NCBI RefSeq assembly: GCF_907164905.1
Contig: NZ_CAJRAF010000002.1
Location: forward strand, 2,976,001-3,040,000
Direction: 5' to 3'
Length of the DNA stretch: 64,000 nt
Source of the DNA: Dyadobacter sp. CECT 9275
GTDB lineage: Bacteria > Bacteroidota > Bacteroidia > Cytophagales > Spirosomataceae
Positions 1-64,000 of the stretch are shown piece after piece (positions within the stretch are counted from its first letter, which is position 1; every line of letters starts with the position of its first letter). Below the pieces are notes generated by a model. That model ran no database searches and was not told where the DNA came from. It saw nothing but the letters and a program-made list of their open reading frames with translations. A program made the translations under genes and the position numbers.

Positions 1-1
1 T

Positions 2-850
2 GTGCTGGTGTACAACAATGCATTCGTTGGTCTATTCAGCGCCATATTTTTTACCAGGACAGTCGTAATGATTAATGATGATAACAATCTCAATTTCTCA
101 GAACTGCCCATCCTTTCCAGAAACTGGATTAAAAGACTGATTTTCAGAAATCTGGAAAAATTGACCGCTTCTTTCGCCAGAACAGTTATTGCAAATTCGG
201 ATTATCTGAGGACTAGAATCATCGCGGAATACCGGATCAATGCCGAAAAAGTAAGCCGATTGTACAAAGGCGTTAAGGAACAGCCTGTTGTGCCTGACAG
301 GCCATTTGCCCCTGAGAATATGGTGAGAATACTGTTTGTAAAAAATGATTTTCAAAGAGGAGGACTGTACACTTTAACCGAAGCACTTGCCCTGACCGGA
401 CTTATTTTCCAGGTAACCGTAGCCGGTAATAATGCAGCGGATCACGTCCAAATCGGAAACTTGCTGAATCATCCCAACATTGTGAAGTCTGCTATCTTGG
501 GGAAGCAAACACAGGAACAGATTTTCGGGTTGATGACCCAATCGGATATTTTTTGCGTTCCTTCCTACAAAGAAGCATTCGGAGTTGCTAACCTGGAAGC
601 GCTATCTCTGGGCCTGTCGGTGGTTACCACCCGTGTTGGCGGCGTGCCAGAAGCACTCAACAATGAAAATTGTGCCTGGCTGGTACCTCCCGGAAATGCT
701 CAGGAACTGGCTGCTGCACTGGTGGATTGTATCAAAAATGACGTACTGAGAGAGGTGAAAATTAAAAACGGGCTGCAGCATGTCAAGAGCTTTTCCGAAA
801 AAAAATTGCTCCGGAATTTCATCTCTATCTTGTCTGAAACTGCGCCATGA
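2..850 (+). CDS. GT4-family glycosyltransferase, 5' end outside window
   Basis: Group 1 (GT-B fold) glycosyltransferase that would transfer a sugar from a nucleotide donor in cell-surface polysaccharide synthesis. The donor-binding EX7E motif is present (EAFGVANLE, about residues 191-199 of the visible part), followed by a glycine-rich turn and the usual C-terminal helix region. The frame is open to the first base of the window, so the N-terminal acceptor domain is cut and the true start is upstream. It overlaps the next gene by four bases (ATGA), so the two are probably co-translated. Donor and acceptor cannot be read from the sequence. Confidence 0.85.
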   Translation: MLVYNNAFVGLFSAIFFTRTVVMINDDNNLNFSELPILSRNWIKRLIFRNLEKLTASFARTVIANSDYLRTRIIAEYRINAEKVSRLYKGVKEQPVVPDRPFAPENMVRILFVKNDFQRGGLYTLTEALALTGLIFQVTVAGNNAADHVQIGNLLNHPNIVKSAILGKQTQEQIFGLMTQSDIFCVPSYKEAFGVANLEALSLGLSVVTTRVGGVPEALNNENCAWLVPPGNAQELAAALVDCIKNDVLREVKIKNGLQHVKSFSEKKLLRNFISILSETAP

Positions 851-2091
851 CGGAATCTATTAGCAAAGAGACCATATTCAGGCTCCTTTTCCTGAATATT
901 GCCCTGGTCATAGTAGGCTATGCACTGGGAGTACTAACCGGCAAAGCGAGCGTAGGCGTCATGCGGATTTTCAAGTACCTGGTCCTTCTGCTCTGCATTC
1001 TTCAGCTGTTTTCCCTTAAAAATATATTTTTAGATCTGATCACCAGGTATTCTCAGGGGGTTATATTACTCGCTGTAACTGTCCTTGCCTGTGCCGTCTT
1101 CACCCCAAATCCAGCCCTCTCAGCCGCTCTGGCTTTAACATTTTCGGTCCCCTTTTTATATATCGTTTTTGCAGTGAGCTACCTCCTGATAAAATACCCG
1201 GTGGCCTACGTCCTGAACTCGTTTCTTAGTATCATTAACTGGGTTTACATGCTTCCCATTGTGAGTTTTTTTATCACAGGTGGCAGCCTTACCGACACCA
1301 ATATCTATTACGTATCAGGAGAAAATGAGGATTCGGCCTTTGTATCAAACCACTACGGGTGGTCCGGGACCATTTTTCTGATTACCGGGATAGATCTGCT
1401 CAGAAACACAAAACTTCCGTACTGGCGTAAAATCTTACTGATCATTTTCGGCGTGATCTCCCTGTACATTGTGCTTATTTCAGGCAACAGAACCTCCTGG
1501 CTCAGCCTCTTACTTGTCTCTATGGTATTTCTTTTCCGATACCAAAGCATTCCGCTTTTATACAAGTGCCTTCTTTTGACTATTCCTGTTATGCTTGTTT
1601 TATTCTTGCTGGCCGACTCCAAATCAGCCCTGAACAACCGGTTCAAAAAAACAGAAGGGCAAGCCAAAAAAGGAGAGGCCAGGGTAAGGGTGTCAGCCAA
1701 AATGATCAGTCATTTCAGCAAAAATCCTGCATTGTTTGTGACAGGTATAGGGATGTTCAACAAATCCGAAATAAAAAAGATAATTAACTGGTCGGGGTAC
1801 CACAATTCCTATTTCGAGGTTCTTTTTGGAGCAGGACTACCGGTTTTTCTCTTTTTCGTTTACCTCCTGCTGGTAAGGCCCGCCTGGAACTACATCCGGT
1901 ATTTCTCACAGCACTATCTCTTTCTGCCTCCTTTTTTAATTATCCCGTATTTTGAAAGTAATCTCACAGGAGGGCAATTTCTATTCTTTCCCTGGTTTAT
2001 CCTGGTCATCATCATGAGTTATGCAAAAAAATTCACGGAGATGAAAGCAAGCGCTACCAATACCACTCTTAATGAGCCTGTTAGTGTATAA
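847..2091 (+). CDS. O-antigen ligase/polymerase-like membrane protein (Wzy_C type)
   Basis: Polytopic inner-membrane protein of 414 residues with about ten to eleven hydrophobic segments. The motif around SGNRTSWLSLLLVS followed by a longer periplasmic loop and the GYHNSYFEVLFGAGLP stretch is typical of the O-antigen ligase/polymerase (Wzy_C, WaaL) superfamily. These proteins polymerise or ligate lipid-linked glycans at the periplasmic face. The start overlaps the upstream glycosyltransferase stop, which supports a shared polysaccharide operon ending here. Ligase and polymerase functions cannot be told apart by sequence alone. Confidence 0.8.
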   Translation: MTESISKETIFRLLFLNIALVIVGYALGVLTGKASVGVMRIFKYLVLLLCILQLFSLKNIFLDLITRYSQGVILLAVTVLACAVFTPNPALSAALALTFSVPFLYIVFAVSYLLIKYPVAYVLNSFLSIINWVYMLPIVSFFITGGSLTDTNIYYVSGENEDSAFVSNHYGWSGTIFLITGIDLLRNTKLPYWRKILLIIFGVISLYIVLISGNRTSWLSLLLVSMVFLFRYQSIPLLYKCLLLTIPVMLVLFLLADSKSALNNRFKKTEGQAKKGEARVRVSAKMISHFSKNPALFVTGIGMFNKSEIKKIINWSGYHNSYFEVLFGAGLPVFLFFVYLLLVRPAWNYIRYFSQHYLFLPPFLIIPYFESNLTGGQFLFFPWFILVIIMSYAKKFTEMKASATNTTLNEPVSV

Positions 2092-2393
2092 AAAAAACAA
2101 AGGCACAGAAAATTTTCCATGCCCTGTTTCACACTATACACACACTATATTTTGAATATCTGAAGTCTCGTCTGGTTCTCGCCTTAAAAGCGTACCTGCA
2201 AAATAAATCATTTATGTCTTTAGAAAAAAACTTTTGCACCCCATTTTGTGAATTAATTGATTTTCTGTTTCTTTCCCATCTGCCCTAGCCAAAGACTGTC
2301 CGCTTTTCTTTTTACTTTAATCCGATAACTTTTTCTCTATAAAACCGGGATTCCGTGCTATTTTAGCGGATATTAACTCTCACCAAACAAAAA
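2092..2393. other. Intergenic region, 302 bp
   Basis: Separates the end of the polysaccharide operon from terC. It holds an imperfect palindrome at its 5' end (annotated separately) and an AT-rich 3' half. TATTTTAG at 2359-2366 matches seven of eight positions of the Bacteroidota -7 element TAnnTTTG and lies 28 bp before the terC ATG, so it is a weak promoter candidate. No coding sequence was recognised. Confidence 0.5.
2102..2123 (+). terminator. Imperfect palindrome, possible terminator
   Basis: GGCA/TGCC arms surround a perfect GAAAATTTTC centre, 10 bp after the polymerase stop codon. There is no clear T-run behind it, so the terminator reading is tentative. Confidence 0.35.
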
Positions 2394-3149
2394 ATGGAAA
2401 CACTATTTACCCTTGATGCCCTGATCAGCTTGTTAACATTGACACTCCTGGAAGTTGTTCTGGGAATTGACAACATCATTTTTATCACCATTGTAGCCGG
2501 AAAACTGCCCGCAGACCAAAGAAAAAAAGCACAAAACAACGGTTTGCTCATTGCACTGGTACTCCGCGTGGCCTTGCTTTTTGCCATTTCATGGGTGATT
2601 GGCCTCAAGGAAGATCTTCTTACGCTTTTCGGGCACGGTTTTAGCGGCCGCGATCTTATCTTGCTCGGCGGAGGGCTGTTCCTGCTGTACAGCACAACAA
2701 AGGAAATCCACCATAAACTTGAAGGTGAAACGGAACACATTCCATCCCCTGATTCGGCTGCAAAAAAAGGCTCCCTGACATTTGGAAATGCACTGGTACA
2801 AATTGCATTGCTGAACATCATATTCTCTTTCGACTCCGTGCTTACTGCCGTGGGATTGGTAAAAGAAATACCGATTATGATCCTGGCCGTGGTGGCTTCT
2901 ACCTTTATTATGATCGCGTTTGCGGCCAAAATCGGAGATTTTGTAAATAATCACCCTTCAATTAAAATTTTAGCGCTCTCTTTTTTGTTGATGATTGGCA
3001 CGCTGCTGGTTGCTGAGGCATTCCACTATGAAATTCCAAAAGGATATGCATACTTTGCTATGGCATTCTCCTTCGTGGTGGAACTGTTGAATATGCAACT
3101 GGACAAAAAACAGTCCAAACCTGTAAAACTAAGAGAGCGGGTTGACTGA
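2394..3149 (+). CDS. TerC family integral membrane protein
   Basis: A 251-residue membrane protein with about seven hydrophobic helices. The paired acidic membrane motifs of the TerC/YkoY family are visible: EVVLGIDNIIFI near residues 20-31 and FSFDSVLTAVGL near 143-154. Family members have been linked to tellurite resistance and, in characterised bacteria, to metal (manganese) efflux or loading of exported proteins. The substrate here is inferred only. The C-terminus ends in a short basic cytoplasmic tail. It lies 29 bp upstream of dnaG on the same strand and could be co-transcribed with it. Confidence 0.88.
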   Translation: METLFTLDALISLLTLTLLEVVLGIDNIIFITIVAGKLPADQRKKAQNNGLLIALVLRVALLFAISWVIGLKEDLLTLFGHGFSGRDLILLGGGLFLLYSTTKEIHHKLEGETEHIPSPDSAAKKGSLTFGNALVQIALLNIIFSFDSVLTAVGLVKEIPIMILAVVASTFIMIAFAAKIGDFVNNHPSIKILALSFLLMIGTLLVAEAFHYEIPKGYAYFAMAFSFVVELLNMQLDKKQSKPVKLRERVD

Positions 3150-3178
3150 CCCACTTAAAATAAGATAGTAATCTGAAT

Positions 3179-5164
3179 ATGCGCATTAACCCCGATACCG
3201 TAGAGAGGATCAAACAAACCGCTGACATTGTGGAGGTGGTCGGGGATTTTGTGTCACTCAAAAAAAAGGGAGCTAACTATTCCGCCTGCTGCCCGTTTCA
3301 TAATGAAAAAACGCCATCGTTTAATGTAAACCCGGCCAGGCAGATCTACAAATGTTTTGGCTGCGGCGCTGCCGGTGATGCCATTAAATTTGTGATGGAC
3401 GTGGATGGCGTGGGCTACGGCGAGGCATTACGTTATCTGGCCAACAAGTATCAGATCGAAATTGAAGAAGAGGAGCTCACCGACGAAGAGACCCTGCGAC
3501 AAAATGCGCGGGAAAGCTTATACATCATACTCAATTTTGCAAAAAACCATTACCAGCACCAATTATATAATACCGAGGAAGGCCAGGCTGTGGGGCTAAG
3601 CTACTTTCAGGAACGAGGGTTTTCCGAAGGAGTACGCAAAAAGTTTGAGCTGGGCTATAGTCTTGACAACTGGGATGCCTTTACAAGGGAAGCCTTGGAA
3701 AAAGGCTATTCAGCAGAAGTATTGGAAAAGGCGGGTCTGCTCATTCACAAAGAAGGCAGTAAAACGGCTGGGTATGACCGCTTTCGCGGAAGAGTTATAT
3801 TTCCTATTCACAACGTTGCCGGTAAAACAATTGCTTTTGGGGCCCGTATTCTGAAAACGGATAAGTCTCAGCCCAAGTATCTCAATTCGCCGGAAACCGA
3901 GGTATACCATAAAAGCGATATACTCTACGGCATTTTTCAGGCCAAAAACGCCATTCGACAGCAGGAACATTGTTATCTTGTTGAGGGATATACCGATGTA
4001 ATTTCTCTGCATCAGGCAGGAATAGAAAATGTAGTGGCTTCATCGGGCACCTCACTAACGGTTGAACAGATTCGGCTTATCGCCCGATTCACCCCGAATA
4101 TTACTATTTTGTACGATGGTGATATAGCCGGGATCAAAGCTGCCCTCCGCGGGCTTGACCTGGTTCTGGAAGAAGGTCTCAATGTTAATATAGTCCTTTT
4201 CCCGGACGGGGACGATCCTGATAGCTACGTCCGCAAGGTGGGAGCGGAGGCTTTCAAAAATTACATCAAAGTTTCGGCTCAGGACTTTATAACTTTCAAA
4301 ACTCAGACCTTGCTTCAGGACGCAGGGAATGACCCCTTCAGACTTGCCGCTGTGATCGGTGAAGTAGTCAACAGCATCGTTAAAATACCGGACGCCATTA
4401 AACGCCAGGTATTTTTCCACCGCACTGCTGAAATGATGAAGGTAGATGAGCAAATGCTTATCTCCGAAGGCAACAAATTACTGCGCAAACTCCATACCCC
4501 CAAACAGCAGGAACGAAACAGCAGAAGTAACGCCTCCTTTCCGGAAGGCCTTGCTGATCTTGGAGTATCCTCTCCGGGCAGCTTTTCAGAGGATGGTCCG
4601 CCACAGGACTTCTTCTTGCAGGAAGAAGAAGAGCCGCAGGTGCAGCGTTCCAAAGTCAGTTACCAGGAAGAGGCGTTCATCCGCCTGCTTGTGTTACACG
4701 GAGCGCGTGAGCTGGAACCGAATATTACCGTGTGCCAGTATGTGCTGGGAGAAATAGAGGGTATTGATTTTAAAGATACTGTTTTCAATCATTTGCTTAC
4801 CTTGTTTCGGGAGCATTATAGCCGAAATACCGTCTTGTCCACTGATTATTTCCTGAACCACCATGAGTCACAAATCCGGGATCTGGCCATCGGATGGGGA
4901 ACCGAAAAGTATGAACTCAGCGAGTTATGGAAAGATAAATTCGAAATTTTCGTACCTTTTGAAACCGACGTTTTAGACCGCACGGCATTTATCAACATAT
5001 TGCGGCTGAAAAAAGCATTTATAGAAGAGAAAATGAAGGCATGCCAGCAACAGCTGCTGCAAGCCGGAACAGAGGAAGAGGAGATCGCTGTGATGAACGA
5101 ATTCATGTTTTATAAAGGCATAAGTATGGCGGCTGCAAAAGAACTGGGAAGTGTCATCGGATAA
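3179..5164 (+). CDS. dnaG: DNA primase DnaG
   Basis: Synthesises RNA primers for replication with DnaB helicase at the fork. The N-terminal CHC2 zinc-binding domain is intact, with Cys38, His41, Cys59 and Cys62 in CCPFH...KCFGC. The RNA-polymerase core contains the TOPRIM domain at about residues 260-345, with the catalytic Glu269 in VEGYTD and the metal-binding Asp313/Asp315 in LYDGDIAG. The C-terminal third, after a charged Gln/Glu linker near 450-490, is the helicase-interacting region. The length of 661 residues is normal for Bacteroidota. Confidence 0.97.
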   Translation: MRINPDTVERIKQTADIVEVVGDFVSLKKKGANYSACCPFHNEKTPSFNVNPARQIYKCFGCGAAGDAIKFVMDVDGVGYGEALRYLANKYQIEIEEEELTDEETLRQNARESLYIILNFAKNHYQHQLYNTEEGQAVGLSYFQERGFSEGVRKKFELGYSLDNWDAFTREALEKGYSAEVLEKAGLLIHKEGSKTAGYDRFRGRVIFPIHNVAGKTIAFGARILKTDKSQPKYLNSPETEVYHKSDILYGIFQAKNAIRQQEHCYLVEGYTDVISLHQAGIENVVASSGTSLTVEQIRLIARFTPNITILYDGDIAGIKAALRGLDLVLEEGLNVNIVLFPDGDDPDSYVRKVGAEAFKNYIKVSAQDFITFKTQTLLQDAGNDPFRLAAVIGEVVNSIVKIPDAIKRQVFFHRTAEMMKVDEQMLISEGNKLLRKLHTPKQQERNSRSNASFPEGLADLGVSSPGSFSEDGPPQDFFLQEEEEPQVQRSKVSYQEEAFIRLLVLHGARELEPNITVCQYVLGEIEGIDFKDTVFNHLLTLFREHYSRNTVLSTDYFLNHHESQIRDLAIGWGTEKYELSELWKDKFEIFVPFETDVLDRTAFINILRLKKAFIEEKMKACQQQLLQAGTEEEEIAVMNEFMFYKGISMAAAKELGSVIG

Positions 5165-5207
5165 AAGCAGGAATATTAAAAACCATATATGATCAATAGC
5201 TGGTGTT

Positions 5208-6104
5208 ATGCTTGATTTCCGCCTGAAAGTTTTTTACACCGTAGCCCAGACACTGCACTTCAACCGCGCTGCTGAAGAACTTCATATCAGCCAGCCTGCC
5301 GTAACCAAGCACATCAAAGAGCTCGAGCAGCATTACCAAACTTCACTTTTTGACAGGAGCCACAAGCAGATCAGCCTTACAAAAGCCGGCGACATCCTGC
5401 TCGAACATGCTCATATCATATTTGAACAATATCAGAAGCTCGATTTTGAACTGAACCTCCTGCAAAACAAAACCGAAGGTATCCTGCATATAGGTGCAAG
5501 TACGACCATTGCTCAGTACGTTCTGCCTGCATACCTGGCCTCCTTTCACCAGAGATTTCCCGATATCAGGATAGAACTTATCAATGCCAATTCCCTTTTG
5601 ATAGAACAATCTCTGGATGACAAAAAAATTGACCTTGGACTGGTAGAGGGCCCCATGCACCACCCTGGCTTAAAGTACGTTGCATTCCTGAAAGACGAAT
5701 TGGTACTGGTTACCAGGACAAAAAACGCTCCGAAAAAGAAAACCGTTTCTATCCGTGAGCTAACGGCCCTTCCGCTTCTCACCAGAGAAAACGGATCCGG
5801 GACCTCGGAAATTATTGAGGAATATCTCCAGAAGTTGGATCTGGGCATAAAAGATCTTAACATTCACATGCAGCTGGGGAGTACCGAAAGCATTAAAAAT
5901 TACCTTCTGCACTCCGATACCTTTGCATTTTTATCGGTTTACAGCATAACGCGAGACCTTGCCGATGACCGTCTTACGATTGTAGATATTGACGGAATGG
6001 AGATCAACCGGCGTTTGTCCTTTGTGTACAGACAAGGCCAGCCTTCTCCCCTTTCTGCACTGTTTATGCGTTTCGCTTTATTAAAAGGATCATCGGTACT
6101 GTAA
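5208..6104 (+). CDS. LysR-type transcriptional regulator
   Basis: A 298-residue LTTR. The N-terminal helix-turn-helix lies at residues 15-60 (QTLHFNRAAEELHISQPAVT), followed by the linker helix and a two-lobed periplasmic-binding-protein-like effector domain at about 90-290. The first residues (DFRLKVFYTVAQTLHFNRAA) resemble the CysB/CbbR-like branch. LysR genes often sit divergent from their targets. This one is instead 43 bp downstream of dnaG on the same strand, so no target can be assigned. Effector unknown. Confidence 0.9.
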   Translation: MLDFRLKVFYTVAQTLHFNRAAEELHISQPAVTKHIKELEQHYQTSLFDRSHKQISLTKAGDILLEHAHIIFEQYQKLDFELNLLQNKTEGILHIGASTTIAQYVLPAYLASFHQRFPDIRIELINANSLLIEQSLDDKKIDLGLVEGPMHHPGLKYVAFLKDELVLVTRTKNAPKKKTVSIRELTALPLLTRENGSGTSEIIEEYLQKLDLGIKDLNIHMQLGSTESIKNYLLHSDTFAFLSVYSITRDLADDRLTIVDIDGMEINRRLSFVYRQGQPSPLSALFMRFALLKGSSVL

Positions 6105-6132
6105 ACATTCATCCATATTAACCCTTGGCGGC

Positions 6133-6672
6133 ATGAAAACATTGGCGTGTGTTTTAATTGGTTTGTTTCTGATTTCAGGATGCAACCCCGGGTATAAAAT
6201 TCTGAAATCGCAGTCGGAACCAGGCTTCCGGCTTTCAGGTTACTCCACCTTCGGTTTTTATGAAATAGAGGCCAGTGGTGATACAATCCCTGCCAGTTTT
6301 GAGAGAAACATCACGATCATCAAAACGGCAATATCAAAAAATTTGCAGAAATTGGGGCTGAATGAAGCGCGGGATCCGGCATTAAAGATCAATATCGCTT
6401 TGCTTGTTCAGGAAAAATCCCAGACACGGCAAACGGATTTCCGTACGGACGGGCTTCCCCGTTACATGGGCCAAAGAAGATATTCCTGGAAAAGCGAGGA
6501 AGTGGTGATAGAGAAATACAGGCAAGGTACCATGCTTATTGACCTTGTCAATGCCGCCGATAACCAGATGGTATGGAAAGGCGGCAGCGAAGGTATCATT
6601 CCAGACAAACAAGATCTTGAGGCTGATATCAACCAAATGGTAGATAAGATTTTTGAGAAAATCCCTCACTAG
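6133..6672 (+). CDS. DUF4136 domain lipoprotein
   Basis: A 179-residue secreted lipoprotein. The signal peptide ends in a lipobox (FLISGC), so the mature protein starts at about Cys17 and is anchored in the membrane. The remainder matches the DUF4136 pattern: a YSTFGFY strand near the N-terminus, paired helices, then a QMVWKGGSEG strand and a C-terminal helix ending in a KIFEKIP segment. DUF4136 proteins are common in Bacteroidota and have no established function. The gene follows the LysR gene by 28 bp and is closed by a terminator hairpin. Confidence 0.82.
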   Translation: MKTLACVLIGLFLISGCNPGYKILKSQSEPGFRLSGYSTFGFYEIEASGDTIPASFERNITIIKTAISKNLQKLGLNEARDPALKINIALLVQEKSQTRQTDFRTDGLPRYMGQRRYSWKSEEVVIEKYRQGTMLIDLVNAADNQMVWKGGSEGIIPDKQDLEADINQMVDKIFEKIPH

Positions 6673-6683
6673 GGGTATCAAAA

Positions 6684-6712
6684 AAGGCTGGCCTCTCTCC
6701 GGAGCCAGCCTT
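6684..6712. terminator. Bidirectional terminator hairpin
   Basis: The stem AAGGCTGGC/GCCAGCCTT has an 11-base loop and A/T tracts on both sides. It lies between convergent genes (DUF4136 on plus, YtxH on minus) and can serve both. Confidence 0.8.
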
Positions 6713-6751
6713 GACTTATATATCTGCAAACCAGTATTTCAATCAAAAAAA

Positions 6752-7054
6752 TCAGGCATTGTTGTTCACCACACTTTTAACTCTTTCGCCAACGTTGTCT
6801 GCCACGGCATTCGCTTTACCCTTTACTGCATCAATGTTTTTGAGAAAACCATCTTTTAGCTTGTCGGCTAGCTGTGTAAGTTCCTCAAGACTTTTCTCGT
6901 ACTTATCCTTCGCATTTCCGCCAAGGTCGTTTGCTTTGTTTTTAAGGATTTTACGAGTCTCTTTTCCATCTTTAGGAGCCACCAACAATCCGATAGCTAT
7001 ACCTGTCAACAATGCACCAACGGTACCTATCAAAAATTTCTGGTTCTTGTTCAT
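6752..7054 (-). CDS. YtxH domain-containing protein
   Basis: A small protein of 100 residues. One N-terminal glycine-rich transmembrane helix (FLIGTVGALLTGIAIGLLVA) is followed by the APKDGKETR motif typical of YtxH/gas-vesicle-GvpP-like proteins. The rest is a long charged amphipathic helix rich in Lys, Asp and Ala. Members are often expressed under general stress in other bacteria; the molecular role is not known. The ATG at 7052-7054 faces the start of the YCF48 gene, so the two are divergently transcribed from a gap of about 57 bp. Confidence 0.85.
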   Translation of the reverse strand: MNKNQKFLIGTVGALLTGIAIGLLVAPKDGKETRKILKNKANDLGGNAKDKYEKSLEELTQLADKLKDGFLKNIDAVKGKANAVADNVGERVKSVVNNNA

Positions 7055-7110
7055 ATGAATTTCTTATTTTGTGTGATGAAAAACTTAAAGTTAAAATAAA
7101 TAAAAATATC

Positions 7111-8262
7111 GTGCCAAAACAACAAAACCCCAAGCCTTTTATCCAAAGGTATCTATTATCTCTCCAGTTGTTTCTGGTGGCTATCTCCTTACCTGCTACA
7201 ACCCTGGCTCAGTGGACCATTTTCGATATTAAAACCAACGTGCATATGCGGGCCGTCTTTACACTAACACCTACGATATGCTGGATCGGTGGTACACAAG
7301 GTACCATCTTTAAAACAAATAACGGGGGCAAAACCTGGACCACCTATAAAGTACCCGCCGGAGATTCGCTGGAGTTCAGGGACATCCATGCTTTTGACCG
7401 GCAAACTGCCATAGCCATGAGTGCGGGGGAGGCTCAGCAAGGCAAAGCCAGAATATACCGTACGGAAGATGGCGGGGCATCCTGGAACCTTGTGTACCAA
7501 TCTACACAGAATGGGGTCTTTTTGGATGGATTCGACTTCTGGGACAAGAAAAGGGGTATCTGCGCAGGAGACCCGGTAGACGGCAGGTTATTTATCCTGA
7601 CCACCGAAGACGGGGGTAAAACCTGGAAAGAGGCGGATGCATCCGCACGCCCCCAAACCTTGCCCGGAGAAGCATGTTTTGCGGCAAGTGGTACTTCCAT
7701 CATTACAACAGGAAAAAGTGATGTGTACATTGGTACCGGAGGAGCTCAAAAAGCCCGCATCTTCCATTCCGACGATTACGGCCTCTCCTGGAAAATTACC
7801 GAAACAAACATGGCAGCCGGCCCCACCAGCGGGATTTTCGGATTACGGTTTTTATCTAAAAAAATAGGTATAGCTGTTGGTGGCGATTACAAAAATACCA
7901 CAGACTCCTCGCTGAATGTACTGCGGACTACCGATGGCGGAGAAACCTGGGCGCCGGAAAAAGCCATTACAAAACCCGCAGGCCTGAAAGAAGCTGTGGG
8001 GATATACCGCAAAACCAGTGCAACCTGGAACGGAGATACCGAAATACGATCGGACCAGTTTGCTCTGATTGCCGTAGGCCCGTCCGGAAACAGTTATTCC
8101 AATGATCGAGGTAAGACCTGGCGTGAACTCGGCAAGCAACCCTTCCATTCTATCAGTTTTGCAGGCAATGTCGGTTATGCGGTAGGAAGCAAGGGGCTCA
8201 TCGGTAAAATAGACAAGGTATCTACCAAAAAGAGAAAAAAGAGGCTGGTATTGGTGGATTGA
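7111..8262 (+). CDS. YCF48/BNR-repeat beta-propeller protein, exported
   Basis: Exported beta-propeller of about 383 residues. The chosen start is GTG at 7111: it gives a signal peptide (hydrophobic run LSLQLFLVAISLPATTLAQ) and avoids the overlap with the divergent ytxH gene that an upstream start would need. Six BNR/Asp-box-like turns are visible (NNGGKTW, EDGGASW, EDGGKTW, DDYGLSW, TDGGETW, NDRGKTW), giving the six- or seven-bladed fold of YCF48/sialidase-like proteins. No sialidase catalytic triad was identified. The role is probably binding or assembly at the cell surface. The start codon is uncertain. Confidence 0.75.
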   Translation: MPKQQNPKPFIQRYLLSLQLFLVAISLPATTLAQWTIFDIKTNVHMRAVFTLTPTICWIGGTQGTIFKTNNGGKTWTTYKVPAGDSLEFRDIHAFDRQTAIAMSAGEAQQGKARIYRTEDGGASWNLVYQSTQNGVFLDGFDFWDKKRGICAGDPVDGRLFILTTEDGGKTWKEADASARPQTLPGEACFAASGTSIITTGKSDVYIGTGGAQKARIFHSDDYGLSWKITETNMAAGPTSGIFGLRFLSKKIGIAVGGDYKNTTDSSLNVLRTTDGGETWAPEKAITKPAGLKEAVGIYRKTSATWNGDTEIRSDQFALIAVGPSGNSYSNDRGKTWRELGKQPFHSISFAGNVGYAVGSKGLIGKIDKVSTKKRKKRLVLVD

Positions 8263-8305
8263 AATTATTATGGACCCTGCTCTAACAGTATCTCCAAAGA
8301 TTAGG

Positions 8306-8341
8306 GCAATTGATCTCCACAAACTTTCGGAGATCAATTGC
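8306..8341. terminator. Bidirectional terminator hairpin, 13-bp perfect stem
   Basis: GCAATTGATCTCC pairs perfectly with GGAGATCAATTGC across a 10-base loop. It sits between the convergent YCF48 and ypdA genes, five bases from the ypdA stop codon. Confidence 0.7.
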
Positions 8342-8345
8342 TGAA

Positions 8346-9353
8346 CTATATCCGATCTATCAATTCCTTCACCTTTCTGACCTCCCGCCCCACCAGGTGG
8401 TCAGCGATGGCTGCGGCATGATCCCGGCCATTCTCGATGAATATTTTCTCTGTAAAAACACCGGCCATGACTGTCCCGCACAGATACAATCCTTCCACAT
8501 TGGTTTCGAAAGTCTCAGGATCAAACGAAGGCACCTTGGTTTCCGGATTGAGCAAAACGCCACAACGGGCAAGCAAATGCTCGTCGGGAAGATAACCCAC
8601 CAGCAGGAAAACGAAATCGGCAGGCATCCATTCTTCTTCTCCCGTCAGGGTATTCTTAAGTAACAACTTCCCTTCCTCAATACGCGTCACCCGGCTGTTG
8701 AATCGTGCTTTTATACGTCCTTCTTTAATCCGGTTCTTTACATCAGGTACCAGCCAGTATTTAACCCGCGTTTTAAAATCCTCGTCTTTGTGTACGATGG
8801 TAACGTTGGCATCATGGCGATACAACTCCAGCGCGGCCTCCACGGACGAATTGGAACCACCCACCAAAACTACATTGGTAAAAGAGTATCGGAAAGGCTC
8901 GTCATAATAGTGAGAAACATGTGGCAGATTTTCTCCGGGGATATTAAGCTGGCGCGGAACATCAAAGTATCCTGTTGCCAATACTATTTTTTTTGAATGA
9001 AACAGCGTTCCATCGTTCGCATAGGTAATGAATGTACCATCAGCCTGTTTCTCGGTCCGGTCAACGGTTACAAAAAGCTTGAAATTGAGATGATAGTATC
9101 CCGCCACTTTTCTATAATACTGCAGCGCTTCGTTCCTGTTGGCCTTCACCTCGGAAATAGCAAAAGGCAGCCCTCCTATCTCGATATTTTCTGCTGTTGA
9201 AAAAAAACGCATCCGACGCGGATACCGGCGAATAGATTCCGTAAGATTTCCTTTTTCGAGTATGAGATAATCAAGCCCGTTTTTAGCGGCCTCAACACCC
9301 ATTGCCAGTCCGCACGGGCCTCCGCCAATAATAATCAGATCGTAAATATGCAT
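8346..9353 (-). CDS. ypdA: YpdA family flavoprotein disulfide reductase
   Basis: A 335-residue FAD/NAD(P)H oxidoreductase. The N-terminal FAD-binding Rossmann motif is GGGPCG (residues 10-15), whose cysteine is the hallmark of YpdA. The second dinucleotide motif is VVLVGGSNSSVEAA near 160-173, and a C-terminal FAD motif (GLYLCGTVMAG) is also present. In Firmicutes YpdA reduces oxidised bacillithiol. Some Bacteroidota carry YpdA, but no other bacillithiol gene lies in this window, so the physiological thiol is inferred. Confidence 0.9.
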   Translation of the reverse strand: MHIYDLIIIGGGPCGLAMGVEAAKNGLDYLILEKGNLTESIRRYPRRMRFFSTAENIEIGGLPFAISEVKANRNEALQYYRKVAGYYHLNFKLFVTVDRTEKQADGTFITYANDGTLFHSKKIVLATGYFDVPRQLNIPGENLPHVSHYYDEPFRYSFTNVVLVGGSNSSVEAALELYRHDANVTIVHKDEDFKTRVKYWLVPDVKNRIKEGRIKARFNSRVTRIEEGKLLLKNTLTGEEEWMPADFVFLLVGYLPDEHLLARCGVLLNPETKVPSFDPETFETNVEGLYLCGTVMAGVFTEKIFIENGRDHAAAIADHLVGREVRKVKELIDRI

Positions 9354-9570
9354 TACCTTTTTATTTTTTGCTTAAGGCCATCAGGCCCGATAAATTCGTC
9401 TCCTGCTATCAGCCCCCGTCGTATTCTTAACTCCTTCTTACCAACATTGGTTTCTGAATTCTCACAGGTTTTTTGTTTAAAACCCGGTGACCTGTCAGGT
9501 TTATACCGAACTTTGTATCCTGTACCGCTGTTAGCGAAACATTCTTATCAGGAACAAATTTATCAAATAC

Positions 9571-10575
9571 TTGGACGATACAGGTTCAAATTTCAGAAAA
9601 TGCCTTAATACCTGGGGGAAAAATGGAGTTCCGTTCGTTTTTCTGGTCGACTATGCCATGGAGAGGCCGATGGCCTGGAAACTGGACGAGATTGATTCGT
9701 CGGAAGTACTGTTTGATCTCAATGGTTTTCATAATATACCTCAGCCTGTACATTTGCTAAAACAAGTAGATTTCATATTCGACAAACGCCCTATAACTTT
9801 TGAAGCGTATCTGCCCAGGTTTGAACGGGTTGTAAAAAACCTCAAAGCAGGTAATTCATTTCTGGTAAATCTGTCTGTACCCACTCCGCTGGATACGGAC
9901 CTTTCCCTGAACGAAATTTTCCTGTTGTCAGATGCCCCCTACCGTTTTCTGCTCGGCAATAAATTCGTCTGTTTTTCTCCCGAAATTTTTATCAGGATCA
10001 ACGGCAAAAGAATCGCTTCGTTTCCCATGAAAGGTACCATTGACGCTTCGGTGCCGGATGCAGAAAACCGTATCCTGAACGACCCTAAAGAGGCAGCAGA
10101 ACATGCTACGATTGTAGACCTGATAAGAAATGATCTGAGTATGGTTTGCAGGAAAGTATGGGTGGAGAGATATCGTTACATAGATACAATCCAGGTTTAT
10201 AAAAAAAAATTGCTACAGGTAAGCTCCGAAGTAGCCGGGTTACTGCCCGAAGATTTCGATGGCAAATATGGTGATCTTCTCTGGAAGTTACTGCCGGCGG
10301 GGTCCATCTGCGGTGCTCCGAAACCAAGTACCCTGCACATCATCCGCGAAGCCGAAGGATATGACCGTGGTTATTACACAGGCGTAATGGGTTATTTCGA
10401 CGGAAAAAATTTTGAAAGTGCCGTGATGATAAGGTTCATTGAAAACCAGGCGGATCAGCTGGTTTTTAAAAGCGGCGGTGGAATCACCGCGCAAAGTAAT
10501 GCACAAAGCGAATACCAGGAACTGATTGACAAAGTATATCTCCCATTTCCGCATGTTACAAAAGTTATGCATTGA
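9571..10575 (+). CDS. pabB: Aminodeoxychorismate synthase component I (anthranilate synthase I-like)
   Basis: Chorismate-binding enzyme of 334 residues. With a glutaminase subunit it makes 4-amino-4-deoxychorismate for folate synthesis. Conserved blocks are FPMKGTID (catalytic Lys region), the IVDLIRNDLS helix, PAGSICGAPK and the C-terminal GGGITAQSNAQSEYQE signature. The N-terminal domain is shortened, as in PabB. The reading frame has no ATG before residue 30, and an in-frame stop lies at 9532-9534, so TTG at 9571 is the most likely start. pabC follows with a 23-bp overlap. No pabA glutaminase is in the window. Confidence 0.88.
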   Translation: MDDTGSNFRKCLNTWGKNGVPFVFLVDYAMERPMAWKLDEIDSSEVLFDLNGFHNIPQPVHLLKQVDFIFDKRPITFEAYLPRFERVVKNLKAGNSFLVNLSVPTPLDTDLSLNEIFLLSDAPYRFLLGNKFVCFSPEIFIRINGKRIASFPMKGTIDASVPDAENRILNDPKEAAEHATIVDLIRNDLSMVCRKVWVERYRYIDTIQVYKKKLLQVSSEVAGLLPEDFDGKYGDLLWKLLPAGSICGAPKPSTLHIIREAEGYDRGYYTGVMGYFDGKNFESAVMIRFIENQADQLVFKSGGGITAQSNAQSEYQELIDKVYLPFPHVTKVMH

Positions 10576-11158
10576 AACCATTGCGGTTGAAAACCGGCAG
10601 CTCAAAAACATCAGATACCACGAAGACCGGCTGAACAAAACCCGGAAAGCGCTCTGGGGAGCATCCGAAGCATGGAATTTATCGGAACTGATCGTTATAC
10701 CCGACACAGTTTCCGATGCCCTCCATAAATGCCGACTGGCGTATGGCAGAGAGATTGACAACATCAGATGGGAGGCGTATGCTTTCAGGACCATCCGGAC
10801 GATTCAAAAGGTACATCAGGACGAAGTCGATTACGCGTACAAGTACGATCAGCGGCCCCAACTCAACGCACTTTTTGCTGATCGCGGTAAGGCCGATGAA
10901 ATCCTCATCATCAAGCAGGGTATGGTTACTGATTCGTATTATGGCAACGTTGCTTTCAAGAAGGATGAAAAATGGTATACGCCAGATACTTACCTGCTGC
11001 CAGGAACGCAACGGGCTTTTTTGCTGGACTCCGGAATAATTGAAGAGGCCCGGATTGCTGAGGAAGACATTCGTAAATACAGCCATATCCGGTTGTTTAA
11101 TGCAATGGTTGGATGGAAGAACGCTGTGGAGCTTGGCGTTGAAACCATTCTGGGATAA
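10553..11158 (+). CDS. pabC: Aminotransferase class IV / aminodeoxychorismate lyase
   Basis: PLP-dependent class IV fold of about 201 residues. It would convert aminodeoxychorismate to p-aminobenzoate and pyruvate. The start ATG at 10553 gives the typical N-terminus (MLQKLCIETIAVENRQL, then HEDRLNKTR) and overlaps pabB by 23 bp, which implies translational coupling. The C-terminal PGTQRAFLLDSGIIEEARI region fits the PLP-phosphate-binding part of the family. Substrate assignment rests on the pabB neighbour; branched-chain or D-amino-acid aminotransferases share the fold. Confidence 0.85.
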   Translation: MLQKLCIETIAVENRQLKNIRYHEDRLNKTRKALWGASEAWNLSELIVIPDTVSDALHKCRLAYGREIDNIRWEAYAFRTIRTIQKVHQDEVDYAYKYDQRPQLNALFADRGKADEILIIKQGMVTDSYYGNVAFKKDEKWYTPDTYLLPGTQRAFLLDSGIIEEARIAEEDIRKYSHIRLFNAMVGWKNAVELGVETILG

Positions 11159-11209
11159 TTTCCCCTAACAAATATTATGGTTCCGGTTGAAACATGTAAA
11201 TTTGATATC

Positions 11210-11440
11210 ATGGATATACAGGCAACAAAAATCGAACTGGCCAAAAGACTTTTAGATACTAACGACAAAAGTGTCATTAACGCCGTAAAATCAGTATTCC
11301 AGAATTTTGATTCTGACCAGGAGTGGGGAGATCTGCCGGATACCGTAATTTCCGACGTTAAACAATCAATTATACAGATTGAAGCCGGTGAAGGAATACC
11401 ACACGATAAAGCCCAGGAAACATGTAAAAAATGGCTCTGA
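11210..11440 (+). CDS. Putative antitoxin of a ParE-type toxin-antitoxin pair
   Basis: Small 76-residue, largely helical and acidic protein (start ATG 11210, MDIQATKIELAKRLLDT). The layout is an N-terminal helical segment, a middle acidic stretch, then an EAGEGIPHDKAQ motif and a terminal KKWL. This pattern is familiar from Bacteroidota antitoxins encoded just before ParE-like toxins. Its stop codon overlaps the original ATG of the downstream toxin at 11431, the usual arrangement for co-translated pairs. It appears intact although its toxin partner is broken. Confidence 0.68.
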   Translation: MDIQATKIELAKRLLDTNDKSVINAVKSVFQNFDSDQEWGDLPDTVISDVKQSIIQIEAGEGIPHDKAQETCKKWL

Positions 11441-11727
11441 AAATCTTATGATCTCCAAAAGCATTGGATAATTTTCATGGAGTGATAACATATCTTGAAG
11501 AGAACTGGGATGGAACCGTAATCAGGGATTTTGTGCTGAGAACCGAAAAGGTAATCCTGTTAATCAGCGAGCACCCTGAGATGTTCAGGCAGATTTCGGA
11601 GTCAAATACAATAAGAGAAGCGGTTATCACGAAACATAATTTATTACTATACAAGGTATTTAATAATAAAATTGTTTTACTGGCAATCTTTGATACCCGT
11701 CAGCACCCACGAAAAAAGAAGATCTGA
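11431..11727 (+). pseudogene. RelE/ParE-family toxin with a premature TGA at codon 7
   Basis: From ATG 11431, which overlaps the antitoxin stop, the frame reads Met-Ala-Leu-Lys-Ile-Leu, then TGA at 11449-11451, then continues Ser-Pro-Lys-Ala-Leu-Asp-Asn-Phe and a full ParE-like body ending at 11727. ParE relatives normally have Trp in the stop position (MALKIxWSxxALxxF), so a TGG-to-TGA change explains it. The downstream body keeps the family features: LEENW, the LLISEHPEMFR helix, the REAVITKHNLLLYKV strand and the IFDTRQHPRKK tail. A shorter product from TTG at 11464 is possible but would lack the first beta strand. Probably an inactivated toxin; a sequencing error is not excluded. Confidence 0.72.
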
Positions 11728-11814
11728 AAAATTTTCTCTTTTATTGAAATATTGAGTCTGGATCATTCAGAAGACTCTCTATCAAACTTATCTTTCAATT
11801 TGCCACTACAACCA

Positions 11815-14310
11815 ATGGCCTCCCTTTTTGAGGAAGAAATAACCTGTTTTGCGGATCTGATCCTACCGGTTCCCATTCCTTCTCTGTTTACCTACCGTGT
11901 GCCCCGGGAAATGACCGATATGATCAAAACGGGTGCCAGGGTTATTGTTCAATTTGGACAGAAAAGAGTCATCACAGCCGTTGTTGCCCATTTGCATACC
12001 AATCCGCCGGTAAAATACCAGGCCAAGTATATCCTGGAACTGCTGGACGAAGAGCCCATCGTTACCAGCAAACAGCTCGAACTTTTCAAATGGGTGGCAG
12101 AATATTATCTGTGCAACATTGGTGAAGTAATGAATGTGGCGCTGCCTGCCGGGCTTAAAATTACCAGCCAGTCCAAAATTCAGTTCAACCCAGAATTTGA
12201 ATATGAGGAACTGCTGACGGACCAGGAAATCATGATCCTGGATGCCATTAAAAAACAGGATGCCCTTTCGTATGAAGAAGTGGAGCGGCTGGTACAGAAA
12301 TCCAACATTACCGCCATCATTAAGTCACTTGTTGCCAAACGTGCGGTAATTCTGTTTGAGGAAGTAAAGGAAAGATACAAACCCAAAGTGGCGCGTAAAA
12401 TCAGGCTCACCCCGGCATTTTTGTCCAACGATTCGCTCATACAGCTGACCACCTCTCTGGATAAATTTCCTAAACAGCAGGAAATTCTGATGAGGTATCT
12501 GAGTTACGTTCCGGTTTACAACCATCCGGAGCTCAATCAGAAGGGGCTTGACAAATCTTTTTTTTCGCAGGAAAACGGATTTTCCGAATCGGCCTTGCAG
12601 ACGTTGATCAAAAAAGGAGTTCTGGAGCCATTCGAAATCTTCGTTTCCCGGTTTGACGATATCCCTTCGGGTAACCTGACAGAAATTACACTTACAGAAT
12701 CCCAGCAAACCGCCTCCTCTCAAATTCATAACCTGTTTCAGGAAAAAGAAGTGGTACTGCTCCATGGTATCACCGGAAGCGGCAAAACGGAAGTATACAT
12801 TGAACTTATACGAAAAGTACTGGCTGGCGGTTCCCAAGTATTATTCCTGCTACCCGAAATAGCACTCACCACGCAGATTGTGGTCCGCCTGCGCAAGGTT
12901 TTCGGAGACACCATGGGAATTTACCATTCTAAATTTTCCGATAATGAGCGTGTTGAAGTATGGAAAGGCATCCTGGACGGCAAATTTCAGTTTGTGGTGG
13001 GTGTCCGTTCCGCCATATTTTTACCGTTTGATAATCTGGGCCTCATCATTGTAGACGAAGAACACGAAACTTCCTACAAGCAATATGATCCCGCACCCCG
13101 GTATAACGCCAGGGATGTGGCGGTGATCATGTCCTATATGCACAAAGGCAAAACCTTGCTTGGCTCGGCAACTCCTTCACTGGAAAGTTATTATCATGCC
13201 AAAACCGGGCGTTACGGACTGGTAGAAATGACGCAGCGTTTCGGGAATGCAGTACTTCCAAGCTTTGAACTGATCAATACCAAGCTGGAAAAAAAACAGA
13301 AGAAAATGAAAAATGAGTTTTCTTCCGTACTGCTGGAACATATCCGCAACAACATCAGCAATAAAGAACAAACGATACTTTTTCAAAACCGGCGAGGTTA
13401 CTCTCCTTATTTGCAGTGCGAAGAATGTAACTGGATTTCGCAGTGCGCCAATTGCGACGTAAGCCTTACCTACCACCTAAAGGCGGGTGAATTGCGCTGT
13501 CACTACTGCGGGCACAAGGAAGAAGTTCCACGCACCTGTCCGTCGTGTGGCTCACCCCGTGTAAAAACCATGGGATACGGTACCGAAAAAATTGAAGACG
13601 AACTGCATATTATTTTCCCTGAAGCAAGGGTGCTCCGGATGGACCTGGATACCACCAGGGCCAAAAATGCTTACCAGCAGATTATCCAGGAATTTGAAGA
13701 AGGGGGAATCGATATCCTGGTGGGTACACAGATGGTCAGTAAAGGACTGGATTTTGACAATGTCAGCATGGTCGGCATCTTCGATGCTGACCGGATCATT
13801 CATTTTCCGGAGTTCAGAGCTTCCGAACGGGCTTTCCAAATGCTGACGCAGGTGAGTGGACGGGCCGGAAGGCGGGCAGACAAGCCAGGAAAGGTTTTGA
13901 TCCAGACCTCCAACCCCGCACAGCAACTGCTTGAACGCATCGTTACAAACGACTACGTGGGCATGTATGAAACCGAAATCCTTGAACGTGAGCAATATCA
14001 GTATCCCCCCTTTACAAGGCTTATCAAACTGACCGTTAAGCATCCTGACGAAGCTACCTCCCGCCGGGCAGCAGACCAGCTGGCGCAAAAACTAACGGTA
14101 AATCTGGGTAAAAGCAGGGTACTTGGCCCCGAAGCTCCGCTGGTGGACAGAGTAAGAAATCAGTTTTTGTTCGACATTCTGATTAAACTTGAAAGAGAAA
14201 AGATTAATTTTAAGGCGGCAAAGTCATTTATTCAGGAAAAGGTAACTGATATTTTAACCGATAAAACGCTAAAAAGCATCCATATCATCATTGATGTGGA
14301 CTGTGTATAA
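11815..14310 (+). CDS. priA: Primosomal protein N' (replication restart helicase PriA)
   Basis: Superfamily 2 DNA helicase of 831 residues that reloads the replisome at stalled forks. The N-terminal 3'-DNA-binding domain (DLILPVPIPSLFTYRVP) begins at residue 15. Walker A is GITGSGKT with Lys324; the DEEH box is at 414-417. Two zinc-binding modules with paired CxxC motifs occupy about 535-580. Helicase motifs V/VI are present (GTQMVSKGLDFDNV, QVSGRAGRRA). ATG 11815 was chosen over an upstream TTG because it matches the usual N-terminus. It is followed by pyk after 25 bp. Confidence 0.95.
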   Translation: MASLFEEEITCFADLILPVPIPSLFTYRVPREMTDMIKTGARVIVQFGQKRVITAVVAHLHTNPPVKYQAKYILELLDEEPIVTSKQLELFKWVAEYYLCNIGEVMNVALPAGLKITSQSKIQFNPEFEYEELLTDQEIMILDAIKKQDALSYEEVERLVQKSNITAIIKSLVAKRAVILFEEVKERYKPKVARKIRLTPAFLSNDSLIQLTTSLDKFPKQQEILMRYLSYVPVYNHPELNQKGLDKSFFSQENGFSESALQTLIKKGVLEPFEIFVSRFDDIPSGNLTEITLTESQQTASSQIHNLFQEKEVVLLHGITGSGKTEVYIELIRKVLAGGSQVLFLLPEIALTTQIVVRLRKVFGDTMGIYHSKFSDNERVEVWKGILDGKFQFVVGVRSAIFLPFDNLGLIIVDEEHETSYKQYDPAPRYNARDVAVIMSYMHKGKTLLGSATPSLESYYHAKTGRYGLVEMTQRFGNAVLPSFELINTKLEKKQKKMKNEFSSVLLEHIRNNISNKEQTILFQNRRGYSPYLQCEECNWISQCANCDVSLTYHLKAGELRCHYCGHKEEVPRTCPSCGSPRVKTMGYGTEKIEDELHIIFPEARVLRMDLDTTRAKNAYQQIIQEFEEGGIDILVGTQMVSKGLDFDNVSMVGIFDADRIIHFPEFRASERAFQMLTQVSGRAGRRADKPGKVLIQTSNPAQQLLERIVTNDYVGMYETEILEREQYQYPPFTRLIKLTVKHPDEATSRRAADQLAQKLTVNLGKSRVLGPEAPLVDRVRNQFLFDILIKLEREKINFKAAKSFIQEKVTDILTDKTLKSIHIIIDVDCV

Positions 14311-14335
14311 TAATTTCATACTGCACAATTAACAT

Positions 14336-15775
14336 ATGTCTTCCAAAAAAACAAGAATCGTAGCCACGGTTGGTCCCGCATCAGAAACTAAAGAAATGCT
14401 ATACGCTCTGGCAAAAGCCGGGGTAAACGTTTTCAGACTCAACTTTTCGCATGGTACCCATGCGGACCATCTTGCCAGATTAAATACTATTCGTGAAATC
14501 AATGAAGAATATGGATTAAATCTTGCCATTCTGCAGGATTTACAGGGCCCAAAGATCCGTATTGGTATGGTGGCCGAAAAGGATGGTGTCCTCATTGAAG
14601 CTGGTAATAAATTAATTCTTTCTAATACCGAAGTGCTGGGTACCTCCGAAAAGGTGAGCACTCCTTACGACGGTATGTACAATGATGTGAAGATCGGAGA
14701 CCGTATCCTGATGGACGACGGCAAGCTGGAAGTACTCGTTACCGGGCTCGACGGAAGCGACGTGGTCACCGAAGTAATTTATGGCGGTTATCTGAAATCA
14801 AAAAAAGGCGTTAACCTGCCCAACACAAAGGTATCCATGCCATCTGTAACTGCGAAGGATTATGAAGACCTTGAATTTGGTCTTGAACATAACGCTGAAT
14901 GGATCGCGCTTTCCTTCGTTCGCACGGCGTCCGAAATTCTTAAGGTAAAAGAATATATCCGGAACAAAGGCAAGCTTTCCAAAGTAGTTGCCAAAATTGA
15001 AAAACCCGAAGCGATCCTGAACATCGACGAAATCATTGAAGCAACCGATGCGATCATGGTTGCCCGCGGTGACCTGGGTGTTGAACTCCCCGCTGAAGAA
15101 GTTCCGATGATCCAGAAAATGATCGTGGACAAATGTAATAAAGCCGGTAAACCAGTAATTGTTGCTACCCAGATGCTGGAAAGCATGATCGAAAGCCCGA
15201 GAGCTACCCGCGCCGAATTGAACGACGTGGCAAACTCTGTACTGGACGGAGCTGATGCCGTTATGCTCAGCGCAGAAACAGCTTCCGGGAAATACCCCAT
15301 TTTAGCTGTTGAAAGCATGACACGTACCATTGAAAAAGTGGAGGCTTCCACCAACAGCGTGTACTTCAAACATCATGCTTTTGTAAACGAAACACCGGGT
15401 GCTGATAAGCTGAACGACAACGTGGTCATGAGTGCCTGCCGTTTGGCGCGCGATACCCAGGCGGCTGCCATCATCGGAATCACCCGGTCGGGATATACCT
15501 CATTCCGCCTGTCTCACCACCGCCCCAAGGCCAACTTGTTTATTTTCACCTCCAACAGGGTTTTAATGAATCAGCTGGCGCTTTACTGGGGTACCAAGGT
15601 TTTCTATTACGATCGCTACCAGGGAGTTTCAACAGATGATCTTATTGAGGATATCAAATTGTTCCTGATTGAAAAAGGAGAGCTGCAAAAAGGAGATGTA
15701 TTTATTAATACACTCAGTATGCCGGTTTCCAAGTTAAGGAAAACCAATACTGTTAAATTAAGCGTGGTAGAATAA
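14336..15775 (+). CDS. pyk: Pyruvate kinase
   Basis: Converts phosphoenolpyruvate and ADP to pyruvate and ATP. It is 479 residues long, the standard bacterial length. Visible blocks are KTRIVATVGPASET at the N-terminus, RLNFSHGTH, the beta-barrel B domain at about 70-170, the active-site stretch KIEKPEAILNIDEIIEATDAIMVARGDLGVE, and the ATQMLESM and SAETASGKYP signatures. The C-terminal allosteric domain is complete. A strong rho-independent terminator follows. It may be transcribed partly from the upstream priA region because only 25 bp separate them. Confidence 0.97.
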   Translation: MSSKKTRIVATVGPASETKEMLYALAKAGVNVFRLNFSHGTHADHLARLNTIREINEEYGLNLAILQDLQGPKIRIGMVAEKDGVLIEAGNKLILSNTEVLGTSEKVSTPYDGMYNDVKIGDRILMDDGKLEVLVTGLDGSDVVTEVIYGGYLKSKKGVNLPNTKVSMPSVTAKDYEDLEFGLEHNAEWIALSFVRTASEILKVKEYIRNKGKLSKVVAKIEKPEAILNIDEIIEATDAIMVARGDLGVELPAEEVPMIQKMIVDKCNKAGKPVIVATQMLESMIESPRATRAELNDVANSVLDGADAVMLSAETASGKYPILAVESMTRTIEKVEASTNSVYFKHHAFVNETPGADKLNDNVVMSACRLARDTQAAAIIGITRSGYTSFRLSHHRPKANLFIFTSNRVLMNQLALYWGTKVFYYDRYQGVSTDDLIEDIKLFLIEKGELQKGDVFINTLSMPVSKLRKTNTVKLSVVE

Positions 15776-15800
15776 TATTGCCATATCCATACTTTGATAG

Positions 15801-15830
15801 AACGGCAGGGGAAATCTCCTGCCGTTTTTT
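15801..15830 (+). terminator. Rho-independent terminator of pyk
   Basis: The perfect 9-bp stem AACGGCAGG/CCTGCCGTT has an 8-base loop and is followed by a T-run. It lies 25 bp after the pyk stop. Confidence 0.9.
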
Positions 15831-15905
15831 ATTTTCAGGTATTCCTAGGAGTATAACGTAAACGATTACTGCATAGGACCATAAAATTTGGAATCGATAT
15901 TTTTG

Positions 15906-15913
15906 TATATTTG
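15906..15913 (+). promoter_or_regulatory. Bacteroidota -7 promoter element before the Uma2 gene
   Basis: TATATTTG is a perfect TAnnTTTG match 23 bp before the ATG at 15937. A TTTG at 15887-15890 is a possible -33 element, but the 15-base spacing is short. Confidence 0.5.
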
Positions 15914-15936
15914 AAAAGTATCGTACCACTTTCGCC

Positions 15937-16551
15937 ATGATAGCTCCTTCAGGCCCACGCACGGACATTCCTGCCCAAATGATACCCAACGCTCTGATCC
16001 ATGAAATAATTGACGGCAAACCTCTTTACAGAAAAGGTTACCGTGATGTATTATCCAAAACCAAAAAGATAGAGGATATAATGGGATCCAGTTCGCTGCA
16101 GTTTTTTATAATTGATTTTATCTTAAGAATTTTATACAGGAATGTTGATGAGGATCAATATATAATCGCTACCAACGAAGCAGGTTTGCATCTGGACCGG
16201 AGAAATAACATTGCCGGAGATATTTTGATATTCGACAAGGATGTGCTGACAATGGATAAAATCAACAGGCATTATTCCCAGGTACCTCCTAAAGTATCCA
16301 TAGAAATTGATTTGGATATTGAACTCGAAGAACTCACTGAAAGCAGCTACATTTCCATCAAAACCAAAAAACTTCTGGAATTCGGAGCCGAAAAAGTGAT
16401 CTGGTTTCTTACCGAGCAAAAGAAGGTAATGATTGCAACTAAACATACCGACTGGCTGATGGAGGATTGGGATACTAACGTTGAGATCATGCCTGGAATT
16501 ACCTGCAACTTAGGCGGATATCTCAAAGAAAAAGGATCTGAATTTGCCTGA
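15937..16551 (+). CDS. Uma2 family (DUF820) putative endonuclease
   Basis: A 204-residue protein of the Uma2/DUF820 family, which has a PD-(D/E)xK nuclease-like fold. Visible motifs are the N-terminal LIHEIIDGKPLYRKGY segment, the NIAGDILIFDKD strand (family P/A-D motif), VSIEIDLDIELEE (the acidic E-x-D strand) and KTKKLLEFGAEKVIWF, where the family usually has Y(x)K...GV..YW. Uma2 genes occur in large numbers in cyanobacteria and some Bacteroidota, often near mobile DNA; their role is unsettled. It is a single-gene unit with its own promoter and terminator. Confidence 0.8.
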   Translation: MIAPSGPRTDIPAQMIPNALIHEIIDGKPLYRKGYRDVLSKTKKIEDIMGSSSLQFFIIDFILRILYRNVDEDQYIIATNEAGLHLDRRNNIAGDILIFDKDVLTMDKINRHYSQVPPKVSIEIDLDIELEELTESSYISIKTKKLLEFGAEKVIWFLTEQKKVMIATKHTDWLMEDWDTNVEIMPGITCNLGGYLKEKGSEFA

Positions 16552-16568
16552 GATGAAGGCATATACCT

Positions 16569-16600
16569 AAAAAACGGCTGAATCATCAAAGCCGTTTTTT
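16569..16600 (+). terminator. Rho-independent terminator of the Uma2 gene
   Basis: The stem AAAAAACGGCT/AGCCGTTTTTT has a 10-base loop and is directly followed by ATTTTTT. The A/T-rich base makes it potentially bidirectional. Confidence 0.88.
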
Positions 16601-16613
16601 ATTTTTTCACAAC

Positions 16614-16649
16614 AACTAAGAAAATAGTTTTTAAACTAATTAAATAGTA
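16614..16649 (+). promoter_or_regulatory. Phased ACTA/TAGT operator-like array before blaI-type gene
   Basis: Four half-sites lie exactly 10 bp apart: ACTA 16615, TAGT 16625, ACTA 16635, TAGT 16645. They form two 16-bp dyads (AACTA-N6-TAGTT and AACTA-N6-TAGTA) whose starts are 20 bp apart, two helical turns. The array ends two bases before the -7 element at 16651. BlaI/MecI repressors bind dyads with TAGT/ACTA-containing half-sites as dimers, so autoregulation by the adjacent gene is the natural reading, but it is inferred. Confidence 0.6.
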
Positions 16650-16650
16650 T

Positions 16651-16658
16651 TACATTTG
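16651..16658 (+). promoter_or_regulatory. Bacteroidota -7 promoter element of the BlaI/M56 operon
   Basis: TACATTTG is a perfect match to TAnnTTTG. It lies 43 bp before the ATG at 16702 and abuts the operator-like array, so bound repressor would cover the promoter. Confidence 0.65.
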
Positions 16659-16701
16659 AAAAACCAAATTTAAACTCTATAAATTCTTATACAGACCTAT
16701 C

Positions 16702-17073
16702 ATGGAAATTCGTACACTCACACGCGCCGAAGAAGAAGTTATGCGCATCCTGTGGCAATTGAAAAAAGCATTTGTAAAAGATATACTGGCCGAAATGCCG
16801 GAGCCCAAGCCTGCCTATAATACGGTTTCAACCATCATCAGGATTCTCGAAAAGAAAGAAGTAGTGGGATACACGGCTTTTGGAAAAACCCACGAGTATT
16901 TCCCCCTCATCAGCGAAGAGGAATACAAACGCCATGAAATGAAGCAGCTGATGGTCAATTATTTTGATAATTCATTGCCTAACCTGGTTTCCTTTTTTGT
17001 AAAGGACAATGACCTTAAGTCCAAAGATCTGGATGAAATTATGAAACTGATCAATGATCACAAAAACAACTAA
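16702..17073 (+). CDS. BlaI/MecI/CopY family transcriptional repressor
   Basis: A 123-residue winged-helix repressor. The family start LTRAEEEVMRILWQLKKAF is followed by the recognition helix PAYNTVSTIIRILEKK (about 37-52) and the wing (VVGYTAFGKTHEYFPLIS). The C-terminal helices mediate dimerisation. In staphylococcal BlaI/MecI the sensor protease system cleaves an Asn-Phe bond in this C-terminal part; the corresponding stretch here is LVSFF (95-99). The gene is 15 bp upstream of an M56 peptidase gene, so the derepression logic of BlaI-BlaR1 is likely retained. The signal need not be a beta-lactam. Confidence 0.92.
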   Translation: MEIRTLTRAEEEVMRILWQLKKAFVKDILAEMPEPKPAYNTVSTIIRILEKKEVVGYTAFGKTHEYFPLISEEEYKRHEMKQLMVNYFDNSLPNLVSFFVKDNDLKSKDLDEIMKLINDHKNN

Positions 17074-17088
17074 ACTTTTCTGTTAGCC

Positions 17089-18567
17089 ATGAACATCCTG
17101 ATCTTTATCGGTAAGGTGAGCCTGTACTGGGTGCTTTTTTATGCCTGTTATCTCCTGTTCCTGCGGCGGCAAACCTTTTTTATCTGGAACCGTTTTTATC
17201 TGATCGCAGCACTCATTATTTCGTTTGCCCTTCCGTTTATCATTTACCCTGAGTCTGCACCAGCCCTGCCGGTCATTTACGAGATAACCAGCCAACCCTT
17301 TACTGTATCCACCGTCCAGGCAGAAACACCTTCACTGCTTACCCTGACCAATATGCTCTGGTTTGTTTATGCAATAGGAGCTGTGATCAGCGGTTTTAAG
17401 TTGTACCGCAGTATACGGCAACTCTCAGGTTTACTGCACGAGGGAGAACGCATTGAGCTGGAAGACTGCACGGTAATTTTAATAGATTCAGATCAGGTTG
17501 GTTCCTTTTCCTTCCTGAAATGGATCGTCATCAACAGGAGCGATTACGAAAATCATTTTGACGCTATACTACGGCATGAAATGATCCATGTCGGGCAGAA
17601 ACACAGTTATGATATTTTATGGATAGAATTTTTAAAAATTATATTCTGGTTTAACCCCATTCTGATCTTTTATAAAAACGCTATCCAGGAAGTACATGAA
17701 TACCTGGCCGATGAAGCGGCCCCCAACCGTGAAACCTATGCGATGTTTCTGGTTTCCTATGCCCTGAACGCCCCCATTGCTTCGCTGACGAATCATTTTT
17801 TCAAACCGTCCCAGATCAAAGCGAGGATCCGGATGATTTATAAAAACCGTTCCTCGAAATGGTTACTTAGTACCTACATGATCACGCTGTTATCTGTCGG
17901 CCTGATCGCCCTGGTGGTGGCTGGCTGCGAGCAGATCGTAGAGACGGAAACGCCCGCAGACAATGAAAAGAAAAGCAGCAAATTGAATGCCCGAGTTACC
18001 TCGCAACCCTCGCCCCAGAAGGTATTCACGGTGGTGGAAGAGCAACCCGAGTTCCCCGGTGGCATAAAAGCCATGTATGACTTCCTCGGCAGGAACGTTC
18101 ACTATCCTGAGGCGGCTGCAAAGGCCAATGTAAGCGGACGGGTTTTCCTCTCCTTTGTCGTTTCCGAAACAGGTGAAATAAGCGATATCCTGGTTCTGAA
18201 GGGAATCGGCTTTGGCTGCGACGAAGAGGCGGTGCGGGTATTGAAATCATTTCCAAAGTGGGTACCAGGCAAACAGGGAGGCCTGCCGGTGAATGTAAGG
18301 TACAATCTGCCCATTAACTTTGAGTTAACCGACGGCCAGCCAGAAATAGTCTCCAAACTGCCTGAAACCCGTGTTCAGATTACACAAAATGGTCCTGCAC
18401 CCATGTATGTTGTTAACGGCGTGATCATCACAGACACGCTTAGCCTGAAGAAAATTGATCCGGACAACATTCAGTTTATTAATGTCCGGAAAGGCGAGAG
18501 CGCCACTGAGGCGTACGGGGAAAAAGGCAAAAACGGAGTAATTGAAATTAAGACCACCTCTCTTTAA
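17089..18567 (+). CDS. M56 (BlaR1-like) metallopeptidase with C-terminal TonB and plug-like domains
   Basis: A 492-residue membrane sensor-protease. Transmembrane helices at about 1-60 and 85-105 precede the M56 catalytic domain with the HExxH zinc site (His163, Glu164, His167 in RHEMIH) and the downstream EVHEYLADE motif (about 201-209). A further helix lies near 265-285. Instead of a penicillin-binding sensor domain, the periplasmic part has a TonB C-terminal domain at about 312-422 (EEQPEFPGG, NVHYPEAA, PKWVPGKQGG). It then has a TonB-receptor-plug-like tail (VVNGVIITDTL ... EAYGEKGKNGVIEIKT). It probably senses the envelope state and inactivates the adjacent repressor. The architecture occurs in Bacteroidota; the function is unproven. 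Confidence 0.87.
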   Translation: MNILIFIGKVSLYWVLFYACYLLFLRRQTFFIWNRFYLIAALIISFALPFIIYPESAPALPVIYEITSQPFTVSTVQAETPSLLTLTNMLWFVYAIGAVISGFKLYRSIRQLSGLLHEGERIELEDCTVILIDSDQVGSFSFLKWIVINRSDYENHFDAILRHEMIHVGQKHSYDILWIEFLKIIFWFNPILIFYKNAIQEVHEYLADEAAPNRETYAMFLVSYALNAPIASLTNHFFKPSQIKARIRMIYKNRSSKWLLSTYMITLLSVGLIALVVAGCEQIVETETPADNEKKSSKLNARVTSQPSPQKVFTVVEEQPEFPGGIKAMYDFLGRNVHYPEAAAKANVSGRVFLSFVVSETGEISDILVLKGIGFGCDEEAVRVLKSFPKWVPGKQGGLPVNVRYNLPINFELTDGQPEIVSKLPETRVQITQNGPAPMYVVNGVIITDTLSLKKIDPDNIQFINVRKGESATEAYGEKGKNGVIEIKTTSL

Positions 18568-18571
18568 GTCA

Positions 18572-20620
18572 ATGGAATCACTCATTTACATTGCCAAAGT
18601 AAACCTGTTCTGGATTCTGTTTTATGGAAGCTACTGGCTGCTGTTCCGGAAACATACATTTTTTGTATGGAACAGGTTCTACCTCACCGGAACATTGTTA
18701 CTTTCCAGTATTCTGCCTCTGGTAGAATTTCCTGAAACGGAACTCCCTCCTTCGGCAAGGGTTGTCCCCGGCATCGTGTATGAGATATCCGCTGCACCTG
18801 TGGTACTCACATCAGGCCCGGCTGCAACTCCGGAAACAGATTGGTCACAGCTTGTCTGGATTTTATACTTTACCGGCTCCTGCCTGATGTTACTTCGTTT
18901 AATATATGGATTTTATCAAGTGAGAAGGCTGATCAGGCAGGGGGAATGCCTGAAGTTTGATGATTATTCCATCATTCTTTTACCGGAAGGAGAATCTGCC
19001 ATGAACAAAACCGGCTCTTTTTCATTTTTCAGATGGATGGTAATCAGTGATTATGACTACAAAAATCACCTGGATACTATTCTGAGACATGAATATATCC
19101 ATATCAGGCAATGGCATAGTATTGACATTATCCTGATCGAATTCCTGAAAGCAGGCTTCTGGTTCAACCCTGCGCTTTGGCTCTATAAACGTTCCATGCA
19201 GGAAGTCCACGAATTCCTGGCCGACGAACAGATTGCCAACCGGGAGCATTACGCCAAATTCCTCGTTTCCTACGCATTTAATGCACCGGTTCAGTCTGTT
19301 ACCAATCATTTTTTCAACTCGTCACTGCTTAAAAACCGGATCAAAATGATATACAAAAACAGAACATCCCGCTGGCTGCTGAGCAAATACCTGATGCTGA
19401 TTCCGATGACAGCCCTGGTCATCATCACTACCGCCGCCAGGAAAAAAAGTATTGCATTATTCCCCGATAAAAACGTTTCTTCTTCCAACCTTTTTAAAGA
19501 CAATACACTACCGTTATCCAACCCGCTTGAATTACTTTATCCTGAAAATCACGATGGAGAAAAGATAAGCATAAAAGGGCAGGTAACCGACGAAAAAGGT
19601 ACCGCGGTTCCGGATGCGATCGTTGTCGTCAAAAATGGCTCTCAGGGAACCGTTACCAATGTCAGTGGCGAATTTGAATTGAAAGACGTGCCAGTAGAGA
19701 GTGAGATAGTCGTGAGCCATGTTGGCTTCATAAATTCCGGATTCGTAGTGGAAAAATCCAGAACCAATTATAAAGTCAAATTACAGAAAAGCGAAAACCG
19801 GCTCTCTGAGGTTGTCGTGGTAGGATATCCATCCTCGGACTCCAAAAAAAGTATCCCTGACACTTCCGGCACTGCTTTTAAAGTAGTTGAACAAAATCCT
19901 GAATTTCCGGGAGGCGATGTAGAACTCATGAAATACATCGGCAAACACATCAGGTACCCCGCAGAAGCTTCCGTTGCAGGTGTGGAAGGAACGGTGCTGA
20001 TTTCATTTACCGTAAACCCGAATGGGGATATACGTAAGCCAACCATCGTAAAAGGTTTAGGATATGGCATTGATGACGAAGCCACCAGAATGGTCTTGAA
20101 TATGCCCAGATGGACACCGGCCCGGCAAAATGGGAAAGCTTTATCCGTAGATTATACTTTACCCATCAAATTCCAGCTTAACCATGGAGATATAAATAAT
20201 ATAAAGGAAAAACAACAAGGCTACTTTCAAAAGCCTGAAATGCCTGATGGAGTCAGGATCAATGACCTTGGGGGCGGAAGTAAGGTGGACAATGTTCTGT
20301 TTATCGTTGACGGTGTAAAAATGAAGGAACGAGGCCTGACAGGGCTTCCAAAATTGAACCCGGACGAAATTGAAAGCATTGCCGTATTAAAAGACCAAAG
20401 CGCACTTGCCGTATATGGTGAAGAAGGCAAAAATGGTGTAATTTTGGTCCGGACAAAAAAAATTAAGGAAACGACCAAACCTGCTCAGCAAAAAACACCG
20501 GCAACGGGAGGGAAATTCTATAATTACAAATATCCTTTTGACAACAATTCCTCGCAAGACCTGAGTGAAAAAACTGTTCTCGGTTACAGAATTCCCTCGG
20601 AAAAAAATCCTAAAAATTGA
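18572..20620 (+). CDS. M56 metallopeptidase with carboxypeptidase-regulatory-like, TonB and plug-like domains
   Basis: Paralogue of the preceding gene, about 682 residues (start ATG 18572, 4 bp after the previous stop). The membrane and protease part is conserved: HEYIH with His173, Glu174, His177, and EVHEFLADE at about 211-219. The periplasmic part is longer. A CarboxypepD_reg-like beta-sandwich at about 330-410 (KGQVTDEKGTAVPDA ... VVVGYPS) resembles the N-terminus of SusC proteins. It is followed by a TonB C-terminal domain at about 438-535 (EQNPEFPGG) and a SusC-plug-like signature at about 575-632 (IESIAVLKDQSALAVYG, then NGVILVRTKK). The tandem duplication with diverged sensor parts suggests two inputs to one repressor, or a hetero-oligomer. 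Confidence 0.86.
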   Translation: MESLIYIAKVNLFWILFYGSYWLLFRKHTFFVWNRFYLTGTLLLSSILPLVEFPETELPPSARVVPGIVYEISAAPVVLTSGPAATPETDWSQLVWILYFTGSCLMLLRLIYGFYQVRRLIRQGECLKFDDYSIILLPEGESAMNKTGSFSFFRWMVISDYDYKNHLDTILRHEYIHIRQWHSIDIILIEFLKAGFWFNPALWLYKRSMQEVHEFLADEQIANREHYAKFLVSYAFNAPVQSVTNHFFNSSLLKNRIKMIYKNRTSRWLLSKYLMLIPMTALVIITTAARKKSIALFPDKNVSSSNLFKDNTLPLSNPLELLYPENHDGEKISIKGQVTDEKGTAVPDAIVVVKNGSQGTVTNVSGEFELKDVPVESEIVVSHVGFINSGFVVEKSRTNYKVKLQKSENRLSEVVVVGYPSSDSKKSIPDTSGTAFKVVEQNPEFPGGDVELMKYIGKHIRYPAEASVAGVEGTVLISFTVNPNGDIRKPTIVKGLGYGIDDEATRMVLNMPRWTPARQNGKALSVDYTLPIKFQLNHGDINNIKEKQQGYFQKPEMPDGVRINDLGGGSKVDNVLFIVDGVKMKERGLTGLPKLNPDEIESIAVLKDQSALAVYGEEGKNGVILVRTKKIKETTKPAQQKTPATGGKFYNYKYPFDNNSSQDLSEKTVLGYRIPSEKNPKN

Positions 20621-21672
20621 CGCAGCCAATTCAAAAACCACGCCACAAAGTTGCCATCATTGGAGGCGGACATATTGCGGAGCAAAACCATATTCCCGCT
20701 TTACAGAAGTTATCACATCGTACGGAGATCATTGCCATCTGCAGCCGCGATAAAAGCAAAGCACGTTTGCTTGCCGATAAGTTTGCTATCCCTTTTGCCT
20801 ATGATAATACAGAGGAGCTGTTTTCCAGCAGCAGGCCGGATATCATTATCAACTGTACGGCAAACAATCTTCATTATCCATTTACCATGCAGGCGCTTGA
20901 AAACGGCTGTCATGTTTTATGTGAAAAACCACCTGCCATGCGTGCCTTAGAAGCCCGAGAAATGGCAGATACCGCTGAAAAATACGGCAAGACCCTCGCT
21001 TATAATTTCCAGCGCCGCCAAACACAGGAATATCAGTTACTGCAAAAATGCCAGCAGGAAGGCAAACTTGGTGAGATATACCATGTCAAAGCCAATTTCC
21101 TGAGACGGCGCGGGATACCTGGCTGGGGAAATTTCACCAACAGGGAAATACAGGGAGGAGGCGCGCTTATTGACCTGGGTGTGCATGTGCTGGACCTGGC
21201 GATGGGATTGATGAATTACGAAAAGCCCGATCGTATTGTGGCCAATACCTACAACTTCCTGGGCAAAGCTGGCGGCAAAGGATTGCTAGGTGCATGGGAT
21301 CCGGCTAAATTTGAGGTAGAAGATGCCTGTTTTGCCTATCTTTCCTTTCCTGGAAAAGCTTCCATCATGCTTTCTGCTTCCTTTGCGCTGAATACGCAAG
21401 AGGCTAAAAACATCAATCTTGAAGTATTCGGTACACAGGCCGGCGCGGTGCTGCATCCTTTTTCCTTACATACCGAATTCGCCGGAGAACTGGCGGACGT
21501 CCATTTCCCGTTCCTGGAAGATGAAAACATACAACTGAAAAACACCATTGCCTTTCTGGATGCTTGTGACGGACAAGTATCAAATATCTGCTCAGCCCGG
21601 GAAGGTGCCGTTTTACAGGAGATAGTTGAAAACATCTATCAGAGTGCAGGTATGTTTGGTCAGAAAATGTAG
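20617..21672 (+). CDS. Gfo/Idh/MocA family NAD(P)-dependent oxidoreductase
   Basis: A 351-residue sugar dehydrogenase-like protein. The N-terminal Rossmann fold is marked by VAIIGGGHIAEQNHIPAL. The cofactor/substrate motif LCEKPPAM lies near residues 108-115, and the C-terminal beta-sheet domain begins near 125 with GGALIDLGVHVLDLAM as the family substrate signature. The start is TTG 20617, overlapping the upstream TGA (TTGA); no ATG lies before the glycine-rich loop, so a coupled TTG start is accepted. The substrate is unknown. Whether it belongs functionally with the M56 genes is doubtful; it may simply share their transcript. Confidence 0.85.
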   Translation: MTQPIQKPRHKVAIIGGGHIAEQNHIPALQKLSHRTEIIAICSRDKSKARLLADKFAIPFAYDNTEELFSSSRPDIIINCTANNLHYPFTMQALENGCHVLCEKPPAMRALEAREMADTAEKYGKTLAYNFQRRQTQEYQLLQKCQQEGKLGEIYHVKANFLRRRGIPGWGNFTNREIQGGGALIDLGVHVLDLAMGLMNYEKPDRIVANTYNFLGKAGGKGLLGAWDPAKFEVEDACFAYLSFPGKASIMLSASFALNTQEAKNINLEVFGTQAGAVLHPFSLHTEFAGELADVHFPFLEDENIQLKNTIAFLDACDGQVSNICSAREGAVLQEIVENIYQSAGMFGQKM

Positions 21673-21693
21673 TAACCAGACAGATAAAAAAGC

Positions 21694-21724
21694 TGTGCCC
21701 TGAGAGCAAGCATCCCAGGGCACA
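21694..21724. terminator. Terminator hairpin between convergent genes
   Basis: The perfect 9-bp stem TGTGCCCTG/CAGGGCACA has a 13-base loop. It lies 21 bp after the oxidoreductase stop, upstream of ATTTTTT. Confidence 0.75.
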
Positions 21725-21771
21725 AACTTAATTTTTTCTCCGTCCTACCTCCTCCCGTTCCTCCACCTGCC

Positions 21772-22164
21772 CTATTTGGCAGTAGCCATCACCATTTTAA
21801 TATCCTGCTTGGCACCTACCTGCAGGACATCTACCAGATCCTGCACTGCCAGATTTTTGTCAACCCGCAGTACTACCGTCCTGTCTTCCACGCCTGCAAA
21901 AATGGTCTGAAGCTCGGTTTCAAGGCGTTCAAAAGGGATGGGTTCCTTGTCAATATAATAAACCTTGTGTTCATCAATGGAAAGGGTAATCTGCTTTTTA
22001 TACATCTGCTGCGTAGCCGAAGCTTTTGGCAGCATCAGTTTGATCACGTTCGGATTGGACATCGTGGAGATGATCAGGAAGAAAAGCAGCAGGAAAAACA
22101 TAATATCGTTAAGGGAGTGTGTAAACACCTCCGGGGCGAACCTGGCCTTACGACGTATTTTCAT
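21772..22164 (-). CDS. exbD: ExbD/TolR biopolymer transport protein
   Basis: A 130-residue component of a proton-driven energy transducer. The N-terminus is short and basic (KIRRKARFAPEVFTHSLNDI). A single transmembrane helix follows (MFFLLLFFLIISTM) with an upstream Asn-Asp pair; the conserved proton-carrying Asp of ExbD is the Asp in SLNDIMFFLL. The periplasmic domain is about 85 residues (ITLSIDEHKVYYIDKE ... VVLRVDKNLAVQDLVDVL). It lies 62 bp downstream of exbB on the same strand. The complex would energise TonB for SusC-type receptors. No tonB gene lies next to it. Confidence 0.92.
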   Translation of the reverse strand: MKIRRKARFAPEVFTHSLNDIMFFLLLFFLIISTMSNPNVIKLMLPKASATQQMYKKQITLSIDEHKVYYIDKEPIPFERLETELQTIFAGVEDRTVVLRVDKNLAVQDLVDVLQVGAKQDIKMVMATAK

Positions 22165-22227
22165 ATACTAATATGCAATAAGTGAATGATTGATGAGCAA
22201 CAAGGTTAGTCGCTCGTTCCTGGTACC

Positions 22228-22908
22228 TTACTTGGATGTTACCGGCTTCTGCAGTACATCGATAAAGTCCGAGGCGGCCATTTGCAAACGAAGTGCAAAA
22301 CGGTCAATTTTCATGTTCAGGAGGTGATAACCTGCATACGCAATCAAACCGAGTATCAGACCACTCCCCGAGGTAATCATTTTTTCATACATACCGCCCG
22401 CAATGGTACTGATATTGAAGTCATTGGAAACAGATATGTCGTAGAAAATCCGGATGATACCGGCAATAGTACCCACAAAACCAAGCATCGGTGCAATACC
22501 TGCAATCACCCCCAGATAAGGCAGGTTCCCTTCCATCCGTTGAATTTCGATCTGACTTGCATTTTCAATGCTGGTCTCGATATCCTTGATCGGATAACCG
22601 ATGCGCCCTATTGCCCTTTCAAAAATTCTTCCCGCTGCATTACGCTGATTGCGGCAAAGAGACTCTGCAGATTTCAGATTCCCCTGCTGAATAAAATCTT
22701 TCACGTTATCCACAAACTGACTTTCAATTTTGCCGTTGGCAGTGATGGCCAGAAACCGTTCAATAATCAAAAATAAGGTTACAAGAAACAATAGCCCCAG
22801 GGGGAACATTACCCATCCGCCTTTTCCAAGGAGGTCAATAAGAGAAAGCCCTTGGGTTGCCGCAGGGGCTACCAAAGTAGAGTCAGTAAGTGCTTGAAGA
22901 AGCATCAT
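22228..22908 (-). CDS. exbB: MotA/TolQ/ExbB proton channel protein
   Basis: A 226-residue inner-membrane protein with three transmembrane helices: GWVMFPLGLLFLVTLFLIIERFLAI near 30-55, then YLGVIAGIAPMLGFVGTIAGII and the last near 165-190 (GSGLILGLIAYAGYHLL). The conserved GTIAGI proline/glycine-rich pore motif is present. The start at 22908 (MMLLQALTD) fits the family; a longer frame from 23001 would start about seven bases after the predicted transcription start and adds a non-homologous stretch. It pairs with exbD downstream. Confidence 0.9.
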   Translation of the reverse strand: MMLLQALTDSTLVAPAATQGLSLIDLLGKGGWVMFPLGLLFLVTLFLIIERFLAITANGKIESQFVDNVKDFIQQGNLKSAESLCRNQRNAAGRIFERAIGRIGYPIKDIETSIENASQIEIQRMEGNLPYLGVIAGIAPMLGFVGTIAGIIRIFYDISVSNDFNISTIAGGMYEKMITSGSGLILGLIAYAGYHLLNMKIDRFALRLQMAASDFIDVLQKPVTSK

Positions 22909-23258
22909 ATTACAGGGTGAAAAGTGAAAAGTTAAGCTAGTGAAAAAGTGGTCACTTCCTATGAAAACGACTTTGAACATAAACGGAGCAAATTCCTCCA
23001 TATTGTTTAAAGGGCAAATATAGAAAAATTACTCTTTGCCTCCGTACCGTTTTAGTACCTTCACAAAAGAAGGATACCCAACTTTTAACAAAAGCACTTC
23101 TGATCCCCCTGAAATAATAAGAGCGATGCCCCGGTAAATAAATATTGACTTTTCTTATGACCGCGCGCAGTATTAAACCTTAATTAAAATACTTGAAAAT
23201 TGATTTTTGGGTTGTTTCTTTGTAAAAATTTGAGCGGAATCATATTAACCAATACGTA
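22909..23258. other. Divergent intergenic region, 350 bp
   Basis: Carries the exbB promoter on the minus strand (see 23015-23022). Upstream of the plus-strand DUF6787 gene, TTTCTTTG at 23215-23222 matches seven of eight -7 positions. No coding sequence or stable RNA was recognised. Confidence 0.5.
23015..23022 (-). promoter_or_regulatory. -7 promoter element of exbB-exbD
   Basis: Reads TATATTTG on the minus strand, a perfect TAnnTTTG. It implies a leader of about 100 bases before the exbB ATG at 22908 and helps decide that start. Confidence 0.5.
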
Positions 23259-23579
23259 ATGGAAAAAAATGCGCAGCCCTGGTTGGGAAAAATGCAGGAA
23301 AAATGGGGTTTGGAAACAACCAGGCAAGTTCTTTTGGTTCTGGCGGTTTTCAGCTTATCGGGCTCGTCGGTAGTCTGGCTCAGAAAAGGTTTGTTTCAGC
23401 TACTGGGATACGACGATCTTACACCGATGTGGCTGAAAACAGTTACGTATATCCTTTTCATTTTCCCTACCTACCAAAGCCTGCTTCTGATCTATGGCTT
23501 TCTGCTTGGCCAGTTTTCATTTTTCTGGGAAAAGGAAAAGAAAATGTTTCGCTGGATAGCAGCCAAATTCAAAAAATAG
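23259..23579 (+). CDS. Small membrane protein, DUF6787-like
   Basis: A 106-residue protein with two hydrophobic helices (about 24-40 and 57-90) flanked by basic residues. The pattern WLGKMQEKWGLETTRQVLLVLAVFSLSGSS, with a central FPTYQSLLLIYGFLLGQFSFFWEKEKKM, matches the conserved Bacteroidota family that I recall as DUF6787. The function is unknown. It is a single-gene unit with its own terminator. The family assignment is from memory of the motif. Confidence 0.72.
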   Translation: MEKNAQPWLGKMQEKWGLETTRQVLLVLAVFSLSGSSVVWLRKGLFQLLGYDDLTPMWLKTVTYILFIFPTYQSLLLIYGFLLGQFSFFWEKEKKMFRWIAAKFKK

Positions 23580-23606
23580 GAATCAATTAAAGTACAATAA
23601 TATACA

Positions 23607-23637
23607 GGGTGAGTTTCGCCGGAGCTCATCCTTTTTT
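23607..23637 (+). terminator. Rho-independent terminator of the DUF6787 gene
   Basis: The stem GGGTGAG/CTCATCC includes one G-T pair and is followed by a run of six T. It lies 27 bp after the stop codon. Confidence 0.65.
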
Positions 23638-23735
23638 GTTTCTATCTATAAAATAATCAGCGTTTTCTTCCGGATTTACATCCTGTGGCGTGACTGACTA
23701 CCTCTCCAATAGTCTAAACGAAAAAACGCTTCTAC

Positions 23736-24563
23736 ATGCTACCCGAAAACTTCAATTTCGATCTTATTAAAGCGCAGATCGTTGCTGCCATTGCGCAGTA
23801 TGGCGGCAAGATCCTCCTTGCCATTCTTGTCCTGATCATCGGGCGGTTTCTGATATCCAAAATCACACACCTGGTCAGCCAAGCCCTCGACAAGCGAAAA
23901 GTGGACCGTGACGTCCAGCCTTTCCTGAATTCATTGGTCAACGTGATGCTGAATATCATGCTGCTGCTCAGCATCGCAGGGATACTTGGCATTCAAACCA
24001 CTTCATTCGTAGCTGTTCTGGGCGCAGCCAGTTTGGCAGTCGGTTTTGCACTACAGGGCAGTCTGGCCAATTTTGCAGGCGGCGTGCTGATCCTCATTTT
24101 CAAACCATACCGTGTCGGCGACCTCATCAGTGCCCAAGGATTTACAGGCGTGGTGGAAGCCATTCAGATTTTTAATACCATCCTGGTTACGGTTGACAAC
24201 AAAACCATTATTCTGCCCAACGGGGCGCTTTCCACCTCACCTATTACCAATATATCAGGCAAAGGAAAGATCCGTGTGGATATGGTATTCGCTGCCGGAA
24301 GCCAGAATGGCGTCGATGCCATAAGGGCCGCGATCAGAAAGGTGGTTGACATCTGCCCCACCGCGCTCAAAAACGTTGAACACGATATCCTGGTAACCAA
24401 GCTGACAGAAAATGCTATTTTCTTTGATGTACGGGTATGGACACCCAGTGATACATTTTGGGATACCTATTATTATATAAATGAAGGTATCAGTAAGCAA
24501 TATGCGCTGGATGGTATTGGAGCACCACAGCCAGCCCTGCTGAATGTAGCACTTAAGCAATAA
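23736..24563 (+). CDS. mscS: Small-conductance mechanosensitive channel (MscS family)
   Basis: A 275-residue channel that releases solutes on hypo-osmotic shock. Three N-terminal transmembrane helices end in the pore-lining TM3, whose small-residue pattern is clear (LGAASLAVGFALQGSLANFAGG, given here in part: GFALQGSLANFAGG). This runs into the beta domain (PYRVGDLISAQGFTGVVE, then LPNGALSTSPITN) and the C-terminal alpha/beta vestibule. The length fits the E. coli MscS core. It is a single gene between two terminators. Confidence 0.93.
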   Translation: MLPENFNFDLIKAQIVAAIAQYGGKILLAILVLIIGRFLISKITHLVSQALDKRKVDRDVQPFLNSLVNVMLNIMLLLSIAGILGIQTTSFVAVLGAASLAVGFALQGSLANFAGGVLILIFKPYRVGDLISAQGFTGVVEAIQIFNTILVTVDNKTIILPNGALSTSPITNISGKGKIRVDMVFAAGSQNGVDAIRAAIRKVVDICPTALKNVEHDILVTKLTENAIFFDVRVWTPSDTFWDTYYYINEGISKQYALDGIGAPQPALLNVALKQ

Positions 24564-24595
24564 CTTTGGCAGGCATCTGATAAATGAATATTTAA

Positions 24596-24631
24596 AGGAG
24601 TACGGGATCAGCTTTCCCGTACTCCTCTTTT
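24596..24631 (+). terminator. Rho-independent terminator of mscS
   Basis: The perfect 12-bp stem AGGAGTACGGGA/TCCCGTACTCCT has a 7-base loop and is followed by CTTTTTATT. It ends only six bases before the ffh -7 element. Confidence 0.9.
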
Positions 24632-24636
24632 TATTG

Positions 24637-24644
24637 TACCTTTG
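24637..24644 (+). promoter_or_regulatory. -7 promoter element of ffh
   Basis: TACCTTTG is a perfect TAnnTTTG match, 43 bp before the ffh ATG and directly after the mscS terminator. Confidence 0.6.
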
Positions 24645-24686
24645 TGCATTATTTCAATTCAGGTTTAGAATCATTCATATTATTCC

Positions 24687-26009
24687 ATGTTTGAAAACTT
24701 ACAGGACAAGCTTAATAACGCCTTTCGTACCCTAAAAGGTAAAGATCGGATTTCAGATATAAACGTTGCGGCCACCACAAAGGAAGTGCGTAAGGCCTTG
24801 GTAGATGCGGACGTCAACTTTAAGGTGGCGAAGGAAATTACAGACCGTATCAAGGATAAAGCCCTGGACCGGAAGATTTTGATATCGGTTGAACCCGGGC
24901 AGATGTTCGTCAAGATCGTCCAGGAAGAGCTCACCGAACTCATGGGTGGCCAGGCCGAGGGCATCAATATCAAAGGCGACCCGGCTGTAATCCTTATTGC
25001 AGGTCTGCAGGGTTCGGGTAAAACCACTTTCTCCGGAAAACTTGCGCAACACCTAAAAAAACAAGGCCGACAGGTTTTGCTCACAGCTTGTGATGTATAC
25101 CGTCCTGCTGCGATAGACCAGCTTAAGGTTCTTGGAGAACAGGTAGGTGTGGAGGTATTTTCAGAACCTGAAAATAAAAATGCAGTAAGCATTGCCCAAA
25201 ATGCAGTGGCGCATGCTCGTAAAACGGGCAAAAAAATTGTGATTGTGGATACGGCCGGCCGTTTGGCTGTGGATGAAGTCATGATGCAGGAGGTTTCGGA
25301 TATTAAATCTTCGGTAAAACCATCCGAGATCCTTTTTGTAGTGGATTCCATGACCGGGCAGGATGCTGTGAATACCGCTAAAACCTTCAATGATCGCCTG
25401 AATTTCGACGGGGTGGTACTTACCAAGCTCGATGGCGATTCACGCGGCGGGGCAGCACTCTCTATCCGTCAGGTTGTTGAAAAACCCATCAAATTCATCA
25501 GTACGGGTGAAAAAATGGATGCACTCGACTCTTTCTATCCTGACCGTATGGCGAGCAGGATTTTGGGGATGGGTGACGTGATCTCCCTTGTTGAGCGTGC
25601 ACAGCAAGCTTTTGACGAAGACGAAGCAAAACGCATCAATGCTAAGATGCGCCAGAATAAATTTGATTTTGATGACTTCCTGGGGCAGCTTCAGCAAATC
25701 AAAAAAATGGGTAATGTGAAAGATCTGATTGGCATGATACCCGGAATGGGCAGTGCGATGAAAGACATGAATATTGATAACGAGTCGTTTAAGCCAATTG
25801 AAGCAATTATCCAGTCGATGACCAAGAAGGAGAGGGAAAATCCCGACATCATTGACGGGAGCCGCAAAAAACGGATCGCAACGGGAAGCGGAACATCTGT
25901 TTTGCAGGTCAACAACCTGATCAAACAATTTGATGAAATGCGGAAAATGATGCGCAAGATGAACACCATGCAAGCTGCGGGGAAGTTGGGCAAAGCATTG
26001 AAAAGATAG
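24687..26009 (+). CDS. ffh: Signal recognition particle protein Ffh
   Basis: GTPase that binds signal sequences of nascent membrane proteins with 4.5S RNA and docks to FtsY. The N domain helices span about 1-85. The GTPase has Walker A GLQGSGKTTFSGK near 108-120, the ACDVYRPAAIDQL insertion, DTAGRLAVDE near 189-198 and TKLDGDSRGGA near 246-256. The methionine-rich M domain follows from about residue 300 (IPGMGSAMKDMN, EMRKMMRKMNTM). 440 residues is normal. Neither FtsY nor 4.5S RNA was recognised in the window. Confidence 0.97.
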   Translation: MFENLQDKLNNAFRTLKGKDRISDINVAATTKEVRKALVDADVNFKVAKEITDRIKDKALDRKILISVEPGQMFVKIVQEELTELMGGQAEGINIKGDPAVILIAGLQGSGKTTFSGKLAQHLKKQGRQVLLTACDVYRPAAIDQLKVLGEQVGVEVFSEPENKNAVSIAQNAVAHARKTGKKIVIVDTAGRLAVDEVMMQEVSDIKSSVKPSEILFVVDSMTGQDAVNTAKTFNDRLNFDGVVLTKLDGDSRGGAALSIRQVVEKPIKFISTGEKMDALDSFYPDRMASRILGMGDVISLVERAQQAFDEDEAKRINAKMRQNKFDFDDFLGQLQQIKKMGNVKDLIGMIPGMGSAMKDMNIDNESFKPIEAIIQSMTKKERENPDIIDGSRKKRIATGSGTSVLQVNNLIKQFDEMRKMMRKMNTMQAAGKLGKALKR

Positions 26010-26058
26010 GAAGGAGTAATAAATCTTAAATTTGATCCGATACCATAACCCTCTATTG

Positions 26059-26544
26059 ATGAAACGGTTGATACCGCTTGCCTTCGCTCTTTTTCTATTG
26101 TCCAACCAGTCGCTTTTTGCGCAGGCATCAGTCGGATATTATCCATGGAGCAGCTCGCTGACAGTCAGTACAAATCCGAAAAAGATAATCTGGCTGGACG
26201 CCCGTTTGCAGACCAATTCTCTTTTCAGTGGGCTAAGCATTGACCTGCTTCCAATGGTTAATCTCAAAAGAGGAGAAGTGGTGCAGTGGTATCTGGGCGG
26301 AGGTTTAAGGCTTAACCCATTATACCGGATTTCCGATCCTAAAGCAGATCTGATCACGATTGACGGATATTCAGTAAACTTAGGTGTAAGAATATCCCCC
26401 TTACCACAAAACAGGAATATCCAGCTTGCCCTGGAATTAAATCCTTATGTGAAGGACAATCTGGAAAGCGGTGTACTTAAAAGTAACTTTGGCCTGGTTT
26501 ACTTTTTTGGCAAAAGAAATAAGGAACCTCTGTTACAACCTTAA
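26059..26544 (+). CDS. Secreted protein of unknown function, possible outer-membrane barrel
   Basis: About 161 residues from ATG 26059. This start places a clean signal peptide (MKRLIPLAFALFLLSNQSLFAQA) at the N-terminus; an in-frame TTG at 26032 would bury it. The mature part alternates polar and hydrophobic residues in short strands (ASVGYYPWSSSLTVS, WYLGGGLRLNPLY, GYSVNLGVRISPL, NFGLVYFFGKR) and ends close to an aromatic, as in small beta-barrels. No family was recognised. It is 49 bp downstream of ffh and has its own terminator. Confidence 0.65.
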   Translation: MKRLIPLAFALFLLSNQSLFAQASVGYYPWSSSLTVSTNPKKIIWLDARLQTNSLFSGLSIDLLPMVNLKRGEVVQWYLGGGLRLNPLYRISDPKADLITIDGYSVNLGVRISPLPQNRNIQLALELNPYVKDNLESGVLKSNFGLVYFFGKRNKEPLLQP

Positions 26545-26557
26545 TGGCATACATTTA

Positions 26558-26597
26558 AGAAGTCCGGAAATTAATTTATGCCGGACTTCTCTTTTTC
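26558..26597 (+). terminator. Rho-independent terminator
   Basis: The perfect 10-bp stem AGAAGTCCGG/CCGGACTTCT has a 13-base loop and is followed by CTTTTT. Confidence 0.85.
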
Positions 26598-26608
26598 CTT
26601 AACCGGGT

Positions 26609-27256
26609 TCAGTTACCACCTCTTCCTGCTTTGTAGGCATCATATTCCTCCAGCAACTGGGCAAGGTCCTCGTCCTTATCAAACGCCAGCTGCGACTCTC
26701 GGATCACATAGTTCATTTTGTTTCTTTCATCCGTCAGCAGTTTGAGAAAACTATTCCGGTCTTTAAGACTTACCGGATTTAATTTTTCATTTTTAAGTAC
26801 ATATAACTTTCCCGCCTCAGAAACCGGCGTTCCGTTTTTTTGTGGTGAGTAACGCTTCACCAGTTTTGTATTCCCATCATAAATGACCTGATAAAACGGC
26901 TGCCTGGAATCGCCGTCGATCGTCGGAAAGCCTCGTCTGAAATTGTAAAGGGCCGTCCCGGTGGGGAGCGTGAATCCTGTAACATCTTCTCCTGTCCGGT
27001 ACACGGCATCGCCTTTTTTGAACTCCAGCTGATCTCTGCTGGTATCGTACCTGAACTTTACGCCATCATATACCATTCCGTCCTTTACTTTTACGGCACC
27101 GGTATACCACTCATTAAAAAGAAGCGAAGAAGGTTCCGACGCTGTTATCTGTATTTCCTGGGCAGGAGTTCCTGCCAGTCCTGTTGAGTCCTGAGCGTAA
27201 GATATACCGCCTGCCAAAAGGCCGGAAGCCAGAAAAAGGTTGCGAAGATTTTCCAT
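26609..27256 (-). CDS. Secreted protein of unknown function
   Basis: A 215-residue exported protein with a short signal peptide (NLFLASGLLAGGISYAQ). The body is rich in beta-strand-forming stretches (EWYTGAVKVKDGMVYDGVKFRYD, in part GMVYDGVKFRYD), with a GKLYVLKNEKLNPVSLKDRNS-like helix start and an acidic-basic C-terminal helix. Similar proteins of unknown function are frequent in Cytophagales; I recognise no named domain. It is transcribed divergently from nuoN across an 80-bp gap. Confidence 0.7.
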   Translation of the reverse strand: MENLRNLFLASGLLAGGISYAQDSTGLAGTPAQEIQITASEPSSLLFNEWYTGAVKVKDGMVYDGVKFRYDTSRDQLEFKKGDAVYRTGEDVTGFTLPTGTALYNFRRGFPTIDGDSRQPFYQVIYDGNTKLVKRYSPQKNGTPVSEAGKLYVLKNEKLNPVSLKDRNSFLKLLTDERNKMNYVIRESQLAFDKDEDLAQLLEEYDAYKAGRGGN

Positions 27257-27305
27257 AAAACGATTTGTTTAGTACAATATAGATGGATTCCCTACCATCT
27301 TTGTG

Positions 27306-27313
27306 TACTTTTG
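27306..27313 (+). promoter_or_regulatory. -7 promoter element of nuoN
   Basis: TACTTTTG is a perfect TAnnTTTG match, 24 bp upstream of the TTG start at 27337. It supports independent transcription of nuoN. Confidence 0.55.
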
Positions 27314-27336
27314 CCAAAAAAATTATACCTGCATAA

Positions 27337-28800
27337 TTGGATTTAAACGAACAGCTTCTGAACATCCGCCAAAGCCTGGCAGGCATATTACCTGAAATAT
27401 TCCTGGCTGCCTTGTTTTGTGGTATTTTGTGTATTGAATTATTCTTTCATCATCATCCCAACAAAAAAAGGGCGGCTTCTTACTTACAGTATGTCGCTTT
27501 GGCCAGCAGTTTCATTACCTTCATTCTGGTACTGAAACAGTGGAACCAGGAGCCCTCCTACCGTTTTCATCCGCTTTTATTTCTGGATCATCAGGCCGTA
27601 TTTTTTAAACTGATGATCACAGCCGCGTGGATTTTTACACTGATCCACGTACGTATCCTGAAATATGATTTTCCACCAGAATTTAATGCCCTGCTGATTG
27701 CCGTTGTGGTCGGATTGAATTTATTGACCATGGCAACACACCTGCTTACGATATACCTGTCGCTTGAACTGGTTTCGGTTACCTCCTATTTGCTAGTTGC
27801 CATTTCTCCGTATAAAAAAGCAGCGGAAGGCGGATTAAAATATCTGCTTTTCGGGGCGGCAAGTTCAGCCGTAATGTTATATGGTATTTCATTGATTTAC
27901 GGATTGTCCGGCACGATGGACATTACCAGTGAAGCAATGACAGCCGGGCTGGTCGCCAATTCCGGTTTGATTGTCATCACCACGATTGTAATGACTCTCG
28001 GCGGATTGTTGTTTAAGCTATCCCTCGTACCCTTCCATGTGTGGGCACCAGACGTTTACGAAGCGGCTCCCACACCTTTGGTATCCTTTCTTTCGGTTGC
28101 TCCCAAGGCCGCGGTTATCCTGGTACTGATGCGGCTTGCGGGGGTAATGCCCGCTCAGTATTTCCCTGTTTTAGGCGGAATAGCGCTGGTGAGTATTACA
28201 GTTGGCAACATTTCTGCATTGTGGCAATCCAATGCACGAAGGCTTCTTGCCTATTCCTCCATCGCCCAGGCAGGTTACCTGATTGTTGGTGTAGTAGCTT
28301 ACAGCCGTTTTGGATTTGAATCAGCAGTGTTTTACACCGCTGCCTATCTGATGATCAATATGGCTGCTTTTTTCCTGATTGATATTCTAAAACCTGACAG
28401 CGATACCAGGCTTTCGGGATATGAAGGATACGGCAGAGCCAACCCATGGATTGCCGGAATCCTTACCGCCGTGATGATCGCCCTGGCCGGGCTGCCACCC
28501 ACAGTAGGGTTCACATCCAAGTTACTGATTTTTTCAGCCCTTTGGGACAGCTACCAGCAACTGCAATTCCCCTGGATGCTCTGGCTGCTGGTAGGTGGGA
28601 TACTCAACGCTGCCATTGCCCTGGCGTACTATCTCAGGTTACCGTACCTTTTGTTTTTCAAAAAAGCGCCTGACGAAGCTCCCGTGAGAAATAGAATATT
28701 TTTCCTCCCTGCCCAGTTGGTTGCAGGTTTCTTACTTTTCACCATCATTGCCCTGTTTATCAAACCCGAATGGATCATGAACTGGATAGCCGCATTTTAA
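27337..28800 (+). CDS. nuoN: NADH-quinone oxidoreductase subunit N
   Basis: Proton-pumping antiporter-like membrane subunit of respiratory complex I. It has 487 residues with about 14 helices. Family motifs are the glutamate-bearing helix LELVSVTSYLLVA, KYLLFGAASSAVMLYG, FHVWAPDVYEAAPTPLVSFLS (in part), and the lysine helix in WQSNARRLLAYSSIAQAGYL. The start is TTG 27337; a stop codon (TAA 27334-27336) directly precedes it in frame. It is unusual that it stands alone here, about 33 kb from nuoM/nuoL, which lie at the right end in opposite orientation. Confidence 0.93.
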   Translation: MDLNEQLLNIRQSLAGILPEIFLAALFCGILCIELFFHHHPNKKRAASYLQYVALASSFITFILVLKQWNQEPSYRFHPLLFLDHQAVFFKLMITAAWIFTLIHVRILKYDFPPEFNALLIAVVVGLNLLTMATHLLTIYLSLELVSVTSYLLVAISPYKKAAEGGLKYLLFGAASSAVMLYGISLIYGLSGTMDITSEAMTAGLVANSGLIVITTIVMTLGGLLFKLSLVPFHVWAPDVYEAAPTPLVSFLSVAPKAAVILVLMRLAGVMPAQYFPVLGGIALVSITVGNISALWQSNARRLLAYSSIAQAGYLIVGVVAYSRFGFESAVFYTAAYLMINMAAFFLIDILKPDSDTRLSGYEGYGRANPWIAGILTAVMIALAGLPPTVGFTSKLLIFSALWDSYQQLQFPWMLWLLVGGILNAAIALAYYLRLPYLLFFKKAPDEAPVRNRIFFLPAQLVAGFLLFTIIALFIKPEWIMNWIAAF

Positions 28801-28812
28801 AGGCGGTGTGAG

Positions 28813-29673
28813 TTATAAAACCGGCCTGACATCGTAGCCAGCCTTTCGCAGCAATGCAATTACCCCTGTCGGCCCGCCCAGATGTGCCGCTCCTACGCCA
28901 AAAAACGTGGGCTTTGCTTTCATGATCTTATCCATCCTGGGGATCCATTTCCGGTTACGATCAAACAGCATGATCTCTTCGTTCCCGTCCAGTCCAAATT
29001 CACTTTTCATCGTCAGCTGATATAAACTGTCAATATCCTGGGCTTTGTACAGATCTACCAGATTCTTAAATTCTTTACGTGCGCTAGGCAGGCTGTCTAT
29101 CATGACAACGATCTGTTTCAGTTGGTCGCTGTAAGGAATCGTATCAAATATTGCCATTTGTTCTTCCAATGTTTCAATCCCTATTACCTCCGACTTTTGC
29201 TTTTTGGCCAATTCCACCAGTGACATTTCGTACGACTGCGGCTGACAGGATAGTACAACATTAAACAATGGCCCCATCAGTACAAACGGTTTCGCCTTTT
29301 CAAACATGGCCAGCCCAATCCCCACCGAATCTTTATAATATGCTGATAGTCTTGAATATTGTTCTGGACTCATCAGACTTTTCAGTTCTGTTCCATTTTT
29401 CATATTCATGGTTTTCATCATTTTCATCATCATCTCGGGATCATCCATATCCACTTCAAGTGCTGTTTGTTCGGTTCTGGATAATGCATTTTTAAGCGCG
29501 TCACTCAAGGCAAAATCTGCCGGGCAAATCAGGTGAATCGTCCCAAATAGATAGGACGGAGATTGCAGCCCCATCCCTGTAACCTCCCAGAGTAAAGCTT
29601 TTTCCTTAGGAGCCTGCGCGCATACGTAGGACGTACAGCATAACAGAATGCAGTATATAAATGCTTTTTTCAT
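28813..29673 (-). CDS. TraB/GumN family protein, exported
   Basis: A 286-residue protein with a signal peptide (KAFIYCILLCCTSYVCAQ). The TraB/GumN/PrgY family (Pfam TraB_PrgY_gumN) is recognised by the N-terminal LFGTIHL motif with conserved Gly and His, and by the C-terminal GVGAAHLGGPTGVIALLRKAGY motif with a second conserved His. These residues suggest a Tiki-like metalloprotease active site; activity in bacteria is little studied. Gene ends converge with nuoN, only 12 bp apart. Confidence 0.87.
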   Translation of the reverse strand: MKKAFIYCILLCCTSYVCAQAPKEKALLWEVTGMGLQSPSYLFGTIHLICPADFALSDALKNALSRTEQTALEVDMDDPEMMMKMMKTMNMKNGTELKSLMSPEQYSRLSAYYKDSVGIGLAMFEKAKPFVLMGPLFNVVLSCQPQSYEMSLVELAKKQKSEVIGIETLEEQMAIFDTIPYSDQLKQIVVMIDSLPSARKEFKNLVDLYKAQDIDSLYQLTMKSEFGLDGNEEIMLFDRNRKWIPRMDKIMKAKPTFFGVGAAHLGGPTGVIALLRKAGYDVRPVL

Positions 29674-29812
29674 GAAAAGGGAAATTTAAGTAGGCAGTAG
29701 AAAGTTTAAGGTAGGCAGGGTGTTACTGATTGGTTTGCAGTGACTGGAATAAAAACAGGATATCAGTTCAGATTTTTCTGACGAACGGTAGGATAGGAAC
29801 GAATAAAACTAA

Positions 29813-29837
29813 AATGCCCCGACAAAGCCAGGGCATT
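29813..29837 (-). terminator. Terminator hairpin of the M28 peptidase gene
   Basis: A 7-bp stem AATGCCC/GGGCATT with an 11-base loop. On the minus strand it is followed by TTTAGTTTTA, about 20 bases after the peptidase stop. Confidence 0.65.
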
Positions 29838-29856
29838 GATAGCGAGTATCGTTACA

Positions 29857-31449
29857 CTACTCTTTATGGCTATCTACCACAATGCGTCCGTCGCGGTTAA
29901 CAAGCTCCCAGGCGGTGTAAAAAACAAGTTTTACGATAGGTGCCTGCTTGTCGAACATAATCTTTTCAACATCATCACCCGGCTTGTGATAATCCTCGTG
30001 CACACCCGTAAAATAGAATATTACCGGTATCCCGCTTTTGGCAAAATTATAATGGTCGGAACGGTAATAAAAACGATTAGGATCCTTCGGGTCGTTGAAA
30101 GTATAGTCGAGTTGATAGTTGATGTATTTTTTATTGGCCTCCTCACTTATAGCATGCAATTGGGAAGAAAGTTTATCTGAACCAATGAGGTAAACATACT
30201 TCGGATCCGCTTTATGTGCTTCGTCCACCCGCCCGATCATATCGATATTAAGATCCGCAATCGTCGATTTAAGGGGCAGAAGCGGGTGTTCGGAGTAATA
30301 TTCCGAGCCAAATAAACCCTTCTCCTCCCCTGTAACATTCAAAAACAATATACTCCGCCTTGGCCCCTTTCCCTCCGCTTTGGCTTTGCTGAACGCCTGG
30401 GCCAGTTCAAGCAGGGAAACCGTACCCGAACCGTCGTCATCGGCGCCGTTGTTTATTTCTCCATTAGCCGAAATCCCGATATGGTCTAAATGTGCACTGA
30501 TCACCAGTACCTCATCTTTCTTATCAGATCCTTCCAAAAAAGCCGCAACGTTTTCAGTATCGATGGTACTGCTCACTCTTTCAGCTTTAAAAGCGACCGA
30601 TCCCGTTAATGTTTTTGAAACCGGTTTCCCGGTTTTAGCGATTTCGGCCTTTTCAGCAGCCAGTTTTCTGTTTGTTGTTTTTAAAATTTTTGCGGCTACG
30701 TCTGAGGAAATAACAAATGCCGCCATGTTATCCGAAGATTCCTCAACCGGATTGAGCGTTGGTGCGCTAAACCGCCTTGCCATAACGGCCCGCTGCCGAA
30801 TTTCCTTATCAAAATCCTCCCCCGTTTTTTCTGTAACAATCAATACGTATTTCGCTCCTTTTTCCCGGGCAAGTTTTACTTTTTGCTGCCAGGCTACGTT
30901 ACTTCCCCATTTTGATTTCTCCGTGGTTCCGTTCACAATATAGTTACCATCGGCACTCCGTGGCTCGCCTTCAAAAATCACTACCGCCTTTCCGGTCACA
31001 TCCCGATGGGCGTAGTCGTCATAACCCGGGCTTTCAATGCCATACCCTGCAAAAATAACCGGGGAAGTTATTTCCTGAGGCAAATCGGCCAAGCCACTGA
31101 TATAGAAATCCTTGTTAAATTCATATTTCTGACCGTCCACTTTCAGATACACCTCGCCCCAGCCTCTTTTATACAACTTGTATTTCTGAAAGTACGACTT
31201 CGAGCCATCCTCCGCAGTCGCTATCGGCGTGAGGCCGTACTCTTTAAAATATTTGGTAACGTACTCTGCCGCTTTCTTTTGTCCTGGTGAGCCGGTGTCT
31301 CTCCCTTCCAGGCTGTCGGAGGCAATGATGGTCAAATGTTTTTTCAGATCCTCTGCTGTAATGGTATTCGCATACTTAACCGCATCATCTTGACTATAAG
31401 CTAATCCACTGATTGACAGAAAGATTCCCGCCAGTATTTTTTTGTTCAT
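29857..31449 (-). CDS. M28 family zinc aminopeptidase with PA domain, exported
   Basis: A 530-residue exported peptidase. The signal peptide (KILAGIFLSISGLAYSQ) is followed by a protease-associated domain at about 120-260. The M28 catalytic domain carries the zinc ligands His about 318 (SAHLDHIG), Asp in NGADDDGSGT, the catalytic/ligand Glu pair in VTGEEKGLFGSEYY, Asp in LNIDMIGR and the last His in RSDHYNFAKSGIPV. It would release N-terminal amino acids from peptides in the periplasm or outside. Single-gene unit. Confidence 0.92.
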   Translation of the reverse strand: MNKKILAGIFLSISGLAYSQDDAVKYANTITAEDLKKHLTIIASDSLEGRDTGSPGQKKAAEYVTKYFKEYGLTPIATAEDGSKSYFQKYKLYKRGWGEVYLKVDGQKYEFNKDFYISGLADLPQEITSPVIFAGYGIESPGYDDYAHRDVTGKAVVIFEGEPRSADGNYIVNGTTEKSKWGSNVAWQQKVKLAREKGAKYVLIVTEKTGEDFDKEIRQRAVMARRFSAPTLNPVEESSDNMAAFVISSDVAAKILKTTNRKLAAEKAEIAKTGKPVSKTLTGSVAFKAERVSSTIDTENVAAFLEGSDKKDEVLVISAHLDHIGISANGEINNGADDDGSGTVSLLELAQAFSKAKAEGKGPRRSILFLNVTGEEKGLFGSEYYSEHPLLPLKSTIADLNIDMIGRVDEAHKADPKYVYLIGSDKLSSQLHAISEEANKKYINYQLDYTFNDPKDPNRFYYRSDHYNFAKSGIPVIFYFTGVHEDYHKPGDDVEKIMFDKQAPIVKLVFYTAWELVNRDGRIVVDSHKE

Positions 31450-31863
31450 AAATTAATTTTTGAAGACTGTAATTTGTACAAAGAAACTAAACGGCCAGGC
31501 CAAAGCAAAATTTTATCCGCCTTCTCCAGCTGCAAGCGTTTTTAAGATGTCCTTCTCACACCCGAATAGTACAGAGCAACTCACCTCATACCGCATCCAA
31601 ACACAGTTGCGGCTACCCGTCCGTTCCTGAAAGCCAAATGGTACCTATCCAACAACTTTCTTCACTTTTTGTACTTCTTTTAGCAGAAAGCTCATTTTGA
31701 CCCTGTTAACAATAAATTAATTGTAAAATACTGTTATTCAGCGAAAAACTGTTTACCTTTGCACCCTATTTGGCCAAGGAAATGTCCAGGAGTCGGGAGA
31801 TCGGAAATTAGTGAAGGTTATTTCAATCCTTCCGAAGGCCATAAACAATTGATCTATAAAACA
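31450..31863. other. Divergent intergenic region, about 410 bp, with bipA promoter
   Basis: Lies between the M28 gene (minus) and bipA (plus). It contains the bipA -7 element and about 100 bp of presumed leader. On the minus strand TTTCTTTG, about 30-40 bp before the peptidase ATG, matches seven of eight -7 positions. An in-frame extension upstream of the bipA ATG would overlap the promoter and was not accepted. No RNA gene recognised. Confidence 0.5.
31754..31761 (+). promoter_or_regulatory. -7 promoter element of bipA
   Basis: TACCTTTG is a perfect match to TAnnTTTG. It predicts a leader of about 95 bases before the ATG at 31864. Confidence 0.6.
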
Positions 31864-33678
31864 ATGCAAGCCATTCGTAACATCGCAATCATTGCGCACG
31901 TTGACCACGGAAAAACAACATTGGTCGACAAAATCATTCACGCTTCAAAGTTATTCCGGGATAACCAGGAGTTTGATGACCTGATACTCGACAACAATGA
32001 CCTGGAACGGGAACGTGGTATCACCATCGTTTCCAAAAACGTATCCGTGCGTTACAAGGATGTGAAGATTAACGTAATTGATACACCAGGTCACGCCGAC
32101 TTTGGTGGTGAGGTAGAACGCGTACTTAAAATGGCTGACGGTGTGATCCTTCTGGTGGATGCATTCGAAGGGCCGATGCCGCAAACACGTTTCGTATTGG
32201 GTAAAGCGATTGACCTTGGCCTTAAGCCAATCGTCGTCGTTAACAAAGTAGATAAAGAAAACTGCCGCCCGGAAGAAGTTCAGGAAAATGTATTTGACCT
32301 GATGTTCAACCTGGGTGCTACGGAAGATCAGCTTGATTTCGTAACCGTGTACGGTTCTTCGAAACAAGGCTGGATGGGTCCTGACTGGCAGAAAAAGACA
32401 GAAGATATTACATTCCTGCTTGATACGATCATCGAGTCAATCCCTGAACCGAAGATCGACGAAGGTACACTTCAAATGCAGATCACTTCTCTGGATTACA
32501 ACGCATTCGTAGGCCGTATTGCTATCGGACGTGTGAAACGCGGCTCCATCAAAGAAGGACAAACTTTGTCACTTTGCAAGGCCGACGGTGTGATCAAAAA
32601 AGTGAAAGTAAAAGAAATTCAGGTTTTCGAGGGGCTTGGCAAAATAAAAGTTCCCGAAGTTACTGCAGGCGATATCTGTGCTGTAACGGGTATCGAAGAT
32701 TTCGAAATCGGTGATACGCTTGCCGATCTTGAAAACCCTGAGCCGATCGCACGTATTGCAGTGGATGAGCCAACGATGAACATGTTGTTCACGATCAACA
32801 ACTCTCCGTTCTTTGGCAAGGAAGGTAAGTTTGTTACTTCACGTCACCTTCGTGACCGTCTGTTGAAAGAAACAGAGAAAAACCTTGCACTTCGCGTAGA
32901 ACCTACGGATACGGAAGATAAATTTCTGGTTTATGGCCGCGGTATCCTTCACTTGTCTGTATTGATCGAAACGATGCGTCGTGAAGGTTACGAATTGCAG
33001 CTGGGTCAGCCACAGGTTCTCTTCAAAGAAAGCGAAACTGGCGAAAAACTGGAACCAATCGAAACGCTTGTGGTAGACGTTCCTGAAACAACGGCCGGAA
33101 AAGTGATAGAATTGGCAACACAACGCAAAGGTGAATTGTTGGTCATGGAACCAAAAGGTGATTTGCAACACCTTGAATTCCTGATTCCTTCAAGAGGTTT
33201 GATCGGTCTTCGTTCAAACGTTCTGACTGCCACGCAGGGTGAGGCTGTTATGACACACCGTTTCAAAGAATTCGGTACTTTCCGCGGGCCTATCCCGGGA
33301 CGTATCAACGGTTCGATTATCTCGAAAAATACAGGTCCGGCTACCGGCTATACACTTGATAAATTGCAGGATCGCGGACGTTTCTTTGTGGATCCGGGAG
33401 ATGAAATCTACGGCGGACAAGTGGTAGGTGAGCACAACCGTCCAAACGACATCGTGGTGAACCTGCAGGAAGCGAAGAAATTGACCAACATGCGTGCTTC
33501 CGGTTCGGATGACGGTCTGCGTATCGCTCCGAAAATCAACTTCTCGCTGGAAGAGTCAATGGAGTATATCCAGAAGGATGAATATCTTGAAGTGACTCCA
33601 CAAAGCATGCGTATGCGTAAGATCTATCTTGAAGAGAATGACCGCAAGAGATACGGTGCCAAACTGGAAATGGTATAG
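31864..33678 (+). CDS. typA: Translational GTPase TypA/BipA
   Basis: Ribosome-associated GTPase of the EF-G/LepA family, needed for 50S assembly and stress or cold growth in other bacteria. It has 604 residues from ATG 31864 ([19 protein letters not shown]). G1 is [10 protein letters not shown], switch II is [11 protein letters not shown] and the base-specificity motif is NKVDKE. Domain II, an EF-G-like domain V ([12 protein letters not shown]) and the BipA-specific C-terminal domain ([16 protein letters not shown]) are all complete. Codon use looks strongly biased towards frequent codons, consistent with high expression. Confidence 0.96.
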
Positions 33679-33699
33679 TATCCTGAGAATTAACATAAT

Positions 33700-33737
33700 A
33701 ACAAAAAAGGAGATACCGAAGTATCTCCTTTTTTGTT
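33700..33737. terminator. Bidirectional terminator, 17-bp perfect stem with CGAA loop
   Basis: AACAAAAAAGGAGATAC pairs perfectly with GTATCTCCTTTTTTGTT over a four-base loop. It lies between convergent bipA and the TIM-barrel gene; T-runs exist in both directions. Confidence 0.93.
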
Positions 33738-33763
33738 ACCAGCACGCATGTATCAAAAGGTTA

Positions 33764-34678
33764 TCAGATAGGATCAATGGATCGATAGGCCTTTAACGCA
33801 GCCATTTCTCCTTCCAATCCTGGTCTTTTAATGCGGTGCTCCATACCAATGAAGCCTTCATAACCTTTATCGGCCACATGGCGTAGTACATTCTCGAAGT
33901 TTATCTCTCCTGTTGTCGGCTCAAACCTCCCCGGAGTGTCGCCGATCTGGAGGTAAGCGATTTCCTCCCATGCATAATCCAAAAGGGGAATTACATTGCC
34001 TTCTTCGATCTGCACATGATAAAAATCGAAAAGTATTTTCACGCTTCGACGAGCAACGGCCTTTGCCAGTAAATATGCCTGTGGTATTTCGTGGAGAAAC
34101 ATTCCCGGATGGTTGACCTTGCTATTCATTGTTTCCATCACCATAACAATGCCATGCGGTTCATAAATATCGGCGATCCTTTTCAGCAATTCAATAGCAT
34201 TGACCATCTGAAAATCTTTTGGCAGCCTGGGATCAGCCATTCCCAGCACATTATGAATAAACTTTGTGTTCATCCGTTTCGCGATTTCAACAGAGGCCTT
34301 TACTTCACTCAATACCTGATCTCTATTTTCCTTGTTGTTTCCTGCAAAGGTTACCTCCTTGAAAGTAAGTGTTCCCACAAACTGGCCGAACTCCATCCCC
34401 AATCGCTGGATCGTCTTGCTGATCCGCTCTTGTTCCTGTACCGGCCTGTTTTTGAGCATCGTACTTTCCCAAGCGCGAAACCCTTGATCGTAGCCCCATT
34501 TGATCTGATCGACGGGATCCGTTCCGCCTGCTTTCGCGAATATGTTAAACTCGGGTGAAAACTTCATTTTAAATGGCTTCTCCGCCACTTTTGTACCCGA
34601 TAAAACCTGAGTCCCTAATCCTGAAACCATTGCAGCGCCGACTGTCAGGCTTTTTTTAAGAAAAGTATTTCGTTTCAT
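33764..34678 (-). CDS. Exported TIM-barrel sugar isomerase/epimerase-like protein (hydroxypyruvate isomerase type)
   Basis: A 304-residue protein of the AP-endonuclease-2-like TIM-barrel superfamily (xylose isomerase-like/hydroxypyruvate isomerase). An N-terminal leader (KKSLTVGAAMVSGLGTQ, after a KRNTFLKK basic start) points to export. Metal-ligand positions of the family are visible: Glu in VMVMETMNS, Asp in LFDFYHVQ, His in the same strand and Glu in FIGMEHRIKRPG. It is the last gene of the sigma/FecR/SusCD locus, 54 bp behind the cytochrome gene, so it probably acts on the compound imported or oxidised there. Substrate unknown. Confidence 0.82.
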   Translation of the reverse strand: MKRNTFLKKSLTVGAAMVSGLGTQVLSGTKVAEKPFKMKFSPEFNIFAKAGGTDPVDQIKWGYDQGFRAWESTMLKNRPVQEQERISKTIQRLGMEFGQFVGTLTFKEVTFAGNNKENRDQVLSEVKASVEIAKRMNTKFIHNVLGMADPRLPKDFQMVNAIELLKRIADIYEPHGIVMVMETMNSKVNHPGMFLHEIPQAYLLAKAVARRSVKILFDFYHVQIEEGNVIPLLDYAWEEIAYLQIGDTPGRFEPTTGEINFENVLRHVADKGYEGFIGMEHRIKRPGLEGEMAALKAYRSIDPI

Positions 34679-34732
34679 ATCTTATATATTGACCAGCATG
34701 GAAATTTATTTTTACCGAATGGCTTAAAAAAT

Positions 34733-37700
34733 CTAGCGTAAATAAGCCTTGTCTTTACTGGGATCCTGATCCTGCCCCATCAAAAAGGCCATCAGGTCGG
34801 CCATTTCCTGGACGGACAGCAGCTTATCCAAGCCCTGTGGCATCATCGACACGTCGGTTACCTTGGTTTCGATTATATCCTTTCTGGGAATACGAACCGT
34901 GGTGTTCGGGCCCGTTTTGAGCAACACCGCCTCAGGAGACTGTTCCTGAATCACACCTGCATATTCGTTGCTTTTGGTTTTAAACTGATAAGTCTCATAC
35001 TCCCGTACGAAACTTGCATTTGGATAAATAATGGCTTCCAGCAAGTCATGGGCTGAGCGATCCTTTTGAATGGAGGTCAGGTCAGGTCCTAGTTTTCCGC
35101 CTTCCCCACCAATTGTGTGGCACCCCCAGCAGATTGCTTTGCTAAAGAAAAGCTGGCGTCCTTTTTCCAGGTTACCCTTTTTGATCTGGCTTTCCAGCGA
35201 CTGAAGGTATTTCAGCCTGTCGGCCTGTACAAGATTGAGCTTCTGCAGCAATTCTTTCGCCACTGGTTTAACTTCATCAGGATAGTTTTCGAAAATGGCT
35301 TGCAGGCTGGCGCCGGTAAAGCTATCCAGCGTGGTCGAATTCATGAGGGTTGTTGCCAGCGCAAAGCCGATCTGAGCAGAATGCCTGCCTTTAAAAATAC
35401 CAACCAGGCGCGGCAGGATAAAAGCATCTGCCCGGGGCAGGTAATCGGTGGCAACTTTGTATAGCTGATCTTCCGAAAGCTCCGCCTGGGATAGAACCGA
35501 AGCAGACTGCAAACGTACTGGTGCATCATTGTTACCTTCCAAACGGCCGTAAAGATAGGCGAAGTCCTTTTTGGACAACTTAGGTGAGGTTTCCAGCAAA
35601 ATGGCTATCGCTTCCATACGCAGTTCGTCCGTATTTTTATCATTATCAGCAACCTGTTGCAGGATTGTGACAAGCGATTTAATACCCCCAAGCCGCACAA
35701 GTTCCAATGCAGCAGCTTTAACCTCGGTACTTTCACCTGTTAACAGCAGTTGAGCGATCCGATCAACCCATAGCTGAGGTACCGTCTTCGTCAGGCTTGC
35801 CCCCATCACTTGTAACAGAAACAGCTTCTGGTCCTTGGGTGCGTTGGCTACCTGTTCTGAAATAAATTCCTGAATCGCGGGATCTGTTCGCAGTGCAACC
35901 AGTATATCCCGGAAAGAATCTTTTTCACCATCTGTAAGCGCTCCCTTTTTCAAGCGCCTCGCCAGAAAAATCCGGATATCTTTAGACCACTCGGGATGGT
36001 GTGATGCCACCCACAATGCCGTGTGCTGGAGGCCCGCGTTTTTCGCAGACAACAGAGGAATCACCTGGGCAGCACGCAACGGTTTGCCGGGCATCTGATC
36101 AAGGGCAATCATTACCGCTTCTTGTACTTTGGGTGAAGGATCGACCAATCCTTTCTGAAGCTGTTCCGGGCGATTCAGCATAATCAGCGCGTAAATGACC
36201 GCATGACGGACGAAAGGATCCGAAGCCTTGGCCGAAGCCGCAATCAAAGCGGGCACAGCAGCCGGCGCACCAATCTGCCCTAATGCCGTAGCAGCCTGCC
36301 TGACCACAGCAGGTTCATTTTTCTGCACCAGTGCCATCAGCCTGGCAACTGCTTTGGAATCTTTGGCAAGTCCTGCGGAGCGGGACGCGGCAATACGTAC
36401 CTGCAGGTCCGCATCGTTCAGCCCCAAACGCACACCCGCCATAGCCGCTTCTGTTCCAATCCTCGCAAGCGTAAAAACAGCCTTTGTACGTACATCGGCA
36501 ACAGCAGACCTTTGCAGCATAGTTACTAATGGCCCCACTGCCTCATCGCCCCGTTCTACAATCCACTGAACTGCCCGGTCTGCCACATACGGGCGTGCAT
36601 CTGCCAGATATGTCACAAGGCCAGTTACACCCAGCGAAGCCCAGTGAATGCTATTTCCGTATGGGTCTTTGGGTTTTGGCACACCATTTTTTCGTATCCG
36701 GTAAATGGCCCCCTTCAATTCGGGTTTGGAGACTTGCGACAAAGGACAACCTTTGATAAACCAGCCCCCTGTTTCAACAACCAACAGGCTACCGTCTGCA
36801 TCTTCCAGCACATCGGTAGGGTGATAATCTTCCTTATCGGTCCACATGAAAATCTCGTCCTCCGTTCGGAAAGAAGCACCATCCCGGAACAACTTGTGCC
36901 GCAAAATACGATGCGTATTAAATTGAGCGCTAAAAAGATTGCCTTTAAAATCATCCCCGAAAGCATTGCTCCGGTAACGACCCAGACCCGACGGAGCAAC
37001 CCGGGAATATTTGGAAACCACCGGCATTAGCTCGCCTGTGCGCACCAGGCTATCGCGGTCAATGTTCTTATTGGGTTTTGGATAAACACCGCCTTCTGTC
37101 CAGTAGACCAATGCATCCCGCTGCCCGGCTTTGGGGTCAGTAAAATATGTTTCAGTACCTATGGGCTCAGACGCCTCGGTGAAGGTCAGCTCAACCGGAT
37201 TGTTCATACCTCCTGCCGATACCCACTGGAGCTGTGTTCCGTCAGGCTTTACCCGCCAAATCCTGGAGGTTTCACCACGGAGTCGCTTACCTTCCTTAGT
37301 TGTTACGTCAAACCCATTGATGGCGCTCGTGAGATAAAACCAGCCATCCGGTGCCATAAACGGACCGATCAGACTATTGGCGTTGACATTTAATGCCCAG
37401 CCCGACAGCATCACCTCCCTTTTATCACTGACACCATCACCATCCAGATCGGTCAGCTTCAGCAGGTCAGGGGCTGACGATACATACAGGCTACCTTTGT
37501 AAAAATAACCACCCTGGGGGAAACCGACTTTATCGGCAAAAATTGTGCTTTTGTCATACACGCCATCACCGTTTTTATCCTCCAGCAGATTTACTCTGAA
37601 TTTGGGATCGGTCAGCGCGTCCCGCGTCTTGTCGTATACATTGCCGGTGGACTCAAAGAGGAACAACCGGCCTGTTTCATCCGTATAACCAAACATAGGG

Positions 37701-37849
37701 TATGCTACCAGGCTGGAATCGGCAACAACTTCCACTGTATACCCCTCCGGCACATGGATGTTATCGGCAAGCTTTGCCGATCTTCTGATGGAGGACGAGC
37801 TGAGCAGCACCATTGCCAAGCAGGAAAGCACATATCCGCTGAAACGCAT
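34733..37849 (-). CDS. PVC-type multidomain protein: beta-propeller dehydrogenase-like, HEAT repeats, c-type cytochrome
   Basis: Large exported protein, about 1038 residues from ATG 37849, whose N-terminus then forms a signal peptide (GYVLSCLAMVLLSSSS). Domain order: a glucose/sorbosone-dehydrogenase or NHL-like propeller at about 30-390 (VPEGYTVEVVADS, FPQGGYFYKGSLYVSS, FSAQFNTHRILRH); HEAT-like helical repeats at about 420-850 (ALGQIGAPAAVPALIAA); and a cytochrome c domain near 910-1030 with one CxxCH heme site (CWGCH) and the axial-ligand region further on. The family is best known from Planctomycetes and is widespread in Bacteroidota. The electron acceptor and substrate are unknown. Confidence 0.85.
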   Translation of the reverse strand: MRFSGYVLSCLAMVLLSSSSIRRSAKLADNIHVPEGYTVEVVADSSLVAYPMFGYTDETGRLFLFESTGNVYDKTRDALTDPKFRVNLLEDKNGDGVYDKSTIFADKVGFPQGGYFYKGSLYVSSAPDLLKLTDLDGDGVSDKREVMLSGWALNVNANSLIGPFMAPDGWFYLTSAINGFDVTTKEGKRLRGETSRIWRVKPDGTQLQWVSAGGMNNPVELTFTEASEPIGTETYFTDPKAGQRDALVYWTEGGVYPKPNKNIDRDSLVRTGELMPVVSKYSRVAPSGLGRYRSNAFGDDFKGNLFSAQFNTHRILRHKLFRDGASFRTEDEIFMWTDKEDYHPTDVLEDADGSLLVVETGGWFIKGCPLSQVSKPELKGAIYRIRKNGVPKPKDPYGNSIHWASLGVTGLVTYLADARPYVADRAVQWIVERGDEAVGPLVTMLQRSAVADVRTKAVFTLARIGTEAAMAGVRLGLNDADLQVRIAASRSAGLAKDSKAVARLMALVQKNEPAVVRQAATALGQIGAPAAVPALIAASAKASDPFVRHAVIYALIMLNRPEQLQKGLVDPSPKVQEAVMIALDQMPGKPLRAAQVIPLLSAKNAGLQHTALWVASHHPEWSKDIRIFLARRLKKGALTDGEKDSFRDILVALRTDPAIQEFISEQVANAPKDQKLFLLQVMGASLTKTVPQLWVDRIAQLLLTGESTEVKAAALELVRLGGIKSLVTILQQVADNDKNTDELRMEAIAILLETSPKLSKKDFAYLYGRLEGNNDAPVRLQSASVLSQAELSEDQLYKVATDYLPRADAFILPRLVGIFKGRHSAQIGFALATTLMNSTTLDSFTGASLQAIFENYPDEVKPVAKELLQKLNLVQADRLKYLQSLESQIKKGNLEKGRQLFFSKAICWGCHTIGGEGGKLGPDLTSIQKDRSAHDLLEAIIYPNASFVREYETYQFKTKSNEYAGVIQEQSPEAVLLKTGPNTTVRIPRKDIIETKVTDVSMMPQGLDKLLSVQEMADLMAFLMGQDQDPSKDKAYLR

Positions 37850-37940
37850 ATAGGAATTTATCTTTATAGACCTGAAATTAGCCACTCTGCCATTTTTTTT
37901 CATTCCTCGGTATTGTTAGATTTAGTATGAGTTATTGGTT

Positions 37941-39731
37941 TCAGTATCCCGGATTTTGGATCAATAATTTGTTTTTGTTGATCTCGTCCCGCATAATCGG
38001 GAAGAAGTAAGCTTTGTCATTCCAGGCACTTTTTTGAACCACGATCGGCTTGATCGTCGGAATGGTGGCAGTGGTTTTGTCTGGATTGAGCTTGTAGACA
38101 ATATTGACACCGGTAAAAGCAACGTAGGATTCAGGAGCGATGAGCCACCTTCTGACATCATAAAATCGGTGATCTTCGATAGCCAGCTCAATGCGTCGCT
38201 CATTCCGATAGCGTGCTTTAAGCGCCGCACCTGACTCGGTGACAGCAGGCATAGCAGCCCTTTTCCGGATCATATTAATATATTTCCTGGCCTCTTCGTC
38301 CTGGTTTAGCTCTATGCAGGCCTCTGCATAATTCAGAAGCACTTCTCCGAAACGGATGTAGCGTAACGGTACCCCCTGCCCCGAATATTGCCCATCAATG
38401 GCAGGATCGATCAGCTTCCGCAGGTAATAACCTGTGTATCCCGCATTGAAGTTTTCAATAGGGCTGTTTCGGGTATCCAAACCTGGGACAATAACGACCG
38501 CGCCTTTCGCTGCATCCCATTTTTCCCATGAGCCGGTCTGTATTACCCCTTCCGGTTCCAGTGGCAAAACGTCCGGGGGGCGGGGTTTCCATGTGGCACC
38601 ATTGTACAATATATCGGCATAAAAGCGCGGATCCCGATTTAAGTAAGGCTGAGCAGCGTGGGCTGGATTGGTCCAACTGAACCTGGTACCGTCGGCCATT
38701 TCAAAGTCGTCTACCAGCTCACCAGACGGGGTATCTTCACCATAAAGGTGGTAGCCATTTGGTCCTGCTACCTGGGACAGATTGTTCTGTCTTGTTTCCG
38801 GCCTAAAAAACCTGACAAAAATATCTTCCTCCGTTTGTTTGACGATAAACATATTCGTCAGGTTCTGGATGGCGTCTTCTTTGGAAGATGGCAAAGGTTT
38901 GTAGAGGCCATAAGCTCCCAAGTCAATCACTGCCTTTGCTGCATCTTTGGCTGCCTGCCACCTGGCGTTTTGATTTCCGTCCACATACCCCAAAAGTTCA
39001 GGATTTGTAAAACCTGCCGCCACAGGTTTGTTGTGCAGATAACTAGCCGCATACAACAACACCCGAGCCTTCAGCGCCAATGCCGCCCCCTTGGTAACCC
39101 TGCCCAGATCGTCGCCAGACTGTACCATAGGCAAAAGTGAGGCTGCCTTATCCAGATCACCGACAATGAACTGGATGCATTCTGCATACGTGCTTCGTTT
39201 GATCTCCAGATCATCGCTCAGCCCATACACTTTGGTCACAATGGGAACACCTCCGTATAAGCTCACAAGTTGCTGGTAGAAATATGCCCGCAAAAAATAC
39301 ACTTCTCCGCTCATGCGGTCCTTTAGTGCTTTATCGGCAGCAAAAGCTGCATCAAGCTGTTGCTGTGCGTCCTTTTCAAGAAAGAGATTGCAGTAGCGTA
39401 CGCTTTTGTAAAGCTTTGTCCATTCTTCATGGTTCCAACCGGCTAGGTTGTCGGAAGTCAGCAAGCTATTATTAAATTCGAAAAAGCTGTACCATTGGTC
39501 ATGCATTTCATCTACGAACTGTCCTTTGAGAATACCGTCACCACCATTAAAAGAATTGTCAACGCTTAAATAAATGCTGTTTATAAATGCCTCGATCAGC
39601 GCCGGATCATTCCAGGTGTCAATTTCAGTAAATTCGCTTAATGGTTTGGTTTCTAGCAGATCGTCCTGGCATGACACCAGCAGGAATAACAGCAGAAAAA
39701 CGAGTTTGTGGAAATTTCTAATTGTGTTCAT
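37941..39731 (-). CDS. SusD/RagB family nutrient-binding outer-membrane lipoprotein
   Basis: Surface lipoprotein partner of SusC, 596 residues from ATG 39731. The signal peptide with lipobox LLVSC places the lipidated Cys near residue 21. TPR-like helices follow (FLRAYFYQQLVSLYGGVPIV is a classic SusD stretch), and the C-terminal RagB part contains IRFGEVLLNYAEACIEL and DHRFYDVRRWL. It captures the ligand and closes over the SusC barrel. It lies 4 bp downstream of susC. Specificity cannot be predicted; no glycoside hydrolase is linked. Confidence 0.95.
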   Translation of the reverse strand: MNTIRNFHKLVFLLLFLLVSCQDDLLETKPLSEFTEIDTWNDPALIEAFINSIYLSVDNSFNGGDGILKGQFVDEMHDQWYSFFEFNNSLLTSDNLAGWNHEEWTKLYKSVRYCNLFLEKDAQQQLDAAFAADKALKDRMSGEVYFLRAYFYQQLVSLYGGVPIVTKVYGLSDDLEIKRSTYAECIQFIVGDLDKAASLLPMVQSGDDLGRVTKGAALALKARVLLYAASYLHNKPVAAGFTNPELLGYVDGNQNARWQAAKDAAKAVIDLGAYGLYKPLPSSKEDAIQNLTNMFIVKQTEEDIFVRFFRPETRQNNLSQVAGPNGYHLYGEDTPSGELVDDFEMADGTRFSWTNPAHAAQPYLNRDPRFYADILYNGATWKPRPPDVLPLEPEGVIQTGSWEKWDAAKGAVVIVPGLDTRNSPIENFNAGYTGYYLRKLIDPAIDGQYSGQGVPLRYIRFGEVLLNYAEACIELNQDEEARKYINMIRKRAAMPAVTESGAALKARYRNERRIELAIEDHRFYDVRRWLIAPESYVAFTGVNIVYKLNPDKTTATIPTIKPIVVQKSAWNDKAYFFPIMRDEINKNKLLIQNPGY

Positions 39732-39735
39732 ATAG

Positions 39736-42700
39736 CTAGAAATTAATATCAATACCCAGATTGAAAAGTTTGTTGGATGGATACGAGAAGCCGGTGGTCT
39801 CAGGATCAAAGCTCTTGAGCTTGTCGATGGTCAGCAGGTTGGCGCCACTAGCGTAAATACGCATGCTGGCCAACCCCAGTTTGCGGGTAATCAGGGGCGA
39901 AACCTGATAACCGATCACCACGTTTTTAAGCCTGACGTAGTCGTTATTCCGAACCCAATAGGTATTGTTGATTTTGGCCCAATATTCCTCTGTGGTGCTC
40001 CATGTCCTCGGTTTACTGGCATCAGGGTTCTCCGCTGTCCACCGTCCGTCGGCATCCTCTGCCAGAAAGTTGCCAAAGTTGCCCGAGTTTGTAAAATAGG
40101 GCCTTGCCGCACCCGCAGCACCCTGGAAAAGAATATCAGCATAAAATGCTTTGTAGCGCAAATTCAAGCTCAGTCCACCGGTGAAAGTCGGGAGGTCAGT
40201 CTTATCACTTCTGACCATATCCTGCCCGTTGATCTCTCCGTCTCCGTTGACATCTTTAAAGATAATGTCTCCCGCTCTTGCATTGGCCCAGTGCGGATAG
40301 TTGTCCACCGCAGCCTGGTCTTTAAAAATGCCAATGGCCTGATAGTACAAAGCAGAGTTCATCGGATGCCCGGTAGATCGCTGGTATTCGGGCACACCTG
40401 GGGTTTCGTCCCAGAAGTGTATCCTATTTTTCTGATGACTCCCGTTGAGGGATATTCCATATTCAAAATCTCCTGCTTTTTGGTTATAACCCAGCTCAAA
40501 CTCAAAACCCTGGTTGATTACCTCCCCTATATTTTCACGGGGAAGGGTGAGCCCCGAGCTGGTTGGCACAGATGCATTTCTGTACCATAAAATATTATTG
40601 CGAAAATTGTAAAAATAGTCAGCCGAAAACCTAAATGCCCCATTCAGCAGTTCCCCTTCCACACCCACGTTTGACTGATTGGCAACCTCCCAGGTTACAT
40701 TGGGATTGGCTATGCGGAGTTCAGGCAGTGTTTTATTTTCTACATCTTCATTGAAAACATAATTTGTTCCGAAACCATAGCTGGACAGATACTGATAAGG
40801 TGTAATACGGTCATTGCCCAGTTTGCCCCACGATCCCCGCACTTTCAGGTAGTTGATCAGCTTGATCTTTTCCTTCCAGAATTTTTCCTCGCTCACTTGC
40901 CAGCCCAGGGAAAGGCCGGGGAAAAAGCCATATCGCTTTGATTCGGGAAAAATGTAGGATCCATCATATCGGAACACGAATTCGGCCAGATATCTTCCAT
41001 GAAAGTTGTAATTGACACGCCCAAAATAATTTTTCCTTGCGCTTTCCGATGCCGATCCGCTGTTGTTTTTTTCCTGGTCGCCGCCGGCATAAAGCTGATC
41101 CACCGACGCAGTGATGAAGTAGCGTCGGTATGCAGCAAAGGTTGACGTATCACCTTCCATTCTCTCAACACCCGCCAGTATATTGATGTGATGCGCGCTG
41201 CCGATCTGCTTTTCGTAATTGAGTAGTGCGTTAAGCGTTGAACGGTTCGTATTCATGGTGTTCTGCGTAAGTCTGGGCTCCGAATATCCGCGCTGCCCTC
41301 TCACCAAAACGGGCTGGTTTTGGGCATCGACGGTCTGTCCATCCCATGTATAGAGATACCAGGGTGTCTGCCAGACTTTCCCATTAATGAAAGTTTTATC
41401 AAATGAGACATTCGTTGTCAGCGACAATCCCTTTATCCATGGATTGGTAATGTTCAACCGTACATTACTCTGCATGATATACGACTTTGACTTGTTATAT
41501 CCCGTGTCATCTGTGACCAGTACCACTGGATTTTCCCCTCGCTCAATGTCGGGCCCTGGAAGACCGTTGGGCCAGTAGGCAATCATGGTAGGCTTGCTCT
41601 TAAAAAGCGTATTAAAAATAGTACCTACAGAAGCGCTGGGATAATTTCTATCCTCCTGCCTGCCTGCCAGGTCCACGCCTAAACTCACATAGTTACTGAG
41701 CTTGCCGTCAAGGTTAACGCGGAAATCTGCCTGTGAATAATTCGTTGCGGAATGCCTGTAAATGGCATCCTGGTACTTATACCCTGCCGATACAAAATAT
41801 CGGATACTTTCTGAGCCTCCCCTTACGGACACATTGGCAATACGCTGCTGCGAAGAGGGCTTAAAAACACTCTTGAACCAGTCGGTATTCGGGTATCGGA
41901 GCGGGTCGGAACCATCACGGAATTTCTGAAGTTCGTCGGCCGTATAAATGGGTTGCCGGTCGCGGTACAGGCTGATTTCATTCAGCATCTGGCCATAGGT
42001 GGCGGCATCGGCAGTCTTCGGAATGACGGTTGGTTTACTCCAAGCCTGGTTGAATGTTACATTTACCTTGGGTTTTCCATCTACACCCCGTTTGGTAGTG
42101 ATCAGGATAACGCCGTTAGCCGCTTGCGCGCCATAAATAGCTGCGGAAGCATCCTTCAAAATTGTAAGACTCTCAATATCAGTTGGATTAAGCCCCTCCA
42201 TGGTACGGTTGGCAATACCGTCAATGACAATGAGCGGTGAATTGTTACCTAAGGTATTTGAGCCCCTGATCCGTAAAGTGGTACCATCATTGCCTGGCTC
42301 TCCTGAACGTGTTACAGCAACAAGGCCCGGAAGACGCCCGGCCAGGGAATTGGTAATATTCAGTGCAGGAACCTGCTGAAGCGTTTTTCCCTCAACCGAG
42401 CTGATGGAACCTGTAATAGTTGCCTTCTTCTGCGTTCCGTAGCCCACCACAACTACTTCTTGTAATGCCTTGGTGTCGGCCTTTAAAATGACTTCGAGCA
42501 TCCCCCTGTTGCCAGGTATTATTTCCTGGCTCTGATAACCTACAAAACTGAATATGAGCACACTGGACTCATCCGTTATGGCTATCTGAAAATTCCCATC
42601 CGTGTTGGTCGTTGTTCCCTGAGTCGAACCTTTCAGGACCACACTGACGCCAGGCAAAGGTTCGCCATTTTCATCTGTCACTTTCCCACTCACCGGTGGT

Positions 42701-43131
42701 CGAAGTACGGGGATCTCCTGAACGGGTGGCAGCCTGTCTCTCAGAATGATCGTTTTCCCCTCCTGACGAAAATCGAAACGGGTATTAGCCAGTATCAATT
42801 CCAAAGTTTTGTGAATAGTTCTGGTCTCTCTTTTTAAACTGATACCTCTATACGGCGCTATTTTGGGAGAGAGATAAAAAATATTATAGCCTGATTCGCT
42901 CTGAAGTTTTTCAAGAGCTTCCTTGAGCGAAACGTTTTTAAGTTCGATTGTAACATGGCTCTGCCTGATGTCCTGCGCGTCGCTGACATTCGCCCACAGG
43001 AGCTGGGCAGTAACCAGAATAATGGTGCAACAATAAAAGCTGATTTTCATAAGATGGAGAAAACTAGCCCGTACCCTGACCTGCCAGGAAATAGGGAATA
43101 CCCAGCTCGCAAAAGCTAAAATTTTTTGCAT
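39736..43131 (-). CDS. SusC/RagA TonB-dependent outer-membrane transporter with STN signalling domain
   Basis: About 1131 residues from ATG 43131 (MQKILAFASWVFP). The domain order is: leader, STN secretin/TonB short N-terminal domain at about 70-140 (VTIELKNVSLKEALEKL), CarboxypepD_reg-like domain at about 150-230 (VSGKVTDENGEPLPGVSVV), plug at about 240-370 with the SusC signature IESLTILKDASAAIYG, then NGVILITTKRG, and a C-terminal 22-strand barrel. An STN domain is diagnostic of receptors that signal to a FecR/ECF sigma pair, and those genes lie immediately upstream. Several other ATGs are available near the N-terminus. Confidence 0.95.
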   Translation of the reverse strand: MQKILAFASWVFPISWQVRVRASFLHLMKISFYCCTIILVTAQLLWANVSDAQDIRQSHVTIELKNVSLKEALEKLQSESGYNIFYLSPKIAPYRGISLKRETRTIHKTLELILANTRFDFRQEGKTIILRDRLPPVQEIPVLRPPVSGKVTDENGEPLPGVSVVLKGSTQGTTTNTDGNFQIAITDESSVLIFSFVGYQSQEIIPGNRGMLEVILKADTKALQEVVVVGYGTQKKATITGSISSVEGKTLQQVPALNITNSLAGRLPGLVAVTRSGEPGNDGTTLRIRGSNTLGNNSPLIVIDGIANRTMEGLNPTDIESLTILKDASAAIYGAQAANGVILITTKRGVDGKPKVNVTFNQAWSKPTVIPKTADAATYGQMLNEISLYRDRQPIYTADELQKFRDGSDPLRYPNTDWFKSVFKPSSQQRIANVSVRGGSESIRYFVSAGYKYQDAIYRHSATNYSQADFRVNLDGKLSNYVSLGVDLAGRQEDRNYPSASVGTIFNTLFKSKPTMIAYWPNGLPGPDIERGENPVVLVTDDTGYNKSKSYIMQSNVRLNITNPWIKGLSLTTNVSFDKTFINGKVWQTPWYLYTWDGQTVDAQNQPVLVRGQRGYSEPRLTQNTMNTNRSTLNALLNYEKQIGSAHHINILAGVERMEGDTSTFAAYRRYFITASVDQLYAGGDQEKNNSGSASESARKNYFGRVNYNFHGRYLAEFVFRYDGSYIFPESKRYGFFPGLSLGWQVSEEKFWKEKIKLINYLKVRGSWGKLGNDRITPYQYLSSYGFGTNYVFNEDVENKTLPELRIANPNVTWEVANQSNVGVEGELLNGAFRFSADYFYNFRNNILWYRNASVPTSSGLTLPRENIGEVINQGFEFELGYNQKAGDFEYGISLNGSHQKNRIHFWDETPGVPEYQRSTGHPMNSALYYQAIGIFKDQAAVDNYPHWANARAGDIIFKDVNGDGEINGQDMVRSDKTDLPTFTGGLSLNLRYKAFYADILFQGAAGAARPYFTNSGNFGNFLAEDADGRWTAENPDASKPRTWSTTEEYWAKINNTYWVRNNDYVRLKNVVIGYQVSPLITRKLGLASMRIYASGANLLTIDKLKSFDPETTGFSYPSNKLFNLGIDINF

Positions 43132-43282
43132 ACTTTTGTTATGTTTAAAAAGTTGGTTTTGATTTTTTGAACAAGAACTCCTCATCGCTGTCCAAGGCCG
43201 GGGAGTTTTTTTGTTTCAAAATGGCTGCATCACGGCGCCCTGCCGCAATTTTGGTTGTCAAAGGTCATATTGTTCGGTAGTG

Positions 43283-44275
43283 TTAGTGGCATTTTTCTCC
43301 GTCAATCAGCAACTCATCGCCGTTGAAAGTATATGTGGTATTGCTTGTGGCCGACAAAATCCTGAATACTTCCTCAATGGTCTCTGTACCGGAAAAACGC
43401 CCGGTGATGGTGCATTGCTTCAGCAATGGATTTTTGAACCCTATTTTAACGCCATAGCGCTTTCCAAGCTGTTCGGCCAATTCACCAAAAGGTCGTGCAT
43501 CAAAAGTCATGTCGGTCTGCGCCCAGGCAACTGTCTTGTTGGCTTCCACGATTTTAGCACCGGAAAGCTGTGTATCCGTATTAAAAACAATCTGTTTATT
43601 TTCAGTCAGGATAGCCAGGAGTTTTTGATCATTTTCAACCTTTACCTTCCCGCGGTTGACCGTAACCACAACTTCCTTCTGCCCCTCCCATGCCTGAATA
43701 TTGAATGCAGTACCCAGAACAGTGGTTTTTACATTTCCCGTTTTGATCACAAAAGGCTTATCCCCCCCTTCACCCGATGCGAGATGCACCACATCGAAAT
43801 AGGCCTCACCCGACAAAGTCACTTCGCGCCTGTTTAAATTAAAATCTTTGCTATAAGTCAGCGTGCTTTTCCCATGAAGCAAAACCGTACTGCCATCCGG
43901 CAGTGTGATGAAACGGTTGGCATTGTTTGCCTGCCCCGCTGCCACCGCTACCGATTGATCTTTCGAACTGAAATTCCCTCGTAAAAAATAAAGCCCGCCC
44001 ATGAGGGCAGTAAGGCCGATAAAAACAGCAGCTGCTTTGAAATACCATGCTGAGAGAAAAGTTACGGGAGTCTTTTCTTTTGCCTCCAGCCGTTGCCAAA
44101 TACGATTTTTCATCCTGTTTTCCAGTGATGAAAGATATTCTTTGTCCAACTGGCCGGTTACATCAGGTTCGTCCTGAAAAAGCTGGTAATAGTATTCCAC
44201 CGCCCGGGTTTCCTCCGCAGTGGCAGCCCCCGAAAGGTACTTATTCACCAGAATCCTGAATTCCTCTTTGTTCAT
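43283..44275 (-). CDS. FecR family anti-sigma factor
   Basis: A 330-residue inner-membrane regulator. The cytoplasmic N-terminal part has the helical anti-sigma segment (FRILVNKYLSGAATAEE). A single transmembrane helix near 85-105 (WYFKAAAVFIGLTALMGGLYF, in part AAAVFIGLTALMGGLYF) is followed by the periplasmic FecR domain (FITLPDGSTVLLHGKSTLTY, GEAYFDV, TTVLGTAFNI) and a C-terminal DUF4974 domain (FDARPFGELAEQLGKRYGV). The periplasmic part would read the STN domain of the SusC receptor and control the ECF sigma factor upstream. Confidence 0.94.
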   Translation of the reverse strand: MNKEEFRILVNKYLSGAATAEETRAVEYYYQLFQDEPDVTGQLDKEYLSSLENRMKNRIWQRLEAKEKTPVTFLSAWYFKAAAVFIGLTALMGGLYFLRGNFSSKDQSVAVAAGQANNANRFITLPDGSTVLLHGKSTLTYSKDFNLNRREVTLSGEAYFDVVHLASGEGGDKPFVIKTGNVKTTVLGTAFNIQAWEGQKEVVVTVNRGKVKVENDQKLLAILTENKQIVFNTDTQLSGAKIVEANKTVAWAQTDMTFDARPFGELAEQLGKRYGVKIGFKNPLLKQCTITGRFSGTETIEEVFRILSATSNTTYTFNGDELLIDGEKCH

Positions 44276-44475
44276 ATCAGCCCCGAATTACATGCTTTAA
44301 TTATACAGTATATAAATCCGGGAAAATCTCCTATCCGACCAGTCATTTTTTTATTTTTCAAACGCGGCTGGTACTGTCCATCCAGCAAATAGCAGGATAA
44401 ACGTACGATTTAACCCAACGTCATTCGCCTGAAACAGGAGCTATACCGGAAATACCCGGGGGGCTGAGGTACCCG

Positions 44476-45048
44476 TTATTGAAAGAGGAAAATCAGGAAA
44501 ACCGTCAATAATTTTGAGATCGAAGATCTCAAGCTGCTTTGCGACCCATTAAGCTGATTCTGAACCGTTTTCTGGGAGATTTTAAGTTCTTCGCTGATTT
44601 CGCGGGTGGACATTTGCTCCAGATAACGCAACCGGAAGATCTCACGGCGCTTCTCAGGCTGATGGCTTAACCACAACTGTACCGCAGCAATCAGATCCTT
44701 TTCAAAACAGCCTGAATCCGCACCTTCCGGGCATTGAATGTAATCCAACGGTTCTTCAAAGTAGGGCAGTTTCTTGTTTTTATTGTAAATCATAAAAACC
44801 TGATAACGGACCGCTGTCATTAGATATGATTGCAGGTGACCGATTTCCTTGCGGTCCCTTGACGCCCAAAGGTCAATAAAAATATCCTGAACAACTTCTT
44901 CACTAAGCTCGGAATCATGCAACCTTCTGAACGCTTCGTTGTAGAGCCTTTTCCAGTACCTGTTGTAAATTTCGTCAAATGCCGCCTCTGAACCTTGCAA
45001 AAGCAAGGAATTCAACTCATCATCGGAGAAGTTCAGGTAGGGCCGCAT
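44476..45048 (-). CDS. ECF-type RNA polymerase sigma-70 factor
   Basis: A 190-residue extracytoplasmic-function sigma factor of the Bacteroidota FecI-like group. Region 2 (AFDEIYNRYWKRLYNEAFR, LSEEVVQDIFIDLWASR) binds core enzyme and the -10 region. Region 4 (KRREIFRLRYLEQMSTREIS, then EELKISQKTVQNQL) binds the -35 region. It heads the sigma-FecR-SusC-SusD locus and is transcribed in the same direction, with 200 bp before fecR. It probably drives the susC transcript when the ligand is bound. Confidence 0.94.
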   Translation of the reverse strand: MRPYLNFSDDELNSLLLQGSEAAFDEIYNRYWKRLYNEAFRRLHDSELSEEVVQDIFIDLWASRDRKEIGHLQSYLMTAVRYQVFMIYNKNKKLPYFEEPLDYIQCPEGADSGCFEKDLIAAVQLWLSHQPEKRREIFRLRYLEQMSTREISEELKISQKTVQNQLNGSQSSLRSSISKLLTVFLIFLFQ

Positions 45049-45575
45049 GCTTTTTATATATGTGAGTCGAATATAATCAGAATTAATGGCTACATAAAAT
45101 TTGAAATAACAAAGTGCCCATCGCCAGATATATGCGTGCCAGCTGGTAACCTCGGGATTTATGGCATATTTTTATTTGATAGAGATTAAATAGAATTCGA
45201 TCCTGACACTGCATTCCAACAAAATTCAAAAATAGGTTGTGAACCTTAAATAAAGTTGTGGCATGCCGAAACACTCAACTATAGAACACCAGAAATGAAT
45301 TTCCGGGGTCCGCAGGATGAATGCGTACACCTGCCCATACGGCTTAATTTTTTTCATTTTAAACCAGCAAGAGAATCCTCTGTTTTATTTGGTGAATTGG
45401 CAAGGTACAATATATCATTTCAGAGATCACGGGTTGCGTAGAACAATCTACCAAAGGTATTTTTGTTACTATTTCAAGATAAACTAGATTTTTGCTTTTA
45501 TAAGAACAAATACCGTATGTTTACGCTATAATAATTAACGTTTTCATTAACAATCTTAATATCAGATAATTAACA
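45049..45575. other. Divergent intergenic region, 527 bp
   Basis: Separates the ECF sigma gene (minus) from gdhA (plus). It contains the gdhA promoter (45434-45465) and a leader of roughly 100 bases rich in A/T. A short open frame at 45256-45441 has no recognisable features and is not called. Nothing else was identified. Confidence 0.5.
45434..45465 (+). promoter_or_regulatory. Promoter of gdhA (TTG -33, TATTTTTG -7)
   Basis: TTG at 45434-45436 and TATTTTTG at 45458-45465 with a 21-base spacer fit the Bacteroidota sigma-ABfr consensus. This is the best two-box promoter in the window. Confidence 0.6.
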
Positions 45576-46850
45576 ATGTCCTATATAGAACCGGCGCCCA
45601 TTAAGGATAAGGAAAATCCTTTGGAGTCAATGATGCAGCGTTTCGATAAAGCAGTGGAAATTCTTGGCATTTCGGAAGAGATGTACCACATCCTGAAAGT
45701 TCCCCGCAAGCAGGTTATTGTGGGCCTTCCCGTCACCATGGACTCAGGAGAAATAAAAACTTTTGAGGGTTACAGGGTTATTCACTCCACCATACTGGGG
45801 CCCAGCAAGGGAGGTATCCGTTTTGATCCCGAAGTAAGCCTGGATGAAGTACGTGCCCTGGCTGCCTGGATGACCTGGAAGTGCGCCGTTGTGGATATTC
45901 CCTACGGAGGCGCAAAAGGGGGTGTGGCCTGTAACCCTCGTGAAATGTCTGCCGGGGAAATCGAACGGCTGATGCGTGCCTATACTACGGCCATGCTGGA
46001 TGTTTTCGGCCCGGACCAGGATATTCCTGCGCCCGACATGGGTACCGGCCCCAGAGAAATGGCCTGGCTGATGGACGAATACTCCAAGTCAAAAGGGATG
46101 ACAATACCAGCGGTTGTTACGGGCAAACCCTTGGTTTTGGGCGGATCGCTCGGCAGAACGGAGGCTACCGGCCGCGGGGTGATGGTATCGGCCCTGGCTG
46201 GTATGGAAAAGCTGAGGATCAATCCTTACCGTGCTTCTGCGGTGGTACAGGGCTTCGGAAATGTTGGCTCGCATGCCGCGGCACTATTGCGGGAACGGGG
46301 CGTTGCCATTCATGCCATAAGCGACATTTCCGGTGCTTATCATAATGACAAAGGTATCGACGTGGATGCCGCCATTGCATACCGCGACCAGCACGAAGGC
46401 TCACTGGAGGGCTTTGCGGGAGCGGAGCGGATTTCCGGGGACGAGATTTTTACGATCCCGGTGGACGTGCTGGTACCAGCCGCCAAGGAAGATGTAATCA
46501 CCCGCAAGAATGTGGAAGGTATTCAGGCGCGGATGATTGTGGAAGGTGCCAACGGCCCAACCTCTGCAAAAGCCGACCACATCATTAATGAGAAGGGCAT
46601 CATGGTTGTGCCGGACATTCTGGCCAATGCCGGGGGTGTGACGGTGTCTTACTTTGAATGGGTTCAAAACAGGATCGGGTACAAATGGACGCTGGAAAGG
46701 GTGAACCGCCGCACCGACCGGATCATGAAGGATTCATTTGACAAGGTATATGAAACATCCCTTAAGCATAAGGTATCACTTCGCATTGCGGCATACATTG
46801 TTGCCATTGACAAAGTAGCCAGCACCTACAAGTACCGCGGAGGATTCTGA
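45576..46850 (+). CDS. gdhA: Glu/Leu/Phe/Val family dehydrogenase (glutamate dehydrogenase)
   Basis: A 424-residue amino-acid dehydrogenase interconverting glutamate and 2-oxoglutarate with ammonia. Substrate and catalytic motifs are GPSKGGIRF, the lysine in DIPYGGAKGGV and PAPDMGTGPREMAW. The C-terminal Rossmann domain starts with VVQGFGNVGSHAA. The length and pattern match the hexameric NAD-type enzymes. It has its own promoter with a long leader and a strong terminator, so it is monocistronic. Leucine dehydrogenase is less likely because the protein is longer than that family. Confidence 0.94.
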   Translation: MSYIEPAPIKDKENPLESMMQRFDKAVEILGISEEMYHILKVPRKQVIVGLPVTMDSGEIKTFEGYRVIHSTILGPSKGGIRFDPEVSLDEVRALAAWMTWKCAVVDIPYGGAKGGVACNPREMSAGEIERLMRAYTTAMLDVFGPDQDIPAPDMGTGPREMAWLMDEYSKSKGMTIPAVVTGKPLVLGGSLGRTEATGRGVMVSALAGMEKLRINPYRASAVVQGFGNVGSHAAALLRERGVAIHAISDISGAYHNDKGIDVDAAIAYRDQHEGSLEGFAGAERISGDEIFTIPVDVLVPAAKEDVITRKNVEGIQARMIVEGANGPTSAKADHIINEKGIMVVPDILANAGGVTVSYFEWVQNRIGYKWTLERVNRRTDRIMKDSFDKVYETSLKHKVSLRIAAYIVAIDKVASTYKYRGGF

Positions 46851-46859
46851 TCCTGCTTA

Positions 46860-46900
46860 TTAAAGAAGGAGAAAACCACCCCTGCTCCTTCTTTAATTTT
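46860..46900 (+). terminator. Rho-independent terminator of gdhA
   Basis: The perfect 12-bp stem TTAAAGAAGGAG/CTCCTTCTTTAA has a 13-base loop and is followed by TTTT, 10 bp after the stop codon. Confidence 0.9.
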
Positions 46901-46964
46901 TAACCGTATCAGCCCATCTGTATTAAGAAAATGTTACCAGGTTTATTTCCTGCCTGCGATGTGC

Positions 46965-46972
46965 TAATTTTG
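46965..46972 (+). promoter_or_regulatory. -7 promoter element of the histidine kinase gene
   Basis: TAATTTTG is a perfect TAnnTTTG match, 39 bp before GTG 47011 and 78 bp before ATG 47050. Confidence 0.55.
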
Positions 46973-47049
46973 AGTTAAAATTAACCCGGTTCCAGCTGTT
47001 TATCAGTCTGGTGAAAAAGATCGGATTATCGCAAGTACAAACGACACCC

Positions 47050-48135
47050 ATGTCTCTCAGCCCACGTTTTATAGCCCTCATACTGGCACTACTAATCTCC
47101 CTGATCACCACCTCTTTTCTGGCATTTGTGGAGGGGGTAAGTACCGGAATGCTCTTTGTTTCGGCCAGCGCCAGTTTCATCTCATCCTTTTTCCTTGTCC
47201 TGTATACGGTTGATATCCTGGTTTTCAGGGAAGTCAATAAAATGTACCGTACCATACACAAGTTAAAAATGAAGGATTTTAATATGGCACCGCGAAAACG
47301 GTTGATCAAGGAATCAAATCCGCTTAAAACGATCAACGACGAAATATTTGTGTACGTTTCCAAAAAGCAGAAGGAAATCGATGAACTGAAGAAACTGGAA
47401 CTTTTCCGGAGAGAATTCCTTGCCGACGTTTCACACGAATTTAAAACACCCATTTTCGCAGCCCAGGGGTTTATCCATACCCTGCTGGACGGTGCAATGG
47501 AAGATGAGTCGGTCCGGGAACGTTTTCTAAGGAAAGCTGCCAAAAATCTGGACAGTCTTGATGTACTCGTAAAAGATCTTTTGGTACTGTCACAAATGGA
47601 AACCGGAGATATAAAGATGAACTTTGCACCGGTAGATCTCCACCTCATGACGCTTAATATCTTCGGTCGGCTGGAAAATATTGCCGCTGACCGCAATGTG
47701 ACGCTGCGCGTAAAACCCGATAATACCAAAGCCTGGGTGATGGCCGATCAGGATCGCATAGAGCAGGTAATGCTGAACCTTATCGAAAATGCCATTAAAT
47801 ATGGGAACGAAGGCGGAAAGGTGATTGTCCATTTCGATGAAAGCAAGAAAAATATCGAAATTTCAGTCAGAGATAACGGTCCGGGAATACCTCAGGAGCA
47901 TATTAACCGTATATTCGAAAGGTTTTACAGAGTGGATAAAAGCCGCTCAAAAGAACGCGGCGGAACAGGACTTGGCCTGGCGATTGTGAAACATATCATC
48001 AATGCACATGATACCAAAATAGCTGTTATGTCCAAGCCTGACAAGGGAACAACGTTTTCTTTCAAACTTGAAAAAGCCAATATCGACCCGCCCGTAAATA
48101 TCATGGAGCAGCAGATACCCGAAACAAGTCAATAA
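47050..48135 (+). CDS. Sensor histidine kinase, PhoR-like, without adjacent response regulator
   Basis: About 361 residues from ATG 47050 (an in-frame GTG at 47011 would add 13). Two transmembrane helices near 7-27 and 35-60 enclose almost no periplasmic domain. A coiled linker follows. HisKA carries the phospho-acceptor His129 in FLADVSHEFKTPIF. The ATPase has the N box NLIENAIKYGNEGG, G1 DNGPGIP and G2 GGTGLGLAIV. There is no PAS or HAMP match by eye. With such a short extracytoplasmic loop it probably senses within the membrane or through a partner. The partner regulator is not in the window. Confidence 0.92.
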   Translation: MSLSPRFIALILALLISLITTSFLAFVEGVSTGMLFVSASASFISSFFLVLYTVDILVFREVNKMYRTIHKLKMKDFNMAPRKRLIKESNPLKTINDEIFVYVSKKQKEIDELKKLELFRREFLADVSHEFKTPIFAAQGFIHTLLDGAMEDESVRERFLRKAAKNLDSLDVLVKDLLVLSQMETGDIKMNFAPVDLHLMTLNIFGRLENIAADRNVTLRVKPDNTKAWVMADQDRIEQVMLNLIENAIKYGNEGGKVIVHFDESKKNIEISVRDNGPGIPQEHINRIFERFYRVDKSRSKERGGTGLGLAIVKHIINAHDTKIAVMSKPDKGTTFSFKLEKANIDPPVNIMEQQIPETSQ

Positions 48136-48161
48136 TTAATCATTTATATCTAACAATTACT

Positions 48162-48461
48162 ATGTTCATTCATAATGTATTTTTCTGGTTAAAGGAAAAA
48201 GATAACGAAGAAGCGAAACAAGCGCTTCTCGCCGGCCTCAAAACACTGGAAGGAATTGAATCCATACAAACAGTATATATTGGTACTGCTGCAGCAACCC
48301 GCCGTCCTGTGATTGATGCAACTTATGATTTTGCCGAAATCCTGATTTTTGAAGACGAGGCAGCACATGATATTTATCAGGTCCATGAGCTCCATAAAAA
48401 GTTTGTAGAAACCTGTTCACACCTGTGGGAAAAGGTGCTGATCTATGATGTGGAAGCCTGA
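48162..48461 (+). CDS. Dabb family (stress-responsive A/B barrel) protein
   Basis: A 99-residue ferredoxin-like alpha/beta barrel. Family features are the N-terminal HNVFFWLKEK strand with conserved His, the LEGIESIQTVYIGT strand and the DFAEILIFEDEAAHDIYQVHELH block (in part FAEILIFEDEAAHDIYQ). Dabb proteins dimerise into a barrel and include a few enzymes, but most are uncharacterised. It is 26 bp downstream of the sensor kinase and may be co-transcribed. The DnaA-box cluster starts 17 bp after its stop codon. Confidence 0.9.
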   Translation: MFIHNVFFWLKEKDNEEAKQALLAGLKTLEGIESIQTVYIGTAAATRRPVIDATYDFAEILIFEDEAAHDIYQVHELHKKFVETCSHLWEKVLIYDVEA

Positions 48462-48470
48462 TTAACATCA

Positions 48471-48531
48471 TTAACATTTGTCCACATCTTATCCACATTC
48501 TTAGTGTGGATTAATGTGGACAAAATGTTAA
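48471..48531. repeat. Nested inverted repeat, about 60 bp
   Basis: The left arm TTAACATTTGTCCACAT (48471-48487) and right arm ATGTGGACAAAATGTTAA (48514-48531) are complementary apart from one inserted base. Inside them CTTATCCACA and TGTGGATTA form a second inverted pair. There is no T-run, so a simple terminator is unlikely. The repeat contains four DnaA-box-like nonamers. Confidence 0.75.
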
Positions 48532-48585
48532 TTTACTGCATATTAATCAATTAACACGAAATAGTTATCAACGATATGTGGATAA
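48478..48585. promoter_or_regulatory. Cluster of DnaA-box-like nonamers
   Basis: Within 108 bp there are two perfect TTATCCACA boxes (48489-48497 plus; 48577-48585 minus). Three more have one mismatch: TTGTCCACA at 48478-48486, and TGTGGATTA at 48505-48513 and TGTGGACAA at 48515-48523, both on the minus strand. TTATCAACG at 48565-48573 has two mismatches. The stretch between the box groups (48524-48564) is AT-rich. This looks like a DnaA-binding region: a candidate origin, a titration locus or a DnaA-regulated site. No dnaA, dnaN or gyrB lies nearby. Confidence 0.55.
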
Positions 48586-48589
48586 CTAT
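48561..48589. repeat. Palindrome with perfect 9-bp arms containing a DnaA box
   Basis: ATAGTTATC (48561-48569) and GATAACTAT (48581-48589) are perfect complements around an 11-base spacer. The perfect minus-strand DnaA box overlaps the spacer and right arm. Confidence 0.75.
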
Positions 48590-48686
48590 TTAATTTCTCC
48601 TCCAAACTCCCCTATCACCCCCTGCTGCCGGGGCACTATTCTTGTATAGCTTTCGTTTTGATTATTGAAACAAACCAGAATATGCC

Positions 48687-48986
48687 ATGGGGAAGAATCG
48701 AATCATAACAGGAATTGCAGGAGTGCTGGTTGCGGCAATTGCTTTATCATCCTGCGTACACAGTACCTACTACCGTGATGCCGACTATGGATACCGCTAT
48801 GGGCATGGACACAGATATTACGTAGCTCCGCCGCCGCCAAGGGTGGTAGTGGTACGGCCATCTCCACCGCCAAGAAGAGTTATTCATGCAGACAGATACA
48901 GGTCCAGCAGACATGATGACCGGCATTTCAGAAAAAATAACAACCGGCAATACGGACGGAGTGAGAGAACCCGCGGACCAAGATAA
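48687..48986 (+). CDS. Small basic proline/arginine/tyrosine-rich lipoprotein
   Basis: A 99-residue predicted lipoprotein: signal peptide GVLVAAIALSSC with the lipidated Cys near 23. The mature part is of low complexity: a Tyr/Gly/His segment (YGYRYGHGHRYY), a proline-valine-arginine segment (APPPPRVVVVRPSPPPRR) and an Arg/His/Asn-rich tail. No family was recognised; such proteins could bind metals or polyanions in the envelope. A promoter-like TAGCTTTC lies at 48647-48654. A terminator closes the gene. Confidence 0.7.
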   Translation: MGKNRIITGIAGVLVAAIALSSCVHSTYYRDADYGYRYGHGHRYYVAPPPPRVVVVRPSPPPRRVIHADRYRSSRHDDRHFRKNNNRQYGRSERTRGPR

Positions 48987-49003
48987 TCCCACACAATAAA
49001 TCC

Positions 49004-49045
49004 AAACGGCCCGGAACGCGCTAAGCATTTCCGGGCCGTTTATTA
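49004..49045. terminator. Terminator hairpin between convergent genes
   Basis: The perfect 11-bp stem AAACGGCCCGG/CCGGGCCGTTT has a 16-base loop and an AT-rich tail. Confidence 0.88.
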
Positions 49046-49056
49046 TTTTACCTTAT

Positions 49057-50412
49057 TTATTTGGCACCGTCAATTCCCGACTGCGATGTCTTATCTTTTA
49101 CCGGTGGCTTAAATTTGGCATTTTCTATCTTCAGCACCACTGCATTGGGCCATCTCCTGTTGGTGTAAAATCGTTGGCCATTCACAGCGCTTACGGCCAG
49201 TCCAAGCGGAGTCGGGGCAATTTTTACAGAAGCGTCAAAATGATTGACATATTCCACCAGTTCACTTTTATAACCCAGGATACTCACCTTCGTCCTGGCA
49301 TTCCCCTCAATCAGCGGAAACAGAAAATCTCTCCGCTGGCCGTACTTCCACTCTTCGGGTTCCTTTCTGGTGACGTAGGCATAGATATACTTCTCGTCGT
49401 TAGACTGTGTGAACCAGATATTCTTGTCACGTATCAGCGGCAGCGGCTTCACAGCATAAATAGACTCGCTATTGGCAAAATTCCAAAGCGCAATCTCACG
49501 TAACAGGCTTTCCTGCTCAATCTGTATTTCCCCGTTAGGTTTGGGTCCCACGTTCAGCAAAAAATTCCCGCCCTTTGCCCTGATCTCAATCAGCATGTTG
49601 ATAATTTCAGTGCCGGATTTGTGCGGATCGTTTGTAGGCTTATACTGCCAGTCGGTACCCATTGTATAACAGGCTTCCCACGGCCTTGGCAGAGCCTGGT
49701 CGGGGATGTTCTGCTCAGGAGTATTCATGGCATCCCGCGTGATGACCAGGTCGGACTGAAGGCTCCATGCGTACTCACGTAAACCGTCACCGGGGCCATC
49801 AAAAAACATGATATCAATTTTACCGTAATTTGTCAGCAGTTCTTTGATCTGCTGCTTGTCATAATCCATCAGTTTTGGATTATTCATGGGGTATTGCCTT
49901 GGGTCCTGCAGACGGCCCAAAGGGATGTTATTCTGACTAAAAAACAAAAAATCCTCTGGAGAGAAATACAGCCCCACGGCTATCCCCTGCTTCCTGAACG
50001 CATCAACAATTTCCTTTGTTACGTCTCTTTTAAAGGGAGTATTCATGACATTAAAGGAAGTGGACTTTGTATCAAACATACAAAAGCCGGAATGGTGCTT
50101 GGTTGTAAAAACAACATATTTCATCCCCGCCAGGCGCGCAAGCGTCGCCCACTCTTCCGGATCAAACTTCTTGGGATTAAAAAATGAGGGCAGTTCCTTT
50201 ACATATCGGGCAACGTATTCATCAGAAGCTCCTGCCAGCGAATGGCTGATCACCGCCCCCAGGCTAACATCAACATTCCAATGGATAAACATGCCAAAAC
50301 CCAGGTCCTGAAACCATTTCACGCGCTCAGGATTATTGGCTTTTTGCTGGGCAATTGCGGCACAGGAACAGCAGCAAATAAAAAATAATAGGACAAATCT
50401 TCGGATGGTCAT
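49057..50412 (-). CDS. Alpha-L-fucosidase (GH29), exported
   Basis: A 451-residue exported glycosidase. The signal peptide FVLLFFICCCSCAAIAQ is followed by the GH29 barrel: GFGMFIHWN, the TTKHHSGFCMFD motif with conserved tandem His, and the nucleophile Asp about 203 in IMFFDGPGDG. A C-terminal region from about 330 likely forms the beta-sandwich. It would release fucose from glycans. It is a single gene, not part of the SusCD locus 4 kb to the left, though its product could still cooperate with it. The lipobox-like cysteines near the leader leave open a membrane anchor. Confidence 0.9.
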   Translation of the reverse strand: MTIRRFVLLFFICCCSCAAIAQQKANNPERVKWFQDLGFGMFIHWNVDVSLGAVISHSLAGASDEYVARYVKELPSFFNPKKFDPEEWATLARLAGMKYVVFTTKHHSGFCMFDTKSTSFNVMNTPFKRDVTKEIVDAFRKQGIAVGLYFSPEDFLFFSQNNIPLGRLQDPRQYPMNNPKLMDYDKQQIKELLTNYGKIDIMFFDGPGDGLREYAWSLQSDLVITRDAMNTPEQNIPDQALPRPWEACYTMGTDWQYKPTNDPHKSGTEIINMLIEIRAKGGNFLLNVGPKPNGEIQIEQESLLREIALWNFANSESIYAVKPLPLIRDKNIWFTQSNDEKYIYAYVTRKEPEEWKYGQRRDFLFPLIEGNARTKVSILGYKSELVEYVNHFDASVKIAPTPLGLAVSAVNGQRFYTNRRWPNAVVLKIENAKFKPPVKDKTSQSGIDGAK

Positions 50413-50497
50413 TATAAAATCGACTTTGTTATAACTAAGATGCTCTCTTTGTAACTCTGATACTCTAATTGAATCATTTTTTTATATTTTTACAAAC

Positions 50498-52138
50498 ATG
50501 TTCATACTCGACAAACTAAAAAATTACGCAGACAAGTATCCGGATAAAATTGTTTACGGTTATGTAAGTAAGGAGGAAACGCTCTCTGAACAGGTGACTT
50601 ACAAACAATTGTGGGAAGAGGTCTCTTCTCTGGCTCCTCAGCTACGTGAACGTTACACTGCCACAGCAAGGGTAATCATACTTTTGCCCACCGAATCATC
50701 TTTCATCAAAACATTTCTAGCCTGCCTGCATGCCGGACTTGTGGCTGTTCCATGCCCTATCGGCTTTTCGGAATCGGGTATTACCCGGGTACTGAACATC
50801 ATCAGGGACTGCGATGCCTCAGGAATTATTACCAATCAGAAAACTCATAAAATGCTTTTCCAAAGGCAGACCAGCGCCTCAAAAACACTGGGCGATTATG
50901 AGATAGACTGGCTTTTCACTGAAAATCTGAACCCTGTTTTCCCGGTTCATGAAACCGAGGAAATCAGTATTAATGAGAACCTGCCAGCCTACCTGCAGTA
51001 CACTTCCGGTTCAACGAGCCTGCCCAAAGGGGTAATGATAAGCCATGCCAACCTGATGGCCAATCTGAACGCAATCAACATCTGGTTTGGCCGTACTGCG
51101 GATGATACCTCCGTTACCTGGCTGCCGCACTACCATGACATGGGGCTGGTCGACGGGCTCCTGTCGCCCTTGTATACCGGCGGGACGGGAATGGTCATTC
51201 CTCCGCTTTTCTTTATCGGAAAACCATATCTGTGGCTGGGCACCATAAGCCGTTACAAAGCCGGATTTACAGGAGGGCCTGGATTTGGCATAGATCACTG
51301 CGTTGCGCGTATTCCGCAGGATCAGCTGTCTCAACTGGATCTCAGTTCGTTAAAAGTGCTCTATGTTGGCGCCGAGCCAATCAGAGCTTCCAGCCTGGAG
51401 CAGTTTGCCGAAACCATGAAACCAACCGGTTTCAACGCCGGGTCGCTTGTTCCCGCTTATGGACTTGCAGAAGCCACGCTCGCGATAAGCCTGGATTTCC
51501 CGGGAAGACCAGTGGAGTACAAAACCATTGCAAATGACACAACGAAAAAAATCGTAGGCTGCGGCCCTCTGGTAGAAAAAACGGAGGTGGTAATTGTAAA
51601 TCCCGAAACCAAAATCATTGTAAAAGAATCAGAAAACGGGGAAATCTGGGCCACAGGGGATAGCATTGCGCAGGGCTACTGGAACAACCCAGCCGCCACC
51701 AAAGAAATTTTCGGTGCCTATACCGATTCCGGTGAGGGCCCCTTTCTAAGAACGGGGGATCTGGGTTTTATGTCAGAAGGAAGACTTTTTATAACCGGCC
51801 GGCTCAAAGAGCTCATCATCATCCGGGGCGTCAATTATTATCCGCAGGATATAGAGGAAGTAGTTTCACAAAGTCATGAGGAAATTCAGCCGAACGCCAC
51901 CGCCGCATTCTCTGTTGAAACCGATCAGGGAGAGGCCTTGATGATAGTGAGTGAAGTACGAAGAACCAGTCAGAATTCCGATGAATTTGAGAATATCAAA
52001 CTAAAAATCGCTCATCAGGTTGGAATAGCCTTTGGACTTATTCCGCACGAAATCATGCTGATTCAGACAGGGAAACTTCCGAAAACATCGAGTGGAAAAA
52101 TTCAGAGGCTGAAAGCCCGTGAGATATTTGCGTCTTAA
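50498..52138 (+). CDS. Fatty acyl-AMP ligase (FAAL) / AMP-binding protein
   Basis: A 546-residue adenylate-forming enzyme. Motifs are YTSGSTSLPKGVMISHANL (P-loop, about 168-186), LPHYHDMGLVDG, VPAYGLAEATLAIS, the ATP-ribose motif LRTGDLGF near 417-424, and GRLKELIIIRGVNYYPQDIE near 434-453, followed by the catalytic lysine region KTSSGKIQRLK. The combination LPHYHDMGL with RGVNYYPQDIE is characteristic of FAALs, which make acyl-adenylates and load them on carrier proteins rather than CoA. An ACP gene follows 105 bp downstream. Standalone; no polyketide synthase or NRPS nearby. Confidence 0.88.
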   Translation: MFILDKLKNYADKYPDKIVYGYVSKEETLSEQVTYKQLWEEVSSLAPQLRERYTATARVIILLPTESSFIKTFLACLHAGLVAVPCPIGFSESGITRVLNIIRDCDASGIITNQKTHKMLFQRQTSASKTLGDYEIDWLFTENLNPVFPVHETEEISINENLPAYLQYTSGSTSLPKGVMISHANLMANLNAINIWFGRTADDTSVTWLPHYHDMGLVDGLLSPLYTGGTGMVIPPLFFIGKPYLWLGTISRYKAGFTGGPGFGIDHCVARIPQDQLSQLDLSSLKVLYVGAEPIRASSLEQFAETMKPTGFNAGSLVPAYGLAEATLAISLDFPGRPVEYKTIANDTTKKIVGCGPLVEKTEVVIVNPETKIIVKESENGEIWATGDSIAQGYWNNPAATKEIFGAYTDSGEGPFLRTGDLGFMSEGRLFITGRLKELIIIRGVNYYPQDIEEVVSQSHEEIQPNATAAFSVETDQGEALMIVSEVRRTSQNSDEFENIKLKIAHQVGIAFGLIPHEIMLIQTGKLPKTSSGKIQRLKAREIFAS

Positions 52139-52243
52139 CAAAAATGAGCAGGAAGAGATATTTCTTACGGTATAGGAAATATACTTCTACTTTCACATGT
52201 TTACATTACATGATACATATTTACCAATTTATTAATTAATCTA

Positions 52244-52492
52244 ATGAAAAAGTCTTCGCTTGAAATTGCTAACTGGTTGGCCGCTCGCATAGCACATTAT
52301 GCGCAGGTGGATCCAGAAACCATCAACATTGAAACTGAAATTGCCGTCTACCGCCTTGATTCACTTTTAATGGTAAATATCACTTCCGAACTGGAAGAAT
52401 GGCTTGGTACGGAAGTAAATCCAACGCTGCTGTGGGAAATGAGAACCATCGCTGCCACCGCTGACTGGATAGTCGAAAATGAAGATATCTGA
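52244..52492 (+). CDS. Acyl carrier protein (phosphopantetheine-binding)
   Basis: An 82-residue four-helix carrier. The phosphopantetheine attachment site is Ser40 in RLDSLLMVNI. The Met after the DSL motif and the WLGTEVNPTLLWEM segment are more like carriers of secondary-metabolite or specialised lipid pathways than the fatty-acid-synthase AcpP, which is usually more acidic. It is the probable acceptor for the acyl-AMP made by the upstream ligase. The next gene is a transporter 221 bp away. Confidence 0.9.
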   Translation: MKKSSLEIANWLAARIAHYAQVDPETINIETEIAVYRLDSLLMVNITSELEEWLGTEVNPTLLWEMRTIAATADWIVENEDI

Positions 52493-52713
52493 AAACCTGC
52501 AGTTATAGATTTGATTTAGCACCCGGCTTTCATTCAACAACGTCCATACAACCAGAGATTACTCATTGACAGACTGGTAAAATGGAGATTAAGATATAGG
52601 CGCTATTGCAAATATAAATAATTCAAGAAACTTTAATATTTTTTATACACAAACAAAGGGTAGCTGATTTTTGCCCGAAAGTTATTCCAAATACAACCCT
52701 TGATCTTTCGTTA

Positions 52714-54102
52714 ATGCTGGCATTTTCCATCATCGCGTACCTGCTGATAAATCTGGGTGTAGGATTCTGGGCGTCCCGAAGGATATCCACTACCTCAGAT
52801 TTTGTACTGGCAGGCAGGAGTTTACCGCTTTTTCTGGCAGCCTCTGCTACTTTTGCAACCTGGTTCGGTTCAGAAACCGTTATGGGAGCCCCCACTGAGT
52901 TCATTGAAAAGGGGATGCAGGGGATTATCGAAGATCCTTTTGGTGCCGCCTTGTGCCTTTTTCTAGTAGGCATTTTTTTTGCGAGGCGGTTATACAGCAT
53001 GAATATCATCACGTTTTGTGATTTTTTCAAAATACGCTTCGGACGTTCGGCGGAGCTGCTTTCGGCGATGCTCATCATTCCCTCCTACTTCAGCTGGATA
53101 GCTGCCCAATTGCTCGCAATGGGCATTGTATTAAAGGTTTTACTGGGCTGGAGCATTGTAAGCTGTATCCTGCTCAGCTCGGTTGTAGTGGTATTGTATA
53201 CGATATGGGGTGGTATGTGGTCTATTTCCATTACTGATTTCGTTCAAACCGTTATGATCATCCTCGGTCTGTTGATCGTTTCTATTTCACTTTACCTGAA
53301 AATTGATGACCTTAAAATTCTGACAAAAGATACTCCACCAGATTTTTTCCGTTTCCTCCCGCCACCCGACTTTAAAAGTTATGTAGCCTATTTTGCTGCA
53401 TGGATCACCATTGGCCTTGGATCCATCCCCCAGCAGGATGTATTCCAGAGGGTGATGTCAGCAAAATCGGCCTCGGTATCAGTGAAGGCGACTTTACTAT
53501 CATCTGTACTCTATTTCACCGTAGCGCTACTCCCCATATTCATTGGTTACACCGGAACAAAGCTCTACCCGGAAATGGCAAAGCAGGGGCAAATGATTAT
53601 CCCTAACATGATTCTTCTGCACACAAGTCTTCCCATTCAGATTCTGTTTTTTGGCGCACTCGTTTCTGCTATACTGAGTACCACAAGTAGTGCCATTATG
53701 GCCCCGGCCACGGTACTGGGCGAAAACATTGTAAAGTTTTTCCGTCCGGATCTTTCCGATAAACAGCTGTTGAATATCATCCGTATAGGTATCCTGGTTA
53801 TCACCCTGAGCTGTATCTACATGGCCACTACAAGCGAAAGTATTTTTGACCTCGTAGCAGAGTCATCCGCATTCAGCCTGGTTTCGTTATTTGTTCCGCT
53901 GGCAGCCGGCGTATATTGGAAGAGGGCAAGCCAGGCAGGAAGCCTCATTTCCATGACATCGGGGCTGGCTGTGTGGCTGCTCTGCAGCTTTGTCGGAACT
54001 GAATACCCCTCGTTGATTTATGGCCTGCTTTCCAGCCTGGGAGGAATGCTGCTCGGAAGTTTCCTGATCAAACCCAAAACGGAGCCCGCAGGAAAAATCT
54101 GA
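52714..54102 (+). CDS. Sodium:solute symporter (SSS) family transporter
   Basis: A 462-residue protein with about 13 transmembrane helices. SSS features are SDFVLAGRSLPLFLAASATFATWFG (in part AGRSLPLFLAASATFATWFG), WGGMWSISITDFVQ for sodium-binding TM5, IPQQDVFQRVMSAKSA and the ILSTTSSAIMAP TM8 signature. The fold is LeuT-like. The substrate is unknown; members carry sugars, amino acids, sialic acid or proline. A possible link to the acyl-AMP ligase/ACP pair upstream is only positional. Confidence 0.88.
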   Translation: MLAFSIIAYLLINLGVGFWASRRISTTSDFVLAGRSLPLFLAASATFATWFGSETVMGAPTEFIEKGMQGIIEDPFGAALCLFLVGIFFARRLYSMNIITFCDFFKIRFGRSAELLSAMLIIPSYFSWIAAQLLAMGIVLKVLLGWSIVSCILLSSVVVVLYTIWGGMWSISITDFVQTVMIILGLLIVSISLYLKIDDLKILTKDTPPDFFRFLPPPDFKSYVAYFAAWITIGLGSIPQQDVFQRVMSAKSASVSVKATLLSSVLYFTVALLPIFIGYTGTKLYPEMAKQGQMIIPNMILLHTSLPIQILFFGALVSAILSTTSSAIMAPATVLGENIVKFFRPDLSDKQLLNIIRIGILVITLSCIYMATTSESIFDLVAESSAFSLVSLFVPLAAGVYWKRASQAGSLISMTSGLAVWLLCSFVGTEYPSLIYGLLSSLGGMLLGSFLIKPKTEPAGKI

Positions 54103-54124
54103 TAACCGGCAGGCGTTGCTTTCC

Positions 54125-54143
54125 AAGGTCAACACACCTTTTT
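54125..54143. terminator. Weak terminator candidate
   Basis: The five-base stem AAGGT/ACCTT with loop CAACAC is followed by TTT. It lies between the convergent symporter and aminopeptidase genes. Confidence 0.35.
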
Positions 54144-54188
54144 CTCTTACCTTGAAGGAGGCCTCAGATACAGTCTTTATACCTTCTA

Positions 54189-55805
54189 TTATTTTTTAAT
54201 ATCAATAACCATTTGATCCACGAAGCTCCTTTGCGCCGCCATTTTTTCCACCTCCTCGGTACTTCTGGGCGCCAGTAACGATAATATTTCACCCTTTTGT
54301 TTACCTATCAGCACATCATCTTCAATCCTGACCGCAATTCCCCACCACTTTTTATCGCAATCACTGCCTTCGGGAATGTATATCCCCGGCTCTACCGTGA
54401 TGATCATGTTCTCCAGCAAGCCTTTATAGATACCCTTATCGTGTACATCCAATCCCAGAAAGTGTGAGCATCCGTGCGGATAATACAGCCTATTTTCGGT
54501 TTCGCTTTTGATGATACCCAATTTCACCAGGCCCTGCCCTACCACTTTCCGGGCCGTCTCTTCTATTTCCTTAAAAGTTGTGCCCTCTTTACAGATCTTA
54601 AACACTGCTTCCTGCGCCTGGTAAACGATATCGTAAATCTGTTTCTGTTCACTGGTAAACTTTCCGCTGGCAGGAAATGTACGTGTTACATCCGCTGTGT
54701 AACCATGGTATTCTGCCCCGATGTCCATCAAAACCAGCCTGTTGCCTACTTCCGTAGCATTGTTTTCAACATAATGTAAAACACAGCCATTTGCCCCTGC
54801 GCCTACAATGGAGGGGTATCCCACATACTCTGCCCCGAGCTTTTTATGAATAAATTCCTGAATCCCCTGTAGTTCCAGTTCCGACATACCCGGTTTAACC
54901 GCTTTCATCGCTTCATTGTGCGCCAGTGCCGAAATATCAATGGCCTTTTTCATGAGACGAATTTCCTCCGTCGTTTTTATCTGCCTCAGCTGGCTGGTAT
55001 ATAACCTGTAAAAGGAAGTATTCCATTTCAGCGACCTGATGTCTTCCATCAGGGTACTTAATTCAGCAGGCTGCTTTACATTTAAAAGTCTTTGGGCAAA
55101 ACTGTTTTGCTGATGCCGTTCACTACTTCCTGCAATACTTGTATAGTATCGGATGAGATTGGGCAGAACTTCCGGACTTGTCGCCCCCGGGTACTCCAAA
55201 AGCGAGGCGATCTCGGCAAGTACTTCGGCGTCATAATCATCCGGTATTGCCGCTTTTTTTCTAAAAATTTTAACCAGGTCAAAAGCATCGTCCGTTTGCC
55301 CGATTTTATCTGCAAGATCCTGTGGAAATTCAAAAATGATTTTATCAAACTTCGCAAGGTCAGGCAGGTAACGACCAAGGTCCGTCGAATTATAAACATC
55401 TGAAAAACCAAGCGTCTCTTTCACCCCCTCAACACCCAGCCTTTTTCCTGTCCACTGCTCTCTGGCAGGGTTTCTTTGCTGAACAAAAAATAATTCGGAA
55501 TATGCCTTTCCAGCAGAATCCTGCTGAGCTTCCTTAAAAAGGAGCAGTACCGCACTTGGTTCGGTATATCCGGTGAAGTAGTACAGATCCGGATTAGCGT
55601 GGTATTTATAGTCCGTATCGTTGGAAAAATTTCTCTGAGGATAAGAAAACACCGCCACCACTGAGTTGGAAGGCATTAGCCTTCGCATTGCTTCCCGCCT
55701 TTCACGATGGAAATCTTTACCCGGGAAGTCGGCGGGTACCGGCAATTGCCCGAATGAGTCGGCGAGTACTGCCAAAACAAATAGAAACGTAAAAAATCTT
55801 TTCAT
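54189..55805 (-). CDS. Aminopeptidase P family (M24) metallopeptidase, exported
   Basis: A 538-residue Xaa-Pro-type aminopeptidase. The signal peptide FTFLFVLAVLADSFGQ is followed by the AMP_N domain at about 30-190 (FSNDTDYKYHANPDLYYFTG). The pita-bread catalytic domain has the two-metal ligands: Asp in DIGAEYHGYTADVTR near 359, His near 443 in HGCSHFLGLD, Glu near 471 in VEPGIYIPEG and Glu near 493 in RIEDDV. It would cleave peptides with proline in second position in the periplasm. Monocistronic. Confidence 0.93.
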   Translation of the reverse strand: MKRFFTFLFVLAVLADSFGQLPVPADFPGKDFHRERREAMRRLMPSNSVVAVFSYPQRNFSNDTDYKYHANPDLYYFTGYTEPSAVLLLFKEAQQDSAGKAYSELFFVQQRNPAREQWTGKRLGVEGVKETLGFSDVYNSTDLGRYLPDLAKFDKIIFEFPQDLADKIGQTDDAFDLVKIFRKKAAIPDDYDAEVLAEIASLLEYPGATSPEVLPNLIRYYTSIAGSSERHQQNSFAQRLLNVKQPAELSTLMEDIRSLKWNTSFYRLYTSQLRQIKTTEEIRLMKKAIDISALAHNEAMKAVKPGMSELELQGIQEFIHKKLGAEYVGYPSIVGAGANGCVLHYVENNATEVGNRLVLMDIGAEYHGYTADVTRTFPASGKFTSEQKQIYDIVYQAQEAVFKICKEGTTFKEIEETARKVVGQGLVKLGIIKSETENRLYYPHGCSHFLGLDVHDKGIYKGLLENMIITVEPGIYIPEGSDCDKKWWGIAVRIEDDVLIGKQKGEILSLLAPRSTEEVEKMAAQRSFVDQMVIDIKK

Positions 55806-56052
55806 GCTTTTGGTTTGTTAATGATTCCAGGACTCATTTGCCAGTTATACCAGCTCAAATCCATAAGTAACAGTGCGTTACGACAATTCTTTCACGTTTT
55901 TCGAATGAATATGCGTCACTTTTGGAACAGGGAGAGAGTACCAGGTGAACGAACACCATTCACCCGGTATCATTTTTAGCTAGGTTTGGTATGAGGTTCT
56001 AAATATCGATCCGGCATTCAGGCGGTTTTAAGTGTGACCTGATTCTTACTTC

Positions 56053-56089
56053 ACCTTATGGGAATCAGAAACTATTCCTATCATAAGGT
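56053..56089. repeat. Imperfect hairpin in the 490-bp gap
   Basis: The arms ACCTTATG/CATAAGGT and the inner pair GGAAT/ATTCC are separated by a three-base bulge and an 8-base loop. It is not followed by a T-run in either direction, so it may be a folded RNA element. Confidence 0.5.
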
Positions 56090-56231
56090 AAAGTATCACA
56101 TATTCCAGCTTCCGGCCGGTAACCGATTTAAGAGATTGTAGTTTAATAAATTGCATGAAGATCTGCAAACAAAATTTATTATCCGGTTATAATTTTTTAC
56201 TTCCGTGGATATTATCCTCCATATAATATGA

Positions 56232-56265
56232 AAAGAACGAAACCCCGCAAAGAGCTTCGTTCTTT
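56232..56265 (-). terminator. Terminator of the ScyD-like gene
   Basis: The perfect 10-bp stem AAAGAACGAA/TTCGTTCTTT has a 14-base loop, about 30 bases after the stop codon on the minus strand, with T-rich sequence at its end. Confidence 0.75.
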
Positions 56266-56295
56266 CCAAAAGCCTGGTATATGGAATGGGCAGGC

Positions 56296-57309
56296 TCAGT
56301 AGGTCAGTTTGGTAACTTTTCCAAGTGCCATAGATACGGCATAATACGTTTTATCACCCACTCTTTCGATGTCTGTTGGCATCATTAGGCCGTCAATCAT
56401 GAGTGTACCTCCTTCATTGGAAATTTTACCGCTATTGGGCGCAAAACCGTCGGGAAGTACAAATTTCGCAAACTGAAGTACCAGCGGCTTATTGCCCGGT
56501 GTCAGTACCACATCAACCAATGCGGTGTAACCCTCTTTGTAAACAGATAACTTCCCTGTGTTATCCAATTGCTGAACGGACGCTTTGCCTTCTATAAAAG
56601 GGAAGCCGGTCAGAGAAGTTACAAAAAACTTAGAACCGTCATAAGCAATCCCTGTTGGCACAAAGTCAATCATAGGCCCTCCTACCTGGCCCGGGTTGGT
56701 AAATGGAGGAATTTCGGCAAATATGCTCAAGGTGCCATCAGACTTACGGCGGATAACCGCATTGGCTGCAGCGTCGGTTATAAACAAATCCCCGTCTGTT
56801 CCCCAGGTAAGGTTAAACAGATTCGTTTCGTCTTTATCCACTGTGAAATTATGGGCCAGGACAAACTTCCCGATTTCTTCTCCAACCAGTGTACTAGCCT
56901 TCACCGGTGCGTCACCGGCTTTGAAAGAGGATACATCCGCTTTATACAATTTACCGTCCACACCATGCAGAATATACAACGATCCATCCTTGTAAGTCAG
57001 ATGGGTAAGGCCGCTTGGGGTACCTTCCTCTGGGCTAATCACAGATGTAAACTCAGTGATGGCCGGATAAACCTTACCTTCCGGAGTGATCATAGATACC
57101 TTCCCATCATTGTTTCCGGTACCCATTTCCGTAACCCACAAATTATTGTTGGCGCCTTTAGTAATACCCAGCGGTGCAGCCAGCTGGCTTGCAAAATCGG
57201 TTGCCGTAAGCTTGTCAGGCTCCTGGATCACCTCTTGATCATCGTCTTTACAACTGATTGAAAAAAGTACAAACAGTAATGAAATGCGCAAAAGAACTGA
57301 AGTTTTCAT
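56296..57309 (-). CDS. ScyD/ScyE family lipoprotein (six-bladed NHL-like propeller)
   Basis: A 337-residue lipoprotein with signal LLFVLFSISC (lipidated Cys about 20). The mature part is a beta-propeller with NHL/SMP-30-like repeats (GITKGANNNLWVTEMG, GSLYILHGVDGKLYKAD, GDLFITDAAANAVIRR) and an LPDGFAPNSGKIS-like late blade. The pattern fits the ScyD/ScyE family, named after scytonemin-cluster proteins of cyanobacteria, with no known function in Bacteroidota. A 9-bp inverted repeat lies just upstream of its start. Confidence 0.8.
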   Translation of the reverse strand: MKTSVLLRISLLFVLFSISCKDDDQEVIQEPDKLTATDFASQLAAPLGITKGANNNLWVTEMGTGNNDGKVSMITPEGKVYPAITEFTSVISPEEGTPSGLTHLTYKDGSLYILHGVDGKLYKADVSSFKAGDAPVKASTLVGEEIGKFVLAHNFTVDKDETNLFNLTWGTDGDLFITDAAANAVIRRKSDGTLSIFAEIPPFTNPGQVGGPMIDFVPTGIAYDGSKFFVTSLTGFPFIEGKASVQQLDNTGKLSVYKEGYTALVDVVLTPGNKPLVLQFAKFVLPDGFAPNSGKISNEGGTLMIDGLMMPTDIERVGDKTYYAVSMALGKVTKLTY

Positions 57310-57327
57310 GAAATTTTGGTTAGTTAA

Positions 57328-57371
57328 TAATATCGCTAAGTTTCCTTTAACTTTAAATCTGTGCGATATTA
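57328..57371. repeat. Inverted repeat upstream of the ScyD-like gene
   Basis: TAATATCGC and GCGATATTA are perfect 9-bp complements separated by 26 bases, 19 bp before the ATG at 57309. A regulatory site or leader structure is possible. Confidence 0.45.
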
Positions 57372-57510
57372 AGCAACACGGATATTTTTCCCGCAGGGCA
57401 AACGCAGATACTTATTATACGGTTACATAGCGTGAAGAAACTGACTGATGGGAGGGATCAGCTTCAGGGCTAATAAAGAGGAAGCATTATACCAAGTGCG
57501 GCGGCGAATA

Positions 57511-58275
57511 TCAGTTGGCCTCAAGGACCATAAACAGAGAACTTCCAAAAGGAGCGCTTCTGAAAATTTTCTCCTCTGCTGCGGTAATACCAAGCAGAAT
57601 GTTATTGACTATATCGCCGGGATAACTTACATCGGAATCAACATCTGAAACCTGTATGTTTTTTCTGCGGATCTGAAAACGCTGCCATTGCCGCACCAGC
57701 AGTATGGGGATGGAAAGTGCAAATGGCCAATAGGTTGTGAATGTAATTTTGAAACCGGTCTCTTTGGTATAACCCTTAAAATCTGACAGAGAAAATCTTC
57801 TGCTACTGCCCACTGCCAGGTCATGGGTACCTGAAAATGCCTCAAAAGCATGGATATTAATAATAACTTTTCCTCCGGGATTCAGCCGTTTTCCAAACGC
57901 AGTGAGTGCTTCCTTTATCTCATGGTCCGTAAGAAAGTACAGGGCATCATTGCAGGAAATTATGTCAAAGGTTTCGTTTGGACGAAAATCATTTACTTTC
58001 CGCAAATCTCCAAAACTCACATCCAGGCCTCTTTCCTTCGAAAATTCTACTGCGTGCGCAGAGTAATCAAAACCGGTAAGATTTTGGTATCCCTTCTGTT
58101 TGAGAAACATCAGCAATCCCCCGGTGCCACATGCTGCATCCAGGATTTTGACGGTGGATATACCGGCAAACTGTTTTCTGATGTGTTTCAGCACCCTGCG
58201 ATGTAACAACTGGTACCACCACAGCTTGCTTTCAACATCAAACATCCTCTGATACTCCTCCCGGTTATCAATCAT
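57511..58275 (-). CDS. Class I SAM-dependent methyltransferase
   Basis: A 254-residue methyltransferase with motif I VKILDAACGTGGLL, then GFDYSAHAVEFSKERG and the post-motif LYFLTDHEIKEAL. An N-terminal helical segment (MFDVESKLWWYQLLHRRVLKHI) is seen in sugar- or lipid-cluster methyltransferases. A C-terminal hydrophobic segment (WPFALSIPILLVRQW) may touch the membrane. It is the last gene of a four-gene operon and overlaps the glycosyltransferase by 8 bp. It probably modifies the glycan or its lipid carrier; the acceptor is unknown. Confidence 0.86.
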   Translation of the reverse strand: MIDNREEYQRMFDVESKLWWYQLLHRRVLKHIRKQFAGISTVKILDAACGTGGLLMFLKQKGYQNLTGFDYSAHAVEFSKERGLDVSFGDLRKVNDFRPNETFDIISCNDALYFLTDHEIKEALTAFGKRLNPGGKVIINIHAFEAFSGTHDLAVGSSRRFSLSDFKGYTKETGFKITFTTYWPFALSIPILLVRQWQRFQIRRKNIQVSDVDSDVSYPGDIVNNILLGITAAEEKIFRSAPFGSSLFMVLEAN

Positions 58276-59191
58276 GCTTTTCGATACTGTTATATTTTAT
58301 AACGTACTGCGGCTGTCCGCTTTGTGCCATAAAACTCTTGCCAATATATTCCCCCAAAATACTCAACATAGTACATTGTAGCCCTCCGAAAAATATAAAA
58401 GTGGCTGTGGTTACCTGCCACTCTTTGGGGTCGGGACCGATGATCCATTGAAAAAGACAAAACGTTAGCAACGCGGAGCCCAAGCCAAACAGGAAGATGC
58501 CGATCGGCATGAATAACCTGATCGGAAGTGACGAATAACAGAACAGAATATTCAGGAACAGGGAAATGAGCTTGGACCAGGTATAGTTGGAGACGCCCTC
58601 TTCGCGTTTGTTATGCATCACCTGAACAGTACCAATGTTTTTGGTGATCCTGAAAATAAGCCCGTCAATGTAAGGATAAGGCCCCTTGTAATGAATGATT
58701 TCCTTGACCACTTCCTTTCTGATCAGTTTGAAACTGGACAGGTAAAGATCTTTCGGTTTGTTGAGCAGGTAAGTTGTGAGCCAGTTGACCAGCCCGCTTC
58801 CAAAATTACGGTGTGAGGCGTGTTCCTTTTTGGTATAATAGGTATACACCACGTCATACTCACCGTTTTCGGCTGTCTGAAGCAGTTTGATGATTTCATC
58901 CGGTGGGTTCTGAAAATCATCATCAATCATCACACAAAAATCGCCCTTGGCCCAGTTGAGCCCGCACATTACGGCATTAAACTCTCCGTAATTTCTTCTT
59001 AAGGATATAAAACTAACGTTTTCATACTGCTCCGCCAGATTTTTGCAGACTTTCTCAGAACGATCCGGACTGCCGTCATTCACAAGTATCACTTCAAAAT
59101 CGACCTCGCGGAGCGAAGATTGCAGCCGCTCCACCAAAGGGCCGATGACCAGCTCACTTTTATAAACAGGTATTATTACTGACAACCTCAT
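58268..59191 (-). CDS. Family 2 glycosyltransferase, polyisoprenyl-phosphate (DPM1/GtrB-like)
   Basis: A 307-residue GT-A enzyme: N-terminal [26 protein letters not shown] and the metal-binding [11 protein letters not shown] (DxD). Two C-terminal transmembrane helices ([20 protein letters not shown] and a second near 265-285) are typical of DPM1/GtrB/ArnC enzymes that load a sugar on undecaprenyl phosphate. It overlaps the upstream aminotransferase by four bases (ATGA). It probably makes the lipid-linked form of the deoxyamino sugar made by the two genes before it. Confidence 0.9.
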
Positions 59192-60285
59192 ATACCGGGA
59201 TCAAATGTGTTAACCGCCTTGATTATCTCTTCAACTTCATCATCAGAAAGTACAGGATTCAGAGGTAAGCTGACTACTTCCCGGTGGATTGCCTCTGTGA
59301 TCGGGAAACACCTGTCATTCATATATTGAAACGCTTTTTGTTTATGCACGGGTAAAGGGTAATGCACGTTGGTCTGAATTCCCAAACCATCCAGATGCGT
59401 AATGAATTTGTTTCGCTGCTTATGCCGTACCACAAACAAATGCCATGCATCACTTTCAACAGAATCAGAAGGGGGAAGGATTAAATCCGGTAGCACAATT
59501 TCGCTCAGGTACCTTGCGGCAATAACCTTCCGGCGCCTATTTTCCGCTTCCAGATAAGGAAGTTTTGCCGATAAAACGGCAGCCTGAATCTCATCCAACC
59601 GACTATTAACACCCTGAAAATCATTTTTATATCTTTCCAATGAGCCATAATTCCGCAGGTATCTGATCTTTTCCGCCAGGGCTTTATCGTTTGTGGTTAC
59701 CGCGCCTGCATCACCCAGCGCCCCCAGGTTTTTGGTCGGGTAAAAACTAAAGGCGGTTGCATCCGCAAGAGTTCCAACTTTCTGGCCGTCATACATTGCT
59801 CCATGCGACTGCGCAGCATCTGTGATCAGTTTCAGATTATGCCGCTCAGCAAGCTTGGTAATCGCCCGCATCTCGCAGCTTTTACCGTAAAGATCAACCG
59901 TTAAAATCGCTTTTGTCCGGGCGGTAATATGCCTTTCAATTTCATCACTATCAATAAGCATTGTGCGCGGGTCAGGCTCAACCAACACAGGTGTGAGATT
60001 CAGATAAGTTACAGGTAATACCGATGCGATATATGTATTAGCTGGTACAATCACCTCACTGCCCGCCGGGAAATTATATGCTTTTAAAATAAGAGTGATT
60101 GCGTCGAGGCCATTGCCAACGCCAATGGCATGTGCAGCTTCACAGTAGTCGGCAAAGGTTTTTTCAAAACTGACGAGTTCTTTCCCCAGGATATACCAGC
60201 CAGACCGCAACACGCGCAATGCCGCTTCTTCAATAGCATCCTGATACGGCTTGTTAACCCGCGTCAAATCCAGAAAGGGTATCAT
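59188..60285 (-). CDS. DegT/DnrJ/EryC1/StrS sugar aminotransferase (FdtB-like)
   Basis: A 365-residue PLP enzyme that adds an amino group to a nucleotide-activated keto sugar. Motifs are [34 protein letters not shown] (PLP-binding Asp) and [17 protein letters not shown] with the Schiff-base Lys near 185. The N-terminal segment [13 protein letters not shown] is typical of the family. It starts on the last base of the QdtA/FdtA-like gene (TAATG), so they are tightly coupled. The FdtA neighbour makes a 3-aminotransferase acting on a dTDP-3-keto-6-deoxyhexose likely. Confidence 0.92.
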
Positions 60286-60668
60286 TAAGCTAGTTTGTGT
60301 TGTAGCACGTAGGGCTCGTCGATGTAATCTTCTACATCATAGTATTCATTGGATAACACCAGAAGTATAGCATCTTCGGTGAAACAATCCATAACATGCC
60401 AGTCTTTGGGCTCCAGTATGAGACAGGAAGCAGGGTTATCCAGCACGAAATATTCTTCCTCAAAACCATCATTGGAATAAACCCTGCAACTCCCTTTTAC
60501 ACAGATCAGTGCATTCCATGTTTTGTGGTGCCGGTGCCCCCCCCGGCTCATTTCGCCAGTTCCGTAGATATAAAAAACTCTTTTAATATTTCCGGGAATA
60601 AGCCTTTCAAATACCGTCAGATTTCCATCTCCCGTGTTAAAGGTGTTGAGTTCAATAAGTGTTGGCAT
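60285..60668 (-). CDS. FdtA/QdtA family cupin, sugar 3,4-ketoisomerase
   Basis: A 127-residue single-domain cupin (start ATG 60668; a longer start at 60692 is possible). The metal/active-site histidines are visible in [16 protein letters not shown] and the second half ends with [14 protein letters not shown]. The family isomerises dTDP-4-keto-6-deoxyglucose to the 3-keto sugar for dTDP-Fuc3N or Qui3N synthesis. The following aminotransferase completes this pair. The final sugar depends on the stereochemistry and cannot be read. First gene of the operon. Confidence 0.88.
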
Positions 60669-60768
60669 AAATAAAGTTTGCCTTCGCGGCATTTTTAATG
60701 TTAGGGGTCAAACTGATAAAGGCAATGAAAATTAATAACTTTTTAGATCAAAAAACAGCACCAGGAAT

Positions 60769-62001
60769 TCAGTCGAACATTTTCCATTCCATCATCCGGT
60801 CAAGCTGCATCAGAAACTTGACAGGCAGCGGTTCTAACCAAAGAATTTTATTGTATCCCATGTAAAATACCTGCGGATGTATGACACAAATAATCATTGT
60901 AAAAAACAGTAACAGGCGTACCGTATCCAGTGTTGCCGAATATCTGAGGATTAGCATGCTGATCAGGACAAAGGGGAATCCGTATGCCAGGGCCCTGTCA
61001 ATATCATGCACGAATATCCCCGTCGTGAGCAGCACTGAAAAGCCTGCAAAAAGCAATGCAAGCAGCCAATATCTTTTAAGGATTAACAAAATAAACCCGC
61101 CAGCCAGTAATAAAATCCATGTACCTTCCATTGTACTCCAAATACTGCTTCCCAGGCCATTGCGGTGTGCATCGGCAAATAATACGGGTGTACCCAGAGT
61201 GGAATAGGTATGTTCGGGAAAATACCTTGTTTTAACATAATATCTAATGCTGAAATAAATAGCCCATGCTACCAGAACAGCTCTGCTGTTACCAGAAATG
61301 CCGCTTTTCAGAATCGACTTCAAGGTAAAATCTCCCGATTGGAAACAGTTTCTGGCGATGTAAAAAAGTATCAGGTACCCGCCTGCAACCACTGCCCTTT
61401 CGTCCGTAAAAAATGCTGCCTGCAATGCAATAAAAATAACCAAGGGATGAAATGACAGAAGCGCCAGCAAAAGCAGAAAAAAGGCTATACCATCGCCATA
61501 CCCATGAATATCCGCAAAAGACCAGACGCTCACAAAAATGTTTGACAATGCCAGAATAAAATATGCAGTTACCACTTTATCCTGAAACAAATCAAAAATA
61601 TACCGCGCCAGCATATATAAAAACCCGATGGCTAAAACGACCTGAAGCACAATAATCAAAAGCAGATGTTGCCCGGTGGCCCTGAACAACAGAGGAAGCG
61701 TCCAGCGGAAAATCATATTTTCCCTGCGGATGTCCGCATCCATATCCCTGGGATGCAAAAGATCTTCCGCCTGGTTTTCAATAAATACCCAGGCATCCAG
61801 CTTTATTCCATTTTCCCTGAAATGATCAATAAGTAGGGTATACGGTGGGAATGACAGAAAGAGGGAGAGCATCACTGCAAAAATCGTAAGCTTCATCAAC
61901 CAGCCCTTTGAGGCAAGCCAGAGTTCCGTTTTCACAGGAATCGTCTCATAAAAATTTTCAAGAACCATATCTAGTGTGTGTAAGCCCAAAAATACGATCA
62001 T
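60769..62001 (-). CDS. Polytopic membrane protein of unknown function
   Basis: About 410 residues with roughly ten hydrophobic helices and a first large loop (about 55-100) containing EDLLHPRDMDADIRRE, with several acidic residues and Arg. The rest includes FADIHGYGDGIAFFLLLLAL and a second loop with RYFPEHTYSTLG. The topology (acidic first loop, many helices) resembles GT-C glycosyltransferases, but no family motif was recognised. It is 76 bp upstream of the FdtA operon on the same strand. The start is uncertain: ATG 62001 was chosen because AT-rich sequence precedes it; ATG 61968 is an alternative. Confidence 0.7.
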   Translation of the reverse strand: MIVFLGLHTLDMVLENFYETIPVKTELWLASKGWLMKLTIFAVMLSLFLSFPPYTLLIDHFRENGIKLDAWVFIENQAEDLLHPRDMDADIRRENMIFRWTLPLLFRATGQHLLLIIVLQVVLAIGFLYMLARYIFDLFQDKVVTAYFILALSNIFVSVWSFADIHGYGDGIAFFLLLLALLSFHPLVIFIALQAAFFTDERAVVAGGYLILFYIARNCFQSGDFTLKSILKSGISGNSRAVLVAWAIYFSIRYYVKTRYFPEHTYSTLGTPVLFADAHRNGLGSSIWSTMEGTWILLLAGGFILLILKRYWLLALLFAGFSVLLTTGIFVHDIDRALAYGFPFVLISMLILRYSATLDTVRLLLFFTMIICVIHPQVFYMGYNKILWLEPLPVKFLMQLDRMMEWKMFD

Positions 62002-62201
62002 GTCCAATTAAATAGTGTCTCACACATCCAACTGACACAGAACCGTAAAATTTGGTTGTAATCTTTGCCCTAATATAAATAATAAAGAACTTCCAGGAGC
62101 AATCTGATGCCTTTTAGTTTAACTTTTTATTAATAATTGGTCTGTTAATCCAACCGACTTATACGAATTACCAGCTTGACCGACATCTCTTTTGCAGGCG
62201 T

Positions 62202-63863
62202 TTACATCAGTTTCTCTAATAACTCAGCCACCGTTGCCCCCGTGATGTTGAATATTAGTCCTGGCAGAATTCCCAAAAGTACTGCAAGAATTGCCAAAGG
62301 TATCAGGAGAATGTATTCTCTTTTTGTTAAGTCTTCACCCACATGCCCATGTTTATACCAATAGGCCCCAAAAAACATCCGTTGGTAGGTCCATAGAAAG
62401 TAGGCTGCGGCCAGTACGATACCTATTGTTGAGAGAGCCGGAATCCAGACCGGCATCAGTTCGGATTGAAAGGCGCCCATCAAAGTGAAAAGCTCGCCCA
62501 CAAACCCTGAAAAACCAGGTAAACCCAAAGAAGCAAAGAAAGCGATACCGGTAAGAATGGTGAACCTAGGCATGACGGTAATCAGCCCCCGGTAATGATC
62601 AATCTGGCGGTCGTGGGTACGGTCATAGATAACACCAGTAAGCAGGAACAACATGGCCGATAGCACCCCGTGGCTAACCATCTGATAGATGGCCCCATTT
62701 ACACCCTCTGCGGTGAAAGAGGCTATGCCCAGTAATACAAAACCCATGTGGGAAACAGATGAATACGCGATCATCTTTTTAAGATCTGTCTGCCCCAGCG
62801 CGTTGAAGCCTCCATAAATAATGGAAATCATTCCAAGCACTGCCAGGGGAATCATACTGTAAACCGCCTCCCCGGGGAAAAACCCGTCCACAATTCTGAT
62901 CAATCCGTACCCCCCTATCTTGAGCAGAATACCCGCAAGAACGACAGATACCGCCGTTGGTGCTTCAACGTGCGCATCAGGCAGCCAGGTGTGTACCGGA
63001 AATACCGGCAATTTTACGGCAAACCCGGCAAACAAAAACCAAAACGCCAGTAACCTTGCCGACACACCAAAAATATTAAGTTCGGAGATATTGCTAAGGA
63101 TGGATCCGGGGATGTAATTATGGGCATCAGCCAGATATTCAAAGCGGAAAGTATGAACAAGCTGCCCCGAAGCAAGCCGGCTCTCGGACAGTAGCTGTTG
63201 TACTGTTGCAATCAATTCCTGTCCGCCTGGCTGATCTGCACCGGTCATACCAATTACCCTGGCAGTTTCCAGAGGATCTATGACCGACAAATAGAGTGCT
63301 ATCATTACAATGAGTATGAGCAGAGAACCGAGGAATGTATATACAAAAAATTTGAGCGCTGCATATTCCCGCCTTGGGCCACCCCATAAGCCAATGAGGA
63401 AATACATAGGCAAAAGCATGAACTCAAAGAACAGGTAAAACAAAAAGAAATCCTGAGCAAGGAAACACCCCAGTACATTACCGGTCAGCAAAAGATAGAG
63501 TGCGAAATACGCCCGGCTTTTCTGGCGAATATTCCAGGAACTTATCACGCCCGCCAGCATCACAATGACGGCAAGGATCAGGAGCGGAAGGCTTATCCCG
63601 TCCACGGCCAGTGCGTAATCTATGGAAACAACACCCAGCGAACCAATGGAAAGAGTGATCCAGTCGGCTGTTTCAGCAAACTGATGCCCCGGATCCGTAT
63701 GGCTAAAGGATACATACAGTACCGATGTGAGCAGCAACTCGGCGAGCATGATCCCCAGCGCAATGTATCTGAAATTCCCTTTGCCGCCATCGGGCAAGAG
63801 GGTAACAGCCAGGGCGCCGGTAAGCGGTAATACAATGAGTAAGGTGAGTATATGGTCAATCAT
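62202..63863 (-). CDS. nuoM: NADH-quinone oxidoreductase subunit M
   Basis: Proton-pumping antiporter-like subunit of complex I, 553 residues from ATG 63863 (MIDHILTLLIVLPLTGA). Around 14 helices are present. Family motifs are FLFYLFFEFMLLPMYFLIG (conserved Glu), FPVHTWLPDAHVEAPTAVSV, GILLKIGGYGLIR (Lys) and LKKMIAYSSVSHMGFVLLG. It lies 30 bp downstream of nuoL on the same strand, in normal nuoL-nuoM order. nuoN does not follow; the next gene on this strand is unrelated. Confidence 0.95.
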   Translation of the reverse strand: MIDHILTLLIVLPLTGALAVTLLPDGGKGNFRYIALGIMLAELLLTSVLYVSFSHTDPGHQFAETADWITLSIGSLGVVSIDYALAVDGISLPLLILAVIVMLAGVISSWNIRQKSRAYFALYLLLTGNVLGCFLAQDFFLFYLFFEFMLLPMYFLIGLWGGPRREYAALKFFVYTFLGSLLILIVMIALYLSVIDPLETARVIGMTGADQPGGQELIATVQQLLSESRLASGQLVHTFRFEYLADAHNYIPGSILSNISELNIFGVSARLLAFWFLFAGFAVKLPVFPVHTWLPDAHVEAPTAVSVVLAGILLKIGGYGLIRIVDGFFPGEAVYSMIPLAVLGMISIIYGGFNALGQTDLKKMIAYSSVSHMGFVLLGIASFTAEGVNGAIYQMVSHGVLSAMLFLLTGVIYDRTHDRQIDHYRGLITVMPRFTILTGIAFFASLGLPGFSGFVGELFTLMGAFQSELMPVWIPALSTIGIVLAAAYFLWTYQRMFFGAYWYKHGHVGEDLTKREYILLIPLAILAVLLGILPGLIFNITGATVAELLEKLM

Positions 63864-63893
63864 TAAAACGAAAATCAAAAATAAATATGGGTA

Positions 63894-64000
63894 CTACAAA
63901 GTTGCCAGCCACAAAATCAGCAAGAATATGCCTGTCAGAGTCACTAAAAAGTATGACTGGATTTTACCATTCTGCAGGCCTCTCACCGAGTTCCCTGCAA
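63894..64000 (-). CDS. nuoL: NADH-quinone oxidoreductase subunit L, C-terminal end only
   Basis: A 34-residue C-terminus is visible before the stop at 63894-63896: a short polar stretch (NSVRGLQNGKIQSY), then the last transmembrane helix (FLVTLTGIFLLILWLATL). This is the typical end of NuoL (VRxLQxGxIQxY), and nuoM follows after 30 bp. The remainder lies beyond the window. Confidence 0.85.
   Translation of the reverse strand, partial: AGNSVRGLQNGKIQSYFLVTLTGIFLLILWLATL

Follow-up and report, generated by a model that had tools for sequence, protein, structure and literature searches.

The blaI-M56 locus of Dyadobacter

The window, the whole stretch of DNA that was analysed, is 64,000 nt from Dyadobacter sp. 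CECT 9275 (Spirosomataceae; GCF_907164905.1, NZ_CAJRAF010000002.1, positions 2,976,001-3,040,000, forward strand). It carries a BlaI-type repressor gene followed by two M56 metalloprotease genes, with a palindromic predicted operator at the repressor's own promoter:

16614..16629, + strand: operator copy 1, AACTAAGAAAATAGTT, 10/10 consensus bases
16634..16649, + strand: operator copy 2, AACTAATTAAATAGTA, 9/10 bases, 20 bp from copy 1
16651..16658, + strand: putative promoter element TACATTTG, one base after operator copy 2
16702..17073, + strand: blaI, BlaI/MecI-family repressor, 123 aa
17089..18567, + strand: M56-A, BlaR1-like metalloprotease with a TonB C-terminal domain (TonB_C) and a plug-like tail, 492 aa, HEMIH at residue 163
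18019..18327, + strand: TonB_C of M56-A, residues 311-413
18361..18564, + strand: plug-like tail of M56-A, residues 425-492, corresponding to the C-terminal half of a SusC plug
18572..20620, + strand: M56-B, BlaR1-like metalloprotease, 682 aa from the ATG at 18572, HEYIH at residue 173
19559..19795, + strand: SusC-type N-terminal extension (NTE, PF13715) of M56-B, residues 330-408
19802..19828, + strand: Ton-box-like LSEVVVVGY of M56-B, residues 411-419
19889..20185, + strand: TonB_C of M56-B, residues 440-538
20246..20467, + strand: plug-like tail of M56-B with the SusC signature, residues 559-632
20617..21672, + strand: Gfo/Idh/MocA oxidoreductase ORF that overlaps M56-B at its end; the start codon is uncertain
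21772..22164, - strand: exbD-family gene, convergent neighbour (PF02472, 91.0 bits)
22228..23001, - strand: exbB-family gene, convergent neighbour (PF01618 MotA_ExbB, 73.2 bits)

The element at 16651..16658 matches TAnnTTTG, which we take to be the Bacteroidota -7 consensus. The M56-B ORF opens at a TTG at 18542, upstream of the ATG at 18572. A gene similar to the oxidoreductase was present at 8 other family loci fetched, and the exbD-exbB pair lies downstream of the M56 operon in convergent orientation in Dyadobacter.

The earlier note on this DNA, made from the letters alone, had described one BlaI-type repressor and two tandem M56 peptidases with intact HExxH sites, TonB C-terminal domains and SusC-plug-like tails, and each of these parts is confirmed in the window. 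The repressor has a Penicillinase_R domain (114.7 bits against a cut-off of 22.6) and matches the known structures of BlaI (E 2.5e-9) and MecI (E 3.6e-9); its F98-F99 aligns with the scissile N101-F102 of BlaI, the Phe being conserved (S-F-F). Both M56 proteins are transmembrane zinc proteases with an intact HExxH and the third-ligand Glu, and their predicted folds resemble BlaR1 and TonB. Their TonB domains are matched by profile and by fold. The plug tail of M56-A matches SusC in the predicted structure; that of M56-B carries the SusC signature and does not appear among the best 50 structure matches, which counts neither way.

Follow-up also found parts that the note had missed. M56-B alone has PF13715 followed by a Ton box, as in SusC, giving the order M56, NTE, Ton box, TonB_C, plug-like tail. 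The NTE matches the SusC fold in the predicted structure, and LSEVVVVGY aligns with the Ton box in the levan SusC, an element that SusC requires for its function (PMC7782687). No barrel family was matched by M56-A or M56-B in Pfam (E ≤ 1), and the models likewise contain no barrel. The Ton box region of the M56-B model forms a short strand at a pLDDT below 50, so we do not count this strand as evidence of binding in cis. In M56-A a linker of about 30 residues joins the last membrane helix to the TonB domain, which therefore probably lacks the reach of TonB to outer-membrane receptors; in M56-B the NTE sits between the membrane anchor and the TonB domain.

BlaI-M56 loci across the phylum

BlaI lies directly upstream of M56 in 77/77 fetched phylum loci, taken one place each from 77 of 126 matching genomes among the matches listed, our own genome aside, and chance linkage was rejected on this count. 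In the Dyadobacter genome each of the 5 BlaI genes adjoins an M56 gene. The constant BlaI linkage that the earlier note had wished to see checked holds in these 77 loci, and its suggestion of a BlaR1-like relay is supported by this linkage together with the BlaR1 fold, the catalytic residues and the Phe at the scissile position. Two of 162 M56 ORFs of at least 350 aa lack HExxH, and 18 of the 162 are not joined to BlaI by our contiguity rule, many of them standing later in the same runs. The alignment (A1) omits 4 of the 77 loci (L133, L148, L149, L151) through its length and position filter. The loci share descent, so none of these counts represents independent events.

The C-termini of the M56 proteins vary widely. 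TonB_C was found in 31/75 family proteins and Plug in 12/75 (both at E ≤ 0.01), and the others end in MORN repeats, an amidase, T9SS tails or nothing recognised. A fixed architecture of M56, TonB_C and plug, which the note had put forward for a search across the phylum, was rejected as a family rule. The plug tail therefore cannot be required in every sensor of the family, nor can sensing of the Ton system be the role of every member. The same 75 proteins bear on whether the locus is simply a regulator of beta-lactam resistance whose tails have been decorated. Membership of the BlaI and M56 families speaks for such a regulator, but none of the 23 Pfam families matched by these proteins (E ≤ 0.01) is a penicillin-binding sensor domain, and we regard it as highly improbable.

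Genes resembling exbD occur at 15 of 42 family loci with an M56-TonB protein, and separate TonB_C genes at 10 of 28 M56-TonB loci elsewhere, as compared to 1 of 47 loci without TonB_C. The ExbD family is matched by 2/75 M56 proteins (E ≤ 0.01); the one examined individually, L154, falls short of the Pfam cut-off, its match spanning profile positions 53-121 of 128. A Ton box was found in 26 of 58 NTE-TonB_C proteins (one of the 26 is doubtful) versus 1.6 in shuffled linkers, a post hoc count since the wider pattern was composed after the linkers had been viewed; the earlier patterns found 3/58 (strict) and 4/58 (loose).

The operator and its predicted targets

The operator AACTAN6TAGTT occurs exactly before 42/42 family BlaI genes examined and before 77/125 BlaI genes overall, where first-order Markov shuffling yields 0.15 per 125. 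Paired operators are present in 99/121 family genomes, mostly at 1-3 places each, and the reversed pattern in only 4/121. The 7.2 Mb Dyadobacter genome has 5 exact sites, one of which is that at 16614, and 31 occurrences of the reversed pattern. Two other BlaI genes of this genome have 9/10 matches upstream, so paralogues may cross-bind. L196, a single site in front of an ArsR-type regulator gene, and L197, likewise single, could be chance occurrences.

One predicted target is a gene for a TonB-receptor-like outer-membrane barrel. Within 300 bp of it we found an exact operator at 19/30 family loci and a match of at least 9/10 at 29/30, the sole remainder (L350) being 8/10. The count includes our own genome (L370), whose site, like that of the seed locus (L349), was known beforehand; leaving both out gives 17/28 exact and 27/28 at 9/10 or better. 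By comparison, an exact operator lies within 250 bp of 14/997 other ORFs, some of these 14 being M56 genes of the same loci. The barrel protein of our own genome scores above the Pfam cut-offs of both OMP_b-brl_3 and the barrel family of TonB-dependent receptors.

In relatives the operator also stands at true tonB. It was found in 21/21 examined genomes of seven sister genera and at the best-matching tonB of 0/47 genomes of other genera, our own included; the predicted control of tonB is thus confined to relatives. These counts cover the best-matching tonB per genome, of which genomes have several, and come from 70 loci (2 without upstream DNA) made up of the 30 best-scoring and 40 hand-chosen genomes, among them six of genus g159 picked after sites had been found in five. 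Among the 30 best-scoring loci alone (2 without upstream DNA) the operator is present in 15/28. None was found in 28 order-sample tonB loci, 21 of them from outside the family (1/29 without upstream DNA). In five g159 genomes the single paired operator is the one at tonB. The four blaI operons that we read from three of the tonB-target genera have the order blaI-exbD-M56-TonB_C, and their sensors carry TonB_C with neither NTE nor plug tail.

The operator targets thus lend independent support to the idea of a switch of the BlaR1 kind with a link to TonB-dependent transport, and the sites common to relatives suggest that this switch controls genes of the import machinery. The earlier note's proposal that the system monitors TonB-dependent transport is supported in part, as far as the link to transport goes, by the operator at the barrel gene, at tonB of sister genera, and by the blaI-exbD-M56 operons. 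The note went on to suggest that the plug-like tail might imitate a receptor, with TonB or a mis-assembled receptor as the possible ligand.

Two other readings of the regulon were weighed. A general switch for envelope or cell-wall stress, in which damaged envelope or peptidoglycan would be bound by the TonB-like domain, with the barrel and tonB merely belonging to an envelope response, is in keeping with the amidase, MORN and T9SS-tail modules of family members and with the response of BlaR1 to cell-wall drugs (PMC9834060). We consider it unlikely: the targets so far are mostly Ton and receptor genes, and ExbD is co-encoded in three genera. Alternatively, the induced M56-TonB and separate TonB_C proteins might themselves be effectors that occupy Ton boxes and stop uptake, for instance of bacteriocins or phages that enter via TonB receptors. 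In many family genomes the paired operator occurs just once, family blaI promoters bear the operator, and the operons often include small exported-looking TonB_C proteins as well as protease-free copies of the sensor; a concerted rise of tonB and receptor would, however, counteract a shutdown, and the sole paired site of the five g159 genomes is at tonB, which makes this reading quite improbable.

The own-genome site L195 is a paired operator at a thioredoxin-like gene, a target compatible with both a Ton switch and an envelope-stress response.

A proposed switch and its counterparts

The Bacteroidota rely on TonB-dependent uptake, and many receptors share few TonB motors. We know of no description of how the supply of motors is matched to receptors. 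Protein parts, folds, catalytic residues, the operator and its positions are read from sequence or model, and we favour, at a probability of roughly 55%, a proteolytic switch of the BlaR1/BlaI type that monitors the system of Ton energy transduction and TonB-dependent receptors.

In the resting state, the tandem AACTAN6TAGTT sites would be occupied by a BlaI dimer that represses its own operon together with the barrel gene; in sister genera the repressed genes would include tonB and, as part of the blaI operon, exbD. Adopting the topology of BlaR1, M56-A and M56-B would be inner-membrane zinc proteases with a cytoplasmic protease and a periplasmic end built from TonB and SusC parts. The resting TonB domain may be held by the Ton box and plug tail, the SusC-like parts of the same protein, or be kept at rest in another way. 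Free or unengaged Ton components near the inner membrane, of which Ton boxes or plugs of not-yet-assembled receptors, ExbD and TonB are candidates, would compete, move the sensor and free the protease. The protease would then cleave BlaI at the conserved S-F-F, and the operon and the Ton and receptor genes would go up. We infer each of BlaI binding, BlaI cleavage, sensor ligand and response direction. BlaR1 acts on BlaI by direct cleavage, and its activation is believed to occur when a ligand displaces a loop from the sensor (PMC9834060).

More specifically, and tentatively, the system may keep the Ton motor in homeostasis by regulated proteolysis: the TonB domain and the SusC Ton box and plug, the two sides of the TonB-receptor contact borne on one inner-membrane protease, would form a self-occupied gauge, which Ton demand would open to derepress tonB, exbD and receptor genes via BlaI. 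A special form of the Ton switch, whose odds overlap with it, is a sensor of receptor biogenesis whose TonB domain would capture, in the periplasm, the Ton boxes of SusC-type receptors that are still unassembled, much as DegS reads unassembled barrels. The short linker holds the TonB domain of M56-A close to the inner membrane, the NTE, Ton box and plug are the parts that a receptor exposes before barrel insertion, and the common target is an outer-membrane barrel gene. Yet more tonB, exbD and receptor is no obvious remedy for assembly stress, and the sites read showed no recognisable gene for a chaperone or protease, their neighbours having been judged mostly by eye. We find this form rather doubtful.

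Among the best matches in the open-licence literature, by titles and the openings of abstracts, we found no description of an M56-TonB or BlaI-TonB system; a Porphyromonas M56 gene and a BlaI gene appear in PMC10470040, in its tables alone. The locus thus offers a proposed circuit for direct testing, together with its operator sequence and candidate targets. The BlaR1/BlaI relay, familiar from antibiotic resistance, may also serve very different sensors across much of the phylum.

As in the staphylococcal BlaR1-BlaI and MecR1-MecI systems, an M56 protease of BlaR1 fold adjoins a BlaI-family repressor, the catalytic residues and the Phe at the BlaI cut position are conserved, and a palindromic site lies at the repressor's own promoter. 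In contrast to these systems, the Dyadobacter sensor consists of TonB_C and SusC parts in place of a penicillin-binding domain, the operator is AACTAN6TAGTT, and the repressor gene comes first, whereas in staphylococcal bla and mec the protease precedes the repressor. Where the staphylococcal targets are blaZ or mecA, those predicted here comprise a receptor-like barrel gene, joined in relatives by tonB and exbD. M56-B has the NTE, the Ton box and the plug's C-terminal half in the same order as SusC/RagA transporters, but these are carried on a membrane protease with no barrel, and the TonB domain occupies the place of the first half of the plug. The M56 anchor of several helices differs from the single N-terminal anchor of a TonB energy transducer, and the M56-borne TonB domain lacks the long proline-rich linker of the relatives' true TonB. 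Inner-membrane regulators that read outer-membrane receptors are also described for STN/anti-sigma signalling (PMC7782687), and the Dma anti-sigma factors of Bacteroidota are described as dual-membrane-spanning (PMC13088901); where both of these routes use anti-sigma factors, the system proposed here would use a zinc protease and a repressor.

BlaI linkage and the periplasmic ends of the M56 proteins

The M56 part of M56-B, one of the two BlaR1-like M56 proteases (M56-A and M56-B) encoded downstream of blaI in the window, matched in 126 of 296 genomes of the phylum; the phylum set comprises 77 regions, one per genome, among the matches listed. A BlaI gene lies immediately 5' of an M56 gene in 77/77 of these regions. 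A family set for Spirosomataceae was drawn from 40 regions, two of which are short contigs already in the set. Six named Dyadobacter records have the operator described below, blaI and, with exbD-exbB convergent to them, a set of three M56 genes, of which the third is split in L038; the window, by comparison, has two, and its exbD and exbB both exceed Pfam cut-offs. M56-TonB genes form tandem arrays at L157, L158, L159, L161 and L163, the largest with five M56 ORFs in one run plus protease-free sensor copies. M56 ORFs of at least 350 aa at L163:9236-10552 and L188:8062-9132 lack HExxH and are perhaps inactive sensor copies. Upstream of blaI, a 204-aa window ORF (15937-16551) has no significant Pfam or NCBIfam match; its product may be Uma2-like, judged by eye.

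Among 75 aligned M56 proteins (2 window, 73 anchors; Pfam, E<=0.01), we found TonB_C in 31, Plug in 12, MORN_2 in 9, CarbopepD_reg_2 in 6, Por_Secre_tail in 3, and Amidase_3 and ExbD in 2 each. The periplasmic end is therefore exchangeable, and TonB/SusC parts are its commonest recognised kind. M56 proteins at L083 and L101 combine TonB_C and Plug with a C-terminal type IX secretion sorting tail, which is odd for a polytopic inner-membrane protein. Those of L100 and L123 bear an N-acetylmuramoyl-L-alanine amidase domain, and one at L154:5446-6837 (-) has an ExbD-like part (20.9 bits, under the 25.4 cut-off). Separate small TonB_C proteins, whose N-terminus looks exported by eye, occur inside blaI-M56 runs (L174, Pfam-confirmed, L175, L180-L185 and others). 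At L081, L084, L089, L092, L095 and L124, blaI-M56-TonB_C is followed by a ~400-aa protein (TPR repeats at L081) and a lipoprotein-like TonB_C protein.

A predicted operator and its candidate targets

A palindrome search 5' of 125 BlaI genes yielded the predicted operator AACTAN6TAGTT, present exactly at 77 (0.15 expected per 125 upstream regions in shuffles): 42/42 of the family set, window included, and 35/83 outside it. The window has an exact and a 9/10 copy 20 bp apart, with a TAnnTTTG element one base 3' of the pair. Its own genome contains 5 exact sites versus 31 of the reversed pattern. The exact operator probably belongs to the window BlaI, because none of the other four own-genome BlaI genes has an exact site (9/10 at two, 7/10 at two); cross-binding by these paralogues is possible. 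Their four BlaI-M56 pairs (L075-L078) have other upstream palindromes, some TACGAA-TTCGTA.

Paired operators occur in 99/121 family genomes, mostly one to three per genome. Several of 20 such regions read for neighbouring genes are additional blaI-M56 operons. At L236, L238, L240, L242 and L247 the operator is immediately 5' of tonB in exbB-exbD-exbD-tonB runs (every member Pfam-confirmed in L238); blaI operons L237, L239, L241 and L246 read blaI-exbD-M56-TonB_C (ExbD confirmed in L239 and L246). Across 70 tonB loci, 2 without upstream DNA, the exact operator was found in 21/21 genomes examined from seven genera (g141, g144, g149, g159, g167, g170 and g173) and in 0/47 from other genera, including the own genome. 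The TonB encoded at operator-bearing loci resembles a true transducer in its hydrophobic N-terminal stretch and in a linker rich in proline.

In four of the 20 regions (L229, L233-L235) the operator precedes a TonB-receptor-like outer-membrane barrel gene. Among orthologue loci, 19/30 have an exact site within 300 bp and 29/30 one of at least 9/10, against a background of 14/997 other ORFs with an exact operator within 250 bp. The own-genome copy (L370) has an exact site; its protein scores 161.9 bits for OMP_b-brl_3 and 44.5 for the TonB-dependent receptor barrel (cut-off 27), and carries a CarboxypepD_reg domain, with no Plug match in the Pfam search. The G319 protein (L229) also has a Plug match, below threshold. 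Another own-genome paired operator (L195:1501) lies 5' of a thioredoxin/AhpC-TSA-like gene (1560-2762).

The case is strong for the parts, folds, BlaI linkage and predicted operator of the system. It is also strong, from comparison among genomes, for a putative regulon linked to Ton/receptor genes, the tonB link being seen outside the own genome. Among the papers listed, we found no description of the system in the open PMC literature.

A proposed relay compared with BlaR1

The catalytic residues are unchanged across the 75 M56 proteins. BlaR1 cleaves BlaI between Asn101 and Phe102 (excerpts of PMC9834060). The aligned window residues are Phe98-Phe99, within S97-F98-F99, conserved among 125 BlaI proteins in 120 (S97), 121 (F98) and 109 (F99). 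In M56-A the last helix and the TonB domain are separated by a stretch of ~30 residues, so this domain is more likely to meet partners close to the inner membrane (ExbD, TonB, receptors in transit) than receptors already assembled; the chain is longer in M56-B. According to the model put forward for BlaR1, ligand pushes a loop off the sensor (PMC9834060). By analogy, a SusC-like part would rest in cis on the TonB domain, and Ton-system partners may displace it.
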